Translations under genes and position numbers: made by a program | Origin: Draconibacterium orientale | GTDB lineage: Bacteria; Bacteroidota; Bacteroidia; Bacteroidales; Prolixibacteraceae | Direction: 5' to 3' | DNA length: 64,000 nt | Assembly (NCBI RefSeq): GCF_000626635.1 | Contig: NZ_CP007451.1 | Span: forward strand, 2,356,001 to 2,420,000 | Notes under the pieces: model-generated | Databases searched by the model: none | What the model was told of the DNA's origin: nothing | Seen by the model: only the letters and a program-made list of their open reading frames with translations | Part shown: piece after piece, positions 1 to 64,000 of the stretch | How positions within the stretch are numbered: the stretch's first letter is position 1 | How the letters are laid out: each line of letters starts with the position of its first letter

Positions 1-2
1 CA

Positions 3-179
3 TCGAAAGGCCAGTCGGGACCAACATTGAATAAAGTACTTCGGTTTTGTTATTCCTACGATCCGCAAGGACAAACATATGTATTAAATGTAACTAAAGT
101 AAGCGGAACCATAATTATGTTTTTCGCGCTGGTTTTACTGCTGTTTCTGGTATTAAAACCAAAGAAAAAAGTAAATTAA
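3..179 (+). CDS. SCO1/SenC family copper chaperone, C-terminal part
   Basis: The gene runs in from the left edge, so only its last 58 codons are visible. The frame reads SKGQSGPTLNKVLRFCYSYD and ends in a single hydrophobic segment (about IIMFFALVLLLFLVL) followed by a lysine-rich tail. That ending, thioredoxin-like domain then a C-terminal membrane anchor, is typical of SCO proteins in Bacteroidota, which deliver copper to the CuA site of oxidase subunit II. It lies 10 bp upstream of ctaD and probably heads the oxidase operon. The CxxxC copper motif would lie outside the window and could not be checked. Confidence 0.7.
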   Translation, partial: SKGQSGPTLNKVLRFCYSYDPQGQTYVLNVTKVSGTIIMFFALVLLLFLVLKPKKKVN

Positions 180-189
180 ACTAAACTTT

Positions 190-1803
190 ATGCATACAAC
201 AAATGCTGTTAATGGAGCAAACTACCTCACCTATCAGGGAAAGTACAAAGGTTTGCTCGGATGGATTTTTTCCACTGACCATAAACGTATTGGTCTTCTT
301 TATTTGTATTCGATAGCTACCATGTTTGCAACTGGTGTTTTGCTGGGGCTTGCCATGAAATTTGAATTGCTGGCGCCCGGAAAAACAATTATGGATGCGC
401 AAACCTACAACGCTACGTTTACCGTTCATGGTGTTATAATGATTTTTATGGTTGTTGTGCCCGGTTTACCCGCGGTTTTCGGAAACCTGATGTTGCCTAT
501 AATGATTGGTGCAAAAGATGTTGCTTTTCCAAAACTCAACCTGCTCTCGTGGTGGCTTTATGTAACCGGCGTGGTTTTGGTGCTTTGTGCATTGCTGTTT
601 GGCTCGGGAACTCCCGACACCGGCTGGACCTTTTACGCACCTTACAGTTTTAAAAGCGGAACCAACCTGCTGCCTGCCATATTCGGGGCATTTGTATTGG
701 GTTTCTCGTCCATTCTTACCGGACTAAACTTTTTGGTGACCATTCACCGCTTACGTTGCCCCGGCATGAAATGGACCAAACTTCCTTTATTTGTTTGGAC
801 ACTCTACGGAACAGCCTGGATTCAATTACTGGCAACTCCGGTTGTGGGTATCACTTTGGTGTTAGTTGCTCTTGAACGAGTTTTCGGAGTTGGTGTTTTC
901 GATCCGGCACTGGGAGGCGATCCTGTTTTGTATCAGCACCTGTTCTGGATTTATTCGCACCCGGCAGTTTATATTATGATTTTGCCTGCCATGGGAGCCA
1001 TTTCCGAAATTATTCCAACCTTTTCGCAAAAACATATTTTTGGTTACAAAGCAATTATTGCTTCCACTATGGCCATTGCATTTGTGGGCTACCTGGTTTG
1101 GGGCCACCACATGTTTACAGCCGGAATGAGTGGAACAGCACAATATTATTTTTCACTCCTCACATTTATTGTTGCCATACCAAGTGCAATAAAAGTATTT
1201 AACTGGATATCGACGATGTATAAGGGGGCGATCAATATCCAAACGCCCTTTTACTGGGCAGTGTCATTTATTTTTGTGTTTATGGTTGGTGGTTTAAGCG
1301 GCCTTGTTTTGGGTGCTCTGGCGACCGATATTTACGTGCACGACACTGCCTTTGTTGTTGCCCACTTCCATTACATTGTTTTTGGAGGAACAGGCTTTGC
1401 CTTTTTTGCGGCAATGCACTACTGGTTCCCAAAAATATTTGGAAGAATGTATGATAAGGCCTGGGCCAATGTTGGCTGGCTGATTTTCACCATTGGTTTT
1501 CTGGCGTTGTATTCGCCCATGTTCTATTTGGGAATGATGGGGATGCCAAGGCGTTATTACGACTACCTCGAAGAGTTCCATGGAGGAAATATCCTGAGCA
1601 CTATTGGCTCGTGGGTATTGGTAACCGGTTTTATCATCATTGTTACCAATCTGATTCGCTCGGCGCGAAAAGGAGAACCGGCCGAAATGAATCCGTGGCA
1701 CAGTAAAACTCTGGAATGGACAGTTACTTCGCCGCCACCTGTATTAAATTTTGAGAAAGAACCTGTTCTGGGAGAAAAAGACGGACCTTATAACTATGAC
1801 TAA
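190..1803 (+). CDS. ctaD: Cytochrome c oxidase subunit I (heme-copper oxidase, A2-like)
   Basis: This is the catalytic subunit that reduces O2 at the heme a3-CuB centre in the inner membrane. The 537 residues have the many membrane spans expected of the family. Visible motifs are the heme a histidine in FTVHGVIMIFM, YSHPAVYI carrying the CuB histidine, WGHHMFTAG with the paired CuB histidines, and AHFHYIVFGG with the heme a/a3 histidines. In place of the Glu of the GHPEV motif there is YSHPAV, the mark of A2-type oxidases as I know the family. The start ATG at 190 gives MHTTNAVNG. The stop overlaps the start of ctaE. The family assignment is firm; the subtype is inferred from one motif. Confidence 0.95.
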   Translation: MHTTNAVNGANYLTYQGKYKGLLGWIFSTDHKRIGLLYLYSIATMFATGVLLGLAMKFELLAPGKTIMDAQTYNATFTVHGVIMIFMVVVPGLPAVFGNLMLPIMIGAKDVAFPKLNLLSWWLYVTGVVLVLCALLFGSGTPDTGWTFYAPYSFKSGTNLLPAIFGAFVLGFSSILTGLNFLVTIHRLRCPGMKWTKLPLFVWTLYGTAWIQLLATPVVGITLVLVALERVFGVGVFDPALGGDPVLYQHLFWIYSHPAVYIMILPAMGAISEIIPTFSQKHIFGYKAIIASTMAIAFVGYLVWGHHMFTAGMSGTAQYYFSLLTFIVAIPSAIKVFNWISTMYKGAINIQTPFYWAVSFIFVFMVGGLSGLVLGALATDIYVHDTAFVVAHFHYIVFGGTGFAFFAAMHYWFPKIFGRMYDKAWANVGWLIFTIGFLALYSPMFYLGMMGMPRRYYDYLEEFHGGNILSTIGSWVLVTGFIIIVTNLIRSARKGEPAEMNPWHSKTLEWTVTSPPPVLNFEKEPVLGEKDGPYNYD

Positions 1804-2434
1804 TATGGCTGAACATCAACATGCTCATGTGGAGCACCCCGACATGTACGATCCTGAATCGTCGAAAATCGGAATGTGGCTGTTTATTTTTACCGAACTG
1901 CTGTTGTTTGGCGGCCTGTTTATTGTTTACTCGGTTTATCGTTATCTGAATCCCGACGCCTTTCACCTGGCGGCTGAAGAACTAAATACCTTTATTGGCG
2001 CGTTTAATACTGTTATTCTGTTAGTAAGTAGTATGACGATCGCCATGTCGACAACAGCTTTGCAAAAAGGACACAAAAAAGTGGCCATTGCACTGGTGGT
2101 AATAACTTTCATTATTGGCATTGGCTTTTTGGTGAATAAGTATTTTGAGTGGGGCGTAAAATTCTCGCACGGAATCTGGCCGGGATCAGAACAAATGCTG
2201 AATGAAATGAGCCAGGGCGAAATCCTTTTCTTTGGTTTATACTTTGTAATGACCGGCTTGCACGCACTGCATATTATTGTAGGCCTTATAATCATGGGTT
2301 TTGCCATTAAAGGTGTGGCCAACGGAAAAGTAAATGCCAAACGACCGTCGTTACTCGATAACTGCGGTTTGTACTGGCACCTTGTCGATCTGATCTGGAT
2401 TTTTCTGTTCCCACTATTTTATCTCATCCATTAA
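1796..2434 (+). CDS. ctaE: Cytochrome c oxidase subunit III
   Basis: Integral membrane subunit of the oxidase, about 212 residues. The motif SSKIGMWLFIFTELLLFGG in the first span and the later GLHALHIIVGL and YWHLVDLIWIFLFPLFYL spans are characteristic of subunit III. The ATG at 1796 overlaps the last codons of ctaD by 8 bp, which suggests translational coupling. A longer open frame begins at a TTG at 1751, but that would place 15 residues with no family similarity inside ctaD, so it was not used; ATG 1805 is a second option. The histidine-rich start (AEHQHAHVEH) is common in this branch. Confidence 0.93.
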   Translation: MTNMAEHQHAHVEHPDMYDPESSKIGMWLFIFTELLLFGGLFIVYSVYRYLNPDAFHLAAEELNTFIGAFNTVILLVSSMTIAMSTTALQKGHKKVAIALVVITFIIGIGFLVNKYFEWGVKFSHGIWPGSEQMLNEMSQGEILFFGLYFVMTGLHALHIIVGLIIMGFAIKGVANGKVNAKRPSLLDNCGLYWHLVDLIWIFLFPLFYLIH

Positions 2435-2444
2435 AACTAAAGCT

Positions 2445-2735
2445 ATGTCAGAAGATAAACATCATCATATCGTTCCATATCGATTATACGTCATCGTTTT
2501 GTTGGCGCTGTTGGCACTAACTTTTGGGTCGATAGGAATTACCTCGATAGAACTGGGCGAGTTTACCGTTGCTGCAGCCTTGCTGTTTGCCGTAGTAAAA
2601 TCGGCACTGGTGTTAACTTATTTTATGCACCTTAAATACGACAAACCATACATTAAATTGATGGTAGCCTTTGTGTTTGCCATTTTTGTGGTTGTAATTG
2701 TGATAACCTTTTTAGATTACCTCTATAGAGTATAA
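2445..2735 (+). CDS. ctaF: Cytochrome c oxidase subunit IV family protein
   Basis: Small 96-residue membrane protein with three hydrophobic segments (about 12-30, 39-60 and 68-93) and a histidine-rich N-terminus. The phrase VVKSALVLTYFMHLKYDKP is the conserved core of the prokaryotic COX4 (CtaF/COX4_pro) family. It is the usual small accessory subunit in Bacteroidota oxidase operons. It starts 10 bp after ctaE and ends 2 bp before ctaC, so the genes must be co-transcribed. The function is structural or assembly-related; no catalytic residues are expected. Confidence 0.9.
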   Translation: MSEDKHHHIVPYRLYVIVLLALLALTFGSIGITSIELGEFTVAAALLFAVVKSALVLTYFMHLKYDKPYIKLMVAFVFAIFVVVIVITFLDYLYRV

Positions 2736-2737
2736 CT

Positions 2738-3688
2738 ATGTATAGCTCAGAAATAACCAAAGCCTCAAATTTTGTTCAGGGTGTCGACACTGCATTTCTT
2801 GTTATAATGGGTATATCGTTTTTGTTCCTTATCGGGCTAACGGTAGTAATGCTGGTGTTTATATTTAAATACAACAAGAAAAGGAACCCAAAAGCAACGC
2901 AGATTGAAGGAAGTACCAAATTGGAAATCATCTGGACTGTTGTTCCGTTTCTTTTAACTATGCTGATGTTTTACTACGGATGGGCAGGCTGGAAACCCAT
3001 GCAGCGCGCACCAAAAGATGCTATGGAAATTACCGCTTACGGACGAATGTGGAACTTTAGTTTTGAATATGAAAATGGCCGTCGTACCGATACACTTTTC
3101 CTGCCAAAAGATCAGGCTATAAAATTAAACCTGGTAGCCATGGATGTATTGCACAGTTTATACATTCCGGCATTTCGTGTAAAGCAGGATATGGTACCCG
3201 GAATGAAAGATAACTTTATGTGGTTTGAGCCCCAAAAAGTTGGAACCTACGAGTTGTATTGTGCCGAATATTGCGGATTGCAACACTCCTACATGTACAC
3301 GTATGTGGAAGTAATGGAAGATTCTGCTTTCCAAGCCTGGATCGCTGATACAACAAATGTTGCGGCTTCTGCGGCCGAAATTGACTCGCCTGCAGCAACG
3401 GGTAAACGAATCATGCAAAATATTGGGTGTTTTGCCTGTCATACATTGGATGGAACCAAACTGGTTGGGCCGAGTTTTAAAGGAATTTGGGGGGCAGAAC
3501 ATACGGTTGAGACTGGTCGTGAAACACGGCAGGTTACAGTTGATGAGGAATATATCCGAAAATCAATTTATGAGCCGAATGCCGATGTGGTGGACGGATA
3601 CAATAAAGGATTAATGGTTTCGTACGAAGGACAACTTTCGGATGATGACATTGATAATATTATTGAATACCTGAAAACGGTGAAGTAG
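2738..3688 (+). CDS. ctaC: Cytochrome c oxidase subunit II fused to cytochrome c (caa3 type)
   Basis: 316 residues. Two N-terminal membrane hairpin segments (about 18-45 and 67-88) are followed by the periplasmic cupredoxin domain with the complete CuA motif CAEYCGLQHSYM. A C-terminal cytochrome c domain follows, with one heme-binding CFACH and the likely distal ligand in NKGLMVSYEGQLSDDD. The fusion means electrons can enter through a built-in cytochrome c, as in caa3 oxidases. The gene is last in the order D-E-F-C, whereas subunit II more often comes first. There is no obvious terminator; a repeat field starts about 50 bp downstream. Confidence 0.95.
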   Translation: MYSSEITKASNFVQGVDTAFLVIMGISFLFLIGLTVVMLVFIFKYNKKRNPKATQIEGSTKLEIIWTVVPFLLTMLMFYYGWAGWKPMQRAPKDAMEITAYGRMWNFSFEYENGRRTDTLFLPKDQAIKLNLVAMDVLHSLYIPAFRVKQDMVPGMKDNFMWFEPQKVGTYELYCAEYCGLQHSYMYTYVEVMEDSAFQAWIADTTNVAASAAEIDSPAATGKRIMQNIGCFACHTLDGTKLVGPSFKGIWGAEHTVETGRETRQVTVDEEYIRKSIYEPNADVVDGYNKGLMVSYEGQLSDDDIDNIIEYLKTVK

Positions 3689-3744
3689 CAACAAGGCAAA
3701 AGGAAAAAGTAGAAAGGCAAAAGAGAAGGATTAGTGATTAAGGA

Positions 3745-4062
3745 TTAAAGTGTCATCCTGAGCGTAGTCGAAGGATGAATTTAGAATGATGATTAACGAT
3801 TTGAAATTTCAGAACAAAAGGCAGTAGGCAAAAAACAATACGCAAAATTCTATTGTGTCTGATGTGGTCTATGTGGTTCAAAAACAAGGCAAAAGTTTAA
3901 AGTAAAAAAGCAAAAGTGAGGAAGGCTTTGCCTGCCGAAATCCCGATCGTAGCGTCGGGGGAAGGATAAGTGATTAAGGATTAATTGAGTGAATGAGTAG
4001 ACAGTAGGCAAAAAACAATACGCAAAATTCTATTGTGTCTCATGTGATCTATGTGGTTCAAA
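3745..4062 (+). repeat. Mosaic intergenic repeat field, left copy
   Basis: The 380-bp gap between ctaC and ctaB has no gene. It is built of pieces found elsewhere in the window: a GTCATCCTGAGCGTAGTC unit, ATTAACGATTTGAAATTTCAG, an AAAATTCTATTGTGTCT block present twice (near 3845 and 4025, about 180 bp apart), GGCAAAAG runs and a hairpin around CCCGATCGTAGCGTCGGG. The same pieces, in matching order but on the opposite strand, fill 14.89-15.68 kb. The last copy runs into the ctaB start region and creates a false upstream ATG at 4051. Confidence 0.85.
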
Positions 4063-4068
4063 AAAAAT

Positions 4069-4929
4069 ATGAAACAGCAACTAAAAATAATATACGAATT
4101 GGGCAAAGTTCGAATATCTCTGCCCATTGCCTTATCGGCATTAACCGGTTATGTACTTTTTACGCACAATGTTGATGCGCAAGGCTGGTGGCTGTTATTT
4201 GGTGTATTTTTTATGGCTTGCAGTTCAAGTGTTCTTAACCACTGGCAGGAGCGCGATATTGATGCACAAATGCCACGTACAAAAGACCGTCCGTTACCTT
4301 CAGGAAGGATTAGCCCTAAAAACGCATTATTGGTAGCTATTGGTTTTGCTGTTCTTGGCTCAGTAATTCTTATTTTTAGTAATCCGCCACTGGCTCTGCT
4401 TTTAAGCTGGCTAACACTGTTTTTTTACAACGGGGTTTATACACCGCTAAAAAAAGTATCGGCTTTTGCCGTAATTCCCGGATCGATGGTAGGGGCAATT
4501 CCGCCAATGATAGGTTGGGCAGGAGCTGGTGGAAGTCTAACGTCAGAGGTTATTCTAATGGTAGCTGCCTTCTTTTTTATCGGGCAAATACCGCATTTCT
4601 GGTTGCTGCTGCTCATGTTTGGCGAGCAATACAAACTGGCTAAAATGCCCAGTCTGAACCAGCTTTTTTCCGAACTGCAAATAAAACGGGTTACTTACAC
4701 CTGGATTTTAACAACAGTTGCTTCGGCATTCCTGGTTATCTTTTTTGTTATCGGCAACAAACTCATCATGTTTTTGCTGCTATTTTACATTTTTTACCTG
4801 TTGTCGTCGCTTACTATGGCGGTGTTTGTTCAGAACGAATTTAAAGTTCGCCCCTCATTCTACAAACTCAATTTCCTCTATCTTTTTATGATGATCTTTT
4901 TAATTGTTGATAGTTTGGTTCATACATAG
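4069..4929 (+). CDS. ctaB: Protoheme IX farnesyltransferase (heme O synthase)
   Basis: UbiA-family membrane prenyltransferase that attaches a farnesyl group to heme b, making the heme O precursor of the oxidase. About 286 residues, mostly hydrophobic. The first aspartate-rich motif is visible as NHWQERDIDAQMPRTKDRP, and the second conserved region as YTPLKKVSAFAVIPG. ATG 4069 (MKQQLKIIYELGK) was chosen over ATG 4051, because the upstream codons belong to the repeat sequence (ATGTGGTTCAAAAA also occurs near 3869). It fits the oxidase operon before it, although the repeat field separates them. Confidence 0.93.
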   Translation: MKQQLKIIYELGKVRISLPIALSALTGYVLFTHNVDAQGWWLLFGVFFMACSSSVLNHWQERDIDAQMPRTKDRPLPSGRISPKNALLVAIGFAVLGSVILIFSNPPLALLLSWLTLFFYNGVYTPLKKVSAFAVIPGSMVGAIPPMIGWAGAGGSLTSEVILMVAAFFFIGQIPHFWLLLLMFGEQYKLAKMPSLNQLFSELQIKRVTYTWILTTVASAFLVIFFVIGNKLIMFLLLFYIFYLLSSLTMAVFVQNEFKVRPSFYKLNFLYLFMMIFLIVDSLVHT

Positions 4930-4963
4930 ATTTGCGGAATCACAACGTGCCGTTTATTTTAAC

Positions 4964-4971
4964 TACATTTG
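4964..4971 (+). promoter_or_regulatory. Probable -7 promoter element TACATTTG
   Basis: TACATTTG matches the Bacteroidota -7 consensus TAnnTTTG and lies 22 bp before the helicase start codon. No clear TTTG at the -33 position was seen, so this is a moderate call. Confidence 0.4.
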
Positions 4972-4993
4972 TAGCACATATTAAAAGAATTGA

Positions 4994-6247
4994 ATGACAT
5001 TTGAAGAACTTGGCATTAATTACGATTTATTGGATGCCATAGAATACATGGGATTTAAAAATGCGACTCCGATTCAGGAGCAGGCAATTCCCACTATCCT
5101 TGAAGGTAGCGACCTAATTGCCTGTGCCCAAACGGGAACAGGGAAAACCGCAGCTTTTTTACTCCCAATCCTTGATTTAATTGCCGACCTGCCCGGCGGC
5201 GAAACCTCAACGCTGATTATTGTACCAACACGCGAGTTGGCCATGCAAATCGATCAGCAGGTGCAGGGAATTGGCTATACCATGGGTATTCATTCCATTG
5301 CCCTGTACGGCGGTGGCGATGGCGACGAATGGGGCCAACAAAAAAGAGCATTGACAAAAGGAGCCGACATTATTATTGCCACACCCGGAAAACTGATTTC
5401 GCACCTAAACCTGGGATATGTGAAATTTGACAAAATCGAATTTCTGATTCTCGATGAGGCTGACCGAATGCTTGATATCGGTTTTTACGAAGACATTACC
5501 AAGATTATTTCGTACCTGCCAAAAGAGCGCCAAACGCTGATGTTCAGCGCAACCATGGCACCTAAGATCAGGAAACTGGCATCGGAGATTCTGAATAATC
5601 CCAAGGAGATTAACATTGCCATGTCGAAACCGGCAGAAGGCGTGTTACAAGCCGCCTACCTTATCTACGACAAACAAAAGGGCGATTTGGTGGCGCACCT
5701 TATTTCCGAGAATCCGGATTACAACAGCGTTATCATTTTCTGCTCAACCAAGCGCGTAACCAACGAATTAGCAAAACGGCTAAAAAAGAAAGGTTTTGAC
5801 GCCGAAGCGATTTCGTCGGATCTGGAACAGAAAGACCGCGAAAGTGTGCTGAATGGATTTCGCTCACGGCGCATTCGTATTTTGGTGGCTACCGATGTAA
5901 TGAGCCGCGGCATCGACATTAAAGATATTAACCTGGTAATTAATTACGATGTGCCCGGCGATGCCGAAGATTATGTACACCGTGTAGGACGTACTGCCCG
6001 TGCCGATTCAACGGGTGTGGCACTTACGCTGGTGAACGAAGACGACATGTACAAGTTTCACCGCATTGAAGAGCTGATCGAGCGCGAGGTGTTTAAAATT
6101 CCTTTGCCCGAACAGTTTGGCGTAGGCCCCGAATGGAAAACACCGTCGAAAGGGAAAAAGCAGAAACACGGGAAATTCCATAAATACAAAAAAGGAGACA
6201 GCCAGCACAAACACCGCAAAAGTTATCAGCAAAGGAAGAAAAAGTAA
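4994..6247 (+). CDS. DEAD-box ATP-dependent RNA helicase
   Basis: 417 residues with the full superfamily 2 motif set: Q-motif region (GFKNATPIQEQAIP), Walker A AQTGTGKT, PTRELA, motif II DEAD, SAT (FSATM), and the C-terminal domain with ATDVMSRGIDIKD and HRVGRTAR. The protein unwinds short RNA duplexes and probably acts in ribosome assembly or mRNA decay. The last 45 residues form a lysine/histidine-rich basic tail (KGKKQKHGKFHKYKKGD) likely to bind RNA. It appears to be a single-gene unit with its own promoter element and a strong terminator. The subfamily (RhlE/RhlB/CsdA-like) cannot be fixed from motifs alone. Confidence 0.95.
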   Translation: MTFEELGINYDLLDAIEYMGFKNATPIQEQAIPTILEGSDLIACAQTGTGKTAAFLLPILDLIADLPGGETSTLIIVPTRELAMQIDQQVQGIGYTMGIHSIALYGGGDGDEWGQQKRALTKGADIIIATPGKLISHLNLGYVKFDKIEFLILDEADRMLDIGFYEDITKIISYLPKERQTLMFSATMAPKIRKLASEILNNPKEINIAMSKPAEGVLQAAYLIYDKQKGDLVAHLISENPDYNSVIIFCSTKRVTNELAKRLKKKGFDAEAISSDLEQKDRESVLNGFRSRRIRILVATDVMSRGIDIKDINLVINYDVPGDAEDYVHRVGRTARADSTGVALTLVNEDDMYKFHRIEELIEREVFKIPLPEQFGVGPEWKTPSKGKKQKHGKFHKYKKGDSQHKHRKSYQQRKKK

Positions 6248-6276
6248 ATGCACATTGGCAGTCAGTATAAAGAAAG

Positions 6277-6320
6277 AATCCGGTCCGTATTTTTAAGCAA
6301 TAACGGGGCGGATTTTTTTA
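6277..6320 (+). terminator. Intrinsic terminator after the helicase
   Basis: The arms AATCCG..CCGT and ACGG..CGGATT pair around an AT-rich loop and are followed by seven T residues. It lies 30 bp after the helicase stop codon. Confidence 0.75.
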
Positions 6321-6378
6321 TCTCATTTGTGCTTTAAACCGATGCTGTGTCAAACAGCTAAGCCTTTGTTTGCTTCGG

Positions 6379-7485
6379 TTATTTCTGCTGCTCTTTACGG
6401 TGCAGCCTTTCTTTTCTTTTTCTGCTGAGGTAACGGCGTACCGGCATGTCAACAAATCGCATTACCAGCCAGGCAAATACTACCAGTGCTACCGTCCCGA
6501 ACAGGATAATCCATACCAGCTGTTGGTTCGACGGACTTTTTGCAACAAAATAATTGCCAAACAACCAAATAAATGCATAGTGCGTCATGTACAGCGGGTA
6601 CGAAATGTTGCCCATAAAAACGCATATTTTTTGCAGCGGTGCCGATAAGGATGAGCCTGCACCAAGCGCTATTAAAAGCGGGAAGTAAAACAATACGATG
6701 ATAGGCTCGGTTAGCGCGGTGTTCCACAATACAGAGCTAAAAAATGCGGCAGACAGCAGGAGTGACAGTACGATAAAGCCAAGTTTATTTTTAATAATCC
6801 AGCCCGAGCGGTAAATAAGCAGCCCCGCCAAAAACGAATAGCTCATGCGAATTCCGCCATCAAAAAATGTTTCGCCATTCCAGCCACCCAGCAAATTGCC
6901 GGCTCGGTAACTTATCCATACAATACCGCCGGCAGCCAGTGCCAGCAGCACCCACAGTAATTTTTTCGAAAGGCGAACCAAAACCAGAGCGTAAAGTATG
7001 TTGGCGATGTACTCCCAAAACAGCGACCACGATGGCGCATTTAAACTAAAAAGATTAAAAAAGCGCTCTTCCATTACCGGAAGCGGAATCATTAACAACG
7101 CGCAAACAAAAATTAACGCGATGTTTCCCAGCGAATGGGCACTGGCATGGTCGGCAAACGGATCGAGAAAAAGCCCGAGCAGACCAAGTATAGTTCCGAT
7201 AACCACCAGGGGATGAAGGCGTATCAGCCGCGAAGTGAAAAAGGCGCGGATGCCCATTTGTGGCAGGCGCTTATCGTAAGCATACGCAATTACAAAACCC
7301 GAAAGGCAAAAGAAAAAATCGACAGCCAAAAAACCATGCCCGATAAAGTTTTGGGTAAAATCGGGAATAATCCATTCCATAAAATGAAATACTACTACTG
7401 CCAGGGCAGCAATACCCCGAAGGCCATCTAATATGTGAAAATGCTGTTTGCTTTGCAGCACAGCTAACTCTTTTGAATGATTCAT
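6379..7485 (-). CDS. Acyltransferase family 3 membrane protein (OafA/YrhL-like)
   Basis: 368 residues with about ten membrane segments. The N-terminal signature LDGLRGIAALAVVVFHF, with the proposed catalytic histidine at about residue 34, is diagnostic of the acyltransferase-3 family, which O-acetylates or O-succinylates surface polysaccharides and other extracytoplasmic glycans. The frame is open further upstream only to a TTG at 7545; the ATG at 7485 (MNHSKELAVLQSKQ) is preferred. The C-terminus is strongly basic (RRYLSRKRKERLHRKEQQK). It is convergent with the helicase. The acceptor substrate is unknown; the exopolysaccharide-like cluster on the other strand is a possible target, by inference only. 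Confidence 0.88.
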   Translation of the reverse strand: MNHSKELAVLQSKQHFHILDGLRGIAALAVVVFHFMEWIIPDFTQNFIGHGFLAVDFFFCLSGFVIAYAYDKRLPQMGIRAFFTSRLIRLHPLVVIGTILGLLGLFLDPFADHASAHSLGNIALIFVCALLMIPLPVMEERFFNLFSLNAPSWSLFWEYIANILYALVLVRLSKKLLWVLLALAAGGIVWISYRAGNLLGGWNGETFFDGGIRMSYSFLAGLLIYRSGWIIKNKLGFIVLSLLLSAAFFSSVLWNTALTEPIIVLFYFPLLIALGAGSSLSAPLQKICVFMGNISYPLYMTHYAFIWLFGNYFVAKSPSNQQLVWIILFGTVALVVFAWLVMRFVDMPVRRYLSRKRKERLHRKEQQK

Positions 7486-7866
7486 TTTTGTTAAATATCC
7501 GGGGCGCTCCCGGTTGATTTTAATAAGATTAGTTGGAAGCGGCAAACATATACAAAAGGCGATTTTAATCCAAATTAAAAAATGCTAAAAGGTGCCATGT
7601 CGGCAGGTAAGATTATAGCCCGGGCAGACGTTTAAAAAAACAATTACTTCTATGCACTGCCACCACCGTAACCAACGATGCTGAAACGTGTCGGGGCTTT
7701 GCCCCTGTGTGCTATTAGTTGATGCAGTTAAACAATTTTACAATTTAGCAATTTAACAATTCAACAATATAATACTTCAAATTTTTCTTGACAGGAGTCA
7801 AATACTGTCACGCCTTATAGTTGTTAATACCACCCTGCTTTTTTCTTTAAACCAGATGTGTAAAAG

Positions 7867-8012
7867 TAATACCAATTGTATTTCATCGTGAGCTTTAAGC
7901 GATACATTGAGATTATCCCGAATTCTTTTCGGGAGTTAATGCCGATAATAAACGAAAGAGGCTTTAGGGGTTTGCGAACTAAAGGCTCATTTCAATATTA
8001 AATCGGTATAAT
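7867..8012 (-). repeat. MITE-like structured element, copy 1
   Basis: The element is bounded by imperfect terminal inverted repeats, TAATACCAATTG on one side and AATCGGTATAATT on the other. Read on the minus strand it contains GAGCCTTTAG, CCTCTTTC, ATCGGCATTAAC, TCGCTTAAAGCTCAC, all recognisable in the same order in the element at 33838-33957. Inner blocks GAGCCTTTA and TTAAAGCTC can pair. It carries no ORF. Confidence 0.6.
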
Positions 8013-8124
8013 TTCCCTTCAAAATAACCTGGCTTTTATCGGCAATGTGCTGAAAATGCCTTTCCTCCAATCAGGAAAAGGGTAAAAAGCTGATTACAAG
8101 AGTAGAATGAGTGGAAAAAAAATT

Positions 8125-8132
8125 TATATTTG
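8125..8132 (+). promoter_or_regulatory. Probable -7 promoter element TATATTTG
   Basis: TATATTTG matches TAnnTTTG and is the best promoter candidate for the receiver/exopolysaccharide-like unit starting at 8267. Confidence 0.4.
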
Positions 8133-8266
8133 TTTGTAGGACGCAATAAAAAAGAACAGGGTTTTTACGCTTGTTAGCTTGTTTCAGCAGAATGTTGGTA
8201 GGAGTGGTAAAAGTCTTTTCAAATAGCAGTTTGTGTAATGTATTGTTGAACTAAAATGAATGTATT

Positions 8267-8635
8267 ATGAAACGTATTTTAGTGGCAGAAGACAACAGAT
8301 TAATTCTGGAGACCGTTGCGCATAGTTTATCCCGAGAAGGCTACGAAATTATTAAAGCCGAGGATGGAAAAGACTGCCTGGCAAAACTCGAAAGCAATGA
8401 GGTGGATTTGCTTATTACCGATTTGTATATGCCAAATTTGAATGGCCTGGAAGTGATTTCGAAATTAAACGAGACCGGTAAAAAGCAAATTCCGGTAATG
8501 GTTCTTTCGGCAGCAGGAGCTGAAGAAAGTGTGATGAAAGCTTTTGATCTGGGTGCCGACGATTACATGGTAAAACCTTTTAGCCTGATTGAATTAAATA
8601 TTAGGGTAAAAAGATTATTAGCTGCCAGGAAGTAA
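8267..8635 (+). CDS. Single-domain response regulator (CheY-like receiver)
   Basis: 122 residues, receiver domain only. The acidic pocket is E8-D9, the phosphoacceptor is D52 in LLITDLYMP, the switch Ser/Thr is in VLSAAG and the conserved lysine is in VKPF. There is no output domain, so it acts through protein contacts. No histidine kinase lies nearby, so it is an orphan. It opens a run of five same-strand genes with gaps of 31, 3, 6 and 11 bp, which suggests that it controls, by direct contact, the membrane machinery encoded downstream; that role is inference. Confidence 0.93.
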   Translation: MKRILVAEDNRLILETVAHSLSREGYEIIKAEDGKDCLAKLESNEVDLLITDLYMPNLNGLEVISKLNETGKKQIPVMVLSAAGAEESVMKAFDLGADDYMVKPFSLIELNIRVKRLLAARK

Positions 8636-8666
8636 AATTTTAGTTTCAATTAGAAACCCGTAATCA

Positions 8667-10127
8667 ATGCAACATATCAGCCTTGCGATAAATAAATTGA
8701 TCGTAAATAGTTTTGTTTTTTTATGTTTTCTTGCTTGGCCTCAGGTTGTTCAGGCGAAGCAGCCGTTAAATGTACAAAACCAAATTACGATACAACAAGA
8801 GGACAGCGTTGAAAATTCGGAGGCTGAAAATGCTGTTGTTGACCTTACTCAAAAAGCAGGTGTTGAAAATCAGCCATTAAATTCGGCCGACACCTTTCCC
8901 CAAAAAAATACAATTGATTCTGCCGGGAAAAAGAAGCAACATAACCATTCGATAATCAATGTTTTTATTTCGGATAAAAAAATTGAACTCCTGAAAAATA
9001 AGCTAACAGAATACGGCGAAAAACATTTACCGCGAAAAATCAGGACAGTTTATCTCGATATCGTTGAAAAAGTTTTTGATTATTCGCTGTTGCTGTTTTT
9101 AGCTGCACTGATTTTAATCTTTATTGCAAACATTGCATTTGTGCTGCTAACCTTAAATTTTACCATCAAAAGAAAAAATCAGAAGGAAAAGTTCGGGCGC
9201 ATATACGGGAAAATGTACGAAGATGTGATTATGGCCTACATTTTCGGAAACATCGACTGGGAAAAAGCATTGATTAAACTCAAGCGAATTAAAAACAAAG
9301 CCAACCGCCGCATTTTAATCTCGGTTCTTATGAATTTTAAGGCCAACTTTAAAGGTGAACTCGAAAAATTCATTCCGGAAATTTATGTGAAATTAAACCT
9401 GCAAAACGATTCACTAAAACTGGCCAGATCGCGACACAGCCATAAAAAAGTTATGGGTATAATGGAGCTCACACACCTGTATCCGCAGGGCGCAAAAGGA
9501 ATGATTAGTACCTTGATTAACCACTCGAACGATTATGTGCGCACAGAAGCACAAATTGCTTATGTTACCTTAAATGCCGAAAATCCGTTTAGCTTTTTTG
9601 AAAAGCTGAAACAACCCTTTGCCAAATGGGCGCAATTGTCGGTGTTTTACCTTATCCGGCTTAACCAGATACCGGTGCCCGCATTTGCCCGCTTTCTGTC
9701 TTTTAAACATTACAATATCAGGAATTTCAGCCTGAAAATGATCACCTTTTTTCAGCAGTTTGAAGATGTTTCGGAAGTAATAAAAATGGTGGATAACGAA
9801 ATGGAAGAGACCCGTTTTCTGGCCTACAAAGCCATTAACGACCTGCGTTTATACGACAGCCGCGAATTATTAAAAAAGAAATTTGAGGGCGAAACAAACC
9901 GAAACAAACTCGAAATTCTGAAAGCTTTTAAAAACATTGGCGATACCGATGATTTTGCTTTTCTTGAGGAGGTAATGAAAACCGGTTCGATATCGTTGAA
10001 ACTGGAAGCATGCCGCTCGGTGTATTATATGGGGCAGGAAAGCAGGGATAAAATTAGTAAGCATACAAAAGAAGAAATACCGGAGTTGGAGCTGTTATTG
10101 GCTCATGTTAAGGATCCGCGAAATTAG
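8667..10127 (+). CDS. Membrane-anchored HEAT-repeat protein
   Basis: 486 residues, not a family I can name. The start (SFVFLCFLAWPQVVQA) looks like a signal peptide, followed by a low-complexity polar stretch to about residue 90. A strong membrane span lies at about 143-168 (YSLLLFLAALILIFIANIAF), then a basic cytoplasmic-type region (TIKRKNQKEKFGR). The remaining ~300 residues are helical HEAT-like repeats, for example LISTLINHSNDYVRTEAQIA-like units and ETRFLAYKAINDLR. If the span is as drawn, the repeats face the cytoplasm and could bind the upstream receiver and the downstream glycosyltransferase. The gene ends 3 bp before the glycosyltransferase start. Confidence 0.7.
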   Translation: MQHISLAINKLIVNSFVFLCFLAWPQVVQAKQPLNVQNQITIQQEDSVENSEAENAVVDLTQKAGVENQPLNSADTFPQKNTIDSAGKKKQHNHSIINVFISDKKIELLKNKLTEYGEKHLPRKIRTVYLDIVEKVFDYSLLLFLAALILIFIANIAFVLLTLNFTIKRKNQKEKFGRIYGKMYEDVIMAYIFGNIDWEKALIKLKRIKNKANRRILISVLMNFKANFKGELEKFIPEIYVKLNLQNDSLKLARSRHSHKKVMGIMELTHLYPQGAKGMISTLINHSNDYVRTEAQIAYVTLNAENPFSFFEKLKQPFAKWAQLSVFYLIRLNQIPVPAFARFLSFKHYNIRNFSLKMITFFQQFEDVSEVIKMVDNEMEETRFLAYKAINDLRLYDSRELLKKKFEGETNRNKLEILKAFKNIGDTDDFAFLEEVMKTGSISLKLEACRSVYYMGQESRDKISKHTKEEIPELELLLAHVKDPRN

Positions 10128-10130
10128 TTT

Positions 10131-11555
10131 ATGGGAATTGTAAGGATAATAATCGAATCGCTGTTTCTGATTTATACAATTAGTATTTTCAGTTTTTATT
10201 TTTGGCTGGCCATTGTTTCGGCCAGGGAATTGATACGTAATGTTCGCGAAGCCAAAACAACCAACTTTGATGCGCTTCTGTCATCTCCTTTTGCCCCTAA
10301 AATTTCGCTGCTGGCACCGGCCTACAACGAATCGCTTACCATTGTTGATAACATAAAAGCACTGCTTGGGCTGTATTATCAGAATTTCGAGATAATTGTT
10401 ATTAACGATGGCAGCAAAGACGATTCGCTCGTGAAAACAATTGCTGCGTTCGATCTCGAGAAAGTACCTTTTGCCATCGATTATCAGATTCAGTGCCAGG
10501 AAATTCTGGGCGTATATAAATCGAAGACAAAGGCGTACTCCAACCTTACTGTGGTGGATAAACGCAACGGCGGAAAAGCCGATGCACTAAATGCCGGAAT
10601 AAACATTGCCAAAGGCGATTATTTTATTTCCATCGATGTGGATTCTATCATCGATCCGCATGCCCTGAAAAAATTAATCAAGCCCTTCCTTGAAGCAAGC
10701 GACAAGAAGGTAATTGCTGCCGGAGGGGTAATTCAAATTGCCAATTCGTGTGTAATCGAAAACGGACAGTTGGTGGAAGTAAATGTTCCCAGCAAACTGA
10801 TTCCCCGTTTCCAGGTGATCGAATACAGTCGTTCGTTTCTGATGGGCAGGCTGGCCTGGAGCCGCCTCGATGGTTTATTGCTGATTTCGGGGGCACTCGG
10901 CCTTTTCGACAAAGAAGTGGTTATAAATTGCGGAGGCTACTACACGCAAACCGTTGGCGAAGATATGGAGCTGGTGGTACGCATGCGCAAATACATGGCC
11001 AATCAGGGGATAAAATACAAGGTGGTTTACATTTCCGATCCCTTGTGCTGGACCGAAGCTCCATCAACGCTAAAAGTACTCGGAACACAGCGAAACCGGT
11101 GGACCCGTGGTACCATTGATACCATAATGCTGCACCGCGATATTTTTATGAACCGGAAGTTTGGTTTTATGGGCATGGTGTCGCATCCGTACTGGGTGTT
11201 TTTCGAATGGCTGGCCCCGATTGTAGAATTTTTAGGTATCATTTATTTTTTATCGATAGCCTTGCTTGGCCTTGCCGACTGGTCGTTTTTTTACGTCATG
11301 TTTGGCTTTATTTTCTTTTTTGCCATAATGATTTCTACCTATGCCATTTTGTTCGACCATTTGGCGTACAACCGCTACAAGAAAAAAAGAATGATACTAA
11401 AATTACTGATGACCACCTGGCTGGAGCCCTTTATCTACCATCCTTTAATTGTGTATTGGGGACTTCAGGGGAACTACGACTATTTCATTAAGAAGAAAAA
11501 GTCGTGGGGAAAAATGACACGCGCCGGATTTGATATTTCGAAACAAAAAAAATAA
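10131..11555 (+). CDS. Processive family 2 glycosyltransferase, membrane-bound
   Basis: 474 residues with an N-terminal membrane span (about 7-30), a GT-A domain and three or more C-terminal spans (about 355-440). The catalytic set of processive GT2 synthases is present: APAYNES (62-68), INDGSKDDS, DVD at 169-171, GED at 276-278 and QRNRW at 320-324. This is the layout of cellulose, PNAG and hyaluronan synthases, which polymerise and translocate a beta-linked glycan. It most resembles the PgaC-like group in outline, but the sugar is not readable. Operon context with an outer-membrane TPR/barrel protein supports polysaccharide export. Confidence 0.92.
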   Translation: MGIVRIIIESLFLIYTISIFSFYFWLAIVSARELIRNVREAKTTNFDALLSSPFAPKISLLAPAYNESLTIVDNIKALLGLYYQNFEIIVINDGSKDDSLVKTIAAFDLEKVPFAIDYQIQCQEILGVYKSKTKAYSNLTVVDKRNGGKADALNAGINIAKGDYFISIDVDSIIDPHALKKLIKPFLEASDKKVIAAGGVIQIANSCVIENGQLVEVNVPSKLIPRFQVIEYSRSFLMGRLAWSRLDGLLLISGALGLFDKEVVINCGGYYTQTVGEDMELVVRMRKYMANQGIKYKVVYISDPLCWTEAPSTLKVLGTQRNRWTRGTIDTIMLHRDIFMNRKFGFMGMVSHPYWVFFEWLAPIVEFLGIIYFLSIALLGLADWSFFYVMFGFIFFFAIMISTYAILFDHLAYNRYKKKRMILKLLMTTWLEPFIYHPLIVYWGLQGNYDYFIKKKKSWGKMTRAGFDISKQKK

Positions 11556-11561
11556 AATACA

Positions 11562-12800
11562 GTGAAACAGAACCGATTGTATTTCCAAATTATAAGTGTA
11601 CTTGTTATTCTGCTGGTTACAGGAACAGCGGGCATTCTGCAGGCTCAAACCTTTGATGAGGCCCGGAATTACGCCTTTAACGGCGAACGGGAAAAAGCGC
11701 GCGACATTTGCCGTCAGATTCTTGCTGAAGGATTTAATTCGGATGTGGCTTTATTAATGGGACGAACTTACGCATGGGACGGAATGTACGATTCGGCAAG
11801 GGTGGTGTTGCAAGACGTTTTGGTACAGCGTCCCGAAAACATGGAAGCTTATGACGCGCTTTCTGATGTTGAATTTTGGGCGGATAACAACGCACAAGCC
11901 ATTGAGTATTGCAACGCCGCATTAAAGCTTGAGCCGGAATCGCCGAAGTTTGCAATGAAAAAAGCCCGTATTCTTTACAGCGATGAACAATACAATGAGG
12001 CAGTTGATGTGTTGGAAACCTATCTGCACGAAAACCCGGGCGAACCCGATTTTCTGCTTAAGTTAAAAGAATACCGGCTCGATGCAATGAAAAACAAAAT
12101 CAGGGTGGTATATACCTACGATAGTTTCGACAGCGATTTTAACCGCGATCCCTGGCATTTTCTGGCACTGTCGTATGGGCGAAAAACCAAACTGGGATCG
12201 GTTATTGCACGCTTGAATTACGCCAATCGTTTCGATTCAAACGGGCTGCAGTTTGAAGTGGATGCCTATCCCAAAATTGGCGAAAACAATTATGCTTACG
12301 TCAATTACGGCTATTCATCGGATGCACTCTTCCCGGGAAACCGTTTTGGTTTTGAATTGTACCACAACTTCCCGAAGGCCTGGGAAGGTTCGATAGGAAT
12401 GCGCTACCTCGATTTCAGCTCTTCGGGGGTTGATATTTATACCGCTACATTGGGGAAATATGTGGGCAATTACTGGATATCGCTGCGATCGTACGTTACG
12501 CCCGATACCGACGGGACTTCGGTTTCCGGCGCTTTGTCGGTACGGCGCTATTTTGCCGATTCTGAAAATTATTTGGGGCTTAAACTAAGCTATGGCGTTT
12601 CGCCCGACGACAACAGGAAACCAATTGATACGGAAAAGAACCTGACCTTAAAAACCCGGTCGGTAAGGGCCGAATACAACCGGCTGATCAAAAAAATATG
12701 GATTGTAAGCGCCGGATTTAATGTTGGCAGCGAACAACTGGAACCCGGCAATTATTCAGGCTACTATTCGTTCGATGTTGGATTTTCGAGGTTGTTTTAA
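11562..12800 (+). CDS. YaiO-like outer membrane protein with TPR domain
   Basis: 412 residues from a GTG start at 11562. A signal peptide ends near GILQAQ (about residue 29). Residues about 30-170 form TPR-like helical pairs (FDEARNYAFNGEREKARDIC, NNAQAIEYCNAALKLEPESP). The rest, to the C-terminal phenylalanine, alternates polar and hydrophobic residues like a beta-barrel, as in the YaiO family. TPR plus barrel is also the layout of PgaA/BcsC exporters, so this protein may be the outer-membrane exit for the polymer made by the preceding GT2. That role is inferred. The gene begins 6 bp after the glycosyltransferase. Confidence 0.8.
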   Translation: MKQNRLYFQIISVLVILLVTGTAGILQAQTFDEARNYAFNGEREKARDICRQILAEGFNSDVALLMGRTYAWDGMYDSARVVLQDVLVQRPENMEAYDALSDVEFWADNNAQAIEYCNAALKLEPESPKFAMKKARILYSDEQYNEAVDVLETYLHENPGEPDFLLKLKEYRLDAMKNKIRVVYTYDSFDSDFNRDPWHFLALSYGRKTKLGSVIARLNYANRFDSNGLQFEVDAYPKIGENNYAYVNYGYSSDALFPGNRFGFELYHNFPKAWEGSIGMRYLDFSSSGVDIYTATLGKYVGNYWISLRSYVTPDTDGTSVSGALSVRRYFADSENYLGLKLSYGVSPDDNRKPIDTEKNLTLKTRSVRAEYNRLIKKIWIVSAGFNVGSEQLEPGNYSGYYSFDVGFSRLF

Positions 12801-12811
12801 TGGGGAATTAA

Positions 12812-14836
12812 ATGGAGAAGAGTACCGATACATTTGGCTTGCTTGTGCGCACATTAAGGCGGTTTGTCAGCCTGAGTTTTATTCTGGCCGGGATGATTTT
12901 GCTCGTGCGTTTACACGAGATGATAATCCTCTCCAATTACCACAATTATCCGCCGGGTAGTTTTAGCTCGCTGCTTATCGGAATAAAATACGACATTGTC
13001 TTGTATCTGCGGGTTTCAGCTGTGCTGATGATTCCGTTTTTGCTGTTGGGTTTGTTTAGCCAAAAAGCAGCACGTATATTTTTTATTTCTGCTTCGGTAG
13101 TATTGGTGTTGGGCGATATGTTGTTGCTCAAATATTTCTCGGTGGCAGGGGTTCCGCTGGGCTCCGATTTGTTTGCCTATTCCATCGAAGAAATCAACCA
13201 AACCGTACAAAGTTCGGGCGAAATGAATGTGTGGCCCTTTATTTTTATGGCCCTCTTTTTGGCTTACATGGTGCGGGTTTTTATTAAACACGTTTACTTG
13301 AAACTAAAACCGTGGATGCTCATTGTTATTTCGGCGGCCATGTTTGCCTCATTGGCCCCACTCGATATTTTAAAACCACAACCCTCTGATTTTGAAAACG
13401 AATTTTCGCTTTTTGCAGCCACCAATAAACTCAACTTTTTTAGCGAAAGTGTTCTTGAACATTATGTGTTCGACGAGCAGTTCGACAAGCAAACCTACAC
13501 TTTTAAAACAACGGTGGCCACTGCCGATGGTGCTTTTACTTACCTCGACGAAGATTACCCGTTTCTGCACAACGAAACAACACCCGATGTTTTGGGGAAG
13601 TATTTCCAGCCGCTGGAAACCAAACCGAACATTGTTTTTGTAATTGTTGAAAGTCTTGGCCGGGCATACAGTGGCGAGGATGCTTACCTCGGAAGTTTTA
13701 CGCCTTTCCTTGATTCGCTGATGGATAAAAGTTTGTACTGGGAAAATAATTTAAGCACCTCGGGCCGGACTTTTGGGGTGCTTCCGTCAACTCTGGCATC
13801 GGTTCCGTTTGGTAACCGTGGTTTTACTGAGCTTGGCGAAGATATGCCCGATCATTTAAGCCTGATGAGCATCCTGAAAACCCAGGCCGGTTATACCGGA
13901 TCGTTTACCTACGGCGGTGAGGCGCATTTCGACAATATGGATGTTTTTCTGAAAAGGCAGGGAGTAGATAGAATCATTGATAATGCCGGTTTTGGCGAGG
14001 GGTATGAAAAAATGCCGGCTTCTGCTACCAGTGGTTTCTCCTGGGGCTTTGGCGACAAAGAAATTTTCAGACGTTACATCGAAGAAATCAAAACCGACAC
14101 CGCAAATCCACGAGTTGATGTTATTCTTACCCTGGCCATGCACAGTCCTTTTGTGGTTGAAAATCAGCGTTATTATCTCGCGAAATTTAACGAGCGGCTA
14201 GCGGAATTGAAGCTCCCGGAAAAAACAAAAGCATTTAACCGCAATTATGAGAAACAGTTTTCAACGGTGCTTTATTTCGATGATGCCCTGAGGTATTTCT
14301 TTAGCGAGTTCAGGAAACTGCCTTCGTTTAACAACACCATTTTTGTAATTACAGGCGACCATCGTATGCCGGAAATTCCGATAAGTACACAGCTCGACAG
14401 GTTTCATGTGCCACTGGTTATTTATTCACCTCTGCTTAAAAAAGCGGCTAAATTTTCATCGCTTGTCACCCATTTTGATGTTACTCCTTCGTTGCTTGCC
14501 ATGATGGATGCCGATAGCATCATTTCGCGTCCGAAGGCAGCCGCCTGGATCGGGCATGGCCTCGACGATGAAGAAGATTTCAGGGTGGCCAATGCCTATC
14601 CGCTGATGCGTAACAAAAACGAAATCCTCGATTTTATCGATGGCGAACGGATGTTGGCCAACAAAATAATTTACCAGGTTTACGAGAACATGGACATTGA
14701 AACTGTTGATGAGCCCGAAAAGGAAAAAGAATTAGAAGCTGAACTCAACAATTTCCTGTTAAAGAATAACCATGCCTGCAAAAACAATAAACTTATTCCC
14801 GATTCGCTGAAAGTTTATATGTACCAAGGGCAATAA
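12812..14836 (+). CDS. LTA synthase-like phosphoglycerol/phosphoethanolamine transferase
   Basis: 674 residues: about five N-terminal membrane spans, then an extracytoplasmic sulfatase-fold domain from about residue 270. The metal and nucleophile set of the LtaS/MdoB/EptA superfamily is visible: VIVESLG (E280), SGRTFGVLPST with the likely nucleophile T320, and ITGDHR (D516-H517). Such enzymes move phosphoglycerol or phosphoethanolamine from a lipid onto a glycan or lipid. As the last gene of the unit it probably decorates the exported polymer or a membrane glycan; the acceptor is unknown. No terminator was seen before the repeat field. Confidence 0.85.
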   Translation: MEKSTDTFGLLVRTLRRFVSLSFILAGMILLVRLHEMIILSNYHNYPPGSFSSLLIGIKYDIVLYLRVSAVLMIPFLLLGLFSQKAARIFFISASVVLVLGDMLLLKYFSVAGVPLGSDLFAYSIEEINQTVQSSGEMNVWPFIFMALFLAYMVRVFIKHVYLKLKPWMLIVISAAMFASLAPLDILKPQPSDFENEFSLFAATNKLNFFSESVLEHYVFDEQFDKQTYTFKTTVATADGAFTYLDEDYPFLHNETTPDVLGKYFQPLETKPNIVFVIVESLGRAYSGEDAYLGSFTPFLDSLMDKSLYWENNLSTSGRTFGVLPSTLASVPFGNRGFTELGEDMPDHLSLMSILKTQAGYTGSFTYGGEAHFDNMDVFLKRQGVDRIIDNAGFGEGYEKMPASATSGFSWGFGDKEIFRRYIEEIKTDTANPRVDVILTLAMHSPFVVENQRYYLAKFNERLAELKLPEKTKAFNRNYEKQFSTVLYFDDALRYFFSEFRKLPSFNNTIFVITGDHRMPEIPISTQLDRFHVPLVIYSPLLKKAAKFSSLVTHFDVTPSLLAMMDADSIISRPKAAAWIGHGLDDEEDFRVANAYPLMRNKNEILDFIDGERMLANKIIYQVYENMDIETVDEPEKEKELEAELNNFLLKNNHACKNNKLIPDSLKVYMYQGQ

Positions 14837-14889
14837 GGATATCGTCGCCCTTATGGTTGAAACACAAACGATGTAGCCAATTGCCTGCT

Positions 14890-15682
14890 CGTTCTGAAAT
14901 CTGAAATCGTTAATCATCATTCGACTACGCTCAGGATGACACTTTGCCTTTTGCCTTTTTACTTTAAACTTTTGCCTTGTTTTTGAACCACATAGATCAC
15001 ATCAGACACAATAGAATTTTGCCGGTTGCTTTTTGCCTACTGCCTACTCATTCACTCAATTAATCCTTAATCACTAATCCTTCCCCCGACGCTACGGTCG
15101 GGATTTCGGCAGGCAAAGCCTTCCTCAACTTTTGTCCTTTTTACTTTCTCCTTTTGCCTTGTTTTTGACCCACACAGATCACATCAGACACAATAGAATT
15201 TTGCCTACTGCCTACTCATTCACTCAATTAATCCTTAATCTCTAATCCTTCTCTTTGCCTTTTTACTTTAAACTTTTGCCTTGTTTTTGAACCACATAGA
15301 TCACAACAGACACAATAGAATTTTTGCCGGTTGTTATTGCTGTTGGCTTGTTCTTTCTTTTGCCAATTACCCCTCAATTACTCATTTACTAATTCTCTTA
15401 TTTACCCTTTAATCCTTAATCATTAATCCTTCCCCCGACGCTACGGTCGGGATTTCGGCAGGCGAAGCCTTCCTCAACTTTTGCCTTTTTACTTTAAACT
15501 TTTGCCTTGTTTTTGAACCACACAGATCACATCAGACACAATAGAATTTTGCCTACTGCCTACTCATTCACTCAATTAATCCTTAATCTCTAATCCTTCC
15601 CCGACCTACGATCCGGATTTCGACAGGCAAAGCCTTCCTCAACTTTTGTCCTTTCCACTTTTTCCTTGTATTTTTGCCGCCC
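14890..15682 (-). repeat. Mosaic intergenic repeat field, right copy
   Basis: About 800 bp without a gene between the sulfatase-fold protein and mnmA. A block CACAATAGAATTTT recurs at about 15007, 15189, 15311 and 15537. It is accompanied each time by CTACTGCCTACTCATTCA or a variant, ATCCTTAATC, the hairpin CCCGACGCTACGGTCGGG (15085, 15434, and a degenerate one near 15600) and CTTTTTACTTTAAACTTTTGCC. Near 14905-14945 it also carries AATCGTTAATCATCATTC and GACTACGCTCAGGATGAC. The whole set is the inverse complement of the 3745-4062 field. Confidence 0.88.
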
Positions 15683-15695
15683 TAAAAATGTATAA

Positions 15696-16874
15696 ATGAG
15701 CAGGGTAGTAGTAGGACTTTCGGGAGGTGTTGATTCGAGTGTGGCAGCCTGGCTGCTGAAGGAGCAGGGGCACGAGGTAATTGGGTTGTTTATGATTAAC
15801 TACCGCGAACGCGAAGGGGTGCTTACCAGTTCGTGTACGTGGGAAGAAGACTCGCTAATTGCCAGAATGGTGGCCAAAAAACTCGATATACCGTTTCATA
15901 TTGTCGATTTAAGCGCCGATTATAAAAAGCGCGTGGTGGATTATATGTTTGCCGAATACCAGGCCGGACGTACGCCTAACCCCGATGTACTGTGTAATCG
16001 CGAGATTAAATTCGACACCTTTATGGAAGAAGCCCTGAAGTTTGATGCCGATTTTGTGGCAACAGGGCATTATTGCCGTAAATCGGAGATTGAAGTGGAT
16101 GGAAAAACCATTCACCAATTGCTGGCCGGTAAAGATCCGAATAAAGATCAGAGTTATTTCCTGTGTCAGTTGAACCAGAAACAGCTTTCAAAAGCCATGT
16201 TTCCGGTAGGTGAACTGTTAAAGCCTGAGGTGCGCGAAATTGCGCGCCGGCAAAATCTGCCAACTGCCGAACGTAAAGATTCGCAGGGAATTTGTTTCGT
16301 TGGGAAAGTTGATCTTCCAACATTTTTGCAGCAGCAGTTAGAACCCAAAGTGGGTAATGTAATCGAGATTCCGGCCAAATTTATGGAAAAGAAAAAGCAG
16401 CTTGAGGTTACGGAAGAAAACTATAAAAAGCTGTGTTTTCAGTTTCCGTATAAACCCTGGAACGGCGAAGTGATTGGCGAACACCAGGGGGCCCACTTTT
16501 ATACGGTTGGGCAGCGTAAAGGCCTGAATATTGGTGGCCGCAAAGAGCCACTTTTTGTAATTGGTACCGACGTGAAACGCAATATTATTTATGTGGGCGA
16601 AGGATTTGAACACCCGGGATTGTACCGCAAAGGTTTGTTTGTAGCCACCGAAAATATGCACTGGATTCGCCCTGATCTGGAAATGCAGGTTGGCGAAAAA
16701 CGCGAATTTGATATCCGCATTCGTTACCGCCAGCCGCTGGAAAAAGGAACAATACATCTGAAAGATGACGGTGCCTGGTTTCTGTTCGAAAACGAACAAC
16801 GGGGAATCACTTCGGGGCAATTTGCCGCCTGGTACCTAGAGGATGAACTGATTGGCTCGGGAGCGATTTTATGA
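15696..16874 (+). CDS. mnmA: tRNA-specific 2-thiouridylase MnmA
   Basis: 392 residues. It thiolates U34 of tRNA-Lys, -Glu and -Gln. The PP-loop ATP site [10 protein letters not shown] is at the N-terminus. The two catalytic cysteines are C100 in [12 protein letters not shown] and C200 in [10 protein letters not shown], and GHYCR is also present. The C-terminal beta-barrel domain is complete ([26 protein letters not shown]). Length is a little above the usual 360-380. ATG 15696 immediately follows the repeat field, so the promoter must lie within or at the edge of that field. Confidence 0.95.
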
Positions 16875-17037
16875 GTTGAAGGACTGAAGGACTGAAGGAT
16901 TGAGGTAAAGAATGAATGCTAAAATGCTTGAATTCATCCAGCATCCAGTTGAGCGAAGCGAAATCCCGACCGGAAGCGTCGGGGCATCCAGTTTTCAACA
17001 TCCGGAATCCGTTGCGCTGTTTTTACAGACTTTATAC
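16875..17037. repeat. Short repeat cluster between mnmA and yicC
   Basis: A 9-bp tandem GAAGGACTG (three copies, the last degenerate) is followed by CATCCAGCATCCAGTTGAGC, the hairpin motif ATCCCGACCGGAAGCGTCGGG (16963-16983) and a further CATCCAG..CATCCGG pair. These pieces belong to the same intergenic families as the larger fields. No gene is present. Confidence 0.6.
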
Positions 17038-17045
17038 TAAATTTG
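17038..17045 (+). promoter_or_regulatory. Probable -7 promoter element TAAATTTG
   Basis: TAAATTTG fits TAnnTTTG and lies 18 bp upstream of the yicC start codon. Confidence 0.4.
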
Positions 17046-17063
17046 AAAAAAAAATAGTACCAC

Positions 17064-17939
17064 ATGATAAAATCAATGACCGGCTTTGGTAAAGCCGAAT
17101 TCGAGGTAAACAACAAAAAAATTACCATTGAAATTAAATCGCTGAACAGTAAGCAAATCGATATTAACACCCGTACCCCTGCCTTGTATCGCGAAAAAGA
17201 TATTTTAATTCGTAAGGCAATTGCCGAAAAACTGGTACGCGGAAAAGTTGATTTTAACATTTACGTGGAAAACCTGGGCGACGAAACCAATTCGAAAATA
17301 AACGAACCAATTTTAAAAGGTTATTACAATCAGTTGAGCGATGTCAGCAAACAACTTGGCCTGTCTGTAGACCACAGCACTTTGCAGGCAGCGATGCGTT
17401 TGCCCGATGTGGTAAAAACCGAGTACGAAACACTCGACGAAACAGAGTGGGAAACCATTTACAAGAATATTCTGGCTGCACTAGGCGATATTAATGATTT
17501 CCGTGCGAAAGAGGGAGAGGCACTTGAGGCCGATATTCTGGGTAATGTGGAGAACATCAGCAATTTATTGAAACAGGTTGAGCCGTTCGAAAAACAGCGT
17601 ATTGAAGCCTTGAAAGTTCGTTTGACGGACAACCTGGAAGCGCTGAAAATGATTGGTAATGTGGATGAAAACCGTTTTGAGCAGGAGCTGATTTTTTACC
17701 TGGAGAAACTGGACATTAACGAGGAGAAAGTTCGTTTGGCCAATCATTGCGAGTATTTCTTCGAAACCGCAAAACAAAATGGTGCTTCGGGTAAAAAGCT
17801 GGGTTTTATTTCGCAGGAAATTGGTCGCGAAATCAACACCATCGGTTCAAAAGCCAACGAAACCAATATTCAGCGTATCGTGGTGCAAATGAAAGACCAC
17901 TTGGAGCGCGTGAAAGAACAATTGTTAAACGTGTTGTAA
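17064..17939 (+). CDS. yicC: YicC/YloC family endoribonuclease
   Basis: 291 residues beginning MIKSMTGFGKAE, the family hallmark, and ending with the conserved DUF1732 block (SNCEYFF-like NHCEYFFETAKQNGASGKKLGFISQEIGREINTIGSK in part). Members are single-strand endoribonucleases that affect RNA turnover. yicC next to gmk is a widely conserved pair. Here the pair is split by a four-helix-bundle gene with its flanking inverted repeats. The ATG at 17064 follows a promoter element; it probably drives yicC-S23-gmk-nadD. Confidence 0.9.
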   Translation: MIKSMTGFGKAEFEVNNKKITIEIKSLNSKQIDINTRTPALYREKDILIRKAIAEKLVRGKVDFNIYVENLGDETNSKINEPILKGYYNQLSDVSKQLGLSVDHSTLQAAMRLPDVVKTEYETLDETEWETIYKNILAALGDINDFRAKEGEALEADILGNVENISNLLKQVEPFEKQRIEALKVRLTDNLEALKMIGNVDENRFEQELIFYLEKLDINEEKVRLANHCEYFFETAKQNGASGKKLGFISQEIGREINTIGSKANETNIQRIVVQMKDHLERVKEQLLNVL

Positions 17940-18003
17940 CAAGGCAAGATTAACAAGGCAAAAGGCAAAAGAAGAAAGGCAAAAGGGGGCACGAACAAAT
18001 CAA

Positions 18004-18603
18004 AAGTAGAAAGTTAAAAGGCAAAAGTAAATTTAAATAAAGTTAGCCTTATGGAAAATAACCTTCAAAAAAGAATCTTTGAATTTGTTACGGAAGTGAT
18101 ACTTTATCTGCGAACCTTGCCTGATTCACAAGAGTTTAAAATTATAAAAAATCAATTGATCAAAGCAGCGTCTTCTACCGGCGCTAATTACGAAGAGGCG
18201 CAGGCTGCATCCTCAAAAGCTGATTTTACCTACAAGACGGAAATTTCGTTAAAGGAGATGAGGGAGAGTAACTATTGGTTAAGGCTGATTCAGTCGATTA
18301 GTAAAAACTTAAATTCTAACGATGAAAAATTAAGCTACTTAATCAAAGAATCCGGAGAATTAAAATTGATTTTGGGTAGTATTGTATCCAAAACGAAAAA
18401 GAATAAATAGCCGCACTCTATTTTCTTCCTTTTCCTTTGAACTTTTGCCTTTTTACTTGAACAACCTATTTTTGCTCCCGACGCTAGCGGTCGGGATTTT
18501 GCTTCGCTCAACTTTCTACTTTGAACTTTCGACCTGAATAACTTACTTTTGCCTTTCTACTTGAATAACCTACTTTTGCCTTTTTACTTTGAACTTTCTA
18601 CTT
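18004..18603. repeat. Inverted repeats flanking the first S23 gene
   Basis: The left arm, 18004-18028, reads AGTAGAAAGTTAAAAGGCAA with a few further bases. The right arm, 18572-18603, reads as its reverse complement with a 7-nt insertion (ACTTTTGCCTTTT, then AACTTTCTACTT). Further GGCAAAAG units sit left of the gene and CTTTTGCC units right of it; the right side also has three tandem units GAATAACCTACTTTTGCC. An RNA across this locus could fold so that the S23 gene lies in the loop. Confidence 0.65.
18051..18410 (+). CDS. Four-helix-bundle protein (S23, 23S rRNA intervening-sequence type)
   Basis: 119 residues, all helical. The conserved pattern includes VTEVILYLRTLPDSQEFKI-type first helix, the turn AASSTGANYEEAQAASSKADF and the ELKLILGSIV ending. 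The family was first found encoded in intervening sequences of 23S rRNA and its biochemical role is not settled. Here it sits between yicC and gmk, separated from both by repeat-rich spacers of 111 and 233 bp. It shares fold and motif layout with the protein at 63524-63886 but is clearly divergent from it. Confidence 0.85.
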   Translation: MENNLQKRIFEFVTEVILYLRTLPDSQEFKIIKNQLIKAASSTGANYEEAQAASSKADFTYKTEISLKEMRESNYWLRLIQSISKNLNSNDEKLSYLIKESGELKLILGSIVSKTKKNK

Positions 18604-18643
18604 GAATAACCTACTTTTGCCTTTGAACTTTTTTACTTGAGCA

Positions 18644-19210
18644 ATGAAAGGAAAATTAATTATATTTTCAGCTCCATCGGGGGCTGGGAAAACTACCATC
18701 GTAAAACATTTATTACAGCAAGGTTTCGATCTTGAATTTTCAATATCGGCCACCAGCCGAGAGCCGCGTCACACCGAAACGCACGGTAAGGATTACTACT
18801 TTTTATCTGGCGAAGAGTTTTTGGCAAAAGTTGAAAACGACGAGTTTTTGGAGTGGGAAGAAGTGTATAAAGGTACCAGTTACGGAACGCTGAAAAGCGA
18901 AGTGGAACGTATTCGCGAGCAAGGCAAAAATGTGGTTTTTGATGTGGATGTTGTTGGCGGCCTGAACATTAAAAAATACTACGGCGATGAGGCGCTTGCC
19001 GTTTTTGTGCAGCCTCCTTCGGTGGAAGAATTGCGCAAACGCCTGGTTGGCCGGTCAACCGACAGCGAAGAGAAAATTGCCATGCGCGTTGCCAAAGCCG
19101 AGCACGAATTAAGTTTTGCCCCACAGTTTGATGTGGTGATTATTAACGACAAGCTCGAAGATGCTTTTGTGGAAGCCGAAAAAATTATAGCTGAATTTCT
19201 GAAGAAGTAA
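18644..19210 (+). CDS. gmk: Guanylate kinase
   Basis: 188 residues, the normal length for this enzyme, which phosphorylates GMP to GDP. The P-loop is SAPSGAGKTTI, and the GMP-binding region reads SATSREPRHTETHGKDYYF. The lid and later region RLVGRSTDSEEKIAMRVAKA is also complete. It follows the repeat-rich spacer after the S23 gene and is followed by nadD in the same direction, a usual Bacteroidota arrangement. Confidence 0.96.
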   Translation: MKGKLIIFSAPSGAGKTTIVKHLLQQGFDLEFSISATSREPRHTETHGKDYYFLSGEEFLAKVENDEFLEWEEVYKGTSYGTLKSEVERIREQGKNVVFDVDVVGGLNIKKYYGDEALAVFVQPPSVEELRKRLVGRSTDSEEKIAMRVAKAEHELSFAPQFDVVIINDKLEDAFVEAEKIIAEFLKK

Positions 19211-19290
19211 AAATATCCAATAATGAATGATCAATGTAGAATTTTTAAATTTGGATATTGATTATTCAGCATTGGGAGTTTAAAAAGCAA

Positions 19291-19914
19291 ATGAATAACC
19301 TGGTTACCGACATACTCGCACCCAAAACCAATCTGCAGCTAACGATTGGGCTTTATTTTGGTAGCTATAATCCTATTCACATCGGGCATTTGGCCATTGC
19401 CAATTATATGGTTGAATATACTGACATCGACCAGCTTTGGTTTGTGGTGTCGCCGCATAATCCGCTGAAAAGGAAAAACAATTTACTCGACGATTACCAG
19501 CGTCTGGAAATGGTACACCGTGCCGTTGAAAACGACGACCGTCTGCGGGCTTCAAATATCGAATTCAATTTGCCAAAACCAAGTTATACGGTTGATACAC
19601 TGGTTTATCTGAAGGAAATACATCCGAACTATCATTTTAAAATATTGATGGGATCGGATAATCTGGAGAACTTTCATAAGTGGAAAAATTACGAAACCAT
19701 TCTTCAGAATTATGGAATAATCGTTTACCCGCGCCCCGGTTTTAATCCCGCTAACGTACAGGTGGAGAGAAACATAGCTATAGCAAAGCATGCACCCCTT
19801 ATGGAAATCTCCTCTTCGTTTATCCGAAAAGCCATAAAAGAAGGAAAAGATGTGCGGCATTTTCTTCCGCAAAAAAGCTGGGAATATTTAGAGGAAATGA
19901 ATTTCTACAGGTAG
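19291..19914 (+). CDS. nadD: Nicotinate-nucleotide adenylyltransferase
   Basis: About 207 residues. It adenylates nicotinate mononucleotide in NAD synthesis. The nucleotidyltransferase motif is LYFGSYNPIHIGHLAIA and the second motif is EISSSFIRKAIKEG; KILMGSDNLENFHKW is also family-typical. The frame is open upstream to a TTG at 19258, but ATG 19291 (MNNLVTDILAPK) is the better start. Its stop lies 16 bp from the end of the convergent regulator gene. Confidence 0.92.
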   Translation: MNNLVTDILAPKTNLQLTIGLYFGSYNPIHIGHLAIANYMVEYTDIDQLWFVVSPHNPLKRKNNLLDDYQRLEMVHRAVENDDRLRASNIEFNLPKPSYTVDTLVYLKEIHPNYHFKILMGSDNLENFHKWKNYETILQNYGIIVYPRPGFNPANVQVERNIAIAKHAPLMEISSSFIRKAIKEGKDVRHFLPQKSWEYLEEMNFYR

Positions 19915-19930
19915 TTATACCAATTTGGTA

Positions 19931-20704
19931 CTATATCACGCCTTCGCGAACGCAACGGGCAATCAATTCGGTGGTGTTGTGGCAATCCGTTTTTTTCAGA
20001 ATATTTTTTTTGTGGGTGTTAATGGTGTGCGGCGAGATGTTTAAAGCTTCGGCTATTTCTGCAAAAGTTTTTCCTTTGGCAATATTGGCCAGTATCTCTT
20101 TCTCGCGCAAGGTAAAAAGCGTGTGATAGTTCAGTTCTTCAGGATGAAATTCATCATCGGTAGATAATGAGTAGTAGGATGGCAGACCGTCGCCGATAAA
20201 CGAAATTTTATGGTCAACAGCCATGTTCAGGTAAGTAACATCGGTGTGAATTCCCAGCACTTGCTGCACTTTGCCATCCTCTGAAACAGTAAGCGTTTTC
20301 GACTGTTGCAGAATGGTTTTATAACTTCCGTTGGCGTGCCGAAGCCGCAACACATAAACTACTTTATATTTTAAAATATCTTCAGTACGCAGGTGGTTTA
20401 GAATAAAATCTACAGCTTTAGCTTCTTTTCGGTGCATTTGTTTCAGGTCTTCAGGATGCACCAACTCAAACAACCGGTCGAGGCTCCATTCTTTTGCATT
20501 GAGTCCTAAAACGTTTTCAATGCGCGGATCGACATACTCCATTTTAAGTGTGTCGAAATTCATGATGTAATAATAGGAATTTCCGGCCGAGAATAAATTG
20601 GCCACTTGTTCAATAATGTTCAGGTATAACTCCGATTTCACCGGACGCTCAACTTTATTAGGCTCCCAGGCTTTTTTTATTTTGTTTATACTTTTTTCAT
20701 CCAT
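19931..20704 (-). CDS. PAS domain-containing LuxR-family transcriptional regulator
   Basis: About 257 residues from ATG 20704; the frame extends to a TTG at 20722, which was not preferred. The N-terminal two thirds look like a PAS sensor fold (MEYVDPRIENVLGL, FELVHPEDLKQMHRKE, VQQVLGIHTDVTYLN). The C-terminal 60 residues are a LuxR-type HTH: LREKEILANIAKGKTFAEIA and LNISPHTINTHKKNILKKT. No receiver domain is present. The ligand and targets are unknown. An inverted repeat just upstream of the gene (20751-20770) may be its own operator. Confidence 0.85.
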   Translation of the reverse strand: MDEKSINKIKKAWEPNKVERPVKSELYLNIIEQVANLFSAGNSYYYIMNFDTLKMEYVDPRIENVLGLNAKEWSLDRLFELVHPEDLKQMHRKEAKAVDFILNHLRTEDILKYKVVYVLRLRHANGSYKTILQQSKTLTVSEDGKVQQVLGIHTDVTYLNMAVDHKISFIGDGLPSYYSLSTDDEFHPEELNYHTLFTLREKEILANIAKGKTFAEIAEALNISPHTINTHKKNILKKTDCHNTTELIARCVREGVI

Positions 20705-20750
20705 AATTGAAACAGTATTCAAAAAATTCCCAACCTACAATGTACGTAAA

Positions 20751-20770
20751 AATACCTAATTTTGGGTATT
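20751..20770. promoter_or_regulatory. Inverted repeat upstream of the LuxR-type gene
   Basis: AATACC and GGGTATT flank a seven-base AT-rich centre about 47 bp upstream of the regulator start. It is a candidate operator, seen only as a symmetry. Confidence 0.3.
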
Positions 20771-20859
20771 TACTTTTCGACTTTACTAATATAACTTGCA
20801 GCAGATTAAAAAACAGCCACAAGAGAATTAAGAAATTCTCCGGTCACACGAAATTTATA

Positions 20860-20886
20860 AAAGCAGGAATCCAGACTCCTGCTTTT
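20860..20886 (-). terminator. Hairpin terminator after the ChaN-like gene
   Basis: AAAGCAGGA and TCCTGCTTT form a nine-base-pair stem with an eight-base loop, T-rich on both sides. It begins 3 bp beyond the ChaN-like stop codon on the minus strand and could work in both directions. Confidence 0.7.
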
Positions 20887-20888
20887 TT

Positions 20889-21755
20889 TTATCTCGTTCG
20901 CGTCATATCTTCATCCACACAAATCGTAAAATCTGCAGTACCGGTATTTTTTTTAGTTAGTTCCGATATATCATCTTGTGTAACCGAATGTATTGTGACA
21001 ATTTTTAGTGCCGGATTTTCATGTTTAAGGTACCAGAAAATGCTTTCAAAGTTTTGCGAATGGTACGCTCCGTGGTAATGCAAAAGTATTTTCCCCGGCT
21101 TCCAGTTTTGCAGTATAAAATGGGCCATGGTGGCATCTTTAATGGCTTGCGCTTTGGGAAAATTTGCTGTAACATGGCTTCCCATTCCCTCCATTTTCAT
21201 CATGCTGGAATAACAGTTTAGTGTTGAATCGTAAGCAGGCGGCAACGGAGGCAAAAAGGTTTTTGCTTCGTCCGATAATTCTTCCAGGCCCTCAAAACCT
21301 TGTTTGTTTACCAGGGCTGCATATCTGCGCGGAACGTTGGTGGCTACAAAATAAAGGCCACTGTCTTTGGCAAATTCTACCAGCGGTTTATAGTCAGTTT
21401 TGTAGTTGGGCCATAATTTAATTTCGTCCTCAAAGTTGCGTTGAGAGATTTTTCCCGAAAGGTATTCGTCCATAATTAACTGGTTATCGCTTTCGAACAT
21501 TTCGGCACCCAAAACCAGGTTTTTACCGTTTTGTAGGTAAAGATCTTTTGTGAGTTCCAACTGCAGCCAGTGCGAAATCGGGTTGTCGTGTAATTCGCCA
21601 AACAAAACGATGTCGGCGTTTCCCATTTGCTTCAACATTTTTTCGTATTTCACCGGCTTCCCATCTTTATTATAAAGCACATAGGCCGGCTTCCCGGATT
21701 TAAATGATGAAAATAGCAACAAAGTGATGATGCTTAGAATCAGAAAGTTCTTCAT
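20889..21755 (-). CDS. ChaN family (Tiki/heme-binding superfamily) secreted protein
   Basis: 288 residues with a signal-type hydrophobic N-terminus (FLILSIITLLLFSSFKSG). Family motifs include DIVLFGELHDNPISHWLQLE and LGAEMFESDNQLIMDEYL, and ILLHYHGAYHSQNFESIFWY near the end. ChaN-like proteins bind heme or iron, and related Tiki proteins are metal-dependent proteases; the GEXHDN and HGAYHS motifs that build the metal/heme site are intact. Unlike many homologs there is no lipobox cysteine, so the protein is probably soluble in the periplasm. It has its own terminator and looks monocistronic. Confidence 0.85.
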   Translation of the reverse strand: MKNFLILSIITLLLFSSFKSGKPAYVLYNKDGKPVKYEKMLKQMGNADIVLFGELHDNPISHWLQLELTKDLYLQNGKNLVLGAEMFESDNQLIMDEYLSGKISQRNFEDEIKLWPNYKTDYKPLVEFAKDSGLYFVATNVPRRYAALVNKQGFEGLEELSDEAKTFLPPLPPAYDSTLNCYSSMMKMEGMGSHVTANFPKAQAIKDATMAHFILQNWKPGKILLHYHGAYHSQNFESIFWYLKHENPALKIVTIHSVTQDDISELTKKNTGTADFTICVDEDMTRTR

Positions 21756-22307
21756 TATAATAACTTTTAATACTACTTATCAACAAATATTTTCCGGCAG
21801 AGTTTACAAAAACGTTTGAATAGAGTAAGGATTGAGCTTTTTGGCTTCTGTTGATTTAACACTTTTAACATTCCTAAAAATAGTTTAACAATAATTTGCC
21901 TTAGTTAAATCGCCTTAACAGAATTATCATCTAGTTTTGAAGTGCGGATAGGAAATTTATAAAGCTTTAGGAATACATGAACAGTATTCAGAAAACGTCA
22001 GAAACCAGGGGTTGTCGATTAACAAAGGCAGCCCTTTTTTCTTATCGGAATAATTACCCGTGGCTTTGCCTTGGGGGGCCGCATTCTCACCCCAGTCCAG
22101 GGGAGATGGCATCCGTCAATTGACGGATGTCAGAGGGGTGAAATGAAGAATGATGATTAACGATTTGTGTTGGCAGAAGTAGTGCTGGCACAGAATCTAT
22201 TCCAGATGTTCTAACCTGTACAAACTTTGTGCTTCTTCATTCCTTTGCGTGAAACAGTATTTATACCCTTTTATTCCTGATGGAGATTTTTGTTAATAAT
22301 GAATGTT
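21756..22307. other. Intergenic region with palindromic repeat
   Basis: No gene is seen in these 550 bp. The left third is AT-rich and probably holds the ChaN-like promoter. At 22110-22129 there is a perfect 20-bp palindrome centred on CAATTG (CATCCGTCAATTGACGGATG), set between CTCACCCC (left) and GAGGGGTGA (right), so a larger hairpin can form. Downstream, near 22145-22166, is a GAATGATGATTAACGATTTG unit shared with the repeat fields. Confidence 0.6.
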
Positions 22308-23099
22308 TTATTGATTCATTTGCTCTTTTATCCACTTGGGGCGGTTGGTTGTTATTCCGCTAACGCCAATATCGGTAAGGCGTTGGGCTTCTTCCGGATC
22401 GTCGATGGTCCACGAAAGCACTTCTAAGTTAAGCTCTTTGGCCTGTGCCATAATTTCCTCGTCGATAATTGAATATTGTAAGTTAACACCGGTGAGGCCT
22501 TCAGCAGCAGCCTCTTCCATTTTTTTAGTTAGGCCGGGCTTAACAGAACTGAGCCAGTAACATTTATTATCAGGAAATTCCTTATGTGTTGCAAGAATGG
22601 TTTTCCAACCAAAGCTGATAAAAACAATCTGTTCTTTCTTCCCGCTGTTGTCAACAATACGGCTAAGCGCCGGAATAATTTCATCGCCACCAGCTTTAAT
22701 CTCAACCACCAGTGTTTTGCCATCAGGAACGGTTTCAATAATTTCCGACAGGAAAGGTAGTTTCTCCCCTTTAAATTCTTCTCCTTTCCACACGCCTGCA
22801 TCCAAATCGCGCAGCAGTATGGATGGTGTTTTGGCAATGGTCAGGTTTGTTTTTCCGTAGCAGGTACGTTTGGTGTCTTTGTCGTGAATAACAATTACAC
22901 GGTTGTCTTTGGTCAGGTGTACATCCACTTCAACAGCATCGGCATCGAGTTCCCACGCCAGCTTTGCCGAAGCTACTGTGTTCTCAGGTGCCAGGTACGA
23001 TGCTCCGCGGTGAGCGATAAAGGTATTTTGAGCCATTGTAGTCATTCCTGTTAAAAGGAAAATCAGAGCAAGTGTTGTTTTCATATTTACTGTTTTCAT
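22308..23099 (-). CDS. Glycerophosphodiester phosphodiesterase, secreted
   Basis: About 263 residues with a signal peptide (TTLALIFLLTGMTTMAQ). The GDPD active site is complete: FIAHRGASYLAPENT at the N-terminus, then EVDVHLTKDNRVIVIHD, and EIKAGG for the metal-binding glutamate. It hydrolyses glycerophosphodiesters to glycerol-3-phosphate and an alcohol, here in the periplasm. ATG 23099 and ATG 23084 are both possible; the second gives a cleaner signal peptide. It is divergent from the two acyltransferase genes, so the whole locus concerns phospholipid or lipid A turnover. Confidence 0.92.
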   Translation of the reverse strand: MKTVNMKTTLALIFLLTGMTTMAQNTFIAHRGASYLAPENTVASAKLAWELDADAVEVDVHLTKDNRVIVIHDKDTKRTCYGKTNLTIAKTPSILLRDLDAGVWKGEEFKGEKLPFLSEIIETVPDGKTLVVEIKAGGDEIIPALSRIVDNSGKKEQIVFISFGWKTILATHKEFPDNKCYWLSSVKPGLTKKMEEAAAEGLTGVNLQYSIIDEEIMAQAKELNLEVLSWTIDDPEEAQRLTDIGVSGITTNRPKWIKEQMNQ

Positions 23100-23196
23100 C
23101 AACCGAATATAAAGATATTTTTAGCGAATGTAAGCTCAAAAGTGTAGTTTTGAATCAACTTTTTAAGCTATTTTAACAGGGCTTGCAATACAGGCA

Positions 23197-24132
23197 ATGG
23201 GCAAAACGAAAAAAGAAAATCACATCGCTTCAGGTTTTTTCAGGCAGTCAGGAAAATGGGCTGTGGTTATGGTGTTGAAAACAATCGCCTTACTTCCTTT
23301 TGGCTGTTTGTATTTTCTGTCGGATGTGTTGTACCTGGTAATAAAAGGCCTTGTAAAGTACCGCAGCGATGTAATCACCGATAATTTAATACACGCATTT
23401 CCGGAGAAAAGTGCCAGTGAGATTCTCCTGCTCAGGAATAAGTTTTACCGCTATTTTTGCGATGTAACCGTAGAGAGTATTAAATTTTACCGTCTATCGG
23501 AAAAGGAGTTGAAAAAGCGGGTAAGCTTTGTTGGAACCAATGCGCTAAACCAGCTTGCCAAAGAACGAAACGGAGCTGTATTGCTTGCATTTCATTACAA
23601 TAACTGGGAATGGTCGGCTGCAGTGCAGCAACATTTAAACTGTAGATTGCTGATGGTGTACAACAAAATGCGCGACAACGAACCTGTGGACGATTTTCTG
23701 TTGAAAGCGCGCGAAAAGTGGGGAGGAAAAGCCGTTAAAATGGGGCGGGCAGCAAAAGTCGCCTTCCGCAATTTTGAGCAACAACAGCCGGTTGTGCTTG
23801 GCCTTATTGCCGACCAGCGTGCACTGGCCAGCTCGCCGTATTGGGCGGTGTTTATGAACCGTGAAGCCGCTTTTTTTCCCGGCCCGGTTAAAATTGCCCG
23901 AAAAACCAATCAACCTGTATTTTTTCAGCAGGCCAAACGCCTGGGGCGGGGCAAGTACGAATACAGCTACACGTTGCTGGTGGAAGATCCTGCGCAAACC
24001 GATGAGCGGGAAATTTTGTTGCGCTATATCGAAAAAATGGAGGAAGTGATAAAATCGAATCCGGAGTATTATCTTTGGAGCCACAAACGATGGAAGCACA
24101 AACGCCCGGAGGGCACAGCTTTAATTCAATAG
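23197..24132 (+). CDS. Lysophospholipid/lipid A acyltransferase (LpxL/HtrB family), copy 1
   Basis: 311 residues. An N-terminal membrane segment (about 25-50) is followed by the LpxL/HtrB catalytic region with HX4E in AFHYNNWEWSA. The family also shows DQRALASSPYWAVFMNREAAFFPGP and ends in EYYLWSHKRWKHKRPEG. Members acylate Kdo-lipid A or make ornithine/other acylated lipids in the inner membrane. It is followed 9 bp later by a clear paralog, so the pair arose by tandem duplication and may add two different secondary acyl chains. Confidence 0.92.
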   Translation: MGKTKKENHIASGFFRQSGKWAVVMVLKTIALLPFGCLYFLSDVLYLVIKGLVKYRSDVITDNLIHAFPEKSASEILLLRNKFYRYFCDVTVESIKFYRLSEKELKKRVSFVGTNALNQLAKERNGAVLLAFHYNNWEWSAAVQQHLNCRLLMVYNKMRDNEPVDDFLLKAREKWGGKAVKMGRAAKVAFRNFEQQQPVVLGLIADQRALASSPYWAVFMNREAAFFPGPVKIARKTNQPVFFQQAKRLGRGKYEYSYTLLVEDPAQTDEREILLRYIEKMEEVIKSNPEYYLWSHKRWKHKRPEGTALIQ

Positions 24133-24141
24133 TTTTATAGT

Positions 24142-25086
24142 ATGGTTGACGAGAGCTTACGCAAAAAAGATAAACGCTATTACGAAAGTTTTTTAAAACG
24201 CCTGTTAAACGGTGGGGTAGTGCTGTTATTAAAAATTATTTCGGTACTGCCGTTTTGGATGATTTACGGCATTGCTGATTTTTTCTACCTGGTAGTCCGG
24301 TATGTTGTCGGCTATAGGAAAAAGGTGATTCTGGATAATCTGCGCCACTCGTTTCCTGAAAAGAGCGAGGAGGAAATCAATACGATTATGAATCGTTATT
24401 ACCGTCATTTCTGCGACTTTTCGCTTGAAACCATCAAGCTGCACAGCATGAGCGAAAAGCAAATGGATAAACGCCTGAAAGTTACAGGACTGGAATTGGC
24501 GCAACAATATGCCCGGGAAGGACGAAGTATTATGCTGCTCGGATTTCATTACAATAACTGGGAGTGGTGCAGCTCTATTCAAACCAAATCGGCGCATAAA
24601 CTGCTGATGATTGTAAACCCGATTCGGGGAAACATGGCGTTTGAAAAATATATTGAGTACTCGCGAAGCAAGTGGGGTGGCGAGTCGGTGCCGGTACACA
24701 AATCGGCACGCACAGCGATTGAATATGTCAGGCGCGGCGAGCCTGCCGTTTTATGGTTGGCGGCCGATCAGACTCCTCCGGCAAATTCGCCGTTCTGGAC
24801 ACTATTTTTAAACCGCGAAGCGCCGTTTTTTACCGGTCCTGAAAAGATTGCCATTAAAACCAATCAGCCCATATTTTTCCTTCACCTGAAAAAATTAAAA
24901 CGTGGGCATTACGAAGCTCATTTTACGCAACTTATCGATGACCCGTCGAAAGTGGAATCGAAAGATATTTTGCTTACCTACATTCGGAAAATGGAAGAAG
25001 TAATACGCGAAACACCCGAGTATTATTTGTGGTCGCACCGCCGATGGAAACATACACGCCCCGAAGGAATTGAACTGACCGTGTAA
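24142..25086 (+). CDS. Lysophospholipid/lipid A acyltransferase (LpxL/HtrB family), copy 2
   Basis: 314 residues, same architecture as the preceding gene: membrane segment near 25-50, HX4E in GFHYNNWEWCS, DQTPPANSPFWTLFLNREAPFFTGP and EYYLWSHRRWKHTRPEG. The two proteins are alike along their whole length but differ at many positions, so the duplication is not recent. Eleven base pairs separate it from a small lipoprotein gene, implying one operon. Which acyl position each enzyme serves cannot be read from sequence. Confidence 0.92.
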   Translation: MVDESLRKKDKRYYESFLKRLLNGGVVLLLKIISVLPFWMIYGIADFFYLVVRYVVGYRKKVILDNLRHSFPEKSEEEINTIMNRYYRHFCDFSLETIKLHSMSEKQMDKRLKVTGLELAQQYAREGRSIMLLGFHYNNWEWCSSIQTKSAHKLLMIVNPIRGNMAFEKYIEYSRSKWGGESVPVHKSARTAIEYVRRGEPAVLWLAADQTPPANSPFWTLFLNREAPFFTGPEKIAIKTNQPIFFLHLKKLKRGHYEAHFTQLIDDPSKVESKDILLTYIRKMEEVIRETPEYYLWSHRRWKHTRPEGIELTV

Positions 25087-25097
25087 GTCTTTAACAA

Positions 25098-25445
25098 ATG
25101 AAACCGATACATTTATTAGGTATTATTGCTTTCGTTTTTTGCGTGGCCTGTAATTCTGATGTAAAGAATTACGAACCGGGCATGACCGACAAACCAGACA
25201 GCGAGCTCGCCTTCGATAAAACAAAGTGGCAAATCAAAGAAGGGAGGAAATACCCTTTTCGCGATAAAATGGTGAATGACGTGGTGTACAACGATACCAT
25301 CCGATCGCTTCAGAAACCACAAATTCTTGATATGCTTGGCGAGCCCGACCGCAGCCACGAAAACTACATTTATTACCTTATTAAACAGGAACGGCTGCTC
25401 TTCTGGCCGCTGCACAGCAAATTTATGGTGATAAAAATTAAATGA
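25098..25445 (+). CDS. Small lipoprotein with BamE/SmpA-like C-terminal part
   Basis: 115 residues. A short signal peptide ends at a lipobox-like CVAC (lipidation cysteine about residue 18), followed by an acidic linker. The C-terminal half (RSLQKPQILDMLGEPDRSHENYIYYL) has the pattern IxxLGxPdx followed by a tyrosine-rich strand, seen in the SmpA/OmlA (BamE) fold. The match is short, so the call is tentative. It probably sits in the outer membrane and is the last gene of the acyltransferase operon. Confidence 0.7.
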   Translation: MKPIHLLGIIAFVFCVACNSDVKNYEPGMTDKPDSELAFDKTKWQIKEGRKYPFRDKMVNDVVYNDTIRSLQKPQILDMLGEPDRSHENYIYYLIKQERLLFWPLHSKFMVIKIK

Positions 25446-25497
25446 CGACTCCTCGGTTGAATGGATTCGAATTCATCAATAAAAGGGCTAATAAAAA

Positions 25498-25719
25498 GAA
25501 TCCGGCGGATTCATATGGTTATAGAAAATTCAGATGGGAATGGAGAGTACGACTCCAGCGGAGTCGAATTATTTTCATAAGCAATTTGCTATAAATATTG
25601 GATGCCTTTGGCATCATAAAAATATAGCAATTTGAAATAAAGATTATAGGTACGACTCCGGCTGGAGTCTTATCTCTCTTGTCTGTTACAGGCTATACAC
25701 ATACGATGCCTCCGGCATC
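25498..25719. repeat. Periodic array of five short hairpins
   Basis: Five palindromes start at 25498 (GAATCCGGCGGATTC), 25550 (CGACTCCAGCGGAGTCG), 25601 (GATGCCTTTGGCATC), 25654 (GACTCCGGCTGGAGTC) and 25705 (GATGCCTCCGGCATC). The spacing is 52, 51, 53 and 51 bp. From the second on, ACTCC-type and TGCC-type hairpins alternate. A degenerate half copy (CGACTCCTCGG) lies near 25445. The array fills the 520-bp gap before the GH9 gene, which otherwise holds only AT-rich sequence. Confidence 0.75.
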
Positions 25720-25968
25720 ATAAAATACAGTCTGGTCTTTCAGCTGAGTTTTTCCAAACTACCTGAAACATAATGTCCCCTTGTATTTAATCGTGAAATT
25801 GGAGGACAAGCCTAAGAATTATCTATTTTCTTAAATGCCGAGTCTAAATTTAAACAGCTGTTCGCTGAATAACAGGTAATATTGAAAGTGGAAATATGGT
25901 TTTTTTAGGAACCTGAATTCGACATTAAAATAGTACAACATAATAAATCGGTAAACCAACTTATCTTT

Positions 25969-28497
25969 ATGAAAAACCTATCATTTTTATCACTCATTTT
26001 GCTGTTATTGGCAGCATGTAGTTCTGAACCAAACCAGGATCTGGTTTTGAACGATTTGGAGTATTTCGAAACACAAGGCGTAAATGTACTGGTGTACAGT
26101 AACCTTTTTACCGGGGGCTTTAACGACGAGAAGAACGCCGGAATAGAATTGATCCAGCATGGAGTAAGAACCGCGCAAGGTGGTGCCGTTCGGCTTTCGA
26201 ACACCCCGGAGCAGTGGGATCTTGTTCCTGATATACCTACCCGAACGGTTGACAGTGTGAGCAACAGCATTGAGGCTACACTAAGATATGACGATTACGA
26301 TTTCGACTCGCGCGTGGTTGTTACGCCTAAGGGCAAAGGAGTTGAGATATCTGTTTACCTCGACGAACCACTTCCTGAATCAGTTGAAGGGAGCGCCGGA
26401 TTTAACCTCGAGTTTTTACCCTCGAAATATTGGGGTAAAACCTATTTAATGGATGGGCGTATAAACCGGTTTTCGCGCTATGTGGCAAGCAATACCATTA
26501 CCCGGCCCAACACCGAAAAACCCAAACAATATAAAGGCTATGTAACTTCCGACGACAGGGGAACCGGCAAATTTATCGAACCGCTTCCACTCGAAACCGG
26601 ACGTACAATGCTTCTTGCTCCCGATGACCCGGAACGGATGGTGAAAATCACTTCTGCCGATGCCGACATTATGCTTTTCGATGGCCGTGTGCTGGCACAA
26701 AACGGGTGGTATGTAGTTCGCAGTTTGCTTCCTGCCGGGAAAACCGGCAAAGTTTTAAGCTGGACAGTTGAACCCAACGCTATTCCAGGCTGGGTGAGAG
26801 AACCCAACATTGGTTTCTCGCAGGTGGGCTACCTGCCTTCGCAACAAAAAGTTTCGGTTATTGAACTCGACAAAAAAGACAAACCGCTTGCAAAAGCATC
26901 TATTTATAAAGTAGGTGAAGATGGCAATGCCACCGAAGTATTCAGCGGTAAAATCGAATCGTGGGGCGACTATTATAAATATCACTATGTGAAATTCGAT
27001 TTCTCTTCTGTTGAAACACCTGGTATTTATTACATTCAGTATGGCGATTGTAAAACCAATAACTTTATAATTGAAGATAACGTTTACGATTGGATTACTG
27101 ATGCCACCAGCGATGTTTGGGTTCCGATTCATATGAACCATATGTATGTGAATGAAGCGTACCGGGTATGGCATGGCGAGCCTTTTAAAGAAGGTTACCT
27201 GCAGGCTCCGCCAAACACCGATCATTTCGATTTGCATAGCCAGGGCCCAACAACCGATACCAAATACAAAGCGCTGGAAACCATTCCGGGATTAAACGTA
27301 GGCGGCTTTTTTGATGCCGGTGATTTTGATATAGAAACCGGATCGAACATTTCCGTTGTGCAGAATTTTGTGCAAACATGGGAGTATTTCAAACCCTTGC
27401 GCGATCAGACTTTTGTTGATGAGGAGCAGCGGTATGTCGATCTTCACCGGCCTGACGGAACACCCGATATTTTGCAGTATATCGAGCACGGAACAATGAA
27501 CCTGGTTGCCCAGGCAGAAATTATCGGTCACATGGCGCAAACGCTTTCCAACTCTGTTCTCGATAATTACCATCATCTTGGCGATGCTGCTTCAATAACC
27601 GACGGCCTTCCGTATAATCCCAATCTGGGGCCTTACGAAGTAGCCCGCGATGGCAAATCAAGCGGTGTAAAAGATGATATGTGGGCATTTACAAGCCGCA
27701 ATCCCAGCCTCGACCTCAGGGCTGCTGCTATGTTTGCCGCCACAAGCCGCGCATTGAAGGGCTATAACGACGATCTGTCGGAAAGGGCCTTGATTCAGTC
27801 GAAAAGACTTTTGAAAGAGTCAACTGAATTATTGGCCAATGCGCCGGAGGATCCGCGTGGATGGGGCAGAGGTGCAGATATGGGTACTAATCTTCAGCTG
27901 TACATTTCAACCGGCGAGCAACAATATAAAGATAAGTTTCAGGAATCGCTGTGGCCGGCACTCGACCGTTTTGTAAGTTTTAGCATTTTAACAGCATTAC
28001 ATGCCATTCCGCACATGGATGAATCGTACAAAGAAAAGCTGCGGCCGTATGTGGTAAAATACAAAGAATATATCGAAGAGCTTGAAAAGGATAATCCGTA
28101 CGGAGTGCCAATCGGTCTTCGGAACTGGGCAGGCAATGGCGGTGTTGTTAATTTTGGAACTACGATTTGTTTTGCCAGCAAATATTACCCGGATATTATT
28201 GACGCAAGCCATGCATTTAAGGCCACCAACTGGCTGTTTGGATGTCATCCGTATCACAATTATTCGTTTGTGGCAGCGGTAGGTGCCGCTCGTCCAAAAG
28301 CAGTGTTTTATGGCAACAACAGGGCCGATTTCTCGTTTATTCCGGGCAATGTTGCTCCCGGTGTGTTGTTCCGGCAACCCGACCATTTTGAAAATTACGA
28401 CGACTGGCCGTTTTTGTGGGGACAAAACGAAGGTACCATTGGAGGAAATACCAGCTACCTGATTTTTGGATCAGCATTTAAGAATCTGGTAAAATAA
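25969..28497 (+). CDS. Glycoside hydrolase family 9 lipoprotein
   Basis: 842 residues with a lipobox (LLLLAAC, C17). Residues up to about 275 form a beta-rich N-terminal region I do not recognise. An Ig-like cellulase N-terminal domain follows (EPNIGFSQVGYLPSQQKVSV), then the (alpha/alpha)6 GH9 domain. Catalytic features are DAGD (D449, D452) as base and WGQNEGTIGGN with E821 as the likely acid. GH9 enzymes cut beta-1,4-glucans such as cellulose or glucomannan, though the Bacteroidota group also includes exo-acting types. It is probably anchored at the cell surface. No SusC/SusD pair is nearby. A terminator follows. Confidence 0.88.
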   Translation: MKNLSFLSLILLLLAACSSEPNQDLVLNDLEYFETQGVNVLVYSNLFTGGFNDEKNAGIELIQHGVRTAQGGAVRLSNTPEQWDLVPDIPTRTVDSVSNSIEATLRYDDYDFDSRVVVTPKGKGVEISVYLDEPLPESVEGSAGFNLEFLPSKYWGKTYLMDGRINRFSRYVASNTITRPNTEKPKQYKGYVTSDDRGTGKFIEPLPLETGRTMLLAPDDPERMVKITSADADIMLFDGRVLAQNGWYVVRSLLPAGKTGKVLSWTVEPNAIPGWVREPNIGFSQVGYLPSQQKVSVIELDKKDKPLAKASIYKVGEDGNATEVFSGKIESWGDYYKYHYVKFDFSSVETPGIYYIQYGDCKTNNFIIEDNVYDWITDATSDVWVPIHMNHMYVNEAYRVWHGEPFKEGYLQAPPNTDHFDLHSQGPTTDTKYKALETIPGLNVGGFFDAGDFDIETGSNISVVQNFVQTWEYFKPLRDQTFVDEEQRYVDLHRPDGTPDILQYIEHGTMNLVAQAEIIGHMAQTLSNSVLDNYHHLGDAASITDGLPYNPNLGPYEVARDGKSSGVKDDMWAFTSRNPSLDLRAAAMFAATSRALKGYNDDLSERALIQSKRLLKESTELLANAPEDPRGWGRGADMGTNLQLYISTGEQQYKDKFQESLWPALDRFVSFSILTALHAIPHMDESYKEKLRPYVVKYKEYIEELEKDNPYGVPIGLRNWAGNGGVVNFGTTICFASKYYPDIIDASHAFKATNWLFGCHPYHNYSFVAAVGAARPKAVFYGNNRADFSFIPGNVAPGVLFRQPDHFENYDDWPFLWGQNEGTIGGNTSYLIFGSAFKNLVK

Positions 28498-28504
28498 TTA
28501 TAGC

Positions 28505-28536
28505 AGGTGTCGGTTATTAATCGGCACCTTTTTTTT
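28505..28536 (+). terminator. Intrinsic terminator after the GH9 gene
   Basis: AGGTGTCG and CGGCACCT pair (one G-T) around a nine-base loop and are followed by eight T residues, 8 bp after the stop codon. Confidence 0.8.
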
Positions 28537-28564
28537 CTGAAAGTCGATTAAAGGAAGACAGTTA

Positions 28565-28850
28565 TTTTTCGTCCGGAAGTACGGGCAATCCGCGATCAGC
28601 TAGCATTCCGGACGATTTCCCTTGAGTCGTTTCATCCCGGTGCTGCACACCGGGTTAATCACATTCGACGCTTTCAGCGCCATAAAAGTTTTGGAGTCAA
28701 ACATCGCTGTTCCGTTAACTCGTATTAACGTTATAATTCTATTCCATATCCCGAGGGGATAAAACAGGATTAACCTCGGGTGAAGCCCGGGGTTATTATG
28801 AAAGGTTATAAATGGCGCAATCAAGAGGCTATTCGAGGCACAATCGCGGT
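28565..28850. repeat. Imperfect palindromic repeat block
   Basis: The gap between GH9 and DUF1593 (28537-29071) has no gene. It contains a chain of hairpin-forming pieces: GTCCGGAA..TTCCGGAC, CCCGGTGCTGCACACCGGG, GACGCTTTCAGCGCC, and CCTCGGGTGAAGCCCGGGG. A related but divergent block (CCCCGGGGCTGCGCTCC, GCGCTTAAAGCCCC) occurs at about 30750-30830. Such REP-like pieces are common in this phylum. The last 200 bp are AT-rich and should hold the DUF1593 promoter. Confidence 0.55.
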
Positions 28851-29071
28851 ATGCGCTTTGTAATCTGACTATTTTTATGAAATGCTGTTGAGGGGCCTCA
28901 CTTTCATTTCTGTTGGTGATTCCGGGGAATCATGATTGTTTTGTTTTATATCCAAAAATCAAGTTTTTAAAACTATTTTTAAACCAAAGAACCCAGGTTG
29001 GCGGAATTGCAATAAAGACAAACTGTTGTAAAACTGCATTCAAAAAAGTATAGGTATAAAAACCGAATGAA

Positions 29072-30475
29072 ATGAAACTAAAAAACATTGCCTTATTAGC
29101 TTTAAGCTTTGTGCTAACACAAGCTTGCACAACAAACGAACCCGAAACCAAAGATTTAAAACCACGAATTGTAGTACTAACTGATATTGCACCGAATGAT
29201 ATTGAGCCAGACGATATGGAGTCGATGATTCGTTTGCTGGTACATGCCGATCAGTTTGAGATTGAAGCGTTAATTGCCACAACGGGGTGGAGTAATAATG
29301 GCGGAAAAGAGCGTATCGATTTAATTCACGATGCCTTAAATGCCTATGAGAAGGATTTACCCAATTTGAAAAAACGATCAAATCAGGAAGCGTTTGCCGA
29401 TGATGAATTGACGCAGGAAATTGGTTACTGGCCGTCGGTGGATTATTTGCGCAAGCGAACTGTGATGGGAAGTACAAAAATGGGCCTGAAATTTATTGGT
29501 GAGGACAATGACTCAGAAGGAAGTAAACGGATAATTGATTTGGCCGATGAAAAGGATGACCGTCCGATATGGATTACTGTTTGGGGCGGTGGAAATACAT
29601 TTGCCCAGGCCATTTGGCGCATACAACAGGAGCGGACTCCCGAAGAACTAAAAGCCTTTCTGCATAAATTTCGTATTTATACTATTACCGATCAGGACAG
29701 GCCATGGTCGAGCGGAGATACCAGTCGTTATGACATTAGTTCTCATCAGTGGATGAGGGGTTTTGAAAATGACCTGCTATTTTTTTGGGATGAATGTGCC
29801 TGGAAACATCAAAACGCAACGGGCGTTAATAACTGGAATGAATACGCACGTCATATTCAAAATCACGGTAATTTGGGTGCTCTATATCCAAAATACAAAT
29901 GGGGTGTTGAAGGCGATACGCCGGCCTTTATGCACGTTATGCCCAATGGATTATCAAATCCGGATGTTCCAACCCAGGTGAGTTGGAGCGGTTATTTTGA
30001 GTTTGGCCTGGGGCGCGATAGCCTCACAAATGCTTACACAAATTATACCGGAGAACCCTATAACATTAGCACAAAATACTTCGCTTATTTTTATCCGGCA
30101 ATATTTAACAATTTTGCTGCCCGTATGGATTGGGCCAAAGAAGGAAAGGGAAACCGCAATCCGGTTGTAATGGTTAACGGCGATAAAGGCATTAAACCAA
30201 TCGAGAAAGTTTGCAAAGCAGGGGAAGAATTACAACTCAACGCATCAAAATCATTCGACCCTGATGGCGATCGGTTACACTTTAAATGGTGGGCAATACC
30301 TGAAGCCGGGAATTACGCCGGAGAAATAGAAATAGCAAGCAGTGAATCTAATACTGTCACGGTTCAGGTACCGTCTGATGCTGCAGGAAAAGAGTTTCAT
30401 GTAATTTGTGAGGTTAGCGATGGTGGCGTTCCCAACTTAACCAGCTACCGCAGGATAATCGTAAAAGCAGAATAA
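29072..30475 (+). CDS. DUF1593 (nucleoside hydrolase-like) lipoprotein
   Basis: 467 residues with a lipobox (LTQAC, C19). The N-terminal domain starts RIVVLTDIAPNDIEPDDMES, an aspartate-rich calcium site like that of nucleoside hydrolases (PF07632), and contains WGGGNTFAQAIWRI. The C-terminal part, from about residue 370, is a beta-rich PKD/Ig-like domain (ASKSFDPDGDRLHFKWW) as in DUF1593_C. These proteins occur in polysaccharide utilisation loci and may hydrolyse glycosidic linkages. It lies downstream of the GH9 gene but has its own promoter region. Its stop codon is the first base triplet of a 27-bp repeat found again at 33763. Confidence 0.85.
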   Translation: MKLKNIALLALSFVLTQACTTNEPETKDLKPRIVVLTDIAPNDIEPDDMESMIRLLVHADQFEIEALIATTGWSNNGGKERIDLIHDALNAYEKDLPNLKKRSNQEAFADDELTQEIGYWPSVDYLRKRTVMGSTKMGLKFIGEDNDSEGSKRIIDLADEKDDRPIWITVWGGGNTFAQAIWRIQQERTPEELKAFLHKFRIYTITDQDRPWSSGDTSRYDISSHQWMRGFENDLLFFWDECAWKHQNATGVNNWNEYARHIQNHGNLGALYPKYKWGVEGDTPAFMHVMPNGLSNPDVPTQVSWSGYFEFGLGRDSLTNAYTNYTGEPYNISTKYFAYFYPAIFNNFAARMDWAKEGKGNRNPVVMVNGDKGIKPIEKVCKAGEELQLNASKSFDPDGDRLHFKWWAIPEAGNYAGEIEIASSESNTVTVQVPSDAAGKEFHVICEVSDGGVPNLTSYRRIIVKAE

Positions 30476-30499
30476 AATTTTGCAAGAAAAAAGGAGAAC
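30473..30499 (+). repeat. 27-bp direct repeat, left copy
   Basis: The 27 bases starting TAAAATTTTGCAAG and ending AAGGAGAAC are identical to 33763-33789. The first three bases are the DUF1593 stop codon. The two copies bracket 3.26 kb of accessory DNA. Confidence 0.85.
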
Positions 30500-31033
30500 G
30501 TGCCTCGAAGTGCAATCCCCCCTGCCTACTGGCAGGCAGGCTTGGCGAAGGGGGAATTAAAGGGGGATTGGTTTAATCAAATTATACCAATTGATGATAC
30601 GGCTCAGCGACACCTCTTTGCAAACTACTACGGTGTACACACAATTATTCTAGGGATCCTGCTTTACAATCGACTTTTAATATGCGGCGCAAGATAGGGT
30701 TGTATTTCAAAAACCGGTAGCAGTTGCGCCTTTGTCATTTTTCTCTTCTATCCCCGGGGCTGCGCTCCCTGCGGGTGCTTCCCCCGGGCTATTGATTATG
30801 CACCCTTGGCGCTTAAAGCCCCGAAGTGGGCGACAGGCAATAGCCCGGTGCGAGTGGTTGAGTTTACGAAGACGCAAAGCGCCGGGTAAAAGATCGATAA
30901 AAAATCGTTCGGCGTCTAAAATTGATTAGAATTGGTCAGCTTGTTCCGAACGAAAAATCGTTGCAGAATCATTTGAAAATGGGAATATTTAGGTTGTGTG
31001 TACACCGTAGTTGTAAACCAGGGGCAGCAGAAC
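30500..31033. repeat. Repeat-rich noncoding segment
   Basis: No convincing gene. At 30514-30569 is an imperfect palindrome (AATCCCCC ... GGGGGATT, with CTGCCTACTGGCAGGCAG inside). An 18-bp perfect inverted repeat, ACTACGGTGTACACACAA at 30627-30644 and its complement at 30994-31011, encloses a GC-rich REP-like block around 30750-30830. A TTATACCAATTG motif near 30588 resembles the terminal repeat of the MITE-like element. Confidence 0.6.
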
Positions 31034-31064
31034 AAAAAAAGGGATGCGCACAAGGCAACATCCC
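31034..31064 (-). terminator. Intrinsic terminator of the DUF6261 gene
   Basis: On the minus strand GGGATG and CATCCC pair across a 12-base loop and are followed by seven T residues, about 30 bp after the DUF6261 stop codon. Confidence 0.75.
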
Positions 31065-31093
31065 CATTTAACGTGTTAAACAAAATTTATCAA

Positions 31094-31846
31094 TTAACCC
31101 ACAGGTTCTTCTTTCTTTCGGCGTTTTTTCACCACTTCGTTGTTTTCGGCAATAATGGTGGCAATGGTGCGTGCAAAGGCGCCATAGGTTTCCACGTCAA
31201 CTACCTCCATGGCGCGCAGGTACACCACTATTTTATCGTTAATAAGCGCCACAAGCTCCGGTTTTTGTTTGGTGGCACTGGCCTGGGTGCTTTCCTGTGC
31301 CTTCTCCTGTTCGTAGGTAATACGGGCAGCCTCGAATGCCTGCTGTGCCGCTTGCAGGGCTGTTATTACATCGGCGCAACCCGGAAGTAAGGCAATGGCA
31401 TCCTGAGCTTTTTGTTTAGACAGGTCGTTGAGTAGCGAGGCAATAAGTGACGACTCAGTGGCATAGCTCTCGCCGGTAATACTAACACCGTATTTTTCAA
31501 ATACCTTATCTACCGTTTGGGCAGCTTGCCGAATAGCTGCATTGGGGTGATGTAAGAAACCCATAACTACATAGTACAGCGCACGGATTTGTGTGTCGCG
31601 GGCTTCGTCTTTTTCTTCCAGATCGCTTTCGGCCTTACCACGGTTTATGGCAGTGGTAAGGGCTGCCGACAGGCTTTCTAACCCGGTGAACATGGCACTA
31701 AGGTGCTGATCGGTATTAAGCGATGTGGTTTGGTAAGCGCCAAGCATGCGCATACTTACGGCGTCAACTTCAGTGACACGACTGGTAGACATAAGATTGT
31801 CAATCATAATTTTAAATTTTAGTTTGTAATTGGTTAACCTTTGCAT
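31094..31846 (-). CDS. DUF6261 family protein
   Basis: 250 residues, largely helical, with no signal peptide and a lysine-rich C-terminus (VVKKRRKKEEPVG). The overall pattern, an N-terminal helical half and a second half built around TALQAAQQAFEAARITYEQE and a final long helix, fits DUF6261, a Bacteroidota family of unknown function. Two ATG starts are possible, 31846 and 31807 (MIDNLMSTSR); the second removes a basic extension. It has a good terminator. A four-unit 41-bp tandem repeat begins about 120 bp upstream and may be regulatory. Confidence 0.7.
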   Translation of the reverse strand: MQRLTNYKLKFKIMIDNLMSTSRVTEVDAVSMRMLGAYQTTSLNTDQHLSAMFTGLESLSAALTTAINRGKAESDLEEKDEARDTQIRALYYVVMGFLHHPNAAIRQAAQTVDKVFEKYGVSITGESYATESSLIASLLNDLSKQKAQDAIALLPGCADVITALQAAQQAFEAARITYEQEKAQESTQASATKQKPELVALINDKIVVYLRAMEVVDVETYGAFARTIATIIAENNEVVKKRRKKEEPVG

Positions 31847-31969
31847 TTTTACAGGGTAGAAAAAGTGCTGTGGTTGTTATTGTTAAGTAATTTACAACAA
31901 CATACTGAAATACAGCAACTATTTTTATATGTTTTAGAAGATATTAAGCTGTTGAGCAAATGGCATAAC

Positions 31970-32139
31970 GACATTCTCCCGCCTATGGGCCAGGCAGCGA
32001 ATGGGAAGCCGACATTGCTCCACCTGAGCATTGGGGAGCGAATGGGAAGTTGACATTGCTCCAACTTTGCATCGGGGAACAAATGTCGGGTTGACATTGC
32101 CTCAGTTTTGCGTAGGGCAAGGAATGGCATAATGACATT
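31970..32139. repeat. Degenerate 41-bp tandem repeat (four units)
   Basis: GACATT recurs exactly every 41 bp at 31970, 32011, 32052, 32093 and 32134. Each unit also has a second conserved block near its end (GCGAATGGGAAG in units 1 and 2, CAAATGTCGGG and GGAATGGCATAA in 3 and 4). Forty-one is not a multiple of three and no ORF spans it. It lies upstream of the minus-strand DUF6261 gene. Confidence 0.85.
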
Positions 32140-32343
32140 CGTCGAACACAATTTTTTCAATGTCATAAAAATTATGCTTAGCTTTAATGCACTAAAGATT
32201 ATAAATGCCCGATACATTGGAAAAATCTCTTGCAAATAGTAAACCACATAATCAACAGATTTTACCCGGTAAAATGGCTTTTACCAGCTGTTTGCGAAGC
32301 TGCGAGATAATAAGGTGTATAGCACACTGTGATATACATATAC

Positions 32344-32353
32344 GTTAGCGATA
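32344..32353 (+). other. Left end of putative gene cassette A
   Basis: GTTAGCGATA here is the exact reverse complement of TATCGCTAAC at 32812-32821, after the gene at 32372. In integron cassettes the first bases (TTRRRY) complement the RYYYAA that opens the cassette's own attC site, as found here. The core is not a perfect GTTRRRY. Confidence 0.5.
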
Positions 32354-32371
32354 AGTTTAAAGGAAAAAATT

Positions 32372-32797
32372 ATGAGAAGTTTAATAATGATATTGACTTT
32401 ATTGGTATTCGTCGGATGTACCACAAAAACTAAACATTATGAAATTAAAGTTCTCCATAATTACATTGAAAACAATGAAATAGAAAGGCATGAAAATAAA
32501 TTAGACAACAATGTTTTGTATTTATTTTTCCTGTCTGGTTTTAAGGACGACATAATTGAAATTAATTATGACAATATTTCATTAAAAGAAAATTCAGTTT
32601 CCACAGACGAATCATTAGGAAAAGCAACAACAATCGTCTTTAATAAAAGCGCAATAACAAATCTTAAAATTAAAGTATCTAACGGACCTGAATTGGTATT
32701 TAATCCGTTTGAGTTTGATAGCAATAAAATGGGAATATATTTTAACGGAGACACATTAATATGTCAACCTTTTAGATATGCACCAACATTTGAATAA
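32372..32797 (+). CDS. Hypothetical lipoprotein in putative cassette A
   Basis: 141 residues, not recognised. A lipobox VGC (C16) ends a short signal peptide. The rest is asparagine- and isoleucine-rich with alternating strands and no known motif. The gene is clearly more AT-rich than its neighbours. It starts 28 bp after the cassette-like left end and stops 14 bp before the attC-like site, the tight packing expected of an integron cassette with one gene. Confidence 0.75.
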   Translation: MRSLIMILTLLVFVGCTTKTKHYEIKVLHNYIENNEIERHENKLDNNVLYLFFLSGFKDDIIEINYDNISLKENSVSTDESLGKATTIVFNKSAITNLKIKVSNGPELVFNPFEFDSNKMGIYFNGDTLICQPFRYAPTFE

Positions 32798-32811
32798 AAT
32801 AAATAAAAACC

Positions 32812-32949
32812 TATCGCTAACAATTTGCAAATTGCATTACGGGTGCAGTGGTGTGCGTTGTCTCTGCTCCTTTCTTGACCGTCATGTCCTAGCGGACACT
32901 GACGCTCTTCGAAATCCGCAACGACAACTTGCAAGTGACCGTTATGCAC
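32812..32949 (+). other. attC-like recombination site between cassettes A and B
   Basis: The site opens with TATCGCTAAC (1L, RYYYAAC type) and closes with GTTATGCAC (1R, close to GTTRRRY). Inside, AATTTGCAAATTG near the left end pairs with CAACTTGCAAGTG near the right end at 10 of 13 positions (2L/2R). The centre is GC-richer and partly self-complementary. At about 138 bp it lies in the size range of long attC sites. No integrase gene is present in the window. Confidence 0.55.
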
Positions 32950-32964
32950 AATACTAAAAGGACA

Positions 32965-33585
32965 ATGAGACAAGCAATTTTAATATTAGCTTTTGTTTTG
33001 ACAACATTTTTATGTTTTGGGCAAAAACAACATTTAGAAATAGCAAAGGACTTTAACCGATATGAAGGAGATTTAAAAGAATATTACGACAATGTTTTTG
33101 CAGTATTGTATAAAGGGTATTCTAATAAACCAATTGCGAGATACACTTCAATGCCAGCTTTCTCGAATGAATATTCTTTTTCCATTGAGAAAATAGATGG
33201 CAAAAACTATGTTGTGAGTAACAGTCTGTCAGAAAGTTATTGGTATGCAAAAAACAGAAAAAGAGTTAAACTAGTTTCAAACAAGAAAGAATTGATTAAA
33301 GACTTATATTCCAAGATAGTTGACTTATTCCTAATATTAGAGGAACAAACAAAAAGGTCAGAAGATGATTTAATGGGATTTGATGGAATAACTTACTATT
33401 TTGCTACAACAGATATAAATGGGCAGGTAAAAATTGGTGAGACATGGTCTCCTATAGACAATACTTTACTCGGAAGACTGGTTAAGACTTGTGACAACAT
33501 TTATGCATTAGGAAATGGAAAAAATATATCACAAATGGAAACACTGATGGAAATTGAAGAATTGCTAAATGATATTAAACAATAA
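32965..33585 (+). CDS. Hypothetical secreted protein in putative cassette B
   Basis: 206 residues from ATG 32965, not recognised. A signal peptide (AILILAFVLTTFLCFGQ) is followed by a mixed alpha/beta domain with no known motif and a C-terminal helix. The frame is open upstream to a TTG inside the attC-like site, and an ATG at 32944 lies in the core GTTATGCAC; neither is likely to be the true start. It is AT-rich like the preceding gene and ends 6 bp before the next attC-like sequence. Confidence 0.7.
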   Translation: MRQAILILAFVLTTFLCFGQKQHLEIAKDFNRYEGDLKEYYDNVFAVLYKGYSNKPIARYTSMPAFSNEYSFSIEKIDGKNYVVSNSLSESYWYAKNRKRVKLVSNKKELIKDLYSKIVDLFLILEEQTKRSEDDLMGFDGITYYFATTDINGQVKIGETWSPIDNTLLGRLVKTCDNIYALGNGKNISQMETLMEIEELLNDIKQ

Positions 33586-33591
33586 AGTACA

Positions 33592-33719
33592 GTGCATAAC
33601 AATTTGTAATATGGCAGGCGGGGGTTTTAGCGGTCTGACAAGTCAGACCTTGCGCCCACTTTCCTGCGGGTCTGACACTCCCGATTGCATCGGAACCGCC
33701 CGACCACATACAAGTGACC
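33592..33719 (+). other. Incomplete attC-like site ending cassette B
   Basis: GTGCATAAC at 33592-33600 is the exact complement of GTTATGCAC at 32941, the left end of the same cassette. AATTTGTAATATGG after it pairs imperfectly with CCACATACAAGTGACC at 33704-33719. The expected closing GTT core is missing: after GTGACC the sequence changes to a hairpin and then the 27-bp repeat, so the array is truncated here. Confidence 0.5.
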
Positions 33720-33727
33720 ACCACAAA

Positions 33728-33758
33728 AAAGGGTCTCCAACCGGAAACCCTCTATTTT
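33728..33758 (+). terminator. Hairpin after the cassette array
   Basis: AGGGTCTCC and GGAAACCCT pair with one mismatch around AACC and are followed by CTATTTT. It may end transcription from the cassette genes. Confidence 0.45.
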
Positions 33759-33762
33759 GAAT

Positions 33763-33789
33763 TAAAATTTTGCAAGAAAAAAGGAGAAC
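33763..33789 (+). repeat. 27-bp direct repeat, right copy
   Basis: Identical over 27 bases to 30473-30499; it marks the right end of the accessory segment. Confidence 0.85.
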
Positions 33790-33837
33790 CGGCGTTTCAC
33801 ATTCTGGTCAAGGGAAAGTGATTTAGTTTCGGATAAA

Positions 33838-33957
33838 TAATACCGATGTGAAATCAGAACGAGCCTTATCTAAGATAAATCTCCTCTTCAATCGGCATTA
33901 ACCATTGTAATTTCACCGTTTCGCTTAAGGCTCACACTGAAAAACAATTGGTGTAAA
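33838..33957 (+). repeat. MITE-like structured element, copy 2
   Basis: It starts TAATACCGATG and ends CAATTGGTGTAA, imperfect terminal inverted repeats matching those of copy 1 at 7867-8012 in the opposite orientation. Inside, GAGCCTTA and TAAGGCTC are perfectly complementary. ATCGGCATTAAC and CCTCTTC are shared with copy 1. It has no ORF and lies between the direct repeat and the end of gltD. Confidence 0.6.
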
Positions 33958-34085
33958 TTTCCTCCATTAGCCGGAACTCCTGAAAAAACTGCACTATAAA
34001 ATTTCGTAGTCCACTACGGCGTATGCTAATTTTCAAATTTTGTTTGAGCGTATTTTATCGCTCTTGTTACAGAACAATTGCCTTA

Positions 34086-35570
34086 TTAAGGCAAAACAGT
34101 GTCGCCCATTAAGTAAGTATCTACTTCGCGGGCAGCGGCGCGACCTTCGTTAATGGCCCAAACCACCAACGATTGTCCGCGGCGTGAATCACCGGCAGCA
34201 AAAACCTTTTTAATGCTGGTTTTAAACTGGCCGTATTCGGCTTTGTAATTCGAACGTGCATCACGCTCCATATCAATCTCTTCGGCAATTTTGTCTTCCG
34301 GTCCTAAAAAGCCCATCGCCAACAGAACCAAGTCTGCCTTAATGTAACGTTCGGTACCCGGAACTGCCTGTGGCATTCTGCCGCCATTATCGGTTTTTAC
34401 CCAATCCACCTGAACGGTGTGTATAGCTTTTACTTTGCCGTTTTCACCTTCAATTTTGGTGGTCATTATCGAATATTTACGCGGATCTTTTCCTTTTGCA
34501 ACAATGGCCTCATGCTGGCCGTAATCGGTTTTTTCGTTGCCCGGCCACTCAGGCCATGGATTAGCATCGCTGTTACGTTCTTTTGGTGGCTGTGCCATAA
34601 TCTCCAACTGAGTTATGCTTTTGCAACCATGACGCAGCGATGTAGCAACACAGTCGGTACCGGTATCGCCACCACCAATTACAATTACGTTTTTATCTTT
34701 TGCAGAAATATAATTTCCATCTTCCAGTTTACTGTCGAGCAAACTTTTTGTGTTGGCTTTCAGAAACTCCATAGCGAAGTGTACGCCATCCAGTTCACGG
34801 CCTTCAACATTCAGGTCGCGTGGTTTTGTAGCTCCGGTGGTTAAAACAACTGCATCAAAATTGTCGAGCAGTTTTTTGGCACGAATGTCTTTTCCAACTT
34901 CAGTATTGGTTTTGAAAATAATACCTTCTGCTTCCAGGATATCAACACGACGTTGTACTACGTCTTTATCCAGTTTCATGTTTGGAATACCGTACATCAG
35001 CAAACCGCCAATACGGTCGTCGCGTTCGAAAACAGTAACGGTATGACCTGCTTTGTTCAACTGAGCAGCACATGCCAGTCCTGCCGGACCTGATCCTACT
35101 ACAGCAACTGTTTTTCCTGTGCGCGATTCCGGTGGCTCAGGAACTACCCAGCCCTGCTCGAACCCATTATCGATAATGGTACGTTCGTTGTCGTGAATTG
35201 TAACAGCCGGTTCGTTAATTCCCAACACACATCCTGCTTCGCAAGGTGCAGGACAAACTCTTCCTGTAAATTCAGGAAAGTTGTTAGTGTGGTGAAGACG
35301 TTCCAGTGCATCTTTCCACTGTCCTTTATAAATCAAATCGTTCCACTCAGGAATCAGGTTATAAACCGGACATCCCGATGCTCCGTTGTGTAATAGCTCT
35401 CCGCGATGACAGAATGGAACACCACAATCCATGCAGCGTGCCCCCTGTGTTTCACACGTTTCTTTATCGCGTAATATGTATACCTCGTTCCAATCTTTGA
35501 GGCGTTCCTCAATTTTTCGGGTTGGATTGGAAACTCTTTTATATTCTAAAAATCCTGTTGGCTTTCCCAT
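34086..35570 (-). CDS. gltD: Glutamate synthase (NADPH) small subunit
   Basis: 494 residues. The small subunit passes electrons from NADPH through FAD and 4Fe-4S clusters to the large subunit. The N-terminal cysteine sets are [18 protein letters not shown] and CPAPCEAGC. The FAD site is [17 protein letters not shown], the NADPH site [13 protein letters not shown], and the C-terminal FAD contact is [20 protein letters not shown]. It follows gltB by 19 bp on the minus strand, the usual operon. A 17-bp palindrome, TTGCCTTATTAAGGCAA at 34080-34096, overlaps its stop codon. Confidence 0.97.
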
Positions 35571-35589
35571 GTCTTAGCGTCTATAAAAA

Positions 35590-38500
35590 TTACAAATTGG
35601 CCAAATGCATATCAAATGCAGCATCAATAACATCCGACTCTTTTTCGTATTTACCCGATTTGCGGGCTTTTTCAATGTAGGTCAGCATTCGTTTGTAATC
35701 AGTAGGAATTACTTTCACAAACTTGCCTATTGTCTCTTCCCAGTCAGATAGAACATATTCAGCCACTGTCGATTCGGTTTTGTCCATATGTTTCTGGATC
35801 ATTGCTTTCAGTTCTTCCTGCTCTTCCTTATCCGTAACTCTTTCCAGCTGAATCATTCCCTTGTTACAAAGACTTGGGAAATCTCCATCAATGTCGAGAA
35901 CATAAGCAACGCCACCTGACATTCCTGCTCCAAAGTTTCGTCCTGTTTTTCCAAGAATAACAGTTTTTCCTCCCGTCATGTATTCGCAACCGTGGTCGCC
36001 AATACCTTCAACAACAACTTGTGCGCCCGAGTTACGAACACAGAAACGCTCGCCGGCAACACCGCGAATATAAGCTTCGCCGCCTGTTGCTCCGTAAAAA
36101 CAAACGTTACCTACAATGATGTTTTGTTCCGGGATAAACTGTACGTTTTTAGCCGGGTAGATGGATAAATGACCACCGGATAATCCTTTTCCGAAATAGT
36201 CGTTTGCATCTCCTTCAACTTCCAGTTCGATACCTTTACAAACAAATGCACCAAACGATTGTCCTGCCGATCCTTTCATTTTAAAATGGATGGTTCCGTC
36301 GGGCAATCCTTCTCCTTTATGTACTTTGGTTACTTCGTGCGACAGAACGGTACCAACACTTCGGTTGATATTTTTTATTTCGAATTGTGCCGACACTTTT
36401 TCGCCGTTCACAATTGCTTTTTGTGAAGCTTCAACGAGTTTCCAGTCGAGGATTTCTTCCAACTGGTGATCTTGTTTTTTGCTGCAGTAAAGACCTTCTT
36501 CCTGACCCATTTCTTCTTTATACAGAATCGGGCTCAGGTCAAGTCCTTTATATTTCCAGTGATCAATGTCGTCTTTAAACTTCAGGCACTGCGACTGACC
36601 AACCATTTCGTTAATTGAGCGGAAGCCCAGCTCTGCCATAATCTCACGAAGACCTTCAACAAGAAATTCGAAGTAGTTTACAACATGATCGGGATTACCT
36701 TTAAATTTACCACGCAATCTTTCGTTTTGTGTTGCGACACCTACAGGACAAGTGTTGCTGTGGCATTTACGCATCATTATACAGCCCTCAACAACCAATG
36801 CCATTGTGGCAACTCCCCACTCTTCAGCACCAAGCAATGTTGCAATAGCAAGGTCGCGCGATGTTTTCATCTGACCATCCGACTGAACAACAATACGGTT
36901 ACGTAAACGGTTGCGAACCAGCGTTTGGTGTGTTTCCGACAATCCAAGCTCCCACGGCAATCCGGCATGTTTGATCGAACTAAGTGGCGATGCACCTGTT
37001 CCTCCGTCGTATCCCGAGATAAGAACGGCATCAGCTTTTGCTTTACAAACTCCTGCAGCAACAGTACCTACACCGGTTTCAGAAACCAGTTTCACGTTAA
37101 TACGTGCATCGCGGTTACTGTTTTTCAGGTCGAAGATCAACTGCGCCAAATCCTCGATAGAATAGATATCGTGGTGTGGTGGAGGAGAAATCAATCCTAC
37201 ACCAGGAGTTGAGTTACGTGTGCGTCCGATCCAGCCATTAACTTTGTGGCCCGGAAGGTGACCACCTTCGCCCGGTTTTGCTCCCTGCGCCATTTTAATC
37301 TGCAACTCTTTGGCCTTGCTGAGGTAGTAGCTGTTTACTCCGAAACGTCCTGATGCGATCTGCTTGGTAGCCGAGCACATGTCGTCGCCGTTTGGCAGCT
37401 TGGTATAACGAATCGGGTCTTCACCACCTTCGCCCGAGTTTGATTTTGAACCAATGCGGTTCATGGCAATGGCCAGCGTAGTGTGTGCTTCCCACGAGAT
37501 AGAGCCAAACGACATTGCTCCCGTAGCAAAACGGGTAAGAATGCTTTCTGCCGGTTCTACTTCGTCGAGTGGAATCGACTGGCGGTCGGAAGTAAAGTCC
37601 ATCAATCCACGCAGAGTGAATGCGGCTTTGGCCTGATCGTCAACTACATTACAGTATTTTTTGTATTTCTCGTAATCGTTCTTTCTTGTTGCCTCCTGAA
37701 TCAGTTGAATGGCTTCAGGACTCAGCAAGTGGCGCTCGCCATCTTTACGCCAGTGGTATTCGCCACCCGGCTCCAAAACTTTCGCTCCGCCCTGGCGGGT
37801 AGGGAATCCCTGACGATGACGCATCATTGCTTCTTTGGCAATGTCGTCAAGACTCAGACCTTCAACACGGCTAACGGTTCCGGTAAAGTACTTGTCAATT
37901 ACTTCCTGCTTGATTCCAACAGCTTCAAAGATCTGTGCTCCCTGGTACGATGCCAGGGTTGAAATACCCATTTTCGAGAATACTTTCAACAGTCCGCCGC
38001 CAATGGCTTTTACGTAGTTTTGTATTGCCTGATCTTTGGTAATGTCTCCCAATGCTCCTTCATCAACCAGATTCTTGATGGTATCAATTGCCATGTATGG
38101 ATTTACGGCAGAAACTCCATAGCCCAACAAGGTAGCAAAATGGTGTACTTCGCGCACATCGCCGGCTTCCATAATAATGTCGGCTTTTCCGCGCTTTCCA
38201 ACACGGATTAAGTGGTGGTGAACAGCCGAAGCTGCCAGTAACGAAGGAATAGGCGCATGGTCGGTGCTAACCGCAAAGTCGGAGAGCAAAATGATTGAAT
38301 AAGCTTCGTCAATCGCATCTTCAACATACTGACACAAACGCTCCAGTTTGGTTTCCAGCGTTCCTTCTTTTCCATCGGCGTGGAAAACAATGCTGATCTT
38401 TTTGGTTTGGAAATGTGTGTGATCCACGTACGCCAGTTTAATCAACTGCTCGTTGGTTAAAACAGGCTGGTGAACTGCAATCCTGCGACAGTGTTCAGGC

Positions 38501-40182
38501 GACTCTGTCAGAATATTTTTAAAACCACCCAGATAGGTACGCAAATCCATTACAATACGTTCCCTGATGGGGTCGATTGGCGGATTGGTAACCTGGGCGA
38601 ATAATTGTTTAAAGTAGTGCGACAAATGCACCGGACGATCTGAAAGAACAGCCAGCGGGTTGTCGGCGCCCATTGAGCCAAGGGCTTCGCTTCCGTTCAT
38701 TGCCATCGGTTTCAGGATTACCTCAATATCTTCGTGGGTGAATCCGAAAGCTTTTTGGCGTTTAAATACCGTTTTCTTATCCGGCTCTTTTAATTCCAGG
38801 TCAGGAATAAAAGGAAGTTCGTCCAGGTAAGTCATATTTTCTTTTACCCATTCGCCATAAGGTTGGCTGGAACAAATTTCAGCTTTAACTTCTTCGTCAG
38901 AAATAATGCGGCCTTGTTCCAAATCGGCAACAAACATTTTTCCCGGTTGCAAACGACCTCTGATCTTTACCTGGTCGTGCGGAACATCGATTGCTCCGGT
39001 TTCTGACGACATTATTAATGTGTCATCTTCGGTAAGGCAATAACGCGACGGGCGCAAACCGTTACGGTCGAGTGTTGCTCCAACCAAAACACCATCAGTA
39101 AAACATACCGATGCCGGGCCATCCCATGGTTCCATCATAGCCGAATAGAATTCGTAGAACTCTTTCTTTTTCGTATCCATATCCGGATTATTTTGCCATG
39201 CTTCAGGAATAAGCATCATCATTACATGTGGTAACGATCGTCCGCTTAGCACAAGCATTTCAATGGCCATATCGAGGTTGGCACTGTCCGAATCTCTTAA
39301 ATCACAGATCGGGAAGATCATCTCCAACTCTTCTTTTGTAAATTTCGAGCACTCCAAAAGCACTTCGCGGGCACGCATCCAGTTGATGTTACCCTTGTTG
39401 GTATTGATTTCGCCGTTGTGTGCGATGTAGCGGAAAGGCTGCGACAGTTTCCACGATGGGAAAGTGTTGGTTGAAAAGCGCGAGTGTACCAACGAAATGG
39501 CACTTACGGCCAATGGGTTGGTAAGATCTTTAAAATACAACGAAACCTGCTCGGTTGTTAACTGACCTTTATAAATGATGGTTTTATAGGAACACGAAAT
39601 TATATTCATTCCGTTGTAGCCAATTCCGGCAACCGACTCGCGAACCAGTTTTTCGGTGTATTTTCTGAAAACAAAAAGTTTGCGGTCGAACTCGCCCTCC
39701 GACATGCCATCGGGTTTGCCAATGAACAATTGCTGTACATAGGGTTCCGAAGCCAGTGAATCGCGTCCCAGGTCTGAATTGTCAACCGGAACTTTACGAT
39801 AGCCCAGATAAGGTAGTCCAAATTTCTTTAGATTTCGTCCGATAATATCTTTACACTCTGAACGTTTACGGTCCTCCTTGGGGAAGAAAATCATGGCCAC
39901 GCCATATTCGCCAAACTGAGGTAATTTAATGTCCTGTTTCGGACATTCTTCCATAAAAAGTTCATGTGGAATTTGTAGTAATATCCCTGCACCGTCACCG
40001 CTTTTTATATCAAACCCGGTACCCCCGCGATGTTCCATGCGAGCCAGCATCGACAAAGCATCAGAAATCACACTGTGTTTCTTTCTGCCTTTAAGGTTTG
40101 CTACAAACCCGATACCACAACTCCCATGTTCAAATTCAGGGCGGTACAATCCCTTTGTTACAGGTTTTTTTGTCTGCATCAT
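35590..40182 (-). CDS. gltB: Glutamate synthase large subunit
   Basis: About 1530 residues. It transfers the amide of glutamine to 2-oxoglutarate, giving two glutamates. Domain order: N-terminal glutaminase whose nucleophile cysteine is in FEHGSCGIGFVANLKG after a ~20-residue propeptide, central domain, FMN-binding synthase domain (GAKPGEGGHLPGHKV, SGYDGGTGASP), the 3Fe-4S motif MRKCHSNTCPVGVATQ and the C-terminal GXGXG helix domain (GATGGEAYIRG, VVEGIGDHGCEYMTGG). The frame extends to GTG 40209, but ATG 40182 has a good ribosome site (AAAGGA) and is preferred. The product feeds the nearby arginine, proline and histidine genes. Confidence 0.97.
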   Translation of the reverse strand: MMQTKKPVTKGLYRPEFEHGSCGIGFVANLKGRKKHSVISDALSMLARMEHRGGTGFDIKSGDGAGILLQIPHELFMEECPKQDIKLPQFGEYGVAMIFFPKEDRKRSECKDIIGRNLKKFGLPYLGYRKVPVDNSDLGRDSLASEPYVQQLFIGKPDGMSEGEFDRKLFVFRKYTEKLVRESVAGIGYNGMNIISCSYKTIIYKGQLTTEQVSLYFKDLTNPLAVSAISLVHSRFSTNTFPSWKLSQPFRYIAHNGEINTNKGNINWMRAREVLLECSKFTKEELEMIFPICDLRDSDSANLDMAIEMLVLSGRSLPHVMMMLIPEAWQNNPDMDTKKKEFYEFYSAMMEPWDGPASVCFTDGVLVGATLDRNGLRPSRYCLTEDDTLIMSSETGAIDVPHDQVKIRGRLQPGKMFVADLEQGRIISDEEVKAEICSSQPYGEWVKENMTYLDELPFIPDLELKEPDKKTVFKRQKAFGFTHEDIEVILKPMAMNGSEALGSMGADNPLAVLSDRPVHLSHYFKQLFAQVTNPPIDPIRERIVMDLRTYLGGFKNILTESPEHCRRIAVHQPVLTNEQLIKLAYVDHTHFQTKKISIVFHADGKEGTLETKLERLCQYVEDAIDEAYSIILLSDFAVSTDHAPIPSLLAASAVHHHLIRVGKRGKADIIMEAGDVREVHHFATLLGYGVSAVNPYMAIDTIKNLVDEGALGDITKDQAIQNYVKAIGGGLLKVFSKMGISTLASYQGAQIFEAVGIKQEVIDKYFTGTVSRVEGLSLDDIAKEAMMRHRQGFPTRQGGAKVLEPGGEYHWRKDGERHLLSPEAIQLIQEATRKNDYEKYKKYCNVVDDQAKAAFTLRGLMDFTSDRQSIPLDEVEPAESILTRFATGAMSFGSISWEAHTTLAIAMNRIGSKSNSGEGGEDPIRYTKLPNGDDMCSATKQIASGRFGVNSYYLSKAKELQIKMAQGAKPGEGGHLPGHKVNGWIGRTRNSTPGVGLISPPPHHDIYSIEDLAQLIFDLKNSNRDARINVKLVSETGVGTVAAGVCKAKADAVLISGYDGGTGASPLSSIKHAGLPWELGLSETHQTLVRNRLRNRIVVQSDGQMKTSRDLAIATLLGAEEWGVATMALVVEGCIMMRKCHSNTCPVGVATQNERLRGKFKGNPDHVVNYFEFLVEGLREIMAELGFRSINEMVGQSQCLKFKDDIDHWKYKGLDLSPILYKEEMGQEEGLYCSKKQDHQLEEILDWKLVEASQKAIVNGEKVSAQFEIKNINRSVGTVLSHEVTKVHKGEGLPDGTIHFKMKGSAGQSFGAFVCKGIELEVEGDANDYFGKGLSGGHLSIYPAKNVQFIPEQNIIVGNVCFYGATGGEAYIRGVAGERFCVRNSGAQVVVEGIGDHGCEYMTGGKTVILGKTGRNFGAGMSGGVAYVLDIDGDFPSLCNKGMIQLERVTDKEEQEELKAMIQKHMDKTESTVAEYVLSDWEETIGKFVKVIPTDYKRMLTYIEKARKSGKYEKESDVIDAAFDMHLANL

Positions 40183-40449
40183 TTTTTCCTTTCTCTTTAA
40201 AATTCGCACTAGCGCAGCAATTGGCTGCTGTCAATGCCGAATTACTGCAAAATTGTAAGCCAAAATCCCGTTTTTACTTACGAAGTGAAATCAAAAATAA
40301 TCAAAGAGGTGTGTATTCGCAATCTTACCAGGTGTAAATTGTGTTTAATAACATACAATTAACCTTGAGAAAAATCATAAAAAACGTAAATCCTTTCTAT
40401 GTATTTTTTATGAGTCTGACATTTGTTGGGATTCAAATAACCTTAAATC

Positions 40450-41781
40450 TTACTGAAGCAGGTTTCTTTTTGCTTCTTCAATTTTGTTAAATAGAAATTT
40501 TTTAATGATTTCCTCTTTCTTATTTGAAATACTATCCAGACACAAATTTCCGATGCTCCCTTCGTGGGTGTGGTTTACGGATTTTTCGGGCGCAAAGTTT
40601 CCCGCTTCAATTTGAGCACCAATTTGTTTGTAGGCCTCGCGGAATGGAACTCCTTGTAGCACCAGTTTGTTTACTTCCTCAACGCTAAACAGGTAGTTGT
40701 ATTTGTCATCGTTAAGTATTTCGGTGTTTACCGACATTTTATCGATAGCCAGGCTAACAATATTCAGGCAGTCGTTCATTTCTTTAAACGACGGAAGGAA
40801 AACTTCCTTCACCATTTGCAGGTCGCGGAAGTAACCGCTTGGCAGGTTATTAATAATTAAGCCGATTTGTGCCGGAACGCCTTGTAGTTTATTACAGCGG
40901 GCACGGGTGAGCTCAAAAACATCGGGATTTTTTTTGTGGGGCATAATGCTCGAGCCCGTAGTAAACTCGGTGGGCAGGCTCACAAAGTTGAAATTCTGAC
41001 TCATAAACAAACAAACATCGTAAGCCAGTTTCGATAGTGTGCCGGCAATGTTTGCTATGGCAAACGAAACAATTTTTTCAACCTTTCCACGCCCCATTTG
41101 CGCATAAACCACGTTGTAGTTCATGTTGTTAAATCCGAGCAGGTCGGTTGTTAACTGGCGGTTTAGCGGGAATGACGAGCCATAACCGGCTGCCGAGCCC
41201 AATGGGTTTTGATTGGTAATGTTAAAAGCCGACAAAAGCAATTCCAAATCGTCAGACAAGCTCTCGGCGTAGGCGCTAAACCACAATCCAAACGACGATG
41301 GCATGGCCACCTGCAGGTGAGTGTAGCCCGGCATTAAAATGTCTTTTGTTTCTTCGGCGCGTTTTAACAGAATGTCGATGAGGCCCGAGGTTGTTTCGGC
41401 AATTTCGTTAATGGCATCGCGGGTAAACAGTTTCAGGTCGAGTAAAACCTGGTCGTTACGCGAGCGTCCGCTGTGAATTTTTTTACCGAGGTCGCCCAGT
41501 TTTTCGGTAAGCATAAATTCAACCTGAGAGTGTACATCTTCAACGCCTTCTTCAATCGTAAATTCTCCTTTTTCGGCAATAGCATAAAGGTTTTTCAACT
41601 CGGACAGAAGTGTTGGAAGCTGATCTTTTTCAATTAGCCCTACCGATTCGAGCATGGTTACGTGTGCCATTGAGCCCAAAATGTCGTGTGTGGCCAAAAA
41701 CAGATCCAGTTCGCGATCTTTACCAACAGTAAATTCTTCTATTGCCTTGTTAACAGGTGTACCTTTATCCCAGAGTTTCAT
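40450..41781 (-). CDS. argH: Argininosuccinate lyase
   Basis: 443 residues. It splits argininosuccinate into arginine and fumarate, the last step of the pathway. The superfamily signature GSSIMPHKKNPDVFEL is present, as are HSGRSRNDQVLLDLKL and MPGYTHLQVAMPSSFG. The open frame reaches back to 41865, but those 28 residues are not family-like and overlap the leader; ATG 41781 (MKLWDKGTPV) is the start. It is separated from the main arg cluster at 53-62 kb by about 11 kb. A TAnnTTTG element lies 90 bp upstream. Confidence 0.95.
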   Translation of the reverse strand: MKLWDKGTPVNKAIEEFTVGKDRELDLFLATHDILGSMAHVTMLESVGLIEKDQLPTLLSELKNLYAIAEKGEFTIEEGVEDVHSQVEFMLTEKLGDLGKKIHSGRSRNDQVLLDLKLFTRDAINEIAETTSGLIDILLKRAEETKDILMPGYTHLQVAMPSSFGLWFSAYAESLSDDLELLLSAFNITNQNPLGSAAGYGSSFPLNRQLTTDLLGFNNMNYNVVYAQMGRGKVEKIVSFAIANIAGTLSKLAYDVCLFMSQNFNFVSLPTEFTTGSSIMPHKKNPDVFELTRARCNKLQGVPAQIGLIINNLPSGYFRDLQMVKEVFLPSFKEMNDCLNIVSLAIDKMSVNTEILNDDKYNYLFSVEEVNKLVLQGVPFREAYKQIGAQIEAGNFAPEKSVNHTHEGSIGNLCLDSISNKKEEIIKKFLFNKIEEAKRNLLQ

Positions 41782-41872
41782 TTTAAAATCGTTTGAATAC
41801 GGCAGGCAGGTTGTGGAGCGAAATCCCGAATGCAACGCTGATGCCACTATTGTTACTAACTGCAAAGATAAA

Positions 41873-41880
41873 ATTTCAAA
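41873..41880 (-). promoter_or_regulatory. Probable -7 promoter element of argH
   Basis: On the minus strand the sequence reads TATCTTTG, matching TAnnTTTG. Transcription would start near 41866 and give a leader of about 85 nt, which also explains the non-conserved codons upstream of ATG 41781. Confidence 0.4.
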
Positions 41881-42079
41881 TGAAAGCTTCTTTCATTTTG
41901 CCTGAACTAAAGCCTATTGATAACATGCAGAACTGAGCGATGAAACCCGGTGTGGGAAATGGACGTTAGATAAGCTTATTTGAAAGCGATTTTTCTGAGG
42001 TAATATTATTAGATTTGCACTTCGTTATTGGTAGCCCTGATGACGAAGCTATTGGGGTTTTACCGGAAAAATTTAAACA

Positions 42080-42736
42080 ATGAAGAGAGTATTTTTTATT
42101 ATATCTTACCTGATTATTGCTGTTGCTTTATACTCGGCAGCAAGTTTTTATTTCAATTACGATTTTTGCCACACAATGGTAGCCGAAGATGGCCCGCTTG
42201 AAAACCTTACAGCGCTGGGTTTGCTCCTGATATCGGTATTGTTTGCTATTCGGCTGTTCAAGCAGTATAAAGACAGGAACAAGCTTTGGGTTGCTTTGAG
42301 TTTGATCATTATTATTGGTACATTTTTCGGTTTTGGCGAAGAAATTTCCTGGGGGCAAAGGATATTCTCTGTTGAGACTAAGGGATTTTTTGCCCAACAT
42401 AATTTTCAGGGCGAGACCAACCTGCATAACCTGGAGATAGGTGGTGTAAACCTGAATAAACTGATTTTCTCGACCGGGCTGGTAGTGGTTTTCGGAACTT
42501 ATTTTGTTTTAACACTTCTGCTGTATAATAAGTGGCCTTTTTTCACACGAACAATCGATTTGTGGGGTATTCCTGTTCCCAAAATCAAATACTCGGTACT
42601 AATATTGGTGTGTACAGCTATCGTTTTACTTATTCCGGAAAGACGAATATGGGAGCTGTGGGAGGCTATATTTGTTACTGTTTTACTGTTGGTATTTATC
42701 GATCCTTATAATTCGAAAGAGGCACTTCTTTCTTAA
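42080..42736 (+). CDS. Uncharacterised membrane protein with EEISWGQRIF motif, copy 1
   Basis: 218 residues with about six membrane segments. I recognise the pattern but no function: an acidic loop VAEDGPLENLTA after the first span, then FGFGEEISWGQRIFSV at the end of the third span and NFQGETNLHNLEIGGVNLNK in the next loop. The charged residues close to membrane edges (ED, EE, R, H) look like an active site rather than a channel. A clear paralog lies convergently 45 bp away at 42781-43467. No link to the neighbouring argH is implied. Confidence 0.8.
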   Translation: MKRVFFIISYLIIAVALYSAASFYFNYDFCHTMVAEDGPLENLTALGLLLISVLFAIRLFKQYKDRNKLWVALSLIIIIGTFFGFGEEISWGQRIFSVETKGFFAQHNFQGETNLHNLEIGGVNLNKLIFSTGLVVVFGTYFVLTLLLYNKWPFFTRTIDLWGIPVPKIKYSVLILVCTAIVLLIPERRIWELWEAIFVTVLLLVFIDPYNSKEALLS

Positions 42737-42780
42737 GAACAAACTTTTCAGGAAATTAAAGTTGTTGGATTTAGCCAGCC

Positions 42781-43467
42781 TTAACTGGTTAAACTGACAT
42801 TCTTAATTGTTTTTGCCGGATTAATCAGAATTAAAAACAGGATTCCGGTTAATGCGAGTTCGTGTAGTTCGCTTTCTTTAATCAAATTTATGGCTAACGG
42901 AATAAAGGTGTTAACCGCCAGTAGAACTATAATATGATGCAGCCGTGGAATCGGAACTCCAAAATCAATTACCAGTTTTCGAATGGCTTTCACCTTCCAG
43001 GTGAGTAATGGCAGAATAATAAAGTAACTAATTAGCGCAACAAACATCAGTTTCGAAAAGATGAGGATGTTTAAATCAACTCCGCCAATTTCAAGGTTGT
43101 GCAGGTTGGTTTCGCCCTGGTAGTTGTTTTGCATAAAATATTCGCCGGATTGTACCGAAAAAATTCGTTGTCCCCACGAAATTTCTTCTCCCAGTCCGAA
43201 AAAGAAAACAAAAGAGGCAAGTGCATTAAAAATTACTTTTTTCCCGCTTTTCTGTTTTTTTGCTTTCACTGCTTTGCTGGCAAAAAGTATCGACCCTAAA
43301 AGTAAAAACAGGGCAGTTAAGTATTCTACCCAACCATCCTCGCGAATAACTTTATCAAAAGCTTCTTGTCCAAAATTGCTTTGGCTTTTTCCATAAGCCA
43401 CAAAACCAATAATCACGGAATAAACTATAATATCGAGAATTGTAATCCACGAAATATTTTTCTTCAT
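42781..43467 (-). CDS. Uncharacterised membrane protein with EEISWGQRIF motif, copy 2
   Basis: 228 residues, about six spans. It repeats the layout of the previous gene: VIREDGWVEYLTALFLL, FGLGEEISWGQRIFSVQSG and NNYQGETNLHNLEIGGVDLN. Outside these blocks the two differ widely, so they are old duplicates. They face each other tail to tail, and this gene is divergent from the ArnT-like glycosyltransferase at 43540, with which it shares a 72-bp promoter region. Function unknown. Confidence 0.8.
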   Translation of the reverse strand: MKKNISWITILDIIVYSVIIGFVAYGKSQSNFGQEAFDKVIREDGWVEYLTALFLLLGSILFASKAVKAKKQKSGKKVIFNALASFVFFFGLGEEISWGQRIFSVQSGEYFMQNNYQGETNLHNLEIGGVDLNILIFSKLMFVALISYFIILPLLTWKVKAIRKLVIDFGVPIPRLHHIIVLLAVNTFIPLAINLIKESELHELALTGILFLILINPAKTIKNVSLTS

Positions 43468-43539
43468 TTGTATTCAAATTAAAAATGTGGGCGTAAAATT
43501 AGTATTTTTTGTTTTTACGCTTGCTATAATTCAGCACTA

Positions 43540-45174
43540 ATGAATGATCGACGTTTGTACTTTCTGGTTCTTATTCTTCTGCTTTTGATTATTATATCGG
43601 CTTTGCCGGTTTTTTTGGTTGGCAACGCTGCTAAATATGCAGAGGTTGGCCGCGAAATGCTGATGAATAACGATTGGATTAACCTCACGATCGGGGGTGC
43701 TGCTTACGACCAGAAACCGCCTATGCTGTTTTGGATTGCGGCCGTTACTTTTAAATTGTTCGGTTTGTCGATACCGGCGTACAAATTGGCAGTTCTGTTG
43801 TTTTCGTTTATCGGAATTTATTCGACTTACCGGCTGGGGAAACTTTTTTACGGAAAAGAAACCGGATTACTGGCAGCCTTTTTTTGGGTATCGTCTTTGG
43901 GATTTCAGCATTTTAACAACGATATACATACCGATACTTTACTGGCCGACTTTGTGGTTTTCGCGGTGTGGCAGTTTTCGGCATATTTAAAAAACCATAA
44001 GTGGCACAACTTTTTGCTTGGTGCAGTTGGTGTGGGGTTGTCGATGTTGGCGAAAGGACCGGTGGGAGTTGTAATTCCCGCTGCTGCAATTGGCGGAACG
44101 ATGTTGGTGCATAAGCAGTGGAAAGAAATTTTTAACTACCGCTGGCTGATTGCCCTGGTTGTTGTGGGTGTTATGATTTTGCCAGCCATGATTGGACTGC
44201 TAAACCAGTTTGGCCTTGAGGGAATCAAATTCTATTTCTGGACCAATAATGTTGGGCGTGTTACCGGCTCGTATCACGGAAGCGGTGCCGATTATTCTTT
44301 CTATTTCCATACATCGTTATACGTGTTGTTGCCCTGGACCATATTTATGGTTTATGCTTTTATTAAAGAAGCCACAAGCCTGAACAGGATTAGAAAAAAT
44401 AAATCGAATGATTTTGAAGTAGTAAACATTTTTGCAGTTGTGGTTTATTTGGGAATCCTGTCGGTAGCCAAACAGCAAAATCCACACTATATGCTTTCGG
44501 CAGTTCCTTTTATGTATATCATTACTGCCAAATGGACCGTGCGTTTATTTTCTTCCGAAGAACGGTTAAAATCCCGAAATAGAATTGCCATTATAAATAA
44601 AGTAATTGCCGTTGTTGGACCACTAATATTATTGGTATTGCCGATTGTGGTGTTTCCTGAAAAACGTTTCTGGTTTTGGGGTATATACGCGTTGCTTTAT
44701 GCCGGGTTGGGTATAATGGTTGTAAAAAAGATTAATTTTCAGAGGCAGATTGTAATGCTAACCTTTACCATTGCATTAATGCTGTTTACCGTAAATGTAA
44801 ACATGTTGCCCAATATGCTTAAGTTTCATACTTCGATTGAGGCTGCTGAAATTTTTAACGAAAAGGCCCCCGAAAACTCAACGCTGAGTATTTATACTGA
44901 GAAAGCCAGGCTTTGGAATTTGTTTCTGTATTCAAAATCTCCGGGTAAATATCTTATGGAAAAAGAAGATCTGGAAGCATTTTTGCCAAAACCGGGAGCA
45001 TGGATTTATACCTCGGAGGCAGGTTATAATGATATGCTTGAAATGGAATTGAATATGAATGTGGTTAAGAAATTTACAGAGCACAAACAACTGACCGGTC
45101 AATCGGCCAGGTTTTTAAATCCTAAAACCAGGGCAAGCAGATTTAATACCATGTATCTGGTTGAGCTGAGATAA
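43540..45174 (+). CDS. ArnT/PMT-like lipid-linked sugar glycosyltransferase
   Basis: 544 residues with about eleven membrane spans. After the first span the loop reads VGREMLMNNDWINLTIGG then YDQKPPMLFWIAA, the GT-C (ArnT/PMT/GT83) signature with the catalytic acidic residue in the first periplasmic loop, here in AKYAEVGREML. HTDTLLADF and MLAKGPVGVVIP are also typical. Such enzymes move a sugar from a polyprenyl-phosphate donor to a lipid or protein outside the membrane. Substrates are unknown. It is transcribed alone. Confidence 0.88.
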   Translation: MNDRRLYFLVLILLLLIIISALPVFLVGNAAKYAEVGREMLMNNDWINLTIGGAAYDQKPPMLFWIAAVTFKLFGLSIPAYKLAVLLFSFIGIYSTYRLGKLFYGKETGLLAAFFWVSSLGFQHFNNDIHTDTLLADFVVFAVWQFSAYLKNHKWHNFLLGAVGVGLSMLAKGPVGVVIPAAAIGGTMLVHKQWKEIFNYRWLIALVVVGVMILPAMIGLLNQFGLEGIKFYFWTNNVGRVTGSYHGSGADYSFYFHTSLYVLLPWTIFMVYAFIKEATSLNRIRKNKSNDFEVVNIFAVVVYLGILSVAKQQNPHYMLSAVPFMYIITAKWTVRLFSSEERLKSRNRIAIINKVIAVVGPLILLVLPIVVFPEKRFWFWGIYALLYAGLGIMVVKKINFQRQIVMLTFTIALMLFTVNVNMLPNMLKFHTSIEAAEIFNEKAPENSTLSIYTEKARLWNLFLYSKSPGKYLMEKEDLEAFLPKPGAWIYTSEAGYNDMLEMELNMNVVKKFTEHKQLTGQSARFLNPKTRASRFNTMYLVELR

Positions 45175-45921
45175 ATAATTCAAAACATCGTTTTTCCCCT
45201 GCGTCGAATTGAAAACTGAGCAATCAGTAGCTATTCCTTTGTGCATTTTGAGAAAAATAGCCTCCGACAAACATTTTTACGATCAATAAATGATTCCCTG
45301 ATAGTGGTTTGTGCTTCAGTGTTTAATCAATATTGGGCGATTATACTTCGCTGTGGTAATGGTCTCCATCTTTCGTTGAGGTATTATTCTTTCTCCTGTA
45401 TTTAATTCTCCCTGGTTTTATTATAGAAAGCCACAAGTGTCCATTAAAAAAATTGGATAATGAAAAAGAATCTTCCGTTTCTCGGTGTTATGCTCAGAAA
45501 TACAGCGAGTTATGTTTTTGTAGAATAGCCCCGCCACTATTCATCCTCCTGAGTTGCCTGTCATTACGGGCATAGCGAGGAATCTAACTCACTTATAGTG
45601 GCCATTAATGATAAAAAGTAATCTTTAAGTAGTGTTTTGATGGTTAATTGTGTCCAGAAATATCAAAACGGCAATAAAAAACACACATGGATATCAAAAA
45701 GGCAAAATAAAGTATCAAATATTAATAATTTGTTAAGCGAATTAATATGAGAGGTGCAAGTTGGGGTATGAGTGAGAAAAAGTGCATTTATTTGAATCAG
45801 GAAACAAAAAAACGAGGGTGAAGAATTGTAAAAGATGTAAAAACGCAAATAGCCCCTTGAAAAAATGGGGTGTAATAAATTGAAAAATAAAAAAGCAGTT
45901 TAACTTTTAAAAATAACGATT
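45175..45921. other. Intergenic region before the nitrogen unit
   Basis: About 750 bp with no supported gene. A degenerate REP-like piece, GTCATTACGGGCATAGCGAGG, lies near 45558. Close to the next gene, CCCC and GGGG flank TTGAAAAAAT (about 45855-45872), a possible leader hairpin. I looked for a sigma-54 type -24/-12 element (GG and GC 10 bp apart in the right context) and found none convincing. Confidence 0.5.
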
Positions 45922-46590
45922 ATGAAAAAAACACTACTGATTACATCAAGCTTCTTACTTCTATTTGTTGTGTCAATTTCAAATGTTAAAGCTCAGGAGT
46001 GGAGCACAGGTTTAGACATTTACAGTAGTTATTTATGGCGTGGTGCCAAGTTTGGAACAGGGGCAGCTTTGCAGCCGGGTGTTGAGTTTAGTGCAGGAGG
46101 ATTTGCCATTGGAGCGTGGGGATCATATAGCACCGGTGCCGAGGAAGCTGCTGAGGCCGACCTTTACATCGGTTATGGTTTCGATTTGGGCGAAAATGCT
46201 TCATTAAGCTTTACCTTAACTGATTATTACTTTCCGTTTGAATCGGATTGGACAGAAGGAGAATCGCACTACTTCGAACCAATGGTTAGCCTGGGAGTTG
46301 GTGCTTTTACTTTTACTGCCGCCTATATGGAAGGACTTGGTGATGACGAGATCAACACTACGAGCGACTTGTATTTAGAGGCAGCAGTTTCTGCAGGCCC
46401 GGTTGACATTACTCTTGGTGGTGGCGACGGACAATATACCGATGATGGCGATTTCAACATTTGTAACATCATGGTGGGAACCTCAAAAGAAATTCAGATT
46501 TCGGAAAGCTTTACGCTGCCGGTTTCAGGAGCTGTTATGCTTAATCCTTCAACCGGAGGATTCCATATTGCAGTTGGTATCTCACTGTAA
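45922..46590 (+). CDS. TorF-like outer membrane protein
   Basis: 222 residues with a signal peptide ending ISNVKAQ (about residue 25). The mature part is a series of amphipathic beta strands with aromatic girdle residues (SGLDIYSSYLWRGAKFG, LSFTLTDYYFPF), the pattern of the TorF family of putative porins. It precedes glnK and amtB. In this phylum such a barrel commonly accompanies the ammonium transporter, so it may help small nitrogen solutes cross the outer membrane; that is inference from context. Confidence 0.75.
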   Translation: MKKTLLITSSFLLLFVVSISNVKAQEWSTGLDIYSSYLWRGAKFGTGAALQPGVEFSAGGFAIGAWGSYSTGAEEAAEADLYIGYGFDLGENASLSFTLTDYYFPFESDWTEGESHYFEPMVSLGVGAFTFTAAYMEGLGDDEINTTSDLYLEAAVSAGPVDITLGGGDGQYTDDGDFNICNIMVGTSKEIQISESFTLPVSGAVMLNPSTGGFHIAVGISL

Positions 46591-46675
46591 CAGCGAAGAT
46601 ATTTTGACATGAAACGAGTCCAAAGCTCGGGCTCGTTACATCTTATAAATTAAAAATCAAACAATATTAAATAAG

Positions 46676-47032
46676 ATGAAAAAAATTGAAGCAGTAATAC
46701 GCAAATCAAAATTTGAAGAGGTAAAAGACGCGCTGTATGAAGCAGGCATTGAATTCTTCTCTTTCTGGGATGTAAGAGGAGTTGGGCAGGCTCGCGAAGG
46801 TCGTTCTTACCGCGGTATTGTTTACGATACCAGTACAATCGAAAGAATAAAATTATCCATAATCGTTCGCGATAAGAATGTTGACAAAACAGTTCAGGCC
46901 ATTTTAGGATCAGCCCGAACAGGCGAGATTGGTGACGGCAAGGTGTTCGTTGTTCCTATCGAAGAGTCATACCGAATCAGAACCGGAGAGCATGGCGATG
47001 AATCACTTTTTATTAAAGGAAAAGAGGAGTAG
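46676..47032 (+). CDS. glnK: PII-type nitrogen regulatory protein
   Basis: 118 residues, start MKKIEAVIRKSKFEEVKDAL. It is a trimeric sensor of ATP/ADP and 2-oxoglutarate that plugs AmtB. The T-loop region is GQAREGRSYRGIVYD with tyrosines at 45 and 50, the second aligning with the uridylylation tyrosine of GlnB; the loop is about one residue shorter than in enteric PII. The C-terminal signature GEIGDGKVFVVPIEESYRIRTGE is intact. amtB follows after 24 bp. A hairpin (ACGAG..CTCGT, 46614-46638) lies between the barrel gene and this one. Confidence 0.92.
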   Translation: MKKIEAVIRKSKFEEVKDALYEAGIEFFSFWDVRGVGQAREGRSYRGIVYDTSTIERIKLSIIVRDKNVDKTVQAILGSARTGEIGDGKVFVVPIEESYRIRTGEHGDESLFIKGKEE

Positions 47033-47056
47033 TAACTGAAAAAAGATTAGATTATC

Positions 47057-48289
47057 ATGGAAGAAACTTTACAAGGCCTACAAATAGGTATAGATAATAT
47101 GTGGTTATTGGTTGCTGCATTTCTGGTAATGTTCATGCAGCCGGGATTTGCCCTGGTAGAGGCAGGTTTTACACGATCGAAGAACACCGCCAACATCTTA
47201 ATGAAAAACCTGATGGACTTTTCAATTGGTTCTATATTGTATTGGATCATTGGTTTTACAATTATGTACGGAGACTCAATCGGAGGATTTATTGGAATGC
47301 CGGACCTTTTCTTTATGAGTGATGGTTTTGGCGATAACTATTCTGATTATGCCGACCTGTTTTTCCAAACTGTATTTGCTGCCACTGCTGCCACTATTGT
47401 TTCGGGAGCCATGGCTGAAAGAACCGAGTTTAAAGCCTACTTGATTTTTAGTATTGTAATTACGGTAGTTATTTACCCAATTTCAGGCCACTGGACCTGG
47501 GGTGGTGGTTGGTTGAGCCAACTTGGATTCCACGATTTTGCCGGTTCATCTATTGTTCACTCTGTTGGTGCATGGGTTGGTTTAGCCGGTGCGTCTATAA
47601 TCGGACCCCGTTTGGGGAAATACGGAAAAGACGGAAAGGCGAATGCAATTCCGGGTCACAACCTGGCGTTGGGAGCATTGGGTGTATTCATCCTGTGGTT
47701 TGGGTGGTTCGGATTTAATCCCGGCTCACAGTTAGCTGCTGCCGGTACTGATAACGCTGTTGCAATTGGCCACATTGCCGTAACAACTAACCTGGCTGCT
47801 GCCGCCGGTGCTGTTACTGCCATGTTGGTTGCCTGGTTCCGATACAAACGTCCGTCACTTTCCATTTCGTTGAACGGTGCATTGGCCGGTTTGGTTGCCA
47901 TTACTGCCGGTTGCGATGCTGTTAATCCTATGGGAGCATTATTCATCGGTATTATTGCAGGCTTCATTCTGCCATTTGCTGTTGAATTCTTCGATAAGGT
48001 ATTAAAAGTTGACGACCCTGTTGGGGCCATCTCTGTTCACGGTGTGGGTGGTGCATTTGGTACACTGGCTGTTGGTTTGTTCTCAACCTCTGAAGGCCTG
48101 TTTTATGGGCACGGAACAAAATTACTGGGTATTCAGGCCGTGGGTGTGTTAGCATTCTTTGCCTGGGCATTCGGTTTAGGTTTAGTATTATTCTTCATCC
48201 TGAAGAAAACAAATATACTGCGCGTTTCTAAGCGCATTGAAGAAGAGGGCCTCGATGTTTACGAACATGGTGAGAGTGCCTACAACTAA
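47057..48289 (+). CDS. amtB: Ammonium transporter
   Basis: 410 residues and eleven expected spans. It conducts ammonium across the inner membrane under PII control. The twin histidines of the pore are H168 (SSIVHSVGAWVG) and H328 (ISVHGVGGAFG), and the family features MQPGFALVEAGFTRSKN and GGGWLSQLGFHDFAG are present. It is the last gene of the barrel-glnK-amtB unit and is followed by a strong terminator. Confidence 0.96.
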   Translation: MEETLQGLQIGIDNMWLLVAAFLVMFMQPGFALVEAGFTRSKNTANILMKNLMDFSIGSILYWIIGFTIMYGDSIGGFIGMPDLFFMSDGFGDNYSDYADLFFQTVFAATAATIVSGAMAERTEFKAYLIFSIVITVVIYPISGHWTWGGGWLSQLGFHDFAGSSIVHSVGAWVGLAGASIIGPRLGKYGKDGKANAIPGHNLALGALGVFILWFGWFGFNPGSQLAAAGTDNAVAIGHIAVTTNLAAAAGAVTAMLVAWFRYKRPSLSISLNGALAGLVAITAGCDAVNPMGALFIGIIAGFILPFAVEFFDKVLKVDDPVGAISVHGVGGAFGTLAVGLFSTSEGLFYGHGTKLLGIQAVGVLAFFAWAFGLGLVLFFILKKTNILRVSKRIEEEGLDVYEHGESAYN

Positions 48290-48327
48290 AATCTTCTTCA
48301 GCTTTTAAGTCTGTAGCTGTCTGTTTG

Positions 48328-48356
48328 TGGCCCCGTCGTTGGGCGGGGCCATTTTT
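48328..48356 (+). terminator. Intrinsic terminator after amtB
   Basis: TGGCCCCG and CGGGGCCA form a perfect eight-base-pair stem followed by TTTTTC and more T, 38 bp after the amtB stop. Confidence 0.9.
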
Positions 48357-48476
48357 CTTTTCAACTATACGACTCGGAAAAGGATTAAAACATTAACTGC
48401 ATAATATATTTCGTTTTACATTGAATTAAGGTTAAGGGTAGTTATTGGTTAGTTTAATTAGATTAAAAGAATCGGA

Positions 48477-48505
48477 AACCGACTGCAATTTGTAGTCGGT
48501 TTTTT
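48477..48505 (+). terminator. Second terminator-like hairpin before DUF4494 gene
   Basis: AACCGACT and AGTCGGTT pair around a nine-base loop and run into six T residues. The 120 bp between this hairpin and the amtB terminator contain no ORF, so it may end a small RNA. Confidence 0.65.
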
Positions 48506-48583
48506 GTTGATAAAAATGCAAGCTTTTAAGTGAAAGTATTTGAGGCTTATGTATTTTTGTCACTTCTAAAAAATGTAGAAATT

Positions 48584-49207
48584 ATGATGCAGACTTGGTT
48601 CGAGAGTAAAGTAAAATATATGAAAGTTTCCGAGAGCGGAAGCGAATCGATGGTAACCGAAAACTTTTTGCTGGATGCCGTGTCGTACACCGATGCCGAA
48701 ACGCGGATTATCCGTCAGATGCAACAAATGGTTCGTGGCGGAGAGTTTCAGATTGTTGACATTAAAAAATCGCGTATTGCCGAAGTTTTTCCATTCGAAA
48801 ATGGCGAGTGGTGGTTTAAAGCAGCCATTAATCTGGTTACAATTGATGAGGACGCTGGTAAGGAGAAAAAAATAAAAACAAATTACCTGATAATGGCCGA
48901 CGATATTAAGGAAGCCCTTAATCGTTTGGATGAAAGTTTGGAATACCTCGTAATTCCTTTTGTGGTTACTTCGTTGGCGGTTAGCCCGATTGTAGATGTT
49001 TTTCCTTATAATCCTGAGGAAGCACAAATCCCTGAGGGTTTTGTTCCGGTAGCAGAAGCTGAGGAGAAAAGGAATCCGATTTTTACTGATGGTGTAAATC
49101 CGTTTACCGAAGATGAGTCGGAAGATGCTCCGTCAGAAGAGGAGCCTGAAGTTGCTGAAACTCCTGAAGAAACTGAAGATTCTGACGAAGAAGAAACAGA
49201 AGAATAG
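48584..49207 (+). CDS. DUF4494 domain-containing protein
   Basis: About 207 residues from ATG 48584 (or 48587). The body, beginning MQTWFESKVKYMKVSESG and including FPFENGEWWFKAAINLVTIDE and FVVTSLAVSPIVDVFPY, matches DUF4494, a cytoplasmic Bacteroidota family of unknown function. The last 45 residues are a highly acidic tail, nearly all Glu, Asp, Ser and Pro. The open frame reaches a GTG at 48530, but those 18 residues do not look conserved. It is monocistronic and has its own terminator. Confidence 0.85.
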   Translation: MMQTWFESKVKYMKVSESGSESMVTENFLLDAVSYTDAETRIIRQMQQMVRGGEFQIVDIKKSRIAEVFPFENGEWWFKAAINLVTIDEDAGKEKKIKTNYLIMADDIKEALNRLDESLEYLVIPFVVTSLAVSPIVDVFPYNPEEAQIPEGFVPVAEAEEKRNPIFTDGVNPFTEDESEDAPSEEEPEVAETPEETEDSDEEETEE

Positions 49208-49219
49208 CATAAAAAAATA

Positions 49220-49258
49220 GCAGTCCGCCTGTGAGAAATTAGCAGGCCGACTGCCTTT
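49220..49258 (+). terminator. Intrinsic terminator after the DUF4494 gene
   Basis: GCAGTCCGCCTG and CAGGCCGACTGC pair with one mismatch and are followed by CTTTT. Confidence 0.7.
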
Positions 49259-49294
49259 TGAGTTAATTATTAAGTAGTTGACGAAAAATAGTCG

Positions 49295-49975
49295 CTATAA
49301 GTTCACCATCACTTTGTAGTAACTGAATTTGCAACGCATCTCCGGATCGAATTGGTAGTAGGCAATAGCAATCCGGCAAATGTCTTGTATTGTTTCGTAA
49401 ATCTCTGCTACTTCTTTTTTGCCGTAAGTATCCAGTTCGGTGTCTCCCTCTAAGGCAATAAAAAAATCTTCGAATTGACTGATTCGATTGGCACAAACAA
49501 GAATCTTGTCGAACAAGGCATCGGGAGTTCCTTTTTCGCTGATCTGTTGCCTTGTGCTTTCGTTTAAATTGGCGGCAAATGTTTTCAGAAATTTAAACAG
49601 GCTGATGTGGTCGCCGTTTTTGGCATCGCTAAAATAGTCGGTATAGCCAGTGATACGGAAAAATTCTTTTAAAAAGGCCTTGTCTTGTTTAAAGTCAACT
49701 TTTAAGGAAGCTCTCAGAACTTTTAGGTGTTGCAGCCCTTCAACCATAATTTCGTGCCATTCGCGATAGCGTTCATCTTCCAAAACATCCAGATTTTCAG
49801 TGTAGTGTTTGTCGATGATGTCATCAATCCAAACCATTAAGGATGTTGCGAATTCCGGATCCCATTCATTTCGCAGAATCGATAACTCGTAGATGTTTTC
49901 TTTAAAGGTTTTTGCAATTTGCTGACAAGCTAAAATGGTGGCGGTACTGGTAGGACAAATGGTTAATGTTTCCAT
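49295..49975 (-). CDS. Hypothetical helical protein
   Basis: 226 residues, not recognised. There is no signal peptide or membrane span. It is mostly alpha-helical and acidic, with a run of aromatic residues at the C-terminus (IAYYQFDPEMRCKFSYYKV). The start ATG 49975 is supported by a TAGCTTTG element 32 bp upstream. Four 13-bp tandem units at 50067-50118 precede the promoter, so the gene may be under specific control. It is convergent with DUF4494 and lies upstream, in map order, of the his genes but is separately transcribed. Confidence 0.75.
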   Translation of the reverse strand: METLTICPTSTATILACQQIAKTFKENIYELSILRNEWDPEFATSLMVWIDDIIDKHYTENLDVLEDERYREWHEIMVEGLQHLKVLRASLKVDFKQDKAFLKEFFRITGYTDYFSDAKNGDHISLFKFLKTFAANLNESTRQQISEKGTPDALFDKILVCANRISQFEDFFIALEGDTELDTYGKKEVAEIYETIQDICRIAIAYYQFDPEMRCKFSYYKVMVNL

Positions 49976-50006
49976 ACAAGCGGTTTTTTGTAGTTAGAAG
50001 ATGTAA

Positions 50007-50014
50007 CAAAGCTA
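50007..50014 (-). promoter_or_regulatory. Probable -7 element of the helical protein gene
   Basis: The minus strand reads TAGCTTTG, matching TAnnTTTG, 32 bp upstream of the start codon at 49975. Confidence 0.4.
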
Positions 50015-50066
50015 CGGAGTACTGCTGAAATATGCCTAATTGTAAAGTAGTAATATACAATGTTTT

Positions 50067-50118
50067 ATAACTATGTTATGGAACTATGTTTCATAACTGT
50101 GTTCTATAATATGTTTAT
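50067..50118. repeat. 13-bp tandem repeat, operator-like
   Basis: ATAACTATGTTAT, GGAACTATGTTTC and ATAACTGTGTTCT follow each other without gaps from 50067, and ATAATATGTTTAT at 50106 is a weaker fourth unit. The array lies 53 to 110 bp upstream of the promoter element at 50007. Confidence 0.65.
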
Positions 50119-50203
50119 TGGCCCAGCAAAAGCGGTATTTTCTGAACCAGGTGGGGAACAAGTAAAGATAGTTGGTATTTCTAAGTTGTTGAAAAACAGA
50201 GTT

Positions 50204-50821
50204 TTATTTGTGTCTTTTTTTCAGTTCGCGAACCACATCTTCAATACGGTAGCCTTTATGTGTAAGCAACACTACCAAGTGATAAAGCAAATCGCCGGCT
50301 TCATACATAAAGTTTTCGTCGTCGTTGGCCATAGCTCCAATAATGGTTTCAACAGCTTCCTCTCCAACTTTTTGGGTAATTTTTCGTGTGCCTTTTTGAA
50401 AAAGAGAAGTGGTGTACGAACCTTCCGGCATTTCGGCTTTGCGTTTGTCGATAAAATCCTGCAGGTAGCTCAGGAATTGAATATCGTTGCCCGTGTTGGC
50501 TTCTTCAAAACAGGTGTCGTCGCCTTTGTGGCAAACCGGCCCAACAGGATTTACTTTTATAAGCAACGTGTCATTATCGCAATCAATGGCCATTGAAACA
50601 ACATTCAGAAAATTTCCCGATTCCTCGCCTTTGGTCCACAAACGGTTTTTGGTGCGGCTAAAAAAGGTTACTTTACCAATTTCCTGTGTTTTCGCAAGCG
50701 CATCTTCGTTCATAAAACCAAGCATCAATACATTTTGCGTTTCTGCATCCTGAATGATGGCCGGAATTAGCCCGTCCATTTTATTGAAATCGATTTTTGA
50801 AATATCTGTCAGCTGTCTCAT
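50204..50821 (-). CDS. hisIE: Bifunctional phosphoribosyl-AMP cyclohydrolase / phosphoribosyl-ATP pyrophosphatase
   Basis: 205 residues, a fusion of two histidine-pathway steps. The N-terminal cyclohydrolase has SRTKNRLWTKGEESGN and the zinc cysteines in GPVCHKGDDTCF. The C-terminal pyrophosphatase has GEEAVETIIGAMANDDENF and EAGDLLYHLVVLL. It is the last his gene of the minus-strand run hisA-hisF-hisIE, following hisF by 84 bp. Confidence 0.95.
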   Translation of the reverse strand: MRQLTDISKIDFNKMDGLIPAIIQDAETQNVLMLGFMNEDALAKTQEIGKVTFFSRTKNRLWTKGEESGNFLNVVSMAIDCDNDTLLIKVNPVGPVCHKGDDTCFEEANTGNDIQFLSYLQDFIDKRKAEMPEGSYTTSLFQKGTRKITQKVGEEAVETIIGAMANDDENFMYEAGDLLYHLVVLLTHKGYRIEDVVRELKKRHK

Positions 50822-50905
50822 AATTTTTAGTCCGAAGTCCGGAGCCTGAAGCCCGGAGTAATTTAAAATTCTGTAATTGTGTTGCGAAGTTACTATTTTG
50901 ATTGG

Positions 50906-51661
50906 CTATCGAACTACAATGCCTTTGTCTTTTAAGTATTTCTTAAGAACCGGAATTGGAATTTCGTTGTAATGGAAGATACTGGCAGCCAGTCCGGCAT
51001 CGGCTTTCCCCTTGGTAAAAACATCAACAAAATGCTCTTCGGCACCTGCGCCGCCCGATGCAATAATCGGAATCTTCAGCATATCGGCCATTTTCGAAAG
51101 CTCTTTGTTGGCAAAGCCATTTTTTGTTCCGTCGTGGTTCATCGATGTAAAAAGTATTTCTCCGGCACCACGGTCTTCAGCTTCTTTTGCCCACGAAAAC
51201 AGTTCTTTGTCGGTTGGAATGCGGCCACCATTTACGGTAACTGTCCAGTGCTCATTTTCATCACCACGCGCATCGACGGCAACTACAACAAACTGGCTTC
51301 CAAAATTCAGCGCCAGGTCGTCGATTAGTTTCGGATTACGAACCGCCGATGAGTTGATGGAAATTTTATCGGCGCCTGCAGCCAAAAGTTTTTCGGCATC
51401 GCCCAATTCGCTGATTCCGCCACCAACCGTAAACGGAATGTTGATATGCGCTGCAATACGTTTTACCAGCTCCACAAAAGTTTTGCGGCCTTCGTGTGTT
51501 GCCGTAATATCAAGAAAGCACAATTCGTCGGCACCATCGGCTGCATATTTTGCAGCCAGTTCAACGGGATCGCCCACTTCTTTAATGTCAACAAAGTTGA
51601 TTCCCTTAACGGTTTGTCCGTTGCGGATATCGAGGCATGGTATTATTCGTTTTGCAAGCAT
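50906..51661 (-). CDS. hisF: Imidazole glycerol phosphate synthase, cyclase subunit
   Basis: 251 residues, a (beta/alpha)8 barrel that closes the imidazole ring with ammonia from HisH. The start [20 protein letters not shown] holds the first catalytic aspartate, and FTVGGGIS and [15 protein letters not shown] the second, with [11 protein letters not shown] for phosphate binding. The glutaminase partner hisH is not in the window; it must be encoded elsewhere. hisA lies 104 bp upstream across a spacer made of TTTGCC-type repeat sequence. Confidence 0.96.
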
Positions 51662-51765
51662 TACCAGAGTTTAAAGTTTCGAGTTTAAAGTTCAATGTTT
51701 TGCCTACTGCATTTTGCCAATTGCCTTTTTCCTGGGCAAATGATTGCAGGTTGCCAATTCATGAA

Positions 51766-52497
51766 CTATGAGATGAACTCTTCAATCTGTTTCAAAGTTA
51801 TTCTATTTTCATAGATGGCTTTCCCGGTAATTACGCCCGGAACGCCCATTTCATCTAATTTTAATATGTCGTCCATGGTGGCAATTCCGCCGCTGGCAAT
51901 AATTTCCACTTCGGGAAGCGTTTTCATAATGTCGGCGTACAGTTCAAAAGCCGGGCCGCTCAGCATTCCGTCGCGGCTAATATCTGTTGAAATTACTTTG
52001 CTGATTCCCTGTTTGTGGAATTCGGCGATAAAATCGATAACCGCCAGTTCAGTAGTTTCCAGCCAGCCACTTACGGCAATATTGCCGTCTTTGGCGTCGG
52101 CACCCAGAATGATTTTTTCGCTACCGAATTTCTCCAGCCAGCTCAGAAAAGTTTCTTTTTCTTTTACGGCAATACTTCCGCCGGTAACCATTGCTGCTCC
52201 TGAGTTAAAAGCAATTTCCAAATCTTTATCCGATTTTAGTCCGCCACCAAAGTCGATTACTAAATTGGTTTTTCCGGCAATGGTTTCAAGCACTTTATAA
52301 TTTACAATGTGTTTGGCTTTTGCCCCGTCCAAATCAACAAGGTGTAAACGTGTAATTCCTGCATCTTCAAACATTTTTGCAACTTCCAGCGGGTTTTCGT
52401 TGTAAACCGTTTTCTGGTTGTAATCGCCTTGAGAAAGTCGCACGCATTTGGCGTCAATCAGGTCGATGGCAGGAATTATTTCTATTTTTTTTGTCAT
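51766..52497 (-). CDS. hisA: ProFAR isomerase (HisA)
   Basis: 243 residues, a barrel homologous to HisF. It opens the ribose ring of ProFAR. The start reads [20 protein letters not shown] with the catalytic Asp, and [20 protein letters not shown] carries the second Asp and phosphate contacts. Its ATG overlaps the stop codon that the upstream toxin gene would have if its frameshift were repaired (TAATG), so translation of hisA may depend on ribosomes from the toxin-antitoxin message. Confidence 0.96.
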
Positions 52498-52767
52498 TAT
52501 TTCTTTTTATAAATTTCCCCTCTGTTTCCGGCATTGGTGATGAGAATTAATAATTCTTCTCCATCAATTATTGTAAATAATTCTAATGTTCCTTACTCTT
52601 AACCGGAAATAATCAGATGTGTCTTTTAATTTCTTTATGTCAAGCAACTGATGAGAAAATGGATTTTCTTTGAGAAGGTTGAGTTTTTGCCTGATATTGC
52701 TCTTTAGCGCTGGTGTTTGCGCATTAAGGAATTTCAAGGCTTTTTTATGAATTTTCAGGGAATACAT
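52497..52767 (-). pseudogene. RelE/ParE-type toxin gene with a frameshift
   Basis: The open frame from ATG 52767 gives 67 residues ending FRLRVRNIRIIYNN, where a RelE-family protein should continue. The missing ending (IDGEELLILITNAGNRG, then EIYKKK) is encoded in the next frame directly after the stop, and ends at a TAA overlapping the hisA ATG. One extra base near 52569-52572 (AATAATT instead of AATATT) accounts for the break. The restored protein would have about 89 residues, normal for the family. The toxin is therefore probably inactive, unless the shift is a sequencing error. The antitoxin gene overlaps its start (TAATG). Confidence 0.8.
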
Positions 52768-52982
52768 TAAAACTTATCTTGAACATCATCCCAATCAACA
52801 AAATCACTTAGATCGCCTTTGTCCAATTTGTTCTGAATTGAATAAAGTTCCTTTTGTTCTTCAGCAGTAAGAACATCAGGATCTTCCTCGTAGATTTTGT
52901 AACTTCCTTTGGGGAGTTGTTTTAAAAGCCCTCTGAATAAATTATAGACTTTTTCAGATATGTCAATTGTAATTGTTTTCAT
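52767..52982 (-). CDS. RelB-like antitoxin
   Basis: 71 residues from ATG 52982 (a GTG one codon upstream is less likely). It has a short N-terminal beta/helix part (KTITIDISEKVYNLFRGLL) and an acidic toxin-wrapping C-terminus (DKGDLSDFVDWDDVQDKF), as in small RelB-type antitoxins of this phylum. Its stop codon overlaps the toxin ATG. The module sits between argF' and hisA, where other genomes usually have biosynthetic genes. It stays open although its toxin partner is broken. Confidence 0.8.
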   Translation of the reverse strand: MKTITIDISEKVYNLFRGLLKQLPKGSYKIYEEDPDVLTAEEQKELYSIQNKLDKGDLSDFVDWDDVQDKF

Positions 52983-53004
52983 CACATTACAAAATTACAA
53001 TAAC

Positions 53005-53952
53005 TTACTCATCTTCCAAAATCATCTTCAGTACTGCCTGTGCAGTAATTTCACGGTTATAGGCTTCGTCAACAACAATTGAATTTGGGCTGTCGATAAC
53101 ACCATCAGTCACAATCATGTTTCGACGTACCGGCAAACAGTGCATAAATTTGGCATTGTTTGTTAAAGCCATTTTTGCTTCATCCACGGTCCAGCTCATG
53201 TCCTTTGATAATATCTGTCCATAATCGGTATATGATGCCCAGTTTTTGGCGTAAATAAAATCAGCACCTTCAAACGCTTTTTTCTGGTCGTACTCTACTT
53301 TTACATCGCCCATAAATTCGGGTGCCAGTTCGTAGCCTTTCGGGTGGGTAACCACCAGTTCGTAATCGGTTTCGCGCATCCACTCAACAAACGAGTTGGC
53401 AACAGCCTGCGGCAAAGCGCGGGGGTGTGGTGCCCAGGTAAGAACTACTTTTGGCTTTTCAACTTTTTTGTGCTCTTCAATGGTTACCAGGTCGGCAAAA
53501 CTTTGCAGCGGGTGGCGGGTTGCTGCTTCCATACTTACTACCGGAACGCCCGCATATTCAACAAACTGGCTCAGGATTTTTTCAGCATAGTCGTCTTCGC
53601 GGTTTTCAAATTTGGCAAAAGCACGCACGCCAATTACATCGCAATATTTTCCGATTACCGGAATGGCTTCGCGCAGGTGCTCGGCATTTTTGCCGTCCAT
53701 TACTACGCCCATTTCCGATTCCAGCTGCCAGCTGTCTTCGTTTACGTTCATCACCATGGTGTTCATGCCCATGTTCATGGCTGCTTTTTGGGTGCTCAGG
53801 CGCGTACGCAAACTTGAGTTGAAAAATACCAAAACCATGGTTTTGTTTTTCCCCAGGTGCTGAAAACCAAACTTGTTGTTTTTTACTTCGAATGCGGTTG
53901 CCAGCGCTTTTTCAATGCTGGGAATATCTTTTACTGATGTGAATTTTTTCAT
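53005..53952 (-). CDS. argF': N-acylornithine carbamoyltransferase (N-succinyl- or N-acetyl-)
   Basis: 315 residues. It is the Bacteroidota form of transcarbamylase, acting on N-acylated ornithine. The carbamoyl phosphate site is FFNSSLRTRLSTQ, and MEAATRHPLQSFADL and HCLPVRRNMIVTD are family-typical. In the substrate loop DGKNAEHL, residue 90 is alanine. As I recall, position 90 is proline in the succinylornithine enzyme of Bacteroides fragilis and the equivalent in the Xanthomonas acetylornithine enzyme is glutamate, so acyl specificity cannot be set here. It lies upstream of the toxin-antitoxin pair and downstream of proA. Confidence 0.93.
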   Translation of the reverse strand: MKKFTSVKDIPSIEKALATAFEVKNNKFGFQHLGKNKTMVLVFFNSSLRTRLSTQKAAMNMGMNTMVMNVNEDSWQLESEMGVVMDGKNAEHLREAIPVIGKYCDVIGVRAFAKFENREDDYAEKILSQFVEYAGVPVVSMEAATRHPLQSFADLVTIEEHKKVEKPKVVLTWAPHPRALPQAVANSFVEWMRETDYELVVTHPKGYELAPEFMGDVKVEYDQKKAFEGADFIYAKNWASYTDYGQILSKDMSWTVDEAKMALTNNAKFMHCLPVRRNMIVTDGVIDSPNSIVVDEAYNREITAQAVLKMILEDE

Positions 53953-54105
53953 GTTTTAAAATTTGAAAATGGAAGCACGAAGACCGAAGTTTCAGCTTCC
54001 ATAGTTTATATTTTTGCCTTTTATCTTTTAACTTTTGCTCCCGACGCTAGTGGCCGGGATTTGGCGTTGGCCGATTTTCAATTCGCTTCGCTCAACTTTT
54101 ACCTT

Positions 54106-55356
54106 TTACCTTGGACGAACTTGTCCGTTGCCTTCAATTATCCATTTGTAGCTGGTAAGCTCTTCCAATGCCATTGGCCCGCGGGCGTGCAGTTTTTGTG
54201 TACTGATGCCAATTTCGGCTCCCAGTCCAAACTGTGCGCCGTCGGTATAAGCGGTTGATGTATTGGAATACACGGAAGACGCATCTACCATTTTACGAAA
54301 CATTTCTATTCGTTCCTGGTTTTCAGAAATAATTGCTTCGCTGTGTTTTGATGAATGTGTATTGATGTGGTTCAAAGCTTCATCAAAAGAACCTACGGTT
54401 TTTATCGACATTTTCATCGATAAGAATTCTGTTCCGAATGATTCTTCAGTGGCTTCAAACAAGAGCTCCGCCGGGTAAACCTGTTTTATTTGTTGGTATG
54501 CTTTTTCATCAGCATAAATCACCACCTGTTCTTCCGAAAGTTTTTTGGCAAAGTTATTCAGCTCATTCAACCGACTTTCGTGAATTAGTAAACAATCCAA
54601 GGCATTGCAAACCGAAGGACGACGCGTTTTTGCATTGAAAATAATTTCGCGGCCTTTTTCGGCATCGCCAAATTCATCGAAATAGGTGTGGCATATTCCG
54701 GCACCGGTTTCAATTACCGGAATGGTGGCATTTTCGCGTACAAAGTTGATCAGTCCCTGGCTTCCGCGCGGAATGATCAAATCGATGTATCCGTGAGCAC
54801 GCAACATTTCGTTGGTTTCTTCGCGCCCGGCAGGAAGCAGTGTAACGGTGTTTTCGTCGAACCCGAACTTCTTAAGCACATTGCGGATAATAGAAACAAT
54901 GGCCTGGTTGGAGTAAATGGCATCGCTGCCACCTTTTAAAACACAGGCGTTTCCCGATTTCAGGCACAAAGCAAAAACATCGAAAGTTACATTCGGGCGG
55001 GCTTCATAAATAATCCCGATTACACCAAAGGGTACGGTAACTTTTTTGATTTTCAGGCCATTTTCGCGAACCGTTTCTTTTAAGGTTTTTCCAACCGGAC
55101 TTTCAAGGCGGGCAACGTTTTCCATGTCGGAGGCAATGCCTTCTATTCTTTCTTCCGATAATTTCAGTCGGTCGAATTTTGGATCTTGCGGATCCATACG
55201 ATCCAGATCTTTTTGGTTTTCGGCAAGAATAATTTCCGATTGTGTCCTTGCTTCGTTGGCCAGCTCCAATAACAAATGTTTAACCTGATCGTCATTCACC
55301 AGGTTTAACTTTCGCGATGCTTCCAGCGTTTTTTTAAGCTGTTGTTCTATCTTCAT
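54106..55356 (-). CDS. proA: Glutamate-5-semialdehyde dehydrogenase
   Basis: 416 residues. It reduces glutamyl-5-phosphate in proline synthesis. [19 protein letters not shown] and the catalytic cysteine in [17 protein letters not shown] are present, and the ending [19 protein letters not shown] is typical. ATG 55356 (MKIEQQLKK) is preferred to a TTG two codons upstream. proB lies 151 bp upstream across a repeat-bearing spacer. The downstream spacer (53953-54105) contains a CCCGACGCTAGTGGCCGGG hairpin. Confidence 0.95.
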
Positions 55357-55507
55357 AGGCAATGGTCTTTCAGTGAAAAACCCTCTCCCGGGGGAGGGAG
55401 AGGGAGCTCAGAATATGTTCAAATTAAGGCATCAAAAAAAAGGGAGTAAGGGTAGTTTGCCGTGGCAGACAAACTTCGTTAAAGGTTACTCTGAGCTTTT
55501 TTATATT

Positions 55508-56617
55508 CTAAATTAATGTTTCGTTTGTTTTATATTCTAAATACAAATAATCGTAATGTATTACCGGTTTTTGCTTGTCGGATTGCTTCTCTATTTCAAT
55601 CTTTTCAGAGCCATACGAGGCTTTTCCCATGCCGACAAACTCGCCGTTTATGCTTGTTATTTTTATTAAATCTCCTTTTTTGAATTCGCTTTCAACTTTC
55701 TCAATTCCCACAGGAAGCAAGCTAACGGCCTTGTCGGAAAGCAGTGCTTTTCGTGCTCCTTCGTTGATTTGCACCTGGCCTTTCGTGAACCCATCGGAAT
55801 AGCCAATCCATTTTTTTACTCCGCTCGATGGTTTCTCGTTAGGTACGAAAAAAGTGTGCTTTAAGTTTTTTGATTTGTCGAGCAGATCGACAAGAATATT
55901 TGCGCGGGTTCCGTTGGCTACATGAACACCAATTCCATCGCCGGCCACTTTTTTTGCAATTCGGAATTTGGTAAGCATACCACCGCGGCCAAAATCCGAT
56001 CGTTCAGAAGAAATGGCATCTTGCGGGGCTTTGTCGTTAACCTGAATACGCTCGATCAGTTCGGCTCCTTCGCTATCGGGGTGAGCGGTGTAAACTCCAT
56101 CGATATTGCTGAGGATGATCAGTGCTTCGGAATCAACCATCGACGCGATCAACCCTGAAAGTTCGTCGTTGTCGGTAAACATCAGTTCGGTTACCGAGAT
56201 GGTATCGTTTTCGTTAACAATCGGTATCACTTTGTTTTCCAGTAAGGTGGTGATACAGTTTTTCATGTTCAGGTAATGGCGGCGGCTCGAAAAATTTTCC
56301 TTGGTGGTGAGCACCTGCGCACAGGTTAATCCTTCTTCGTGGAAAAAATCGGAATAGCGCGATATTAATTTTACCTGACCCAGTGCAGCCCATAACTGTC
56401 GTTGCGAAACGGCATCCGACTTTTTTGTTTCTTTCATTACAGCGCGGCCTGCAGCAACTGCTCCCGATGAAACCAAAACCACCTCGACACCATTTTTTTG
56501 CAAATGAGCAATTTGGTCAACCAGGTGGGCAATGCGCGCTACGTTTAGCGTTCCGTCGGCTTTGGCCAGCACATTGCTGCCTACTTTTACTGTTATTTTT
56601 TTATAGCGGGTCTGCAC
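55508..56617 (-). CDS. proB: Glutamate 5-kinase
   Basis: 369 residues from a GTG start at 56617; no ATG lies near, and the conserved KITVKVGSNVLA begins at residue 7. The amino acid kinase domain has VEVVLVSSGAVAAGR and IPIVNENDTISVTEL, and a C-terminal PUA domain follows (NEGARKALLSDKAVSLLPVG). It phosphorylates glutamate for proline synthesis. It starts 5 bp after proC, so both are co-translated from one message. The downstream spacer has a CTCTCCCGGGGGAGGGAGAG palindrome (55381-55402). Confidence 0.95.
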   Translation of the reverse strand: MQTRYKKITVKVGSNVLAKADGTLNVARIAHLVDQIAHLQKNGVEVVLVSSGAVAAGRAVMKETKKSDAVSQRQLWAALGQVKLISRYSDFFHEEGLTCAQVLTTKENFSSRRHYLNMKNCITTLLENKVIPIVNENDTISVTELMFTDNDELSGLIASMVDSEALIILSNIDGVYTAHPDSEGAELIERIQVNDKAPQDAISSERSDFGRGGMLTKFRIAKKVAGDGIGVHVANGTRANILVDLLDKSKNLKHTFFVPNEKPSSGVKKWIGYSDGFTKGQVQINEGARKALLSDKAVSLLPVGIEKVESEFKKGDLIKITSINGEFVGMGKASYGSEKIEIEKQSDKQKPVIHYDYLYLEYKTNETLI

Positions 56618-56622
56618 CGTTT

Positions 56623-57420
56623 TTAGTTGTCTTTTATTTTTTTGTATGAGGCTAAAACTCCCAGAATAAGCGAAGAGCTAAAGCCTTTGTGTTCCATTTC
56701 GTTCAGGCCGGTAATCGTTACGCCCATCGGGGTGGTTACTTTGTCGATCTCTCTTTCAGGGTGGTGCCCCGACTGCAATAGCAATTCGGTTGCGCCTTTT
56801 ACCGTTTGTGCCGTAATTAGCTGAGCCATTTCGGCGCTAAAACCAATTTCGATACCACCTTGCATGGCCGCACGAATGTAACGGAGTGCATAAGCAATTC
56901 CGCACGACGAAAGTACCGTTGCTGCGGCCATCAGTTCTTCGGGAATCTCGATGGTTTTTCCCAGTTTGTCGAACAGTTCAACCACATACGCGCGGTAGGG
57001 CTCGGTGTTGCCGTTTGCCGAAATACAGGTTAACGATTCCTGCAAAGCAATTGCGGTGTTGGGCATTACCCGGAAAATAGGAATGTCGTTTCCGGCCATT
57101 TCTCCAAGGGTATCGATACCTACACCGGCAACAATGGAAATGAAAATCTTCTCCGGCGACAAAATGGGCTTCAGGTTGTTAATTACTCCCTCGATATGAT
57201 AGGGTTTTACGGCAACAATAATCACATCAGCATCTTTTGCTGCATCCAGGTTATTGTGGAAAGCATGAATTCCCAGATCGCTCATTTTTTCGAGTGTCGC
57301 TTCTTTTCTGTCGGAAACGGAGATGTTGCCTGCATCAACAGAGCCCGATTTTAAAAGGCCAAGCGCAATGGCGCCTCCCATGTTTCCTACGCCGATTATT
57401 GCTATTTTTTTATTTTCCAT
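56623..57420 (-). CDS. proC: Pyrroline-5-carboxylate reductase
   Basis: 265 residues. The last step of proline synthesis. The NAD(P)H fold begins KIAIIGVGNMGGAIALGLL, with IIVAVKPYHIEGVINNL and RVMPNTAIALQ following, and the C-terminal dimer domain has the family motif VTTPMGVTITGLNEME. The gene lies 38 bp after argD on the minus strand, joining the proline and arginine genes in one run. Confidence 0.96.
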   Translation of the reverse strand: MENKKIAIIGVGNMGGAIALGLLKSGSVDAGNISVSDRKEATLEKMSDLGIHAFHNNLDAAKDADVIIVAVKPYHIEGVINNLKPILSPEKIFISIVAGVGIDTLGEMAGNDIPIFRVMPNTAIALQESLTCISANGNTEPYRAYVVELFDKLGKTIEIPEELMAAATVLSSCGIAYALRYIRAAMQGGIEIGFSAEMAQLITAQTVKGATELLLQSGHHPEREIDKVTTPMGVTITGLNEMEHKGFSSSLILGVLASYKKIKDN

Positions 57421-57458
57421 TTTGTCGAATTTAGAAAATGTAGTTTTTAAATCATTAT

Positions 57459-58595
57459 TTATTCAGCGAACGAGTCCAGTACATCTGCAAACGCTGCTAA
57501 AAAGGTGTCGGCTTGTTCGATTGTTAAGCTGAGTGGTGGCAACAGCCTGATAATGTTTTGCCCCGATACGCCGGTGAAAATTCCGTAATCGAAAAGCAGT
57601 TTTTTGCGAATTTCGGCAATGGGCTGTTTAAATTCCAACCCGATCATTAATCCTTCTCCTCTGATTTCGAACTCAGCATTCATTTCCGCCAGTTTACCCA
57701 TCAGGTAATTTCCAACTTGTTCAGCATTCTCAACCAGGTTTTCGTCTTCCATTACATCCAGAACTGCAATGGCTGCAGCACAAGCCAGGTGGTTGCCACC
57801 AAAAGTGGTTCCGAGCATGCCAAACCAAGGCTCAATTTCCGGTTGAATGAGTACGCCGCCAATTGGGAATCCGTTACCCATTCCTTTGGCCATGGTAACA
57901 ATGTCGGGTTTTATATCCGTATGCTGGTAGGCGAAGAATTTTCCGCTTCGTCCGTAACCCGACTGTATTTCATCCAGAATTAAAACGGCCACATATTTTT
58001 CGGTTAGCTGTTTCAGTTTTTTCAGGAATTCGATGTCGGGAACATGTATTCCGCCGATTCCCTGAATTCCCTCAACAATTACAGCCGCCACATCGCCTTT
58101 TTTTAATGCTTCTTCCGTTGCATTAATGTCGTTAAAAGGCAGGATAAGCGCATTGTCGGTTTCGTTAACCGGAGCAATAATTTTTGGATTATCGGTAATG
58201 GCAACAGCCGCCGAAGTACGTCCGTGAAAACCTTTTTTATAAGAGATAATCTTCTTTTTACCGGTTATAAATGACGCCAGTTTTAGTGCATTTTCGTTGG
58301 CTTCGGCACCCGAGTTACACAGAAATAGCTGATAGTCTTCGCAGCCCGATTGCATGCCTAATTTTTCGGCGAGTTCCTTTTGTAGGGGATTTTGTACTGA
58401 ATTCGAATAAAATCCGATTTGCTGAAGCTGTTTGCTTATCTTTTCAACATAAGTGGGGTGGCTGTGCCCGATCGAAATTACCGCATGCCCGCCATAAAGG
58501 TCGAGGTATTTTTTCCCGTTCTCATCCCAAACATAACAGCCTTCTGCTTTTACAGGAGTGATGTCGAAAAGTGGATATACGTTAAATAGTTTCAT
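57459..58595 (-). CDS. argD: Acetylornithine (or succinylornithine) aminotransferase
   Basis: 378 residues, a class III PLP aminotransferase. Motifs include YLDLYGGHAVISIGHSHP, ILDEIQSGYGRSGKFFA with the PLP-binding Asp, and MAKGMGNGFPIGG with the Schiff-base lysine. It makes N-acylornithine from the N-acyl semialdehyde. The acyl group (acetyl or succinyl) is undecided, as for ArgF'. The spacer upstream of it (58596-58688) is built of CTGCGTTAATCTGCG-type repeat sequence. Confidence 0.93.
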   Translation of the reverse strand: MKLFNVYPLFDITPVKAEGCYVWDENGKKYLDLYGGHAVISIGHSHPTYVEKISKQLQQIGFYSNSVQNPLQKELAEKLGMQSGCEDYQLFLCNSGAEANENALKLASFITGKKKIISYKKGFHGRTSAAVAITDNPKIIAPVNETDNALILPFNDINATEEALKKGDVAAVIVEGIQGIGGIHVPDIEFLKKLKQLTEKYVAVLILDEIQSGYGRSGKFFAYQHTDIKPDIVTMAKGMGNGFPIGGVLIQPEIEPWFGMLGTTFGGNHLACAAAIAVLDVMEDENLVENAEQVGNYLMGKLAEMNAEFEIRGEGLMIGLEFKQPIAEIRKKLLFDYGIFTGVSGQNIIRLLPPLSLTIEQADTFLAAFADVLDSFAE

Positions 58596-58688
58596 ATTTA
58601 ATTCTTTCTCGCAGATTTCGCTGAAAACGCTGATCTTGTTTGCGTTAATCTGCGTTATCCGCGTGCAATTATTTTGCCTTTTACCTTA

Positions 58689-59657
58689 CTAAAACGCTAC
58701 CGGTTTCAAACTCAGTCCGGCTTTTTCATCCAGGCCAAACATCAGGTTCATGTTCTGAACTGCCTGGCCCGATGCGCCTTTTATTAAATTGTCGGTTAAG
58801 CTGATTATTACCAGTTTGTTGCCGTGTTTCTCCAGATAGATTACGCCTTTGTTGGTGTTTACTACTTGTTTTACTCCCGGGTTTTTGTCGGTTACAAAAA
58901 CGAACGGGTGATCGGCATAATAATCTTCGTATAATTCGTTAGCCTCTTCCAGCGTTCCATCGAATTTGGTATAACAGGCTACAAAAATACCACGTGTGTG
59001 GTTTCCGCGAATCGGTACAAAGTTGAAGTCTTTTTCAAATCCCGGCTGCAATTGTGTCAGGCTTTGAATGATCTCTCCTTCGTGCTGATGCTGGAAAATT
59101 TTGTATGCCGAAACATTGCTGCTTCGCCAGCTAAAATGCGAAGTTGCTGTTGGCTTTTGCCCGGCACCGGTTGATCCGGTAATTGACTGAACATGAATTT
59201 CATCCTGCAGTAAATCATTCGCTGCAAGTGGCAACAGTGCCAGCTGAATGCCGGTGGCAAAACACCCCGGATTGGCAATTCGTTCTGATGATTCAATTTC
59301 TTCGCGGTTTAATTCAGGTAAACCGTAAACAAAGTCGTTGCCTTCTCTTTTAAGTCTGTAGTCGTGGCTTAAGTCGATAATTTTCAAATATTGTGGGAAA
59401 GTATTTTTCTCCATGAATTCGATCGACTTGCCATGGCCCATACAAAGGAAAATTACATCCACCTCGTTAAAAGGCATTTGGTCGGTGAATTTGATTTCGG
59501 TTTCACCCAGTAAATCAATGTGTACATCCGAAACCGGGTTGCCTGCGTTGCTGGTACTTTGTACAAAACCAATTTCGGCGTGCGGATGATTCAGTAAAAT
59601 TCTCAACAGCTCTCCGGCAGTGTACCCGGCTCCTCCTATTATTCCAACTTTAATCAT
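58689..59657 (-). CDS. argC: N-acetyl-gamma-glutamyl-phosphate reductase
   Basis: 322 residues. The NADP fold begins VGIIGGAGYTAGELLRIL, and the catalytic cysteine is C132 in IANPGCFATGIQLAL. It reduces N-acylglutamyl phosphate to the semialdehyde used by ArgD. The stop and start spacing to argD is 93 bp, and upstream to argG 84 bp. The upstream spacer carries an inverted ATTAACGATT repeat without a gene. Confidence 0.95.
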   Translation of the reverse strand: MIKVGIIGGAGYTAGELLRILLNHPHAEIGFVQSTSNAGNPVSDVHIDLLGETEIKFTDQMPFNEVDVIFLCMGHGKSIEFMEKNTFPQYLKIIDLSHDYRLKREGNDFVYGLPELNREEIESSERIANPGCFATGIQLALLPLAANDLLQDEIHVQSITGSTGAGQKPTATSHFSWRSSNVSAYKIFQHQHEGEIIQSLTQLQPGFEKDFNFVPIRGNHTRGIFVACYTKFDGTLEEANELYEDYYADHPFVFVTDKNPGVKQVVNTNKGVIYLEKHGNKLVIISLTDNLIKGASGQAVQNMNLMFGLDEKAGLSLKPVAF

Positions 59658-59660
59658 TTG

Positions 59661-59735
59661 ATTAACGATTGTAGATTAACGATTTTTGATTTCAGATTTT
59701 TCCTTCGAAATTCAATATTCGTTAATCATCATTCA
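59661..59735. repeat. Gene-free inverted repeat between argG and argC
   Basis: GATTAACGATT occurs twice on the left, followed by TTTGATTTCAGATTTTTCC and CGAAAT, and ATTCGTTAATCATCATTC lies on the right. The pieces match the arms around the S23 gene at 63524, but here only about 40 bp separate them and there is no ORF. Confidence 0.55.
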
Positions 59736-59741
59736 ACATTC

Positions 59742-60935
59742 TTACAAACTTCCGTTTACCTTATTATATATTTTCAACGAGTTTGATAAGATTTTGGTAA
59801 ACCCTTTTACATCGTCGGCGGTCCATGCTTCAACGGTTTCGCCGTATTGGCCAAATCCTGAATTCATTAAATCGTGCTCCGATTCAATACCAACCAGTTC
59901 GAAGTTGTAAGGTCTCAGTTTTACGATCACTTTTCCGGTTACGTTTTCCTGAGTCGATTCCAGGAAATCTTCGATGTTACGCATTACCGGCTCCTGGTAC
60001 ATGGCTTCGTGCAGGAACATGCCGTACCAGTTGCCCAACTGCTCTTTCCAGTACGATTGCCATTTGGTAAGCGTATGTTTTTCCAGCAGGTGGTGGGCTT
60101 TAATGGTAATAAGCGGTGCCGCAGCCTCAAAACCAACGCGGCCTTTAATTCCAATAATAGTGTCGCCAACGTGTGTGTCGCGGCCAATGGCATATTTCGA
60201 AGCAACGGCTTCCAGTGCACGAATTACATCAGGGCCGTTTTCGTAAAATTCACCATCAAGCGAAACCAGTTCGCCTTTTTCAAAACCCAATTCAATGGTT
60301 TTTGGCTCGGTGGCTTCCAACTGACTAGGATAAGCTTCTTCATGAAGATTTTTGTCGGTGGTCAATGTTTCTTTTCCGCCAACGCTGGTTCCCCAAAGTC
60401 CCTGGTTAATCGAGTATTCCATTTTTGTGAAATCGGCTTCGAAACCATATTTTTTCAGGTAATCAATTTCGTACTGACGGGTAAGCAACATATCGCGGGT
60501 TGGTGTAATGATTTCAATCTCGGGAGCCAGCACCTGGAAAGTAAGGTCGAAACGAATCTGGTCGTTTCCGGCACCGGTACTACCATGAGCGATGTATTTT
60601 GCCCCAATTTCTTTAGCATACTCGATAATGGCGATGGCCTGAAATGCTCTTTCGGAACTTACCGAAATAGGGTAGGTGTTATTACGCAAAACATTGCCAA
60701 AAACCATATAGCGAATACATTTTTCGTAATACTCGTTAGTTACGTCGAGTGTAATGTGCTCAACCGCGCCTAATGCTAACGCGCGTTCTTCAATGGCTTT
60801 TAATTCTTCGTCGGAGAAGCCGCCAGTGTTGGCAATTGCCGTGTAAACGTCGTAACCTTTTTCTTCTTTCAGGTATTTTACACAAAACGATGTGTCTAAA
60901 CCTCCGCTAAATGCCAGTACTAATTTTTTACTCAT
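59742..60935 (-). CDS. argG: Argininosuccinate synthase
   Basis: 397 residues. It condenses citrulline and aspartate with ATP. The N-type ATP site is LVLAFSGGLDTSFCVKYL; AHGSTGAGNDQIRFDL and VGGKETLT are also diagnostic. It is preceded by the acetyltransferase gene with an 81-bp spacer containing a hairpin (TATTCAAC/GTTGAATA, 60970-61003). Together with argH at 40 kb it completes the end of the pathway. Confidence 0.96.
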   Translation of the reverse strand: MSKKLVLAFSGGLDTSFCVKYLKEEKGYDVYTAIANTGGFSDEELKAIEERALALGAVEHITLDVTNEYYEKCIRYMVFGNVLRNNTYPISVSSERAFQAIAIIEYAKEIGAKYIAHGSTGAGNDQIRFDLTFQVLAPEIEIITPTRDMLLTRQYEIDYLKKYGFEADFTKMEYSINQGLWGTSVGGKETLTTDKNLHEEAYPSQLEATEPKTIELGFEKGELVSLDGEFYENGPDVIRALEAVASKYAIGRDTHVGDTIIGIKGRVGFEAAAPLITIKAHHLLEKHTLTKWQSYWKEQLGNWYGMFLHEAMYQEPVMRNIEDFLESTQENVTGKVIVKLRPYNFELVGIESEHDLMNSGFGQYGETVEAWTADDVKGFTKILSNSLKIYNKVNGSL

Positions 60936-61016
60936 GTCTCAATATCTTTATAAGAGCGACGGCGTTTGTTATTCAACTTAAGTATGTAGCTGTTTGTTGA
61001 ATAGCGAGATGCCACT

Positions 61017-61676
61017 CTACTTGTTTTTATCTGTTATTTTATTTTTCTTTTTTGCAACCCCCACAAAACGTTTGGGTAGAAGGTCGAGCAGGCTGCGTTT
61101 CCGAATTCCGTTTCCGTTGGTGTATGTTGGTTTTTCCCATGCCGGGTCGTAAAGCATTCCGGTGCACAGGCATTTTGTACGGCCGGTGCGCTCCAGAATA
61201 TCGTGGTTTATACATCCCTGGCAACCTTTCCAGAACTGGTCGTCTAACGTCAATTCCGAGAATGTAACCGGACGATAACCCAGTTCGTGGTTAATTTTCA
61301 TGACGGCCAAACCGGTTGTTAACCCAAATATTTTTGAGTTCGGGTATTTCTTGCGCGACAGCTCGAAAGCCTTCTTTTTAATCGCTTTTGCAAGACCTAT
61401 TCCACGGTATTCTTTACCAACAATTAAACCCGAGTTGGCCACAAAGCCTTTTTCCTGCCAGGTTTCTATGTAGCAGAAACCAGCGAAACTGTCTCCTTCA
61501 AGGGCTATAATTGCTTTTCCCTCCTTCATTTTCGAAGCAAGGTATTCAAATGTACGACGCGCAATTCCGGTGCCGCGTTGTTTCGATGCACTGTCGATAG
61601 CGTCGTTTATGTCGTCGATAAATTTCAGGTGTTTTTCGCCGGCAATTAAAACTTTAATATTTTCTAAACTCTTCAT
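61017..61676 (-). CDS. GNAT family N-acyltransferase, candidate acylglutamate synthase
   Basis: 219 residues. The GNAT fold is visible from about residue 10 to 145, with the acyl-CoA loop VGKEYRGIGLAKAIKKKAF. The C-terminal part has an unusual cysteine cluster, GCQGCINHDI and TKCLCTGMLYDP, and a basic end. It lies between argR and argG, 8 bp from argR, and no argA or argJ is seen, so the likely reaction is N-acylation of glutamate to start the pathway. Related genes in the same place in Bacteroides have been proposed for N-succinylglutamate formation, as I recall. The role is inferred. Confidence 0.75.
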   Translation of the reverse strand: MKSLENIKVLIAGEKHLKFIDDINDAIDSASKQRGTGIARRTFEYLASKMKEGKAIIALEGDSFAGFCYIETWQEKGFVANSGLIVGKEYRGIGLAKAIKKKAFELSRKKYPNSKIFGLTTGLAVMKINHELGYRPVTFSELTLDDQFWKGCQGCINHDILERTGRTKCLCTGMLYDPAWEKPTYTNGNGIRKRSLLDLLPKRFVGVAKKKNKITDKNK

Positions 61677-61684
61677 CTTTCGAT

Positions 61685-62170
61685 CTACAATTTGTCGTTA
61701 AGCTTTGGCAGAATTTTTATTAATGCCTCTGTCAAATCATTTTTCGATATTCCTTCCCTTTGTATTATTAATATAGTATCGTCTCCTGCAACGGTGCCTA
61801 AAATTTCCCACGGACTAGTCGAATCGATTACGGCTGCAATGCTGCTGGCGTATCCGGGTAATGTGCGTAAAACTGCCAGGTTGCCCGAAAACTGTATGTC
61901 TTTAAATCCGTCGGCCAGGTAATTTATACGGTTAACGTGTTCTGAATTGTTTCTTTCCGTTTCCCCGTTTTCAGCAATTGTATAAACGTATCCTTTAGCC
62001 GGATGGGGCACTTTGGCTACCTGCAACACTTTTAAATCGCGCGATAATGTAGCTTGTGTCAGTTCAAATCCCCGGCGTTTTAATTCAACCAATAATTCGT
62101 CCTGGCTGTGTACACTGCCTCGTTGTATTATTTTTCGTATTTCTCGTTGTCGTTGTACTTTATTCTTCAT
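61685..62170 (-). CDS. argR: Arginine repressor
   Basis: About 161 residues from ATG 62170 (MKNKVQRQREIRK); a second ATG at 62185 lies inside the operator. The N-terminal winged helix contains ELTQATLSRDLKVLQVAKV, the ArgR recognition helix. The C-terminal arginine-binding and trimerisation domain contains SIAAVIDSTSPWEILGTVAG and DDTILII. With arginine bound it represses arg genes. It is the first gene of the minus-strand arg run and is divergent from carA. Two ARG boxes cover its start, so it must control itself. Confidence 0.95.
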   Translation of the reverse strand: MKNKVQRQREIRKIIQRGSVHSQDELLVELKRRGFELTQATLSRDLKVLQVAKVPHPAKGYVYTIAENGETERNNSEHVNRINYLADGFKDIQFSGNLAVLRTLPGYASSIAAVIDSTSPWEILGTVAGDDTILIIQREGISKNDLTEALIKILPKLNDKL

Positions 62171-62207
62171 TGAATAAATATTCATTTATGGTGCAAAAAT
62201 ATTCATT
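62169..62207. promoter_or_regulatory. Tandem ARG boxes (ArgR operator)
   Basis: Box 1 (62171-62184) reads TGAATAAATATTCA, an exact match to the enteric core TGAAT-wwww-ATTCA. Box 2 (62192-62205) reads TGCAAAAATATTCA. As 18-bp boxes they are separated by 3 bp, 21 bp centre to centre, the spacing known for ArgR hexamer operators. They overlap the argR start and lie 40-75 bp upstream of the carA promoter element. Confidence 0.85.
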
Positions 62208-62244
62208 TTTATAAAAGAACTGGTAAGAATTTCAGAATATTTTC

Positions 62245-62252
62245 TATTTTTG
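62245..62252 (+). promoter_or_regulatory. Probable -7 promoter element of carA
   Basis: TATTTTTG matches TAnnTTTG. It would give a carA leader of about 130 nt that contains the small ORF and terminator-like hairpin described below. Confidence 0.45.
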
Positions 62253-62289
62253 TACCGGAAAATGATTTAAAGATCATGTTCTTAACATT

Positions 62290-62334
62290 ATGGCTGAGAA
62301 AGTGTATTTGAAAATAAGTATAAAGAATAACTGA
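62290..62334 (+). CDS. Possible carA leader peptide (14 codons)
   Basis: ATG 62290 opens MAEKVYLKISIKNN and stops with TGA at 62332-62334, the base before a terminator-like hairpin. It has no arginine codons and only weak ribosome-site sequence before it. A stop codon abutting the hairpin is what a translation-coupled attenuator would need, but chance cannot be excluded for so short a frame. Confidence 0.3.
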   Translation: MAEKVYLKISIKNN

Positions 62335-62373
62335 AATGCGTTTGAACTATTTTAGGGCAAGCGCATTTTTTTT
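62335..62373 (+). terminator. Terminator/attenuator hairpin in the carA leader
   Basis: AATGCGTTTG and CAAGCGCATT form a ten-base-pair stem with one G-T pair and a 13-base loop, followed by eight T residues. It lies 17 bp before the carA start and downstream of the likely promoter, so it would stop carA transcription unless disrupted. Confidence 0.7.
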
Positions 62374-62390
62374 AATTATTAAATAGGAAT

Positions 62391-63476
62391 ATGTACAAAG
62401 TAAAACAGGCAAAATTAACGCTTGAAGACGGGACGGTTTTTATGGGAAAATCCTTCGGAAGCGAAAAGTCGGTGGCCGGAGAGGTCGTTTTTTATACCGC
62501 AATGACAGGGTATCCGGAAAGTTTGACTGATCCATCTTACACAGGACAAATCCTGGTGTCGACCTACCCAATGATTGGGAATTATGGTGTTCCTTTTAAC
62601 AGGAAAGAAAACGGAATACACAAGTATTACGAATCGCACAAATTGCACATTTCCGGATTGATAATTTCTGATTATTCATTCGAATTCAGCCACTGGAACG
62701 CAGAGAAAAGTTTGAGCGACTGGCTGAAAGAATACGAAGTGCCGGGTTTGTTCGATATCGACACGAGAGCCTTAACAAAAATTTTACGTGAGAAAGGTTC
62801 GATGTTGGGGAAGATCGAATTTGAAGATGAAATTGACTTTTACGATCCGAACAAAGAAAACCTGGTAGCGGTTGCAAGTTGTAAAGAGCGCGAAGTTTAT
62901 GGCGATGGAGAGCACAAGGTAGTGTTGATTGACTGTGGAGTTAAAAACAACATTATTCGTTGTTTGCTCGATCGCGGAGCTACGGTAATTCGTGTGCCAT
63001 GGGATTACGATTTTACCCATGAAGAATTCGATGGATTGTTTATCTCGAACGGCCCGGGTGACCCGGCAAATTGCGATGTAACGGTTGAGTACATTAAAAA
63101 TGTAATTGCAGCAGAAAAGCCAATTATGGGGATTTGTTTGGGTAACCAATTGCTGGCACGTGCCGCCGGTGCAAAAACCTACAAGCTGAAATTTGGTCAC
63201 CGAAGTCACAACCAACCGGTTTTGCTGCAGGGAACAAACAAATGTTACATCACTTCGCAAAACCATGGATTTGCTGTGGCAACCGAAACATTGTCTGACG
63301 ACTGGGAACCATTGTTTACCAATGTAAATGATGGAACCAACGAAGGAATCAGGCACAAAACAAAGCCTTTCTTCTCAACGCAGTTTCATCCGGAAGCATC
63401 GAGCGGACCGGTTGATACCGAGTTTTTATTCGATGAGTTCATTAAAAATATCGTAGAATATAAAAGCCGGAACTGA
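62391..63476 (+). CDS. carA: Carbamoyl-phosphate synthase small subunit
   Basis: 361 residues. The glutaminase subunit supplies ammonia to CarB for carbamoyl phosphate, used for arginine and pyrimidines. The N-terminal domain has LEDGTVFMGKSFGS and FYTAMTGYPESLTDPSYTGQ. The class I amidotransferase domain has the nucleophile cysteine in IMGICLGNQLLARAAG and the His/Glu in TQFHPEASSGP. carB starts 488 bp downstream, separated by an S23 gene and its inverted repeats. Confidence 0.97.
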   Translation: MYKVKQAKLTLEDGTVFMGKSFGSEKSVAGEVVFYTAMTGYPESLTDPSYTGQILVSTYPMIGNYGVPFNRKENGIHKYYESHKLHISGLIISDYSFEFSHWNAEKSLSDWLKEYEVPGLFDIDTRALTKILREKGSMLGKIEFEDEIDFYDPNKENLVAVASCKEREVYGDGEHKVVLIDCGVKNNIIRCLLDRGATVIRVPWDYDFTHEEFDGLFISNGPGDPANCDVTVEYIKNVIAAEKPIMGICLGNQLLARAAGAKTYKLKFGHRSHNQPVLLQGTNKCYITSQNHGFAVATETLSDDWEPLFTNVNDGTNEGIRHKTKPFFSTQFHPEASSGPVDTEFLFDEFIKNIVEYKSRN

Positions 63477-63488
63477 TTTAAGAATATC

Positions 63489-63940
63489 GATTAACGATTT
63501 TAGATTTAAGATTGCGAGCCGAAATGAACAGATTTGAGTTAGAAGAGAGGTTGATTGTATTTGCTGCAAGGATTATTGAACTGGCAGAAAAACTGCCGAA
63601 TTCTCCAATCGGCAATCATATGAAAGGGCAAATTGTACGTTCAGGAACGTCACCTGCTCTAAATTATGGAGAAGCACAAAGCGCTGAATCGAAAAAAGAT
63701 TTTATTCATAAAATGAGCGTGTGCTTAAAAGAGCTTAGAGAAACTTTCGTTGCCATAAAAATCATAAAATATTCCAAACTTTTAACTGAAGTGGCTTTGC
63801 TGGAGGAGTGTTACGTTGAAAACAACGAATTGATTTCCATTTTTGTTAAAAGTATAGAAACAGTAAAGAAGAATAAAAGCGCATAATGATATGTTAATAA
63901 GTATTTCGGAGCGACAATCTAAAATCATCAATCGTTAATC
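63489..63940. repeat. Inverted repeats enclosing the second S23 gene
   Basis: The left arm, 63489-63525, begins GATTAACGATT, continues GATTTAAGATTG and ends CCGAAAT. The reverse complement of the right arm, 63903-63940, reads GATTAACGATT, then GATTTTAGATTG and CCGAAAT. The outer 26 bases match at 22 positions. The left arm ends on the S23 start codon. The right arm is followed by a second AATCATCAATCGTTAATC copy. Together they could form a long stem with the gene in the loop. Confidence 0.8.
63524..63886 (+). CDS. Four-helix-bundle protein (S23, 23S rRNA intervening-sequence type)
   Basis: 120 residues from ATG 63524 (MNRFELEERL); the frame extends to a TTG at 63512 that lies in the repeat arm. 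Helices contain LIVFAARIIELAEKLPNSP, the turn QIVRSGTSPALNYGEAQSAE and SKKDFIHKMSVCLKELRET, the conserved core of the family. It separates carA from carB. Together with the gene at 18051 it shows that this family recurs inside operons in this genome. The molecular role is unknown. Confidence 0.87.
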   Translation: MNRFELEERLIVFAARIIELAEKLPNSPIGNHMKGQIVRSGTSPALNYGEAQSAESKKDFIHKMSVCLKELRETFVAIKIIKYSKLLTEVALLEECYVENNELISIFVKSIETVKKNKSA

Positions 63941-63964
63941 ATCAATCGTTAATCAATAGTAGTT

Positions 63965-64000
63965 ATGATAGAAACACATATTAAAAAAGCAATTGTTCTT
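63965..64000 (+). CDS. carB: Carbamoyl-phosphate synthase large subunit, first codons
   Basis: Only twelve codons are visible, MIETHIKKAIVL, before the window ends. This resembles the start of CarB in this phylum, which continues into the ATP-grasp domain, and its place after carA supports the call. Confidence 0.75.
   Translation, partial: MIETHIKKAIVL

Follow-up and report, generated by a model that had tools for sequence, protein, structure and literature searches.

In REP/RAYT systems (REPtrons), a protein gene is flanked by inverted short repeats, and many solo copies of these repeats are found in the genome. The STRR sequences are heptanucleotide repeats of cyanobacteria. Published heptanucleotide repeats include GGGAATC of Xanthomonas, often in convergent arrangement with 70 such pairs in Xcc, and GGGGATT of Nostoc (both PMC4692102) as well as TAACTGA of the Beggiatoaceae (PMC4679880). 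Neither paper uses the term S23 in its text.

Genes of the S23 family (PF05635) are described within rRNA, where S23-type ORFs occupy several 16S and 23S insertion sites (PMC11270868). The account of the Coxiella intervening sequence (IVS) in PMC4990558 places heptameric repeats just before the S23 ORF and reports the excision of the IVS by RNase III. Other parts of the literature relate PF05635 to Avd of the diversity-generating retroelements, which it resembles (PMC10053308), and report 18 S23-type genes in cas loci (PMC3936711). No paper linking S23 genes outside rRNA to heptad arrays was found by title or abstract among the open-access papers searched.

The S23 gene between carA and carB

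The window, which is the whole stretch of 64,000 nucleotides analysed here (G000:C1:2356001-2420000), comes from a single-contig genome of 5.13 Mb. Near its end lies carA, the upstream operon mate (62391-63476, + strand, from the ORF listing), whose best matches in 18 relatives of the same genus are 84-97% identical. The start of carB (63965-64000, + strand, read from the sequence; locus L066) is cut by the window end. An earlier note had claimed that an S23 gene interrupts carA-carB, and a four-helix-bundle gene of the S23/TIGR02436 type, coding for 120 residues, is indeed present between them at 63524-63886 (+ strand). Its product matched TIGR02436 with 75 bits (cut-off 24) and PF05635 with 44.8 bits (cut-off 33.8). 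By inspection the protein carries the RxxxSxxxNxxE core as R-SGT-S-PAL-N-YG-E, and S43 and N47 are invariant across the six paralogues of its own genome; the family core is given as GxxRxxxSxxxNxxE in PMC3936711. The only sequence of a solved structure that was matched was 2rld, with five chains. The 7 carAB orthologues had a median pN/pS of 0.17 and are under purifying selection.

The flanks were scored by comparing the left flank with the reverse complement of the right flank. At carAB, the 5' array (63474-63525, + strand) consists of GATTTAA GAATATC GATTAAC GATTTTA GATTTAA GATTG and an inner CCGAAAT. The inverted 3' array (63903-63955, + strand) begins with an inner ATTTCGG and continues with AATCTAA AATCATC AATCGTT AATCATC AATCGTT AATCA. 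The complementarity between the arms 63474-63514 and 63915-63955 is 76% over 41 nt and 81% over 32 nt. The arms are extended up to the S23 start codon by the inner pair CCGAAAT (63519-63525) and ATTTCGG (63903-63909); when arms and inner pair were joined by gapped alignment, the score was 41 (37 in a second computation). The 37-bp inverted repeat described in the earlier note therefore stands with respect to its complementary arms and the inner CCGAAAT, but it is not a unique repeat, since each arm is a contiguous run of 7-bp GATTNNN units, with AATCNNN on the opposite side.

At carAB no transposase gene and no Y1 tyrosine transposase was present, and S23 is the only listed ORF of at least 60 residues between carA and carB. 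An Rfam scan of the window gave nothing at the gathering threshold. Like the rRNA IVS, the cassette holds its S23 gene in a loop closed by a terminal inverted repeat, and like the Coxiella IVS as described it has heptamers. It differs in lying between the protein genes of an operon, outside any rRNA gene, in having locus-specific arrays as arms, and in that selection for an RNA stem was not detected at S23 loci. The published heptanucleotide repeats are likewise degenerate intergenic tandem 7-bp units, which at S23 loci appear as a lag-7 peak, whereas the arrays in this analysis enclose S23 genes. Dispersed solo copies of the cassette motif (68 matches in G000, the window's genome, against 1 for the reversed pattern) are a feature in common with REP/RAYT; unlike these systems, the S23 cassette has no Y1 transposase, and unit arrays take the place of the REP palindromes.

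The genome of the window contains 7 PF05635 genes. All are flanked by short-unit repeats with a different motif at every locus, and their inverted scores were 30, 46, 35 and 41 (L001, L004, L005 and L066), 24-25 for two genes and 16 for one. The window's other S23 gene is at 18051-18410 (+ strand), between a YicC-like ORF (17064-17939) and a guanylate-kinase-like ORF (18644-19210), both named by inspection only. Its 5' array (17942-18029, + strand) is built of AAAGGCA and AAAGTAG units, and its 3' array (18428-18640, + strand), with CTTTTGCCTTTCTACTTG-type units, is longer and less regular.

Inverted arrays at S23 genes of other genomes

A profile search found PF05635 in at least 27 of 31 genomes. 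The fetched stretches yielded 118 distinct S23 genes, and the 117 with full 120-bp flanks made up the genus/order set. Some members of this set are orthologous loci, among them 7 from carAB, and some belong to other families of the order. The median inverted score was 26; in direct orientation it was 17, and mismatched pairs had a median of 16. The 99th percentile of the mismatched pairs was exceeded by 41/117 flank pairs in inverted and by 3/117 in direct orientation. A score of at least 28, a threshold chosen after the first distribution had been seen, was reached by 56/117 S23 genes and by 0/227 control genes from the same stretches, defined by the longest-ORF rule; 61 of the 117 S23 loci remained below it.

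The multi-phylum set was drawn from the best 80 of 552 relatives, 76 of which had full flanks. Here 43/76 loci scored at least 28 against 7/144 control genes (Fisher 8e-18), with a background of 13/223 mismatched pairs and 11/76 direct comparisons, and 33/76 loci stayed below 28. By record label, taken from titles that often belong to binned genomes, 31/59 Bacteroidota loci and 12/17 others of this best-80 set reached the threshold. The architecture of a gene within an inverted repeat outside rRNA, which the earlier note had seen at carAB, thus recurs at S23 genes in both sets; the initial observation is confirmed and is general.

The autocorrelation of the flanks round S23 genes peaked at lags 7 and 14, with a smaller peak at 8, and control genes showed a faint rise at 7. 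Two-sided arrays of 7- or 8-bp units were present at 64/117 S23 loci of the genus/order set and at 51/76 of the multi-phylum set (best 80 of 552), but only at 6/227 controls and at 0/19 small GIY-YIG genes (20 of 30 loci were taken and one was too short), so that such arrays are not equally frequent round unrelated genes. Other flank repeats were common at the GIY-YIG genes, inverted at 7/19 and direct at 11/19. Three simpler accounts were rejected. Chance or AT-richness is excluded by the mismatched-pair, direct-orientation and neighbouring-gene controls, a single inverted repeat carried everywhere by the variation of the motifs between loci, and a general effect of small passenger genes by the GIY-YIG genes, which have flank repeats but no two-sided 7/8-bp arrays.

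Plasmid records of S23 numbered 25, of which 23 were cyanobacterial. The loci of 19 records were read (H7, H8 and the partial matches H22-H25 were left out), and 10/19, mostly cyanobacterial, had an inverted score of at least 29: N. edaphicum (TAGGGAG), Nostoc C052 (ACAGGGA), Calothrix brevissima, Nostoc 53789c, Geminocystis, Anabaena 90, Azospirillum, Picosynechococcus, Stanieria and Leptolyngbya. The score was higher in direct orientation at 3/19 (Pseudanabaena, Gemmatirosa and Nostoc HK-01), and the flank similarity was weak or absent at 6/19 (score 14-22). Plasmid S23 genes also lay among cas genes, twice at a cas6-cas4 junction and once between cas10 and cmr3, much as they do in carAB or beside pdxB. 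For the cas-associated S23 genes listed in PMC3936711 the proposed cassette offers a simpler reading. A tblastn search with one S23 protein as query gave no S23 in phages, and distant blastn with a single S23 gene gave none in E. coli.

Between co-directional neighbours, S23 was in sense orientation in 64/64 cases of the multi-phylum set (best 80 of 552) and in 99/99 of the genus. In a control of small ORFs, in which the S23 genes are included, 264/270 were sense. Since small ORFs are mostly sense as well, the orientation fits an operon gene and alone says little on mobility.

Among the loci scoring at least 28, the best period was 7 in 30 and 8 in 13 of the 43 multi-phylum loci (best-80 set), and 7 in 34, 8 in 12 and another value in 10 of the 56 genus/order loci. 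The period labels were taken from the autocorrelation of both flanks rather than from the inverted score, and placed on trees of the S23 protein. With 72 leaves, 8 changes of unit length were required, as compared with a mean of 17 and a minimum of 13 in 200 shuffles; a FastTree run gave 7 changes. On a larger tree of 141 leaves there were 17 changes against 36.9, with a minimum of 33 in 100 shuffles. An all-octad clade of 12 joined Flavobacterium, Aquimarina, Nitrospirae, KSB1, Syntrophaceae and another Bacteroidetes record (SH-aLRT 85, from few columns); four of its members score below 28 (17-25), and five are near-identical Flavobacterium proteins. The similarity of the motifs followed that of the proteins weakly (Spearman 0.13 outside shared loci; reached in 0/300 Mantel permutations). 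A motif dictated by the protein sequence was rejected because of this weak correlation, which also leaves sequence-specific binding unsupported. With the unit length tracking the tree and the motif tracking the protein weakly, a constraint on spacing fits better than one on letters.

Filled and empty junctions

Among 19 genomes of the same genus, the cassette was present between carA and carB in 7 and absent in 12. An insertion into the operon, as the earlier note had supposed, is borne out by the empty carA-carB spacers of 26-27 bp in G002, G003, G006, G008 and G013. The arms were visible in the alignment of all 7 filled genomes, with scores of 32-41 except for G007 with 23, so the gene was not seen in carAB without its repeat. 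The filled allele does not include the sequence of the empty spacer, and therefore it is incapable of precise excision in its present form. No target-site duplication was seen by eye when filled and empty carAB alleles were compared.

In a tree of carA and carB, the filled G009 is sister to the empty G002 with a support of 100, and the empty G013 groups with the filled G012 (54). The filled G017/G004 are set apart from the rest by the empty G003 and G006/G008, where the deepest fork involved has a support of 77. By S23 distances, G009, G012 and G005 stand apart from G000, G007, G017 and G004, a grouping that, judged by eye, departs from the carAB tree. Together, the S23 grouping and the carAB tree indicate a locus history of repeated gain, loss or exchange. 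As a separate observation, the carAB S23 genes of G005 and G012 look mutually closer than their carA and carB, a hint of an exchange of the cassette or the locus.

In G016, two cassettes that are 87% identical over 542 bp flank a pdxB-like gene on either side. The duplicate spans about 120 bp of the 5' array and 46 bp of the 3' array, and the flanks beyond are unrelated. No S23 was found in the pdxB-gnd neighbourhood of 16 relatives by tblastn with the G016 S23 as query. The pdxB-gnd gap is 6-14 bp in 10/16 relatives and longer in the others. On the other side, mocA and pdxB are directly adjacent in 11/16; because another stretch or gene lies between them in the rest, this is the weaker comparison. 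Among the longer pdxB-gnd gaps, those of G015, G001 and G017 hold hairpins that contain no gene, and that of G004 holds a GIY-YIG-like ORF. The hairpins of G015 (L316) and G001 (L318) are of the ACCACATAGACACATAG type, at the place where G016 has an S23 cassette.

Possible functions of the arrays

We consider it rather probable that these loci are DNA cassettes resident in operons, whose arrays serve both as recognition sites of S23 and as element ends for copying. The proposal starts from the architecture and its generality, the sense orientation, the empty sites, one joint duplication, the purifying selection and the distribution of the unit length on the tree, all of which were observed. 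From these we infer the binding of S23 to the arrays and the mode of movement of the cassette. The S23 gene appears to be read off the transcript of the host operon. It is enclosed on both sides by inverted arrays of degenerate 7- or 8-bp units, as a rule some 3-7 per arm but at times many more, and gene and arrays form one unit that is jointly gained, lost and copied. The arrays are most likely double-stranded-DNA recognition sites for an S23 oligomer, with a constrained geometry (unit length and inverted polarity) and a drifting sequence. They would also mark the ends of the element, which may be copied into new intergenic sites by enzymes of the host or by other enzymes acting in trans. Several observations count against a cassette. 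No target-site duplication was seen, S23 has to our knowledge no catalytic domain, the loci below 28 are numerous in both sets (33/76 and 61/117), the multi-phylum comparison has a background, and the solo motif is in excess. The motif also follows the protein weakly, the plasmid loci include 3/19 with direct and 6/19 with weak or absent flank similarity, small ORFs are mostly sense anyway, and the filled carAB allele is incapable of precise excision.

The arms might instead be a stem in the polycistronic mRNA which is cut by RNase III like an rRNA IVS, so that the insert is tolerated. In the predicted MFE fold of the 511-nt mRNA the carAB arms pair (z -2.9; 1/100 shuffles was as stable), S23 is always sense between co-directional neighbours, and for the S23-bearing IVS of Coxiella, with its heptamers before the ORF, excision by RNase III is reported (PMC4990558). 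The similarity of the arms in register is also somewhat above that after permutation of the units in one arm, which lowered the score modestly (mean percentile 0.65; 146/193 loci; 0.5 corresponds to no register), and the arms share their motif more than their register. A stem under selection would give an excess of G-U-compatible over A-C mismatches on the sense strand; the counts were 109 vs 109 at 130 loci and 92 vs 88 at 99 loci, and with this symmetry selection for an RNA stem has no support. In addition, mismatches between the arms of the carAB orthologues fall on the variable positions within units (by eye), and a stem has no need for a period of 7 or 8. From the wobble symmetry and the weak register, a symmetric role of the arrays at the DNA level is preferred and seems fairly likely, whereas an element acting at the RNA level is doubtful. 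That the arms persist as an RNA stem, as the earlier note had considered, was not supported, which leaves its interpretation of the carAB element partly supported.

TRAP binds spaced NAG triplets, and in analogy a ring of S23 could bind the units in its own leader or operator for autoregulation, with the gene being immobile and spread by recombination only. The 5' arms are G-rich (G>C in 87 and C>G in 8 of 99, hence 87/95 informative arms) and many contain NAG once per unit (by eye), the unit length tracks the S23 protein tree, and the S23 of X. campestris is described as a homopentamer (PMC4990558). This would leave the mirrored downstream array and the two cassettes at neighbouring G016 junctions unexplained, and we regard it as unlikely. 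Less likely still is that heptad arrays arise genome-wide by slippage and that S23 genes merely insert into their hairpins. Solo GATTNNN hairpins do exist. One with this motif of carAB and a loop without a gene lies at 59659-59737 (no strand assigned; DNA fold z -2.2), and the 68 motif matches in G000 far exceed the number of S23 genes carrying that motif. The motif count reaches 51 in G002, which has no S23 in carAB, and the motif is weakly tied to the protein. Inverted pairs of 7/8-bp arrays are rare away from S23, however. All heptad-type pairs less than 700 bp apart in the window (3 at score 30; 2 at score 24 when the rule for the period was tightened) are at its two S23 genes, and 400 kb sampled elsewhere in G000, containing one S23 gene whose weak arms escaped detection, gave 0 and 1 (an octad pair), respectively. 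Moreover, the unit length tracks the S23 tree, the G016 arrays were duplicated together with the gene, and the short empty junctions of carAB and pdxB-gnd leave no room for arrays.

Returning to the operon-resident cassette, the observations point to S23 genes within repeat-array ends as a little-noticed kind of mobile gene cassette. This would join two open puzzles, the role of the S23 protein and the occurrence of heptanucleotide arrays between the genes of cyanobacteria, Bacteroidota and others. We tentatively extend the proposal, with less confidence, to bacteria in general. S23 proteins might be the cognate factors of heptad and octad arrays across Bacteroidota, Cyanobacteria and others. 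The arrays would be the ends of small mobile cassettes, coded by geometry while their sequence drifts, and would be read by a four-helix-bundle ring; the rRNA IVS and the unexplained heptanucleotide repeats might be two visible faces of such cassettes.

Arrays were also recorded apart from S23 genes. A heptad inverted pair in G007 (L292:14408-14907) without S23 encloses a repeat-rich stretch with TTATCACC repeats, and one heptad-type pair was found in the S23-less G026. The array density was 0 in 260 kb as compared with 15 in 604 kb, a comparison that rests on 2 S23-less genomes. AATC arrays were more numerous in carriers of the carAB S23 (Mann-Whitney p 0.01); since numbers are also high in G002 and G013, which are relatives without it, kinship may explain the excess. 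In the window, further intergenic solo heptad or octad arrays with other motifs lie at 14898-14972, 16877-16903 and 7732-7768. Long intergenic tracts of repeated modules with no evident genes were seen at L008 (G000:1656962-1657470) and L023-L029; they contain AATC arrays, a GAGATGACAG module and a GGCGCTCACGCACCGGGCT module. The small GIY-YIG genes of relatives (L345-L366) often have long direct flank repeats, some of which resemble 3' parts of tRNAs by eye (..CTGGTTCGAGTCC..), or GTCATCCTGAGCG-type repeats; in G008 there are six copies at a spacing of about 446 bp.
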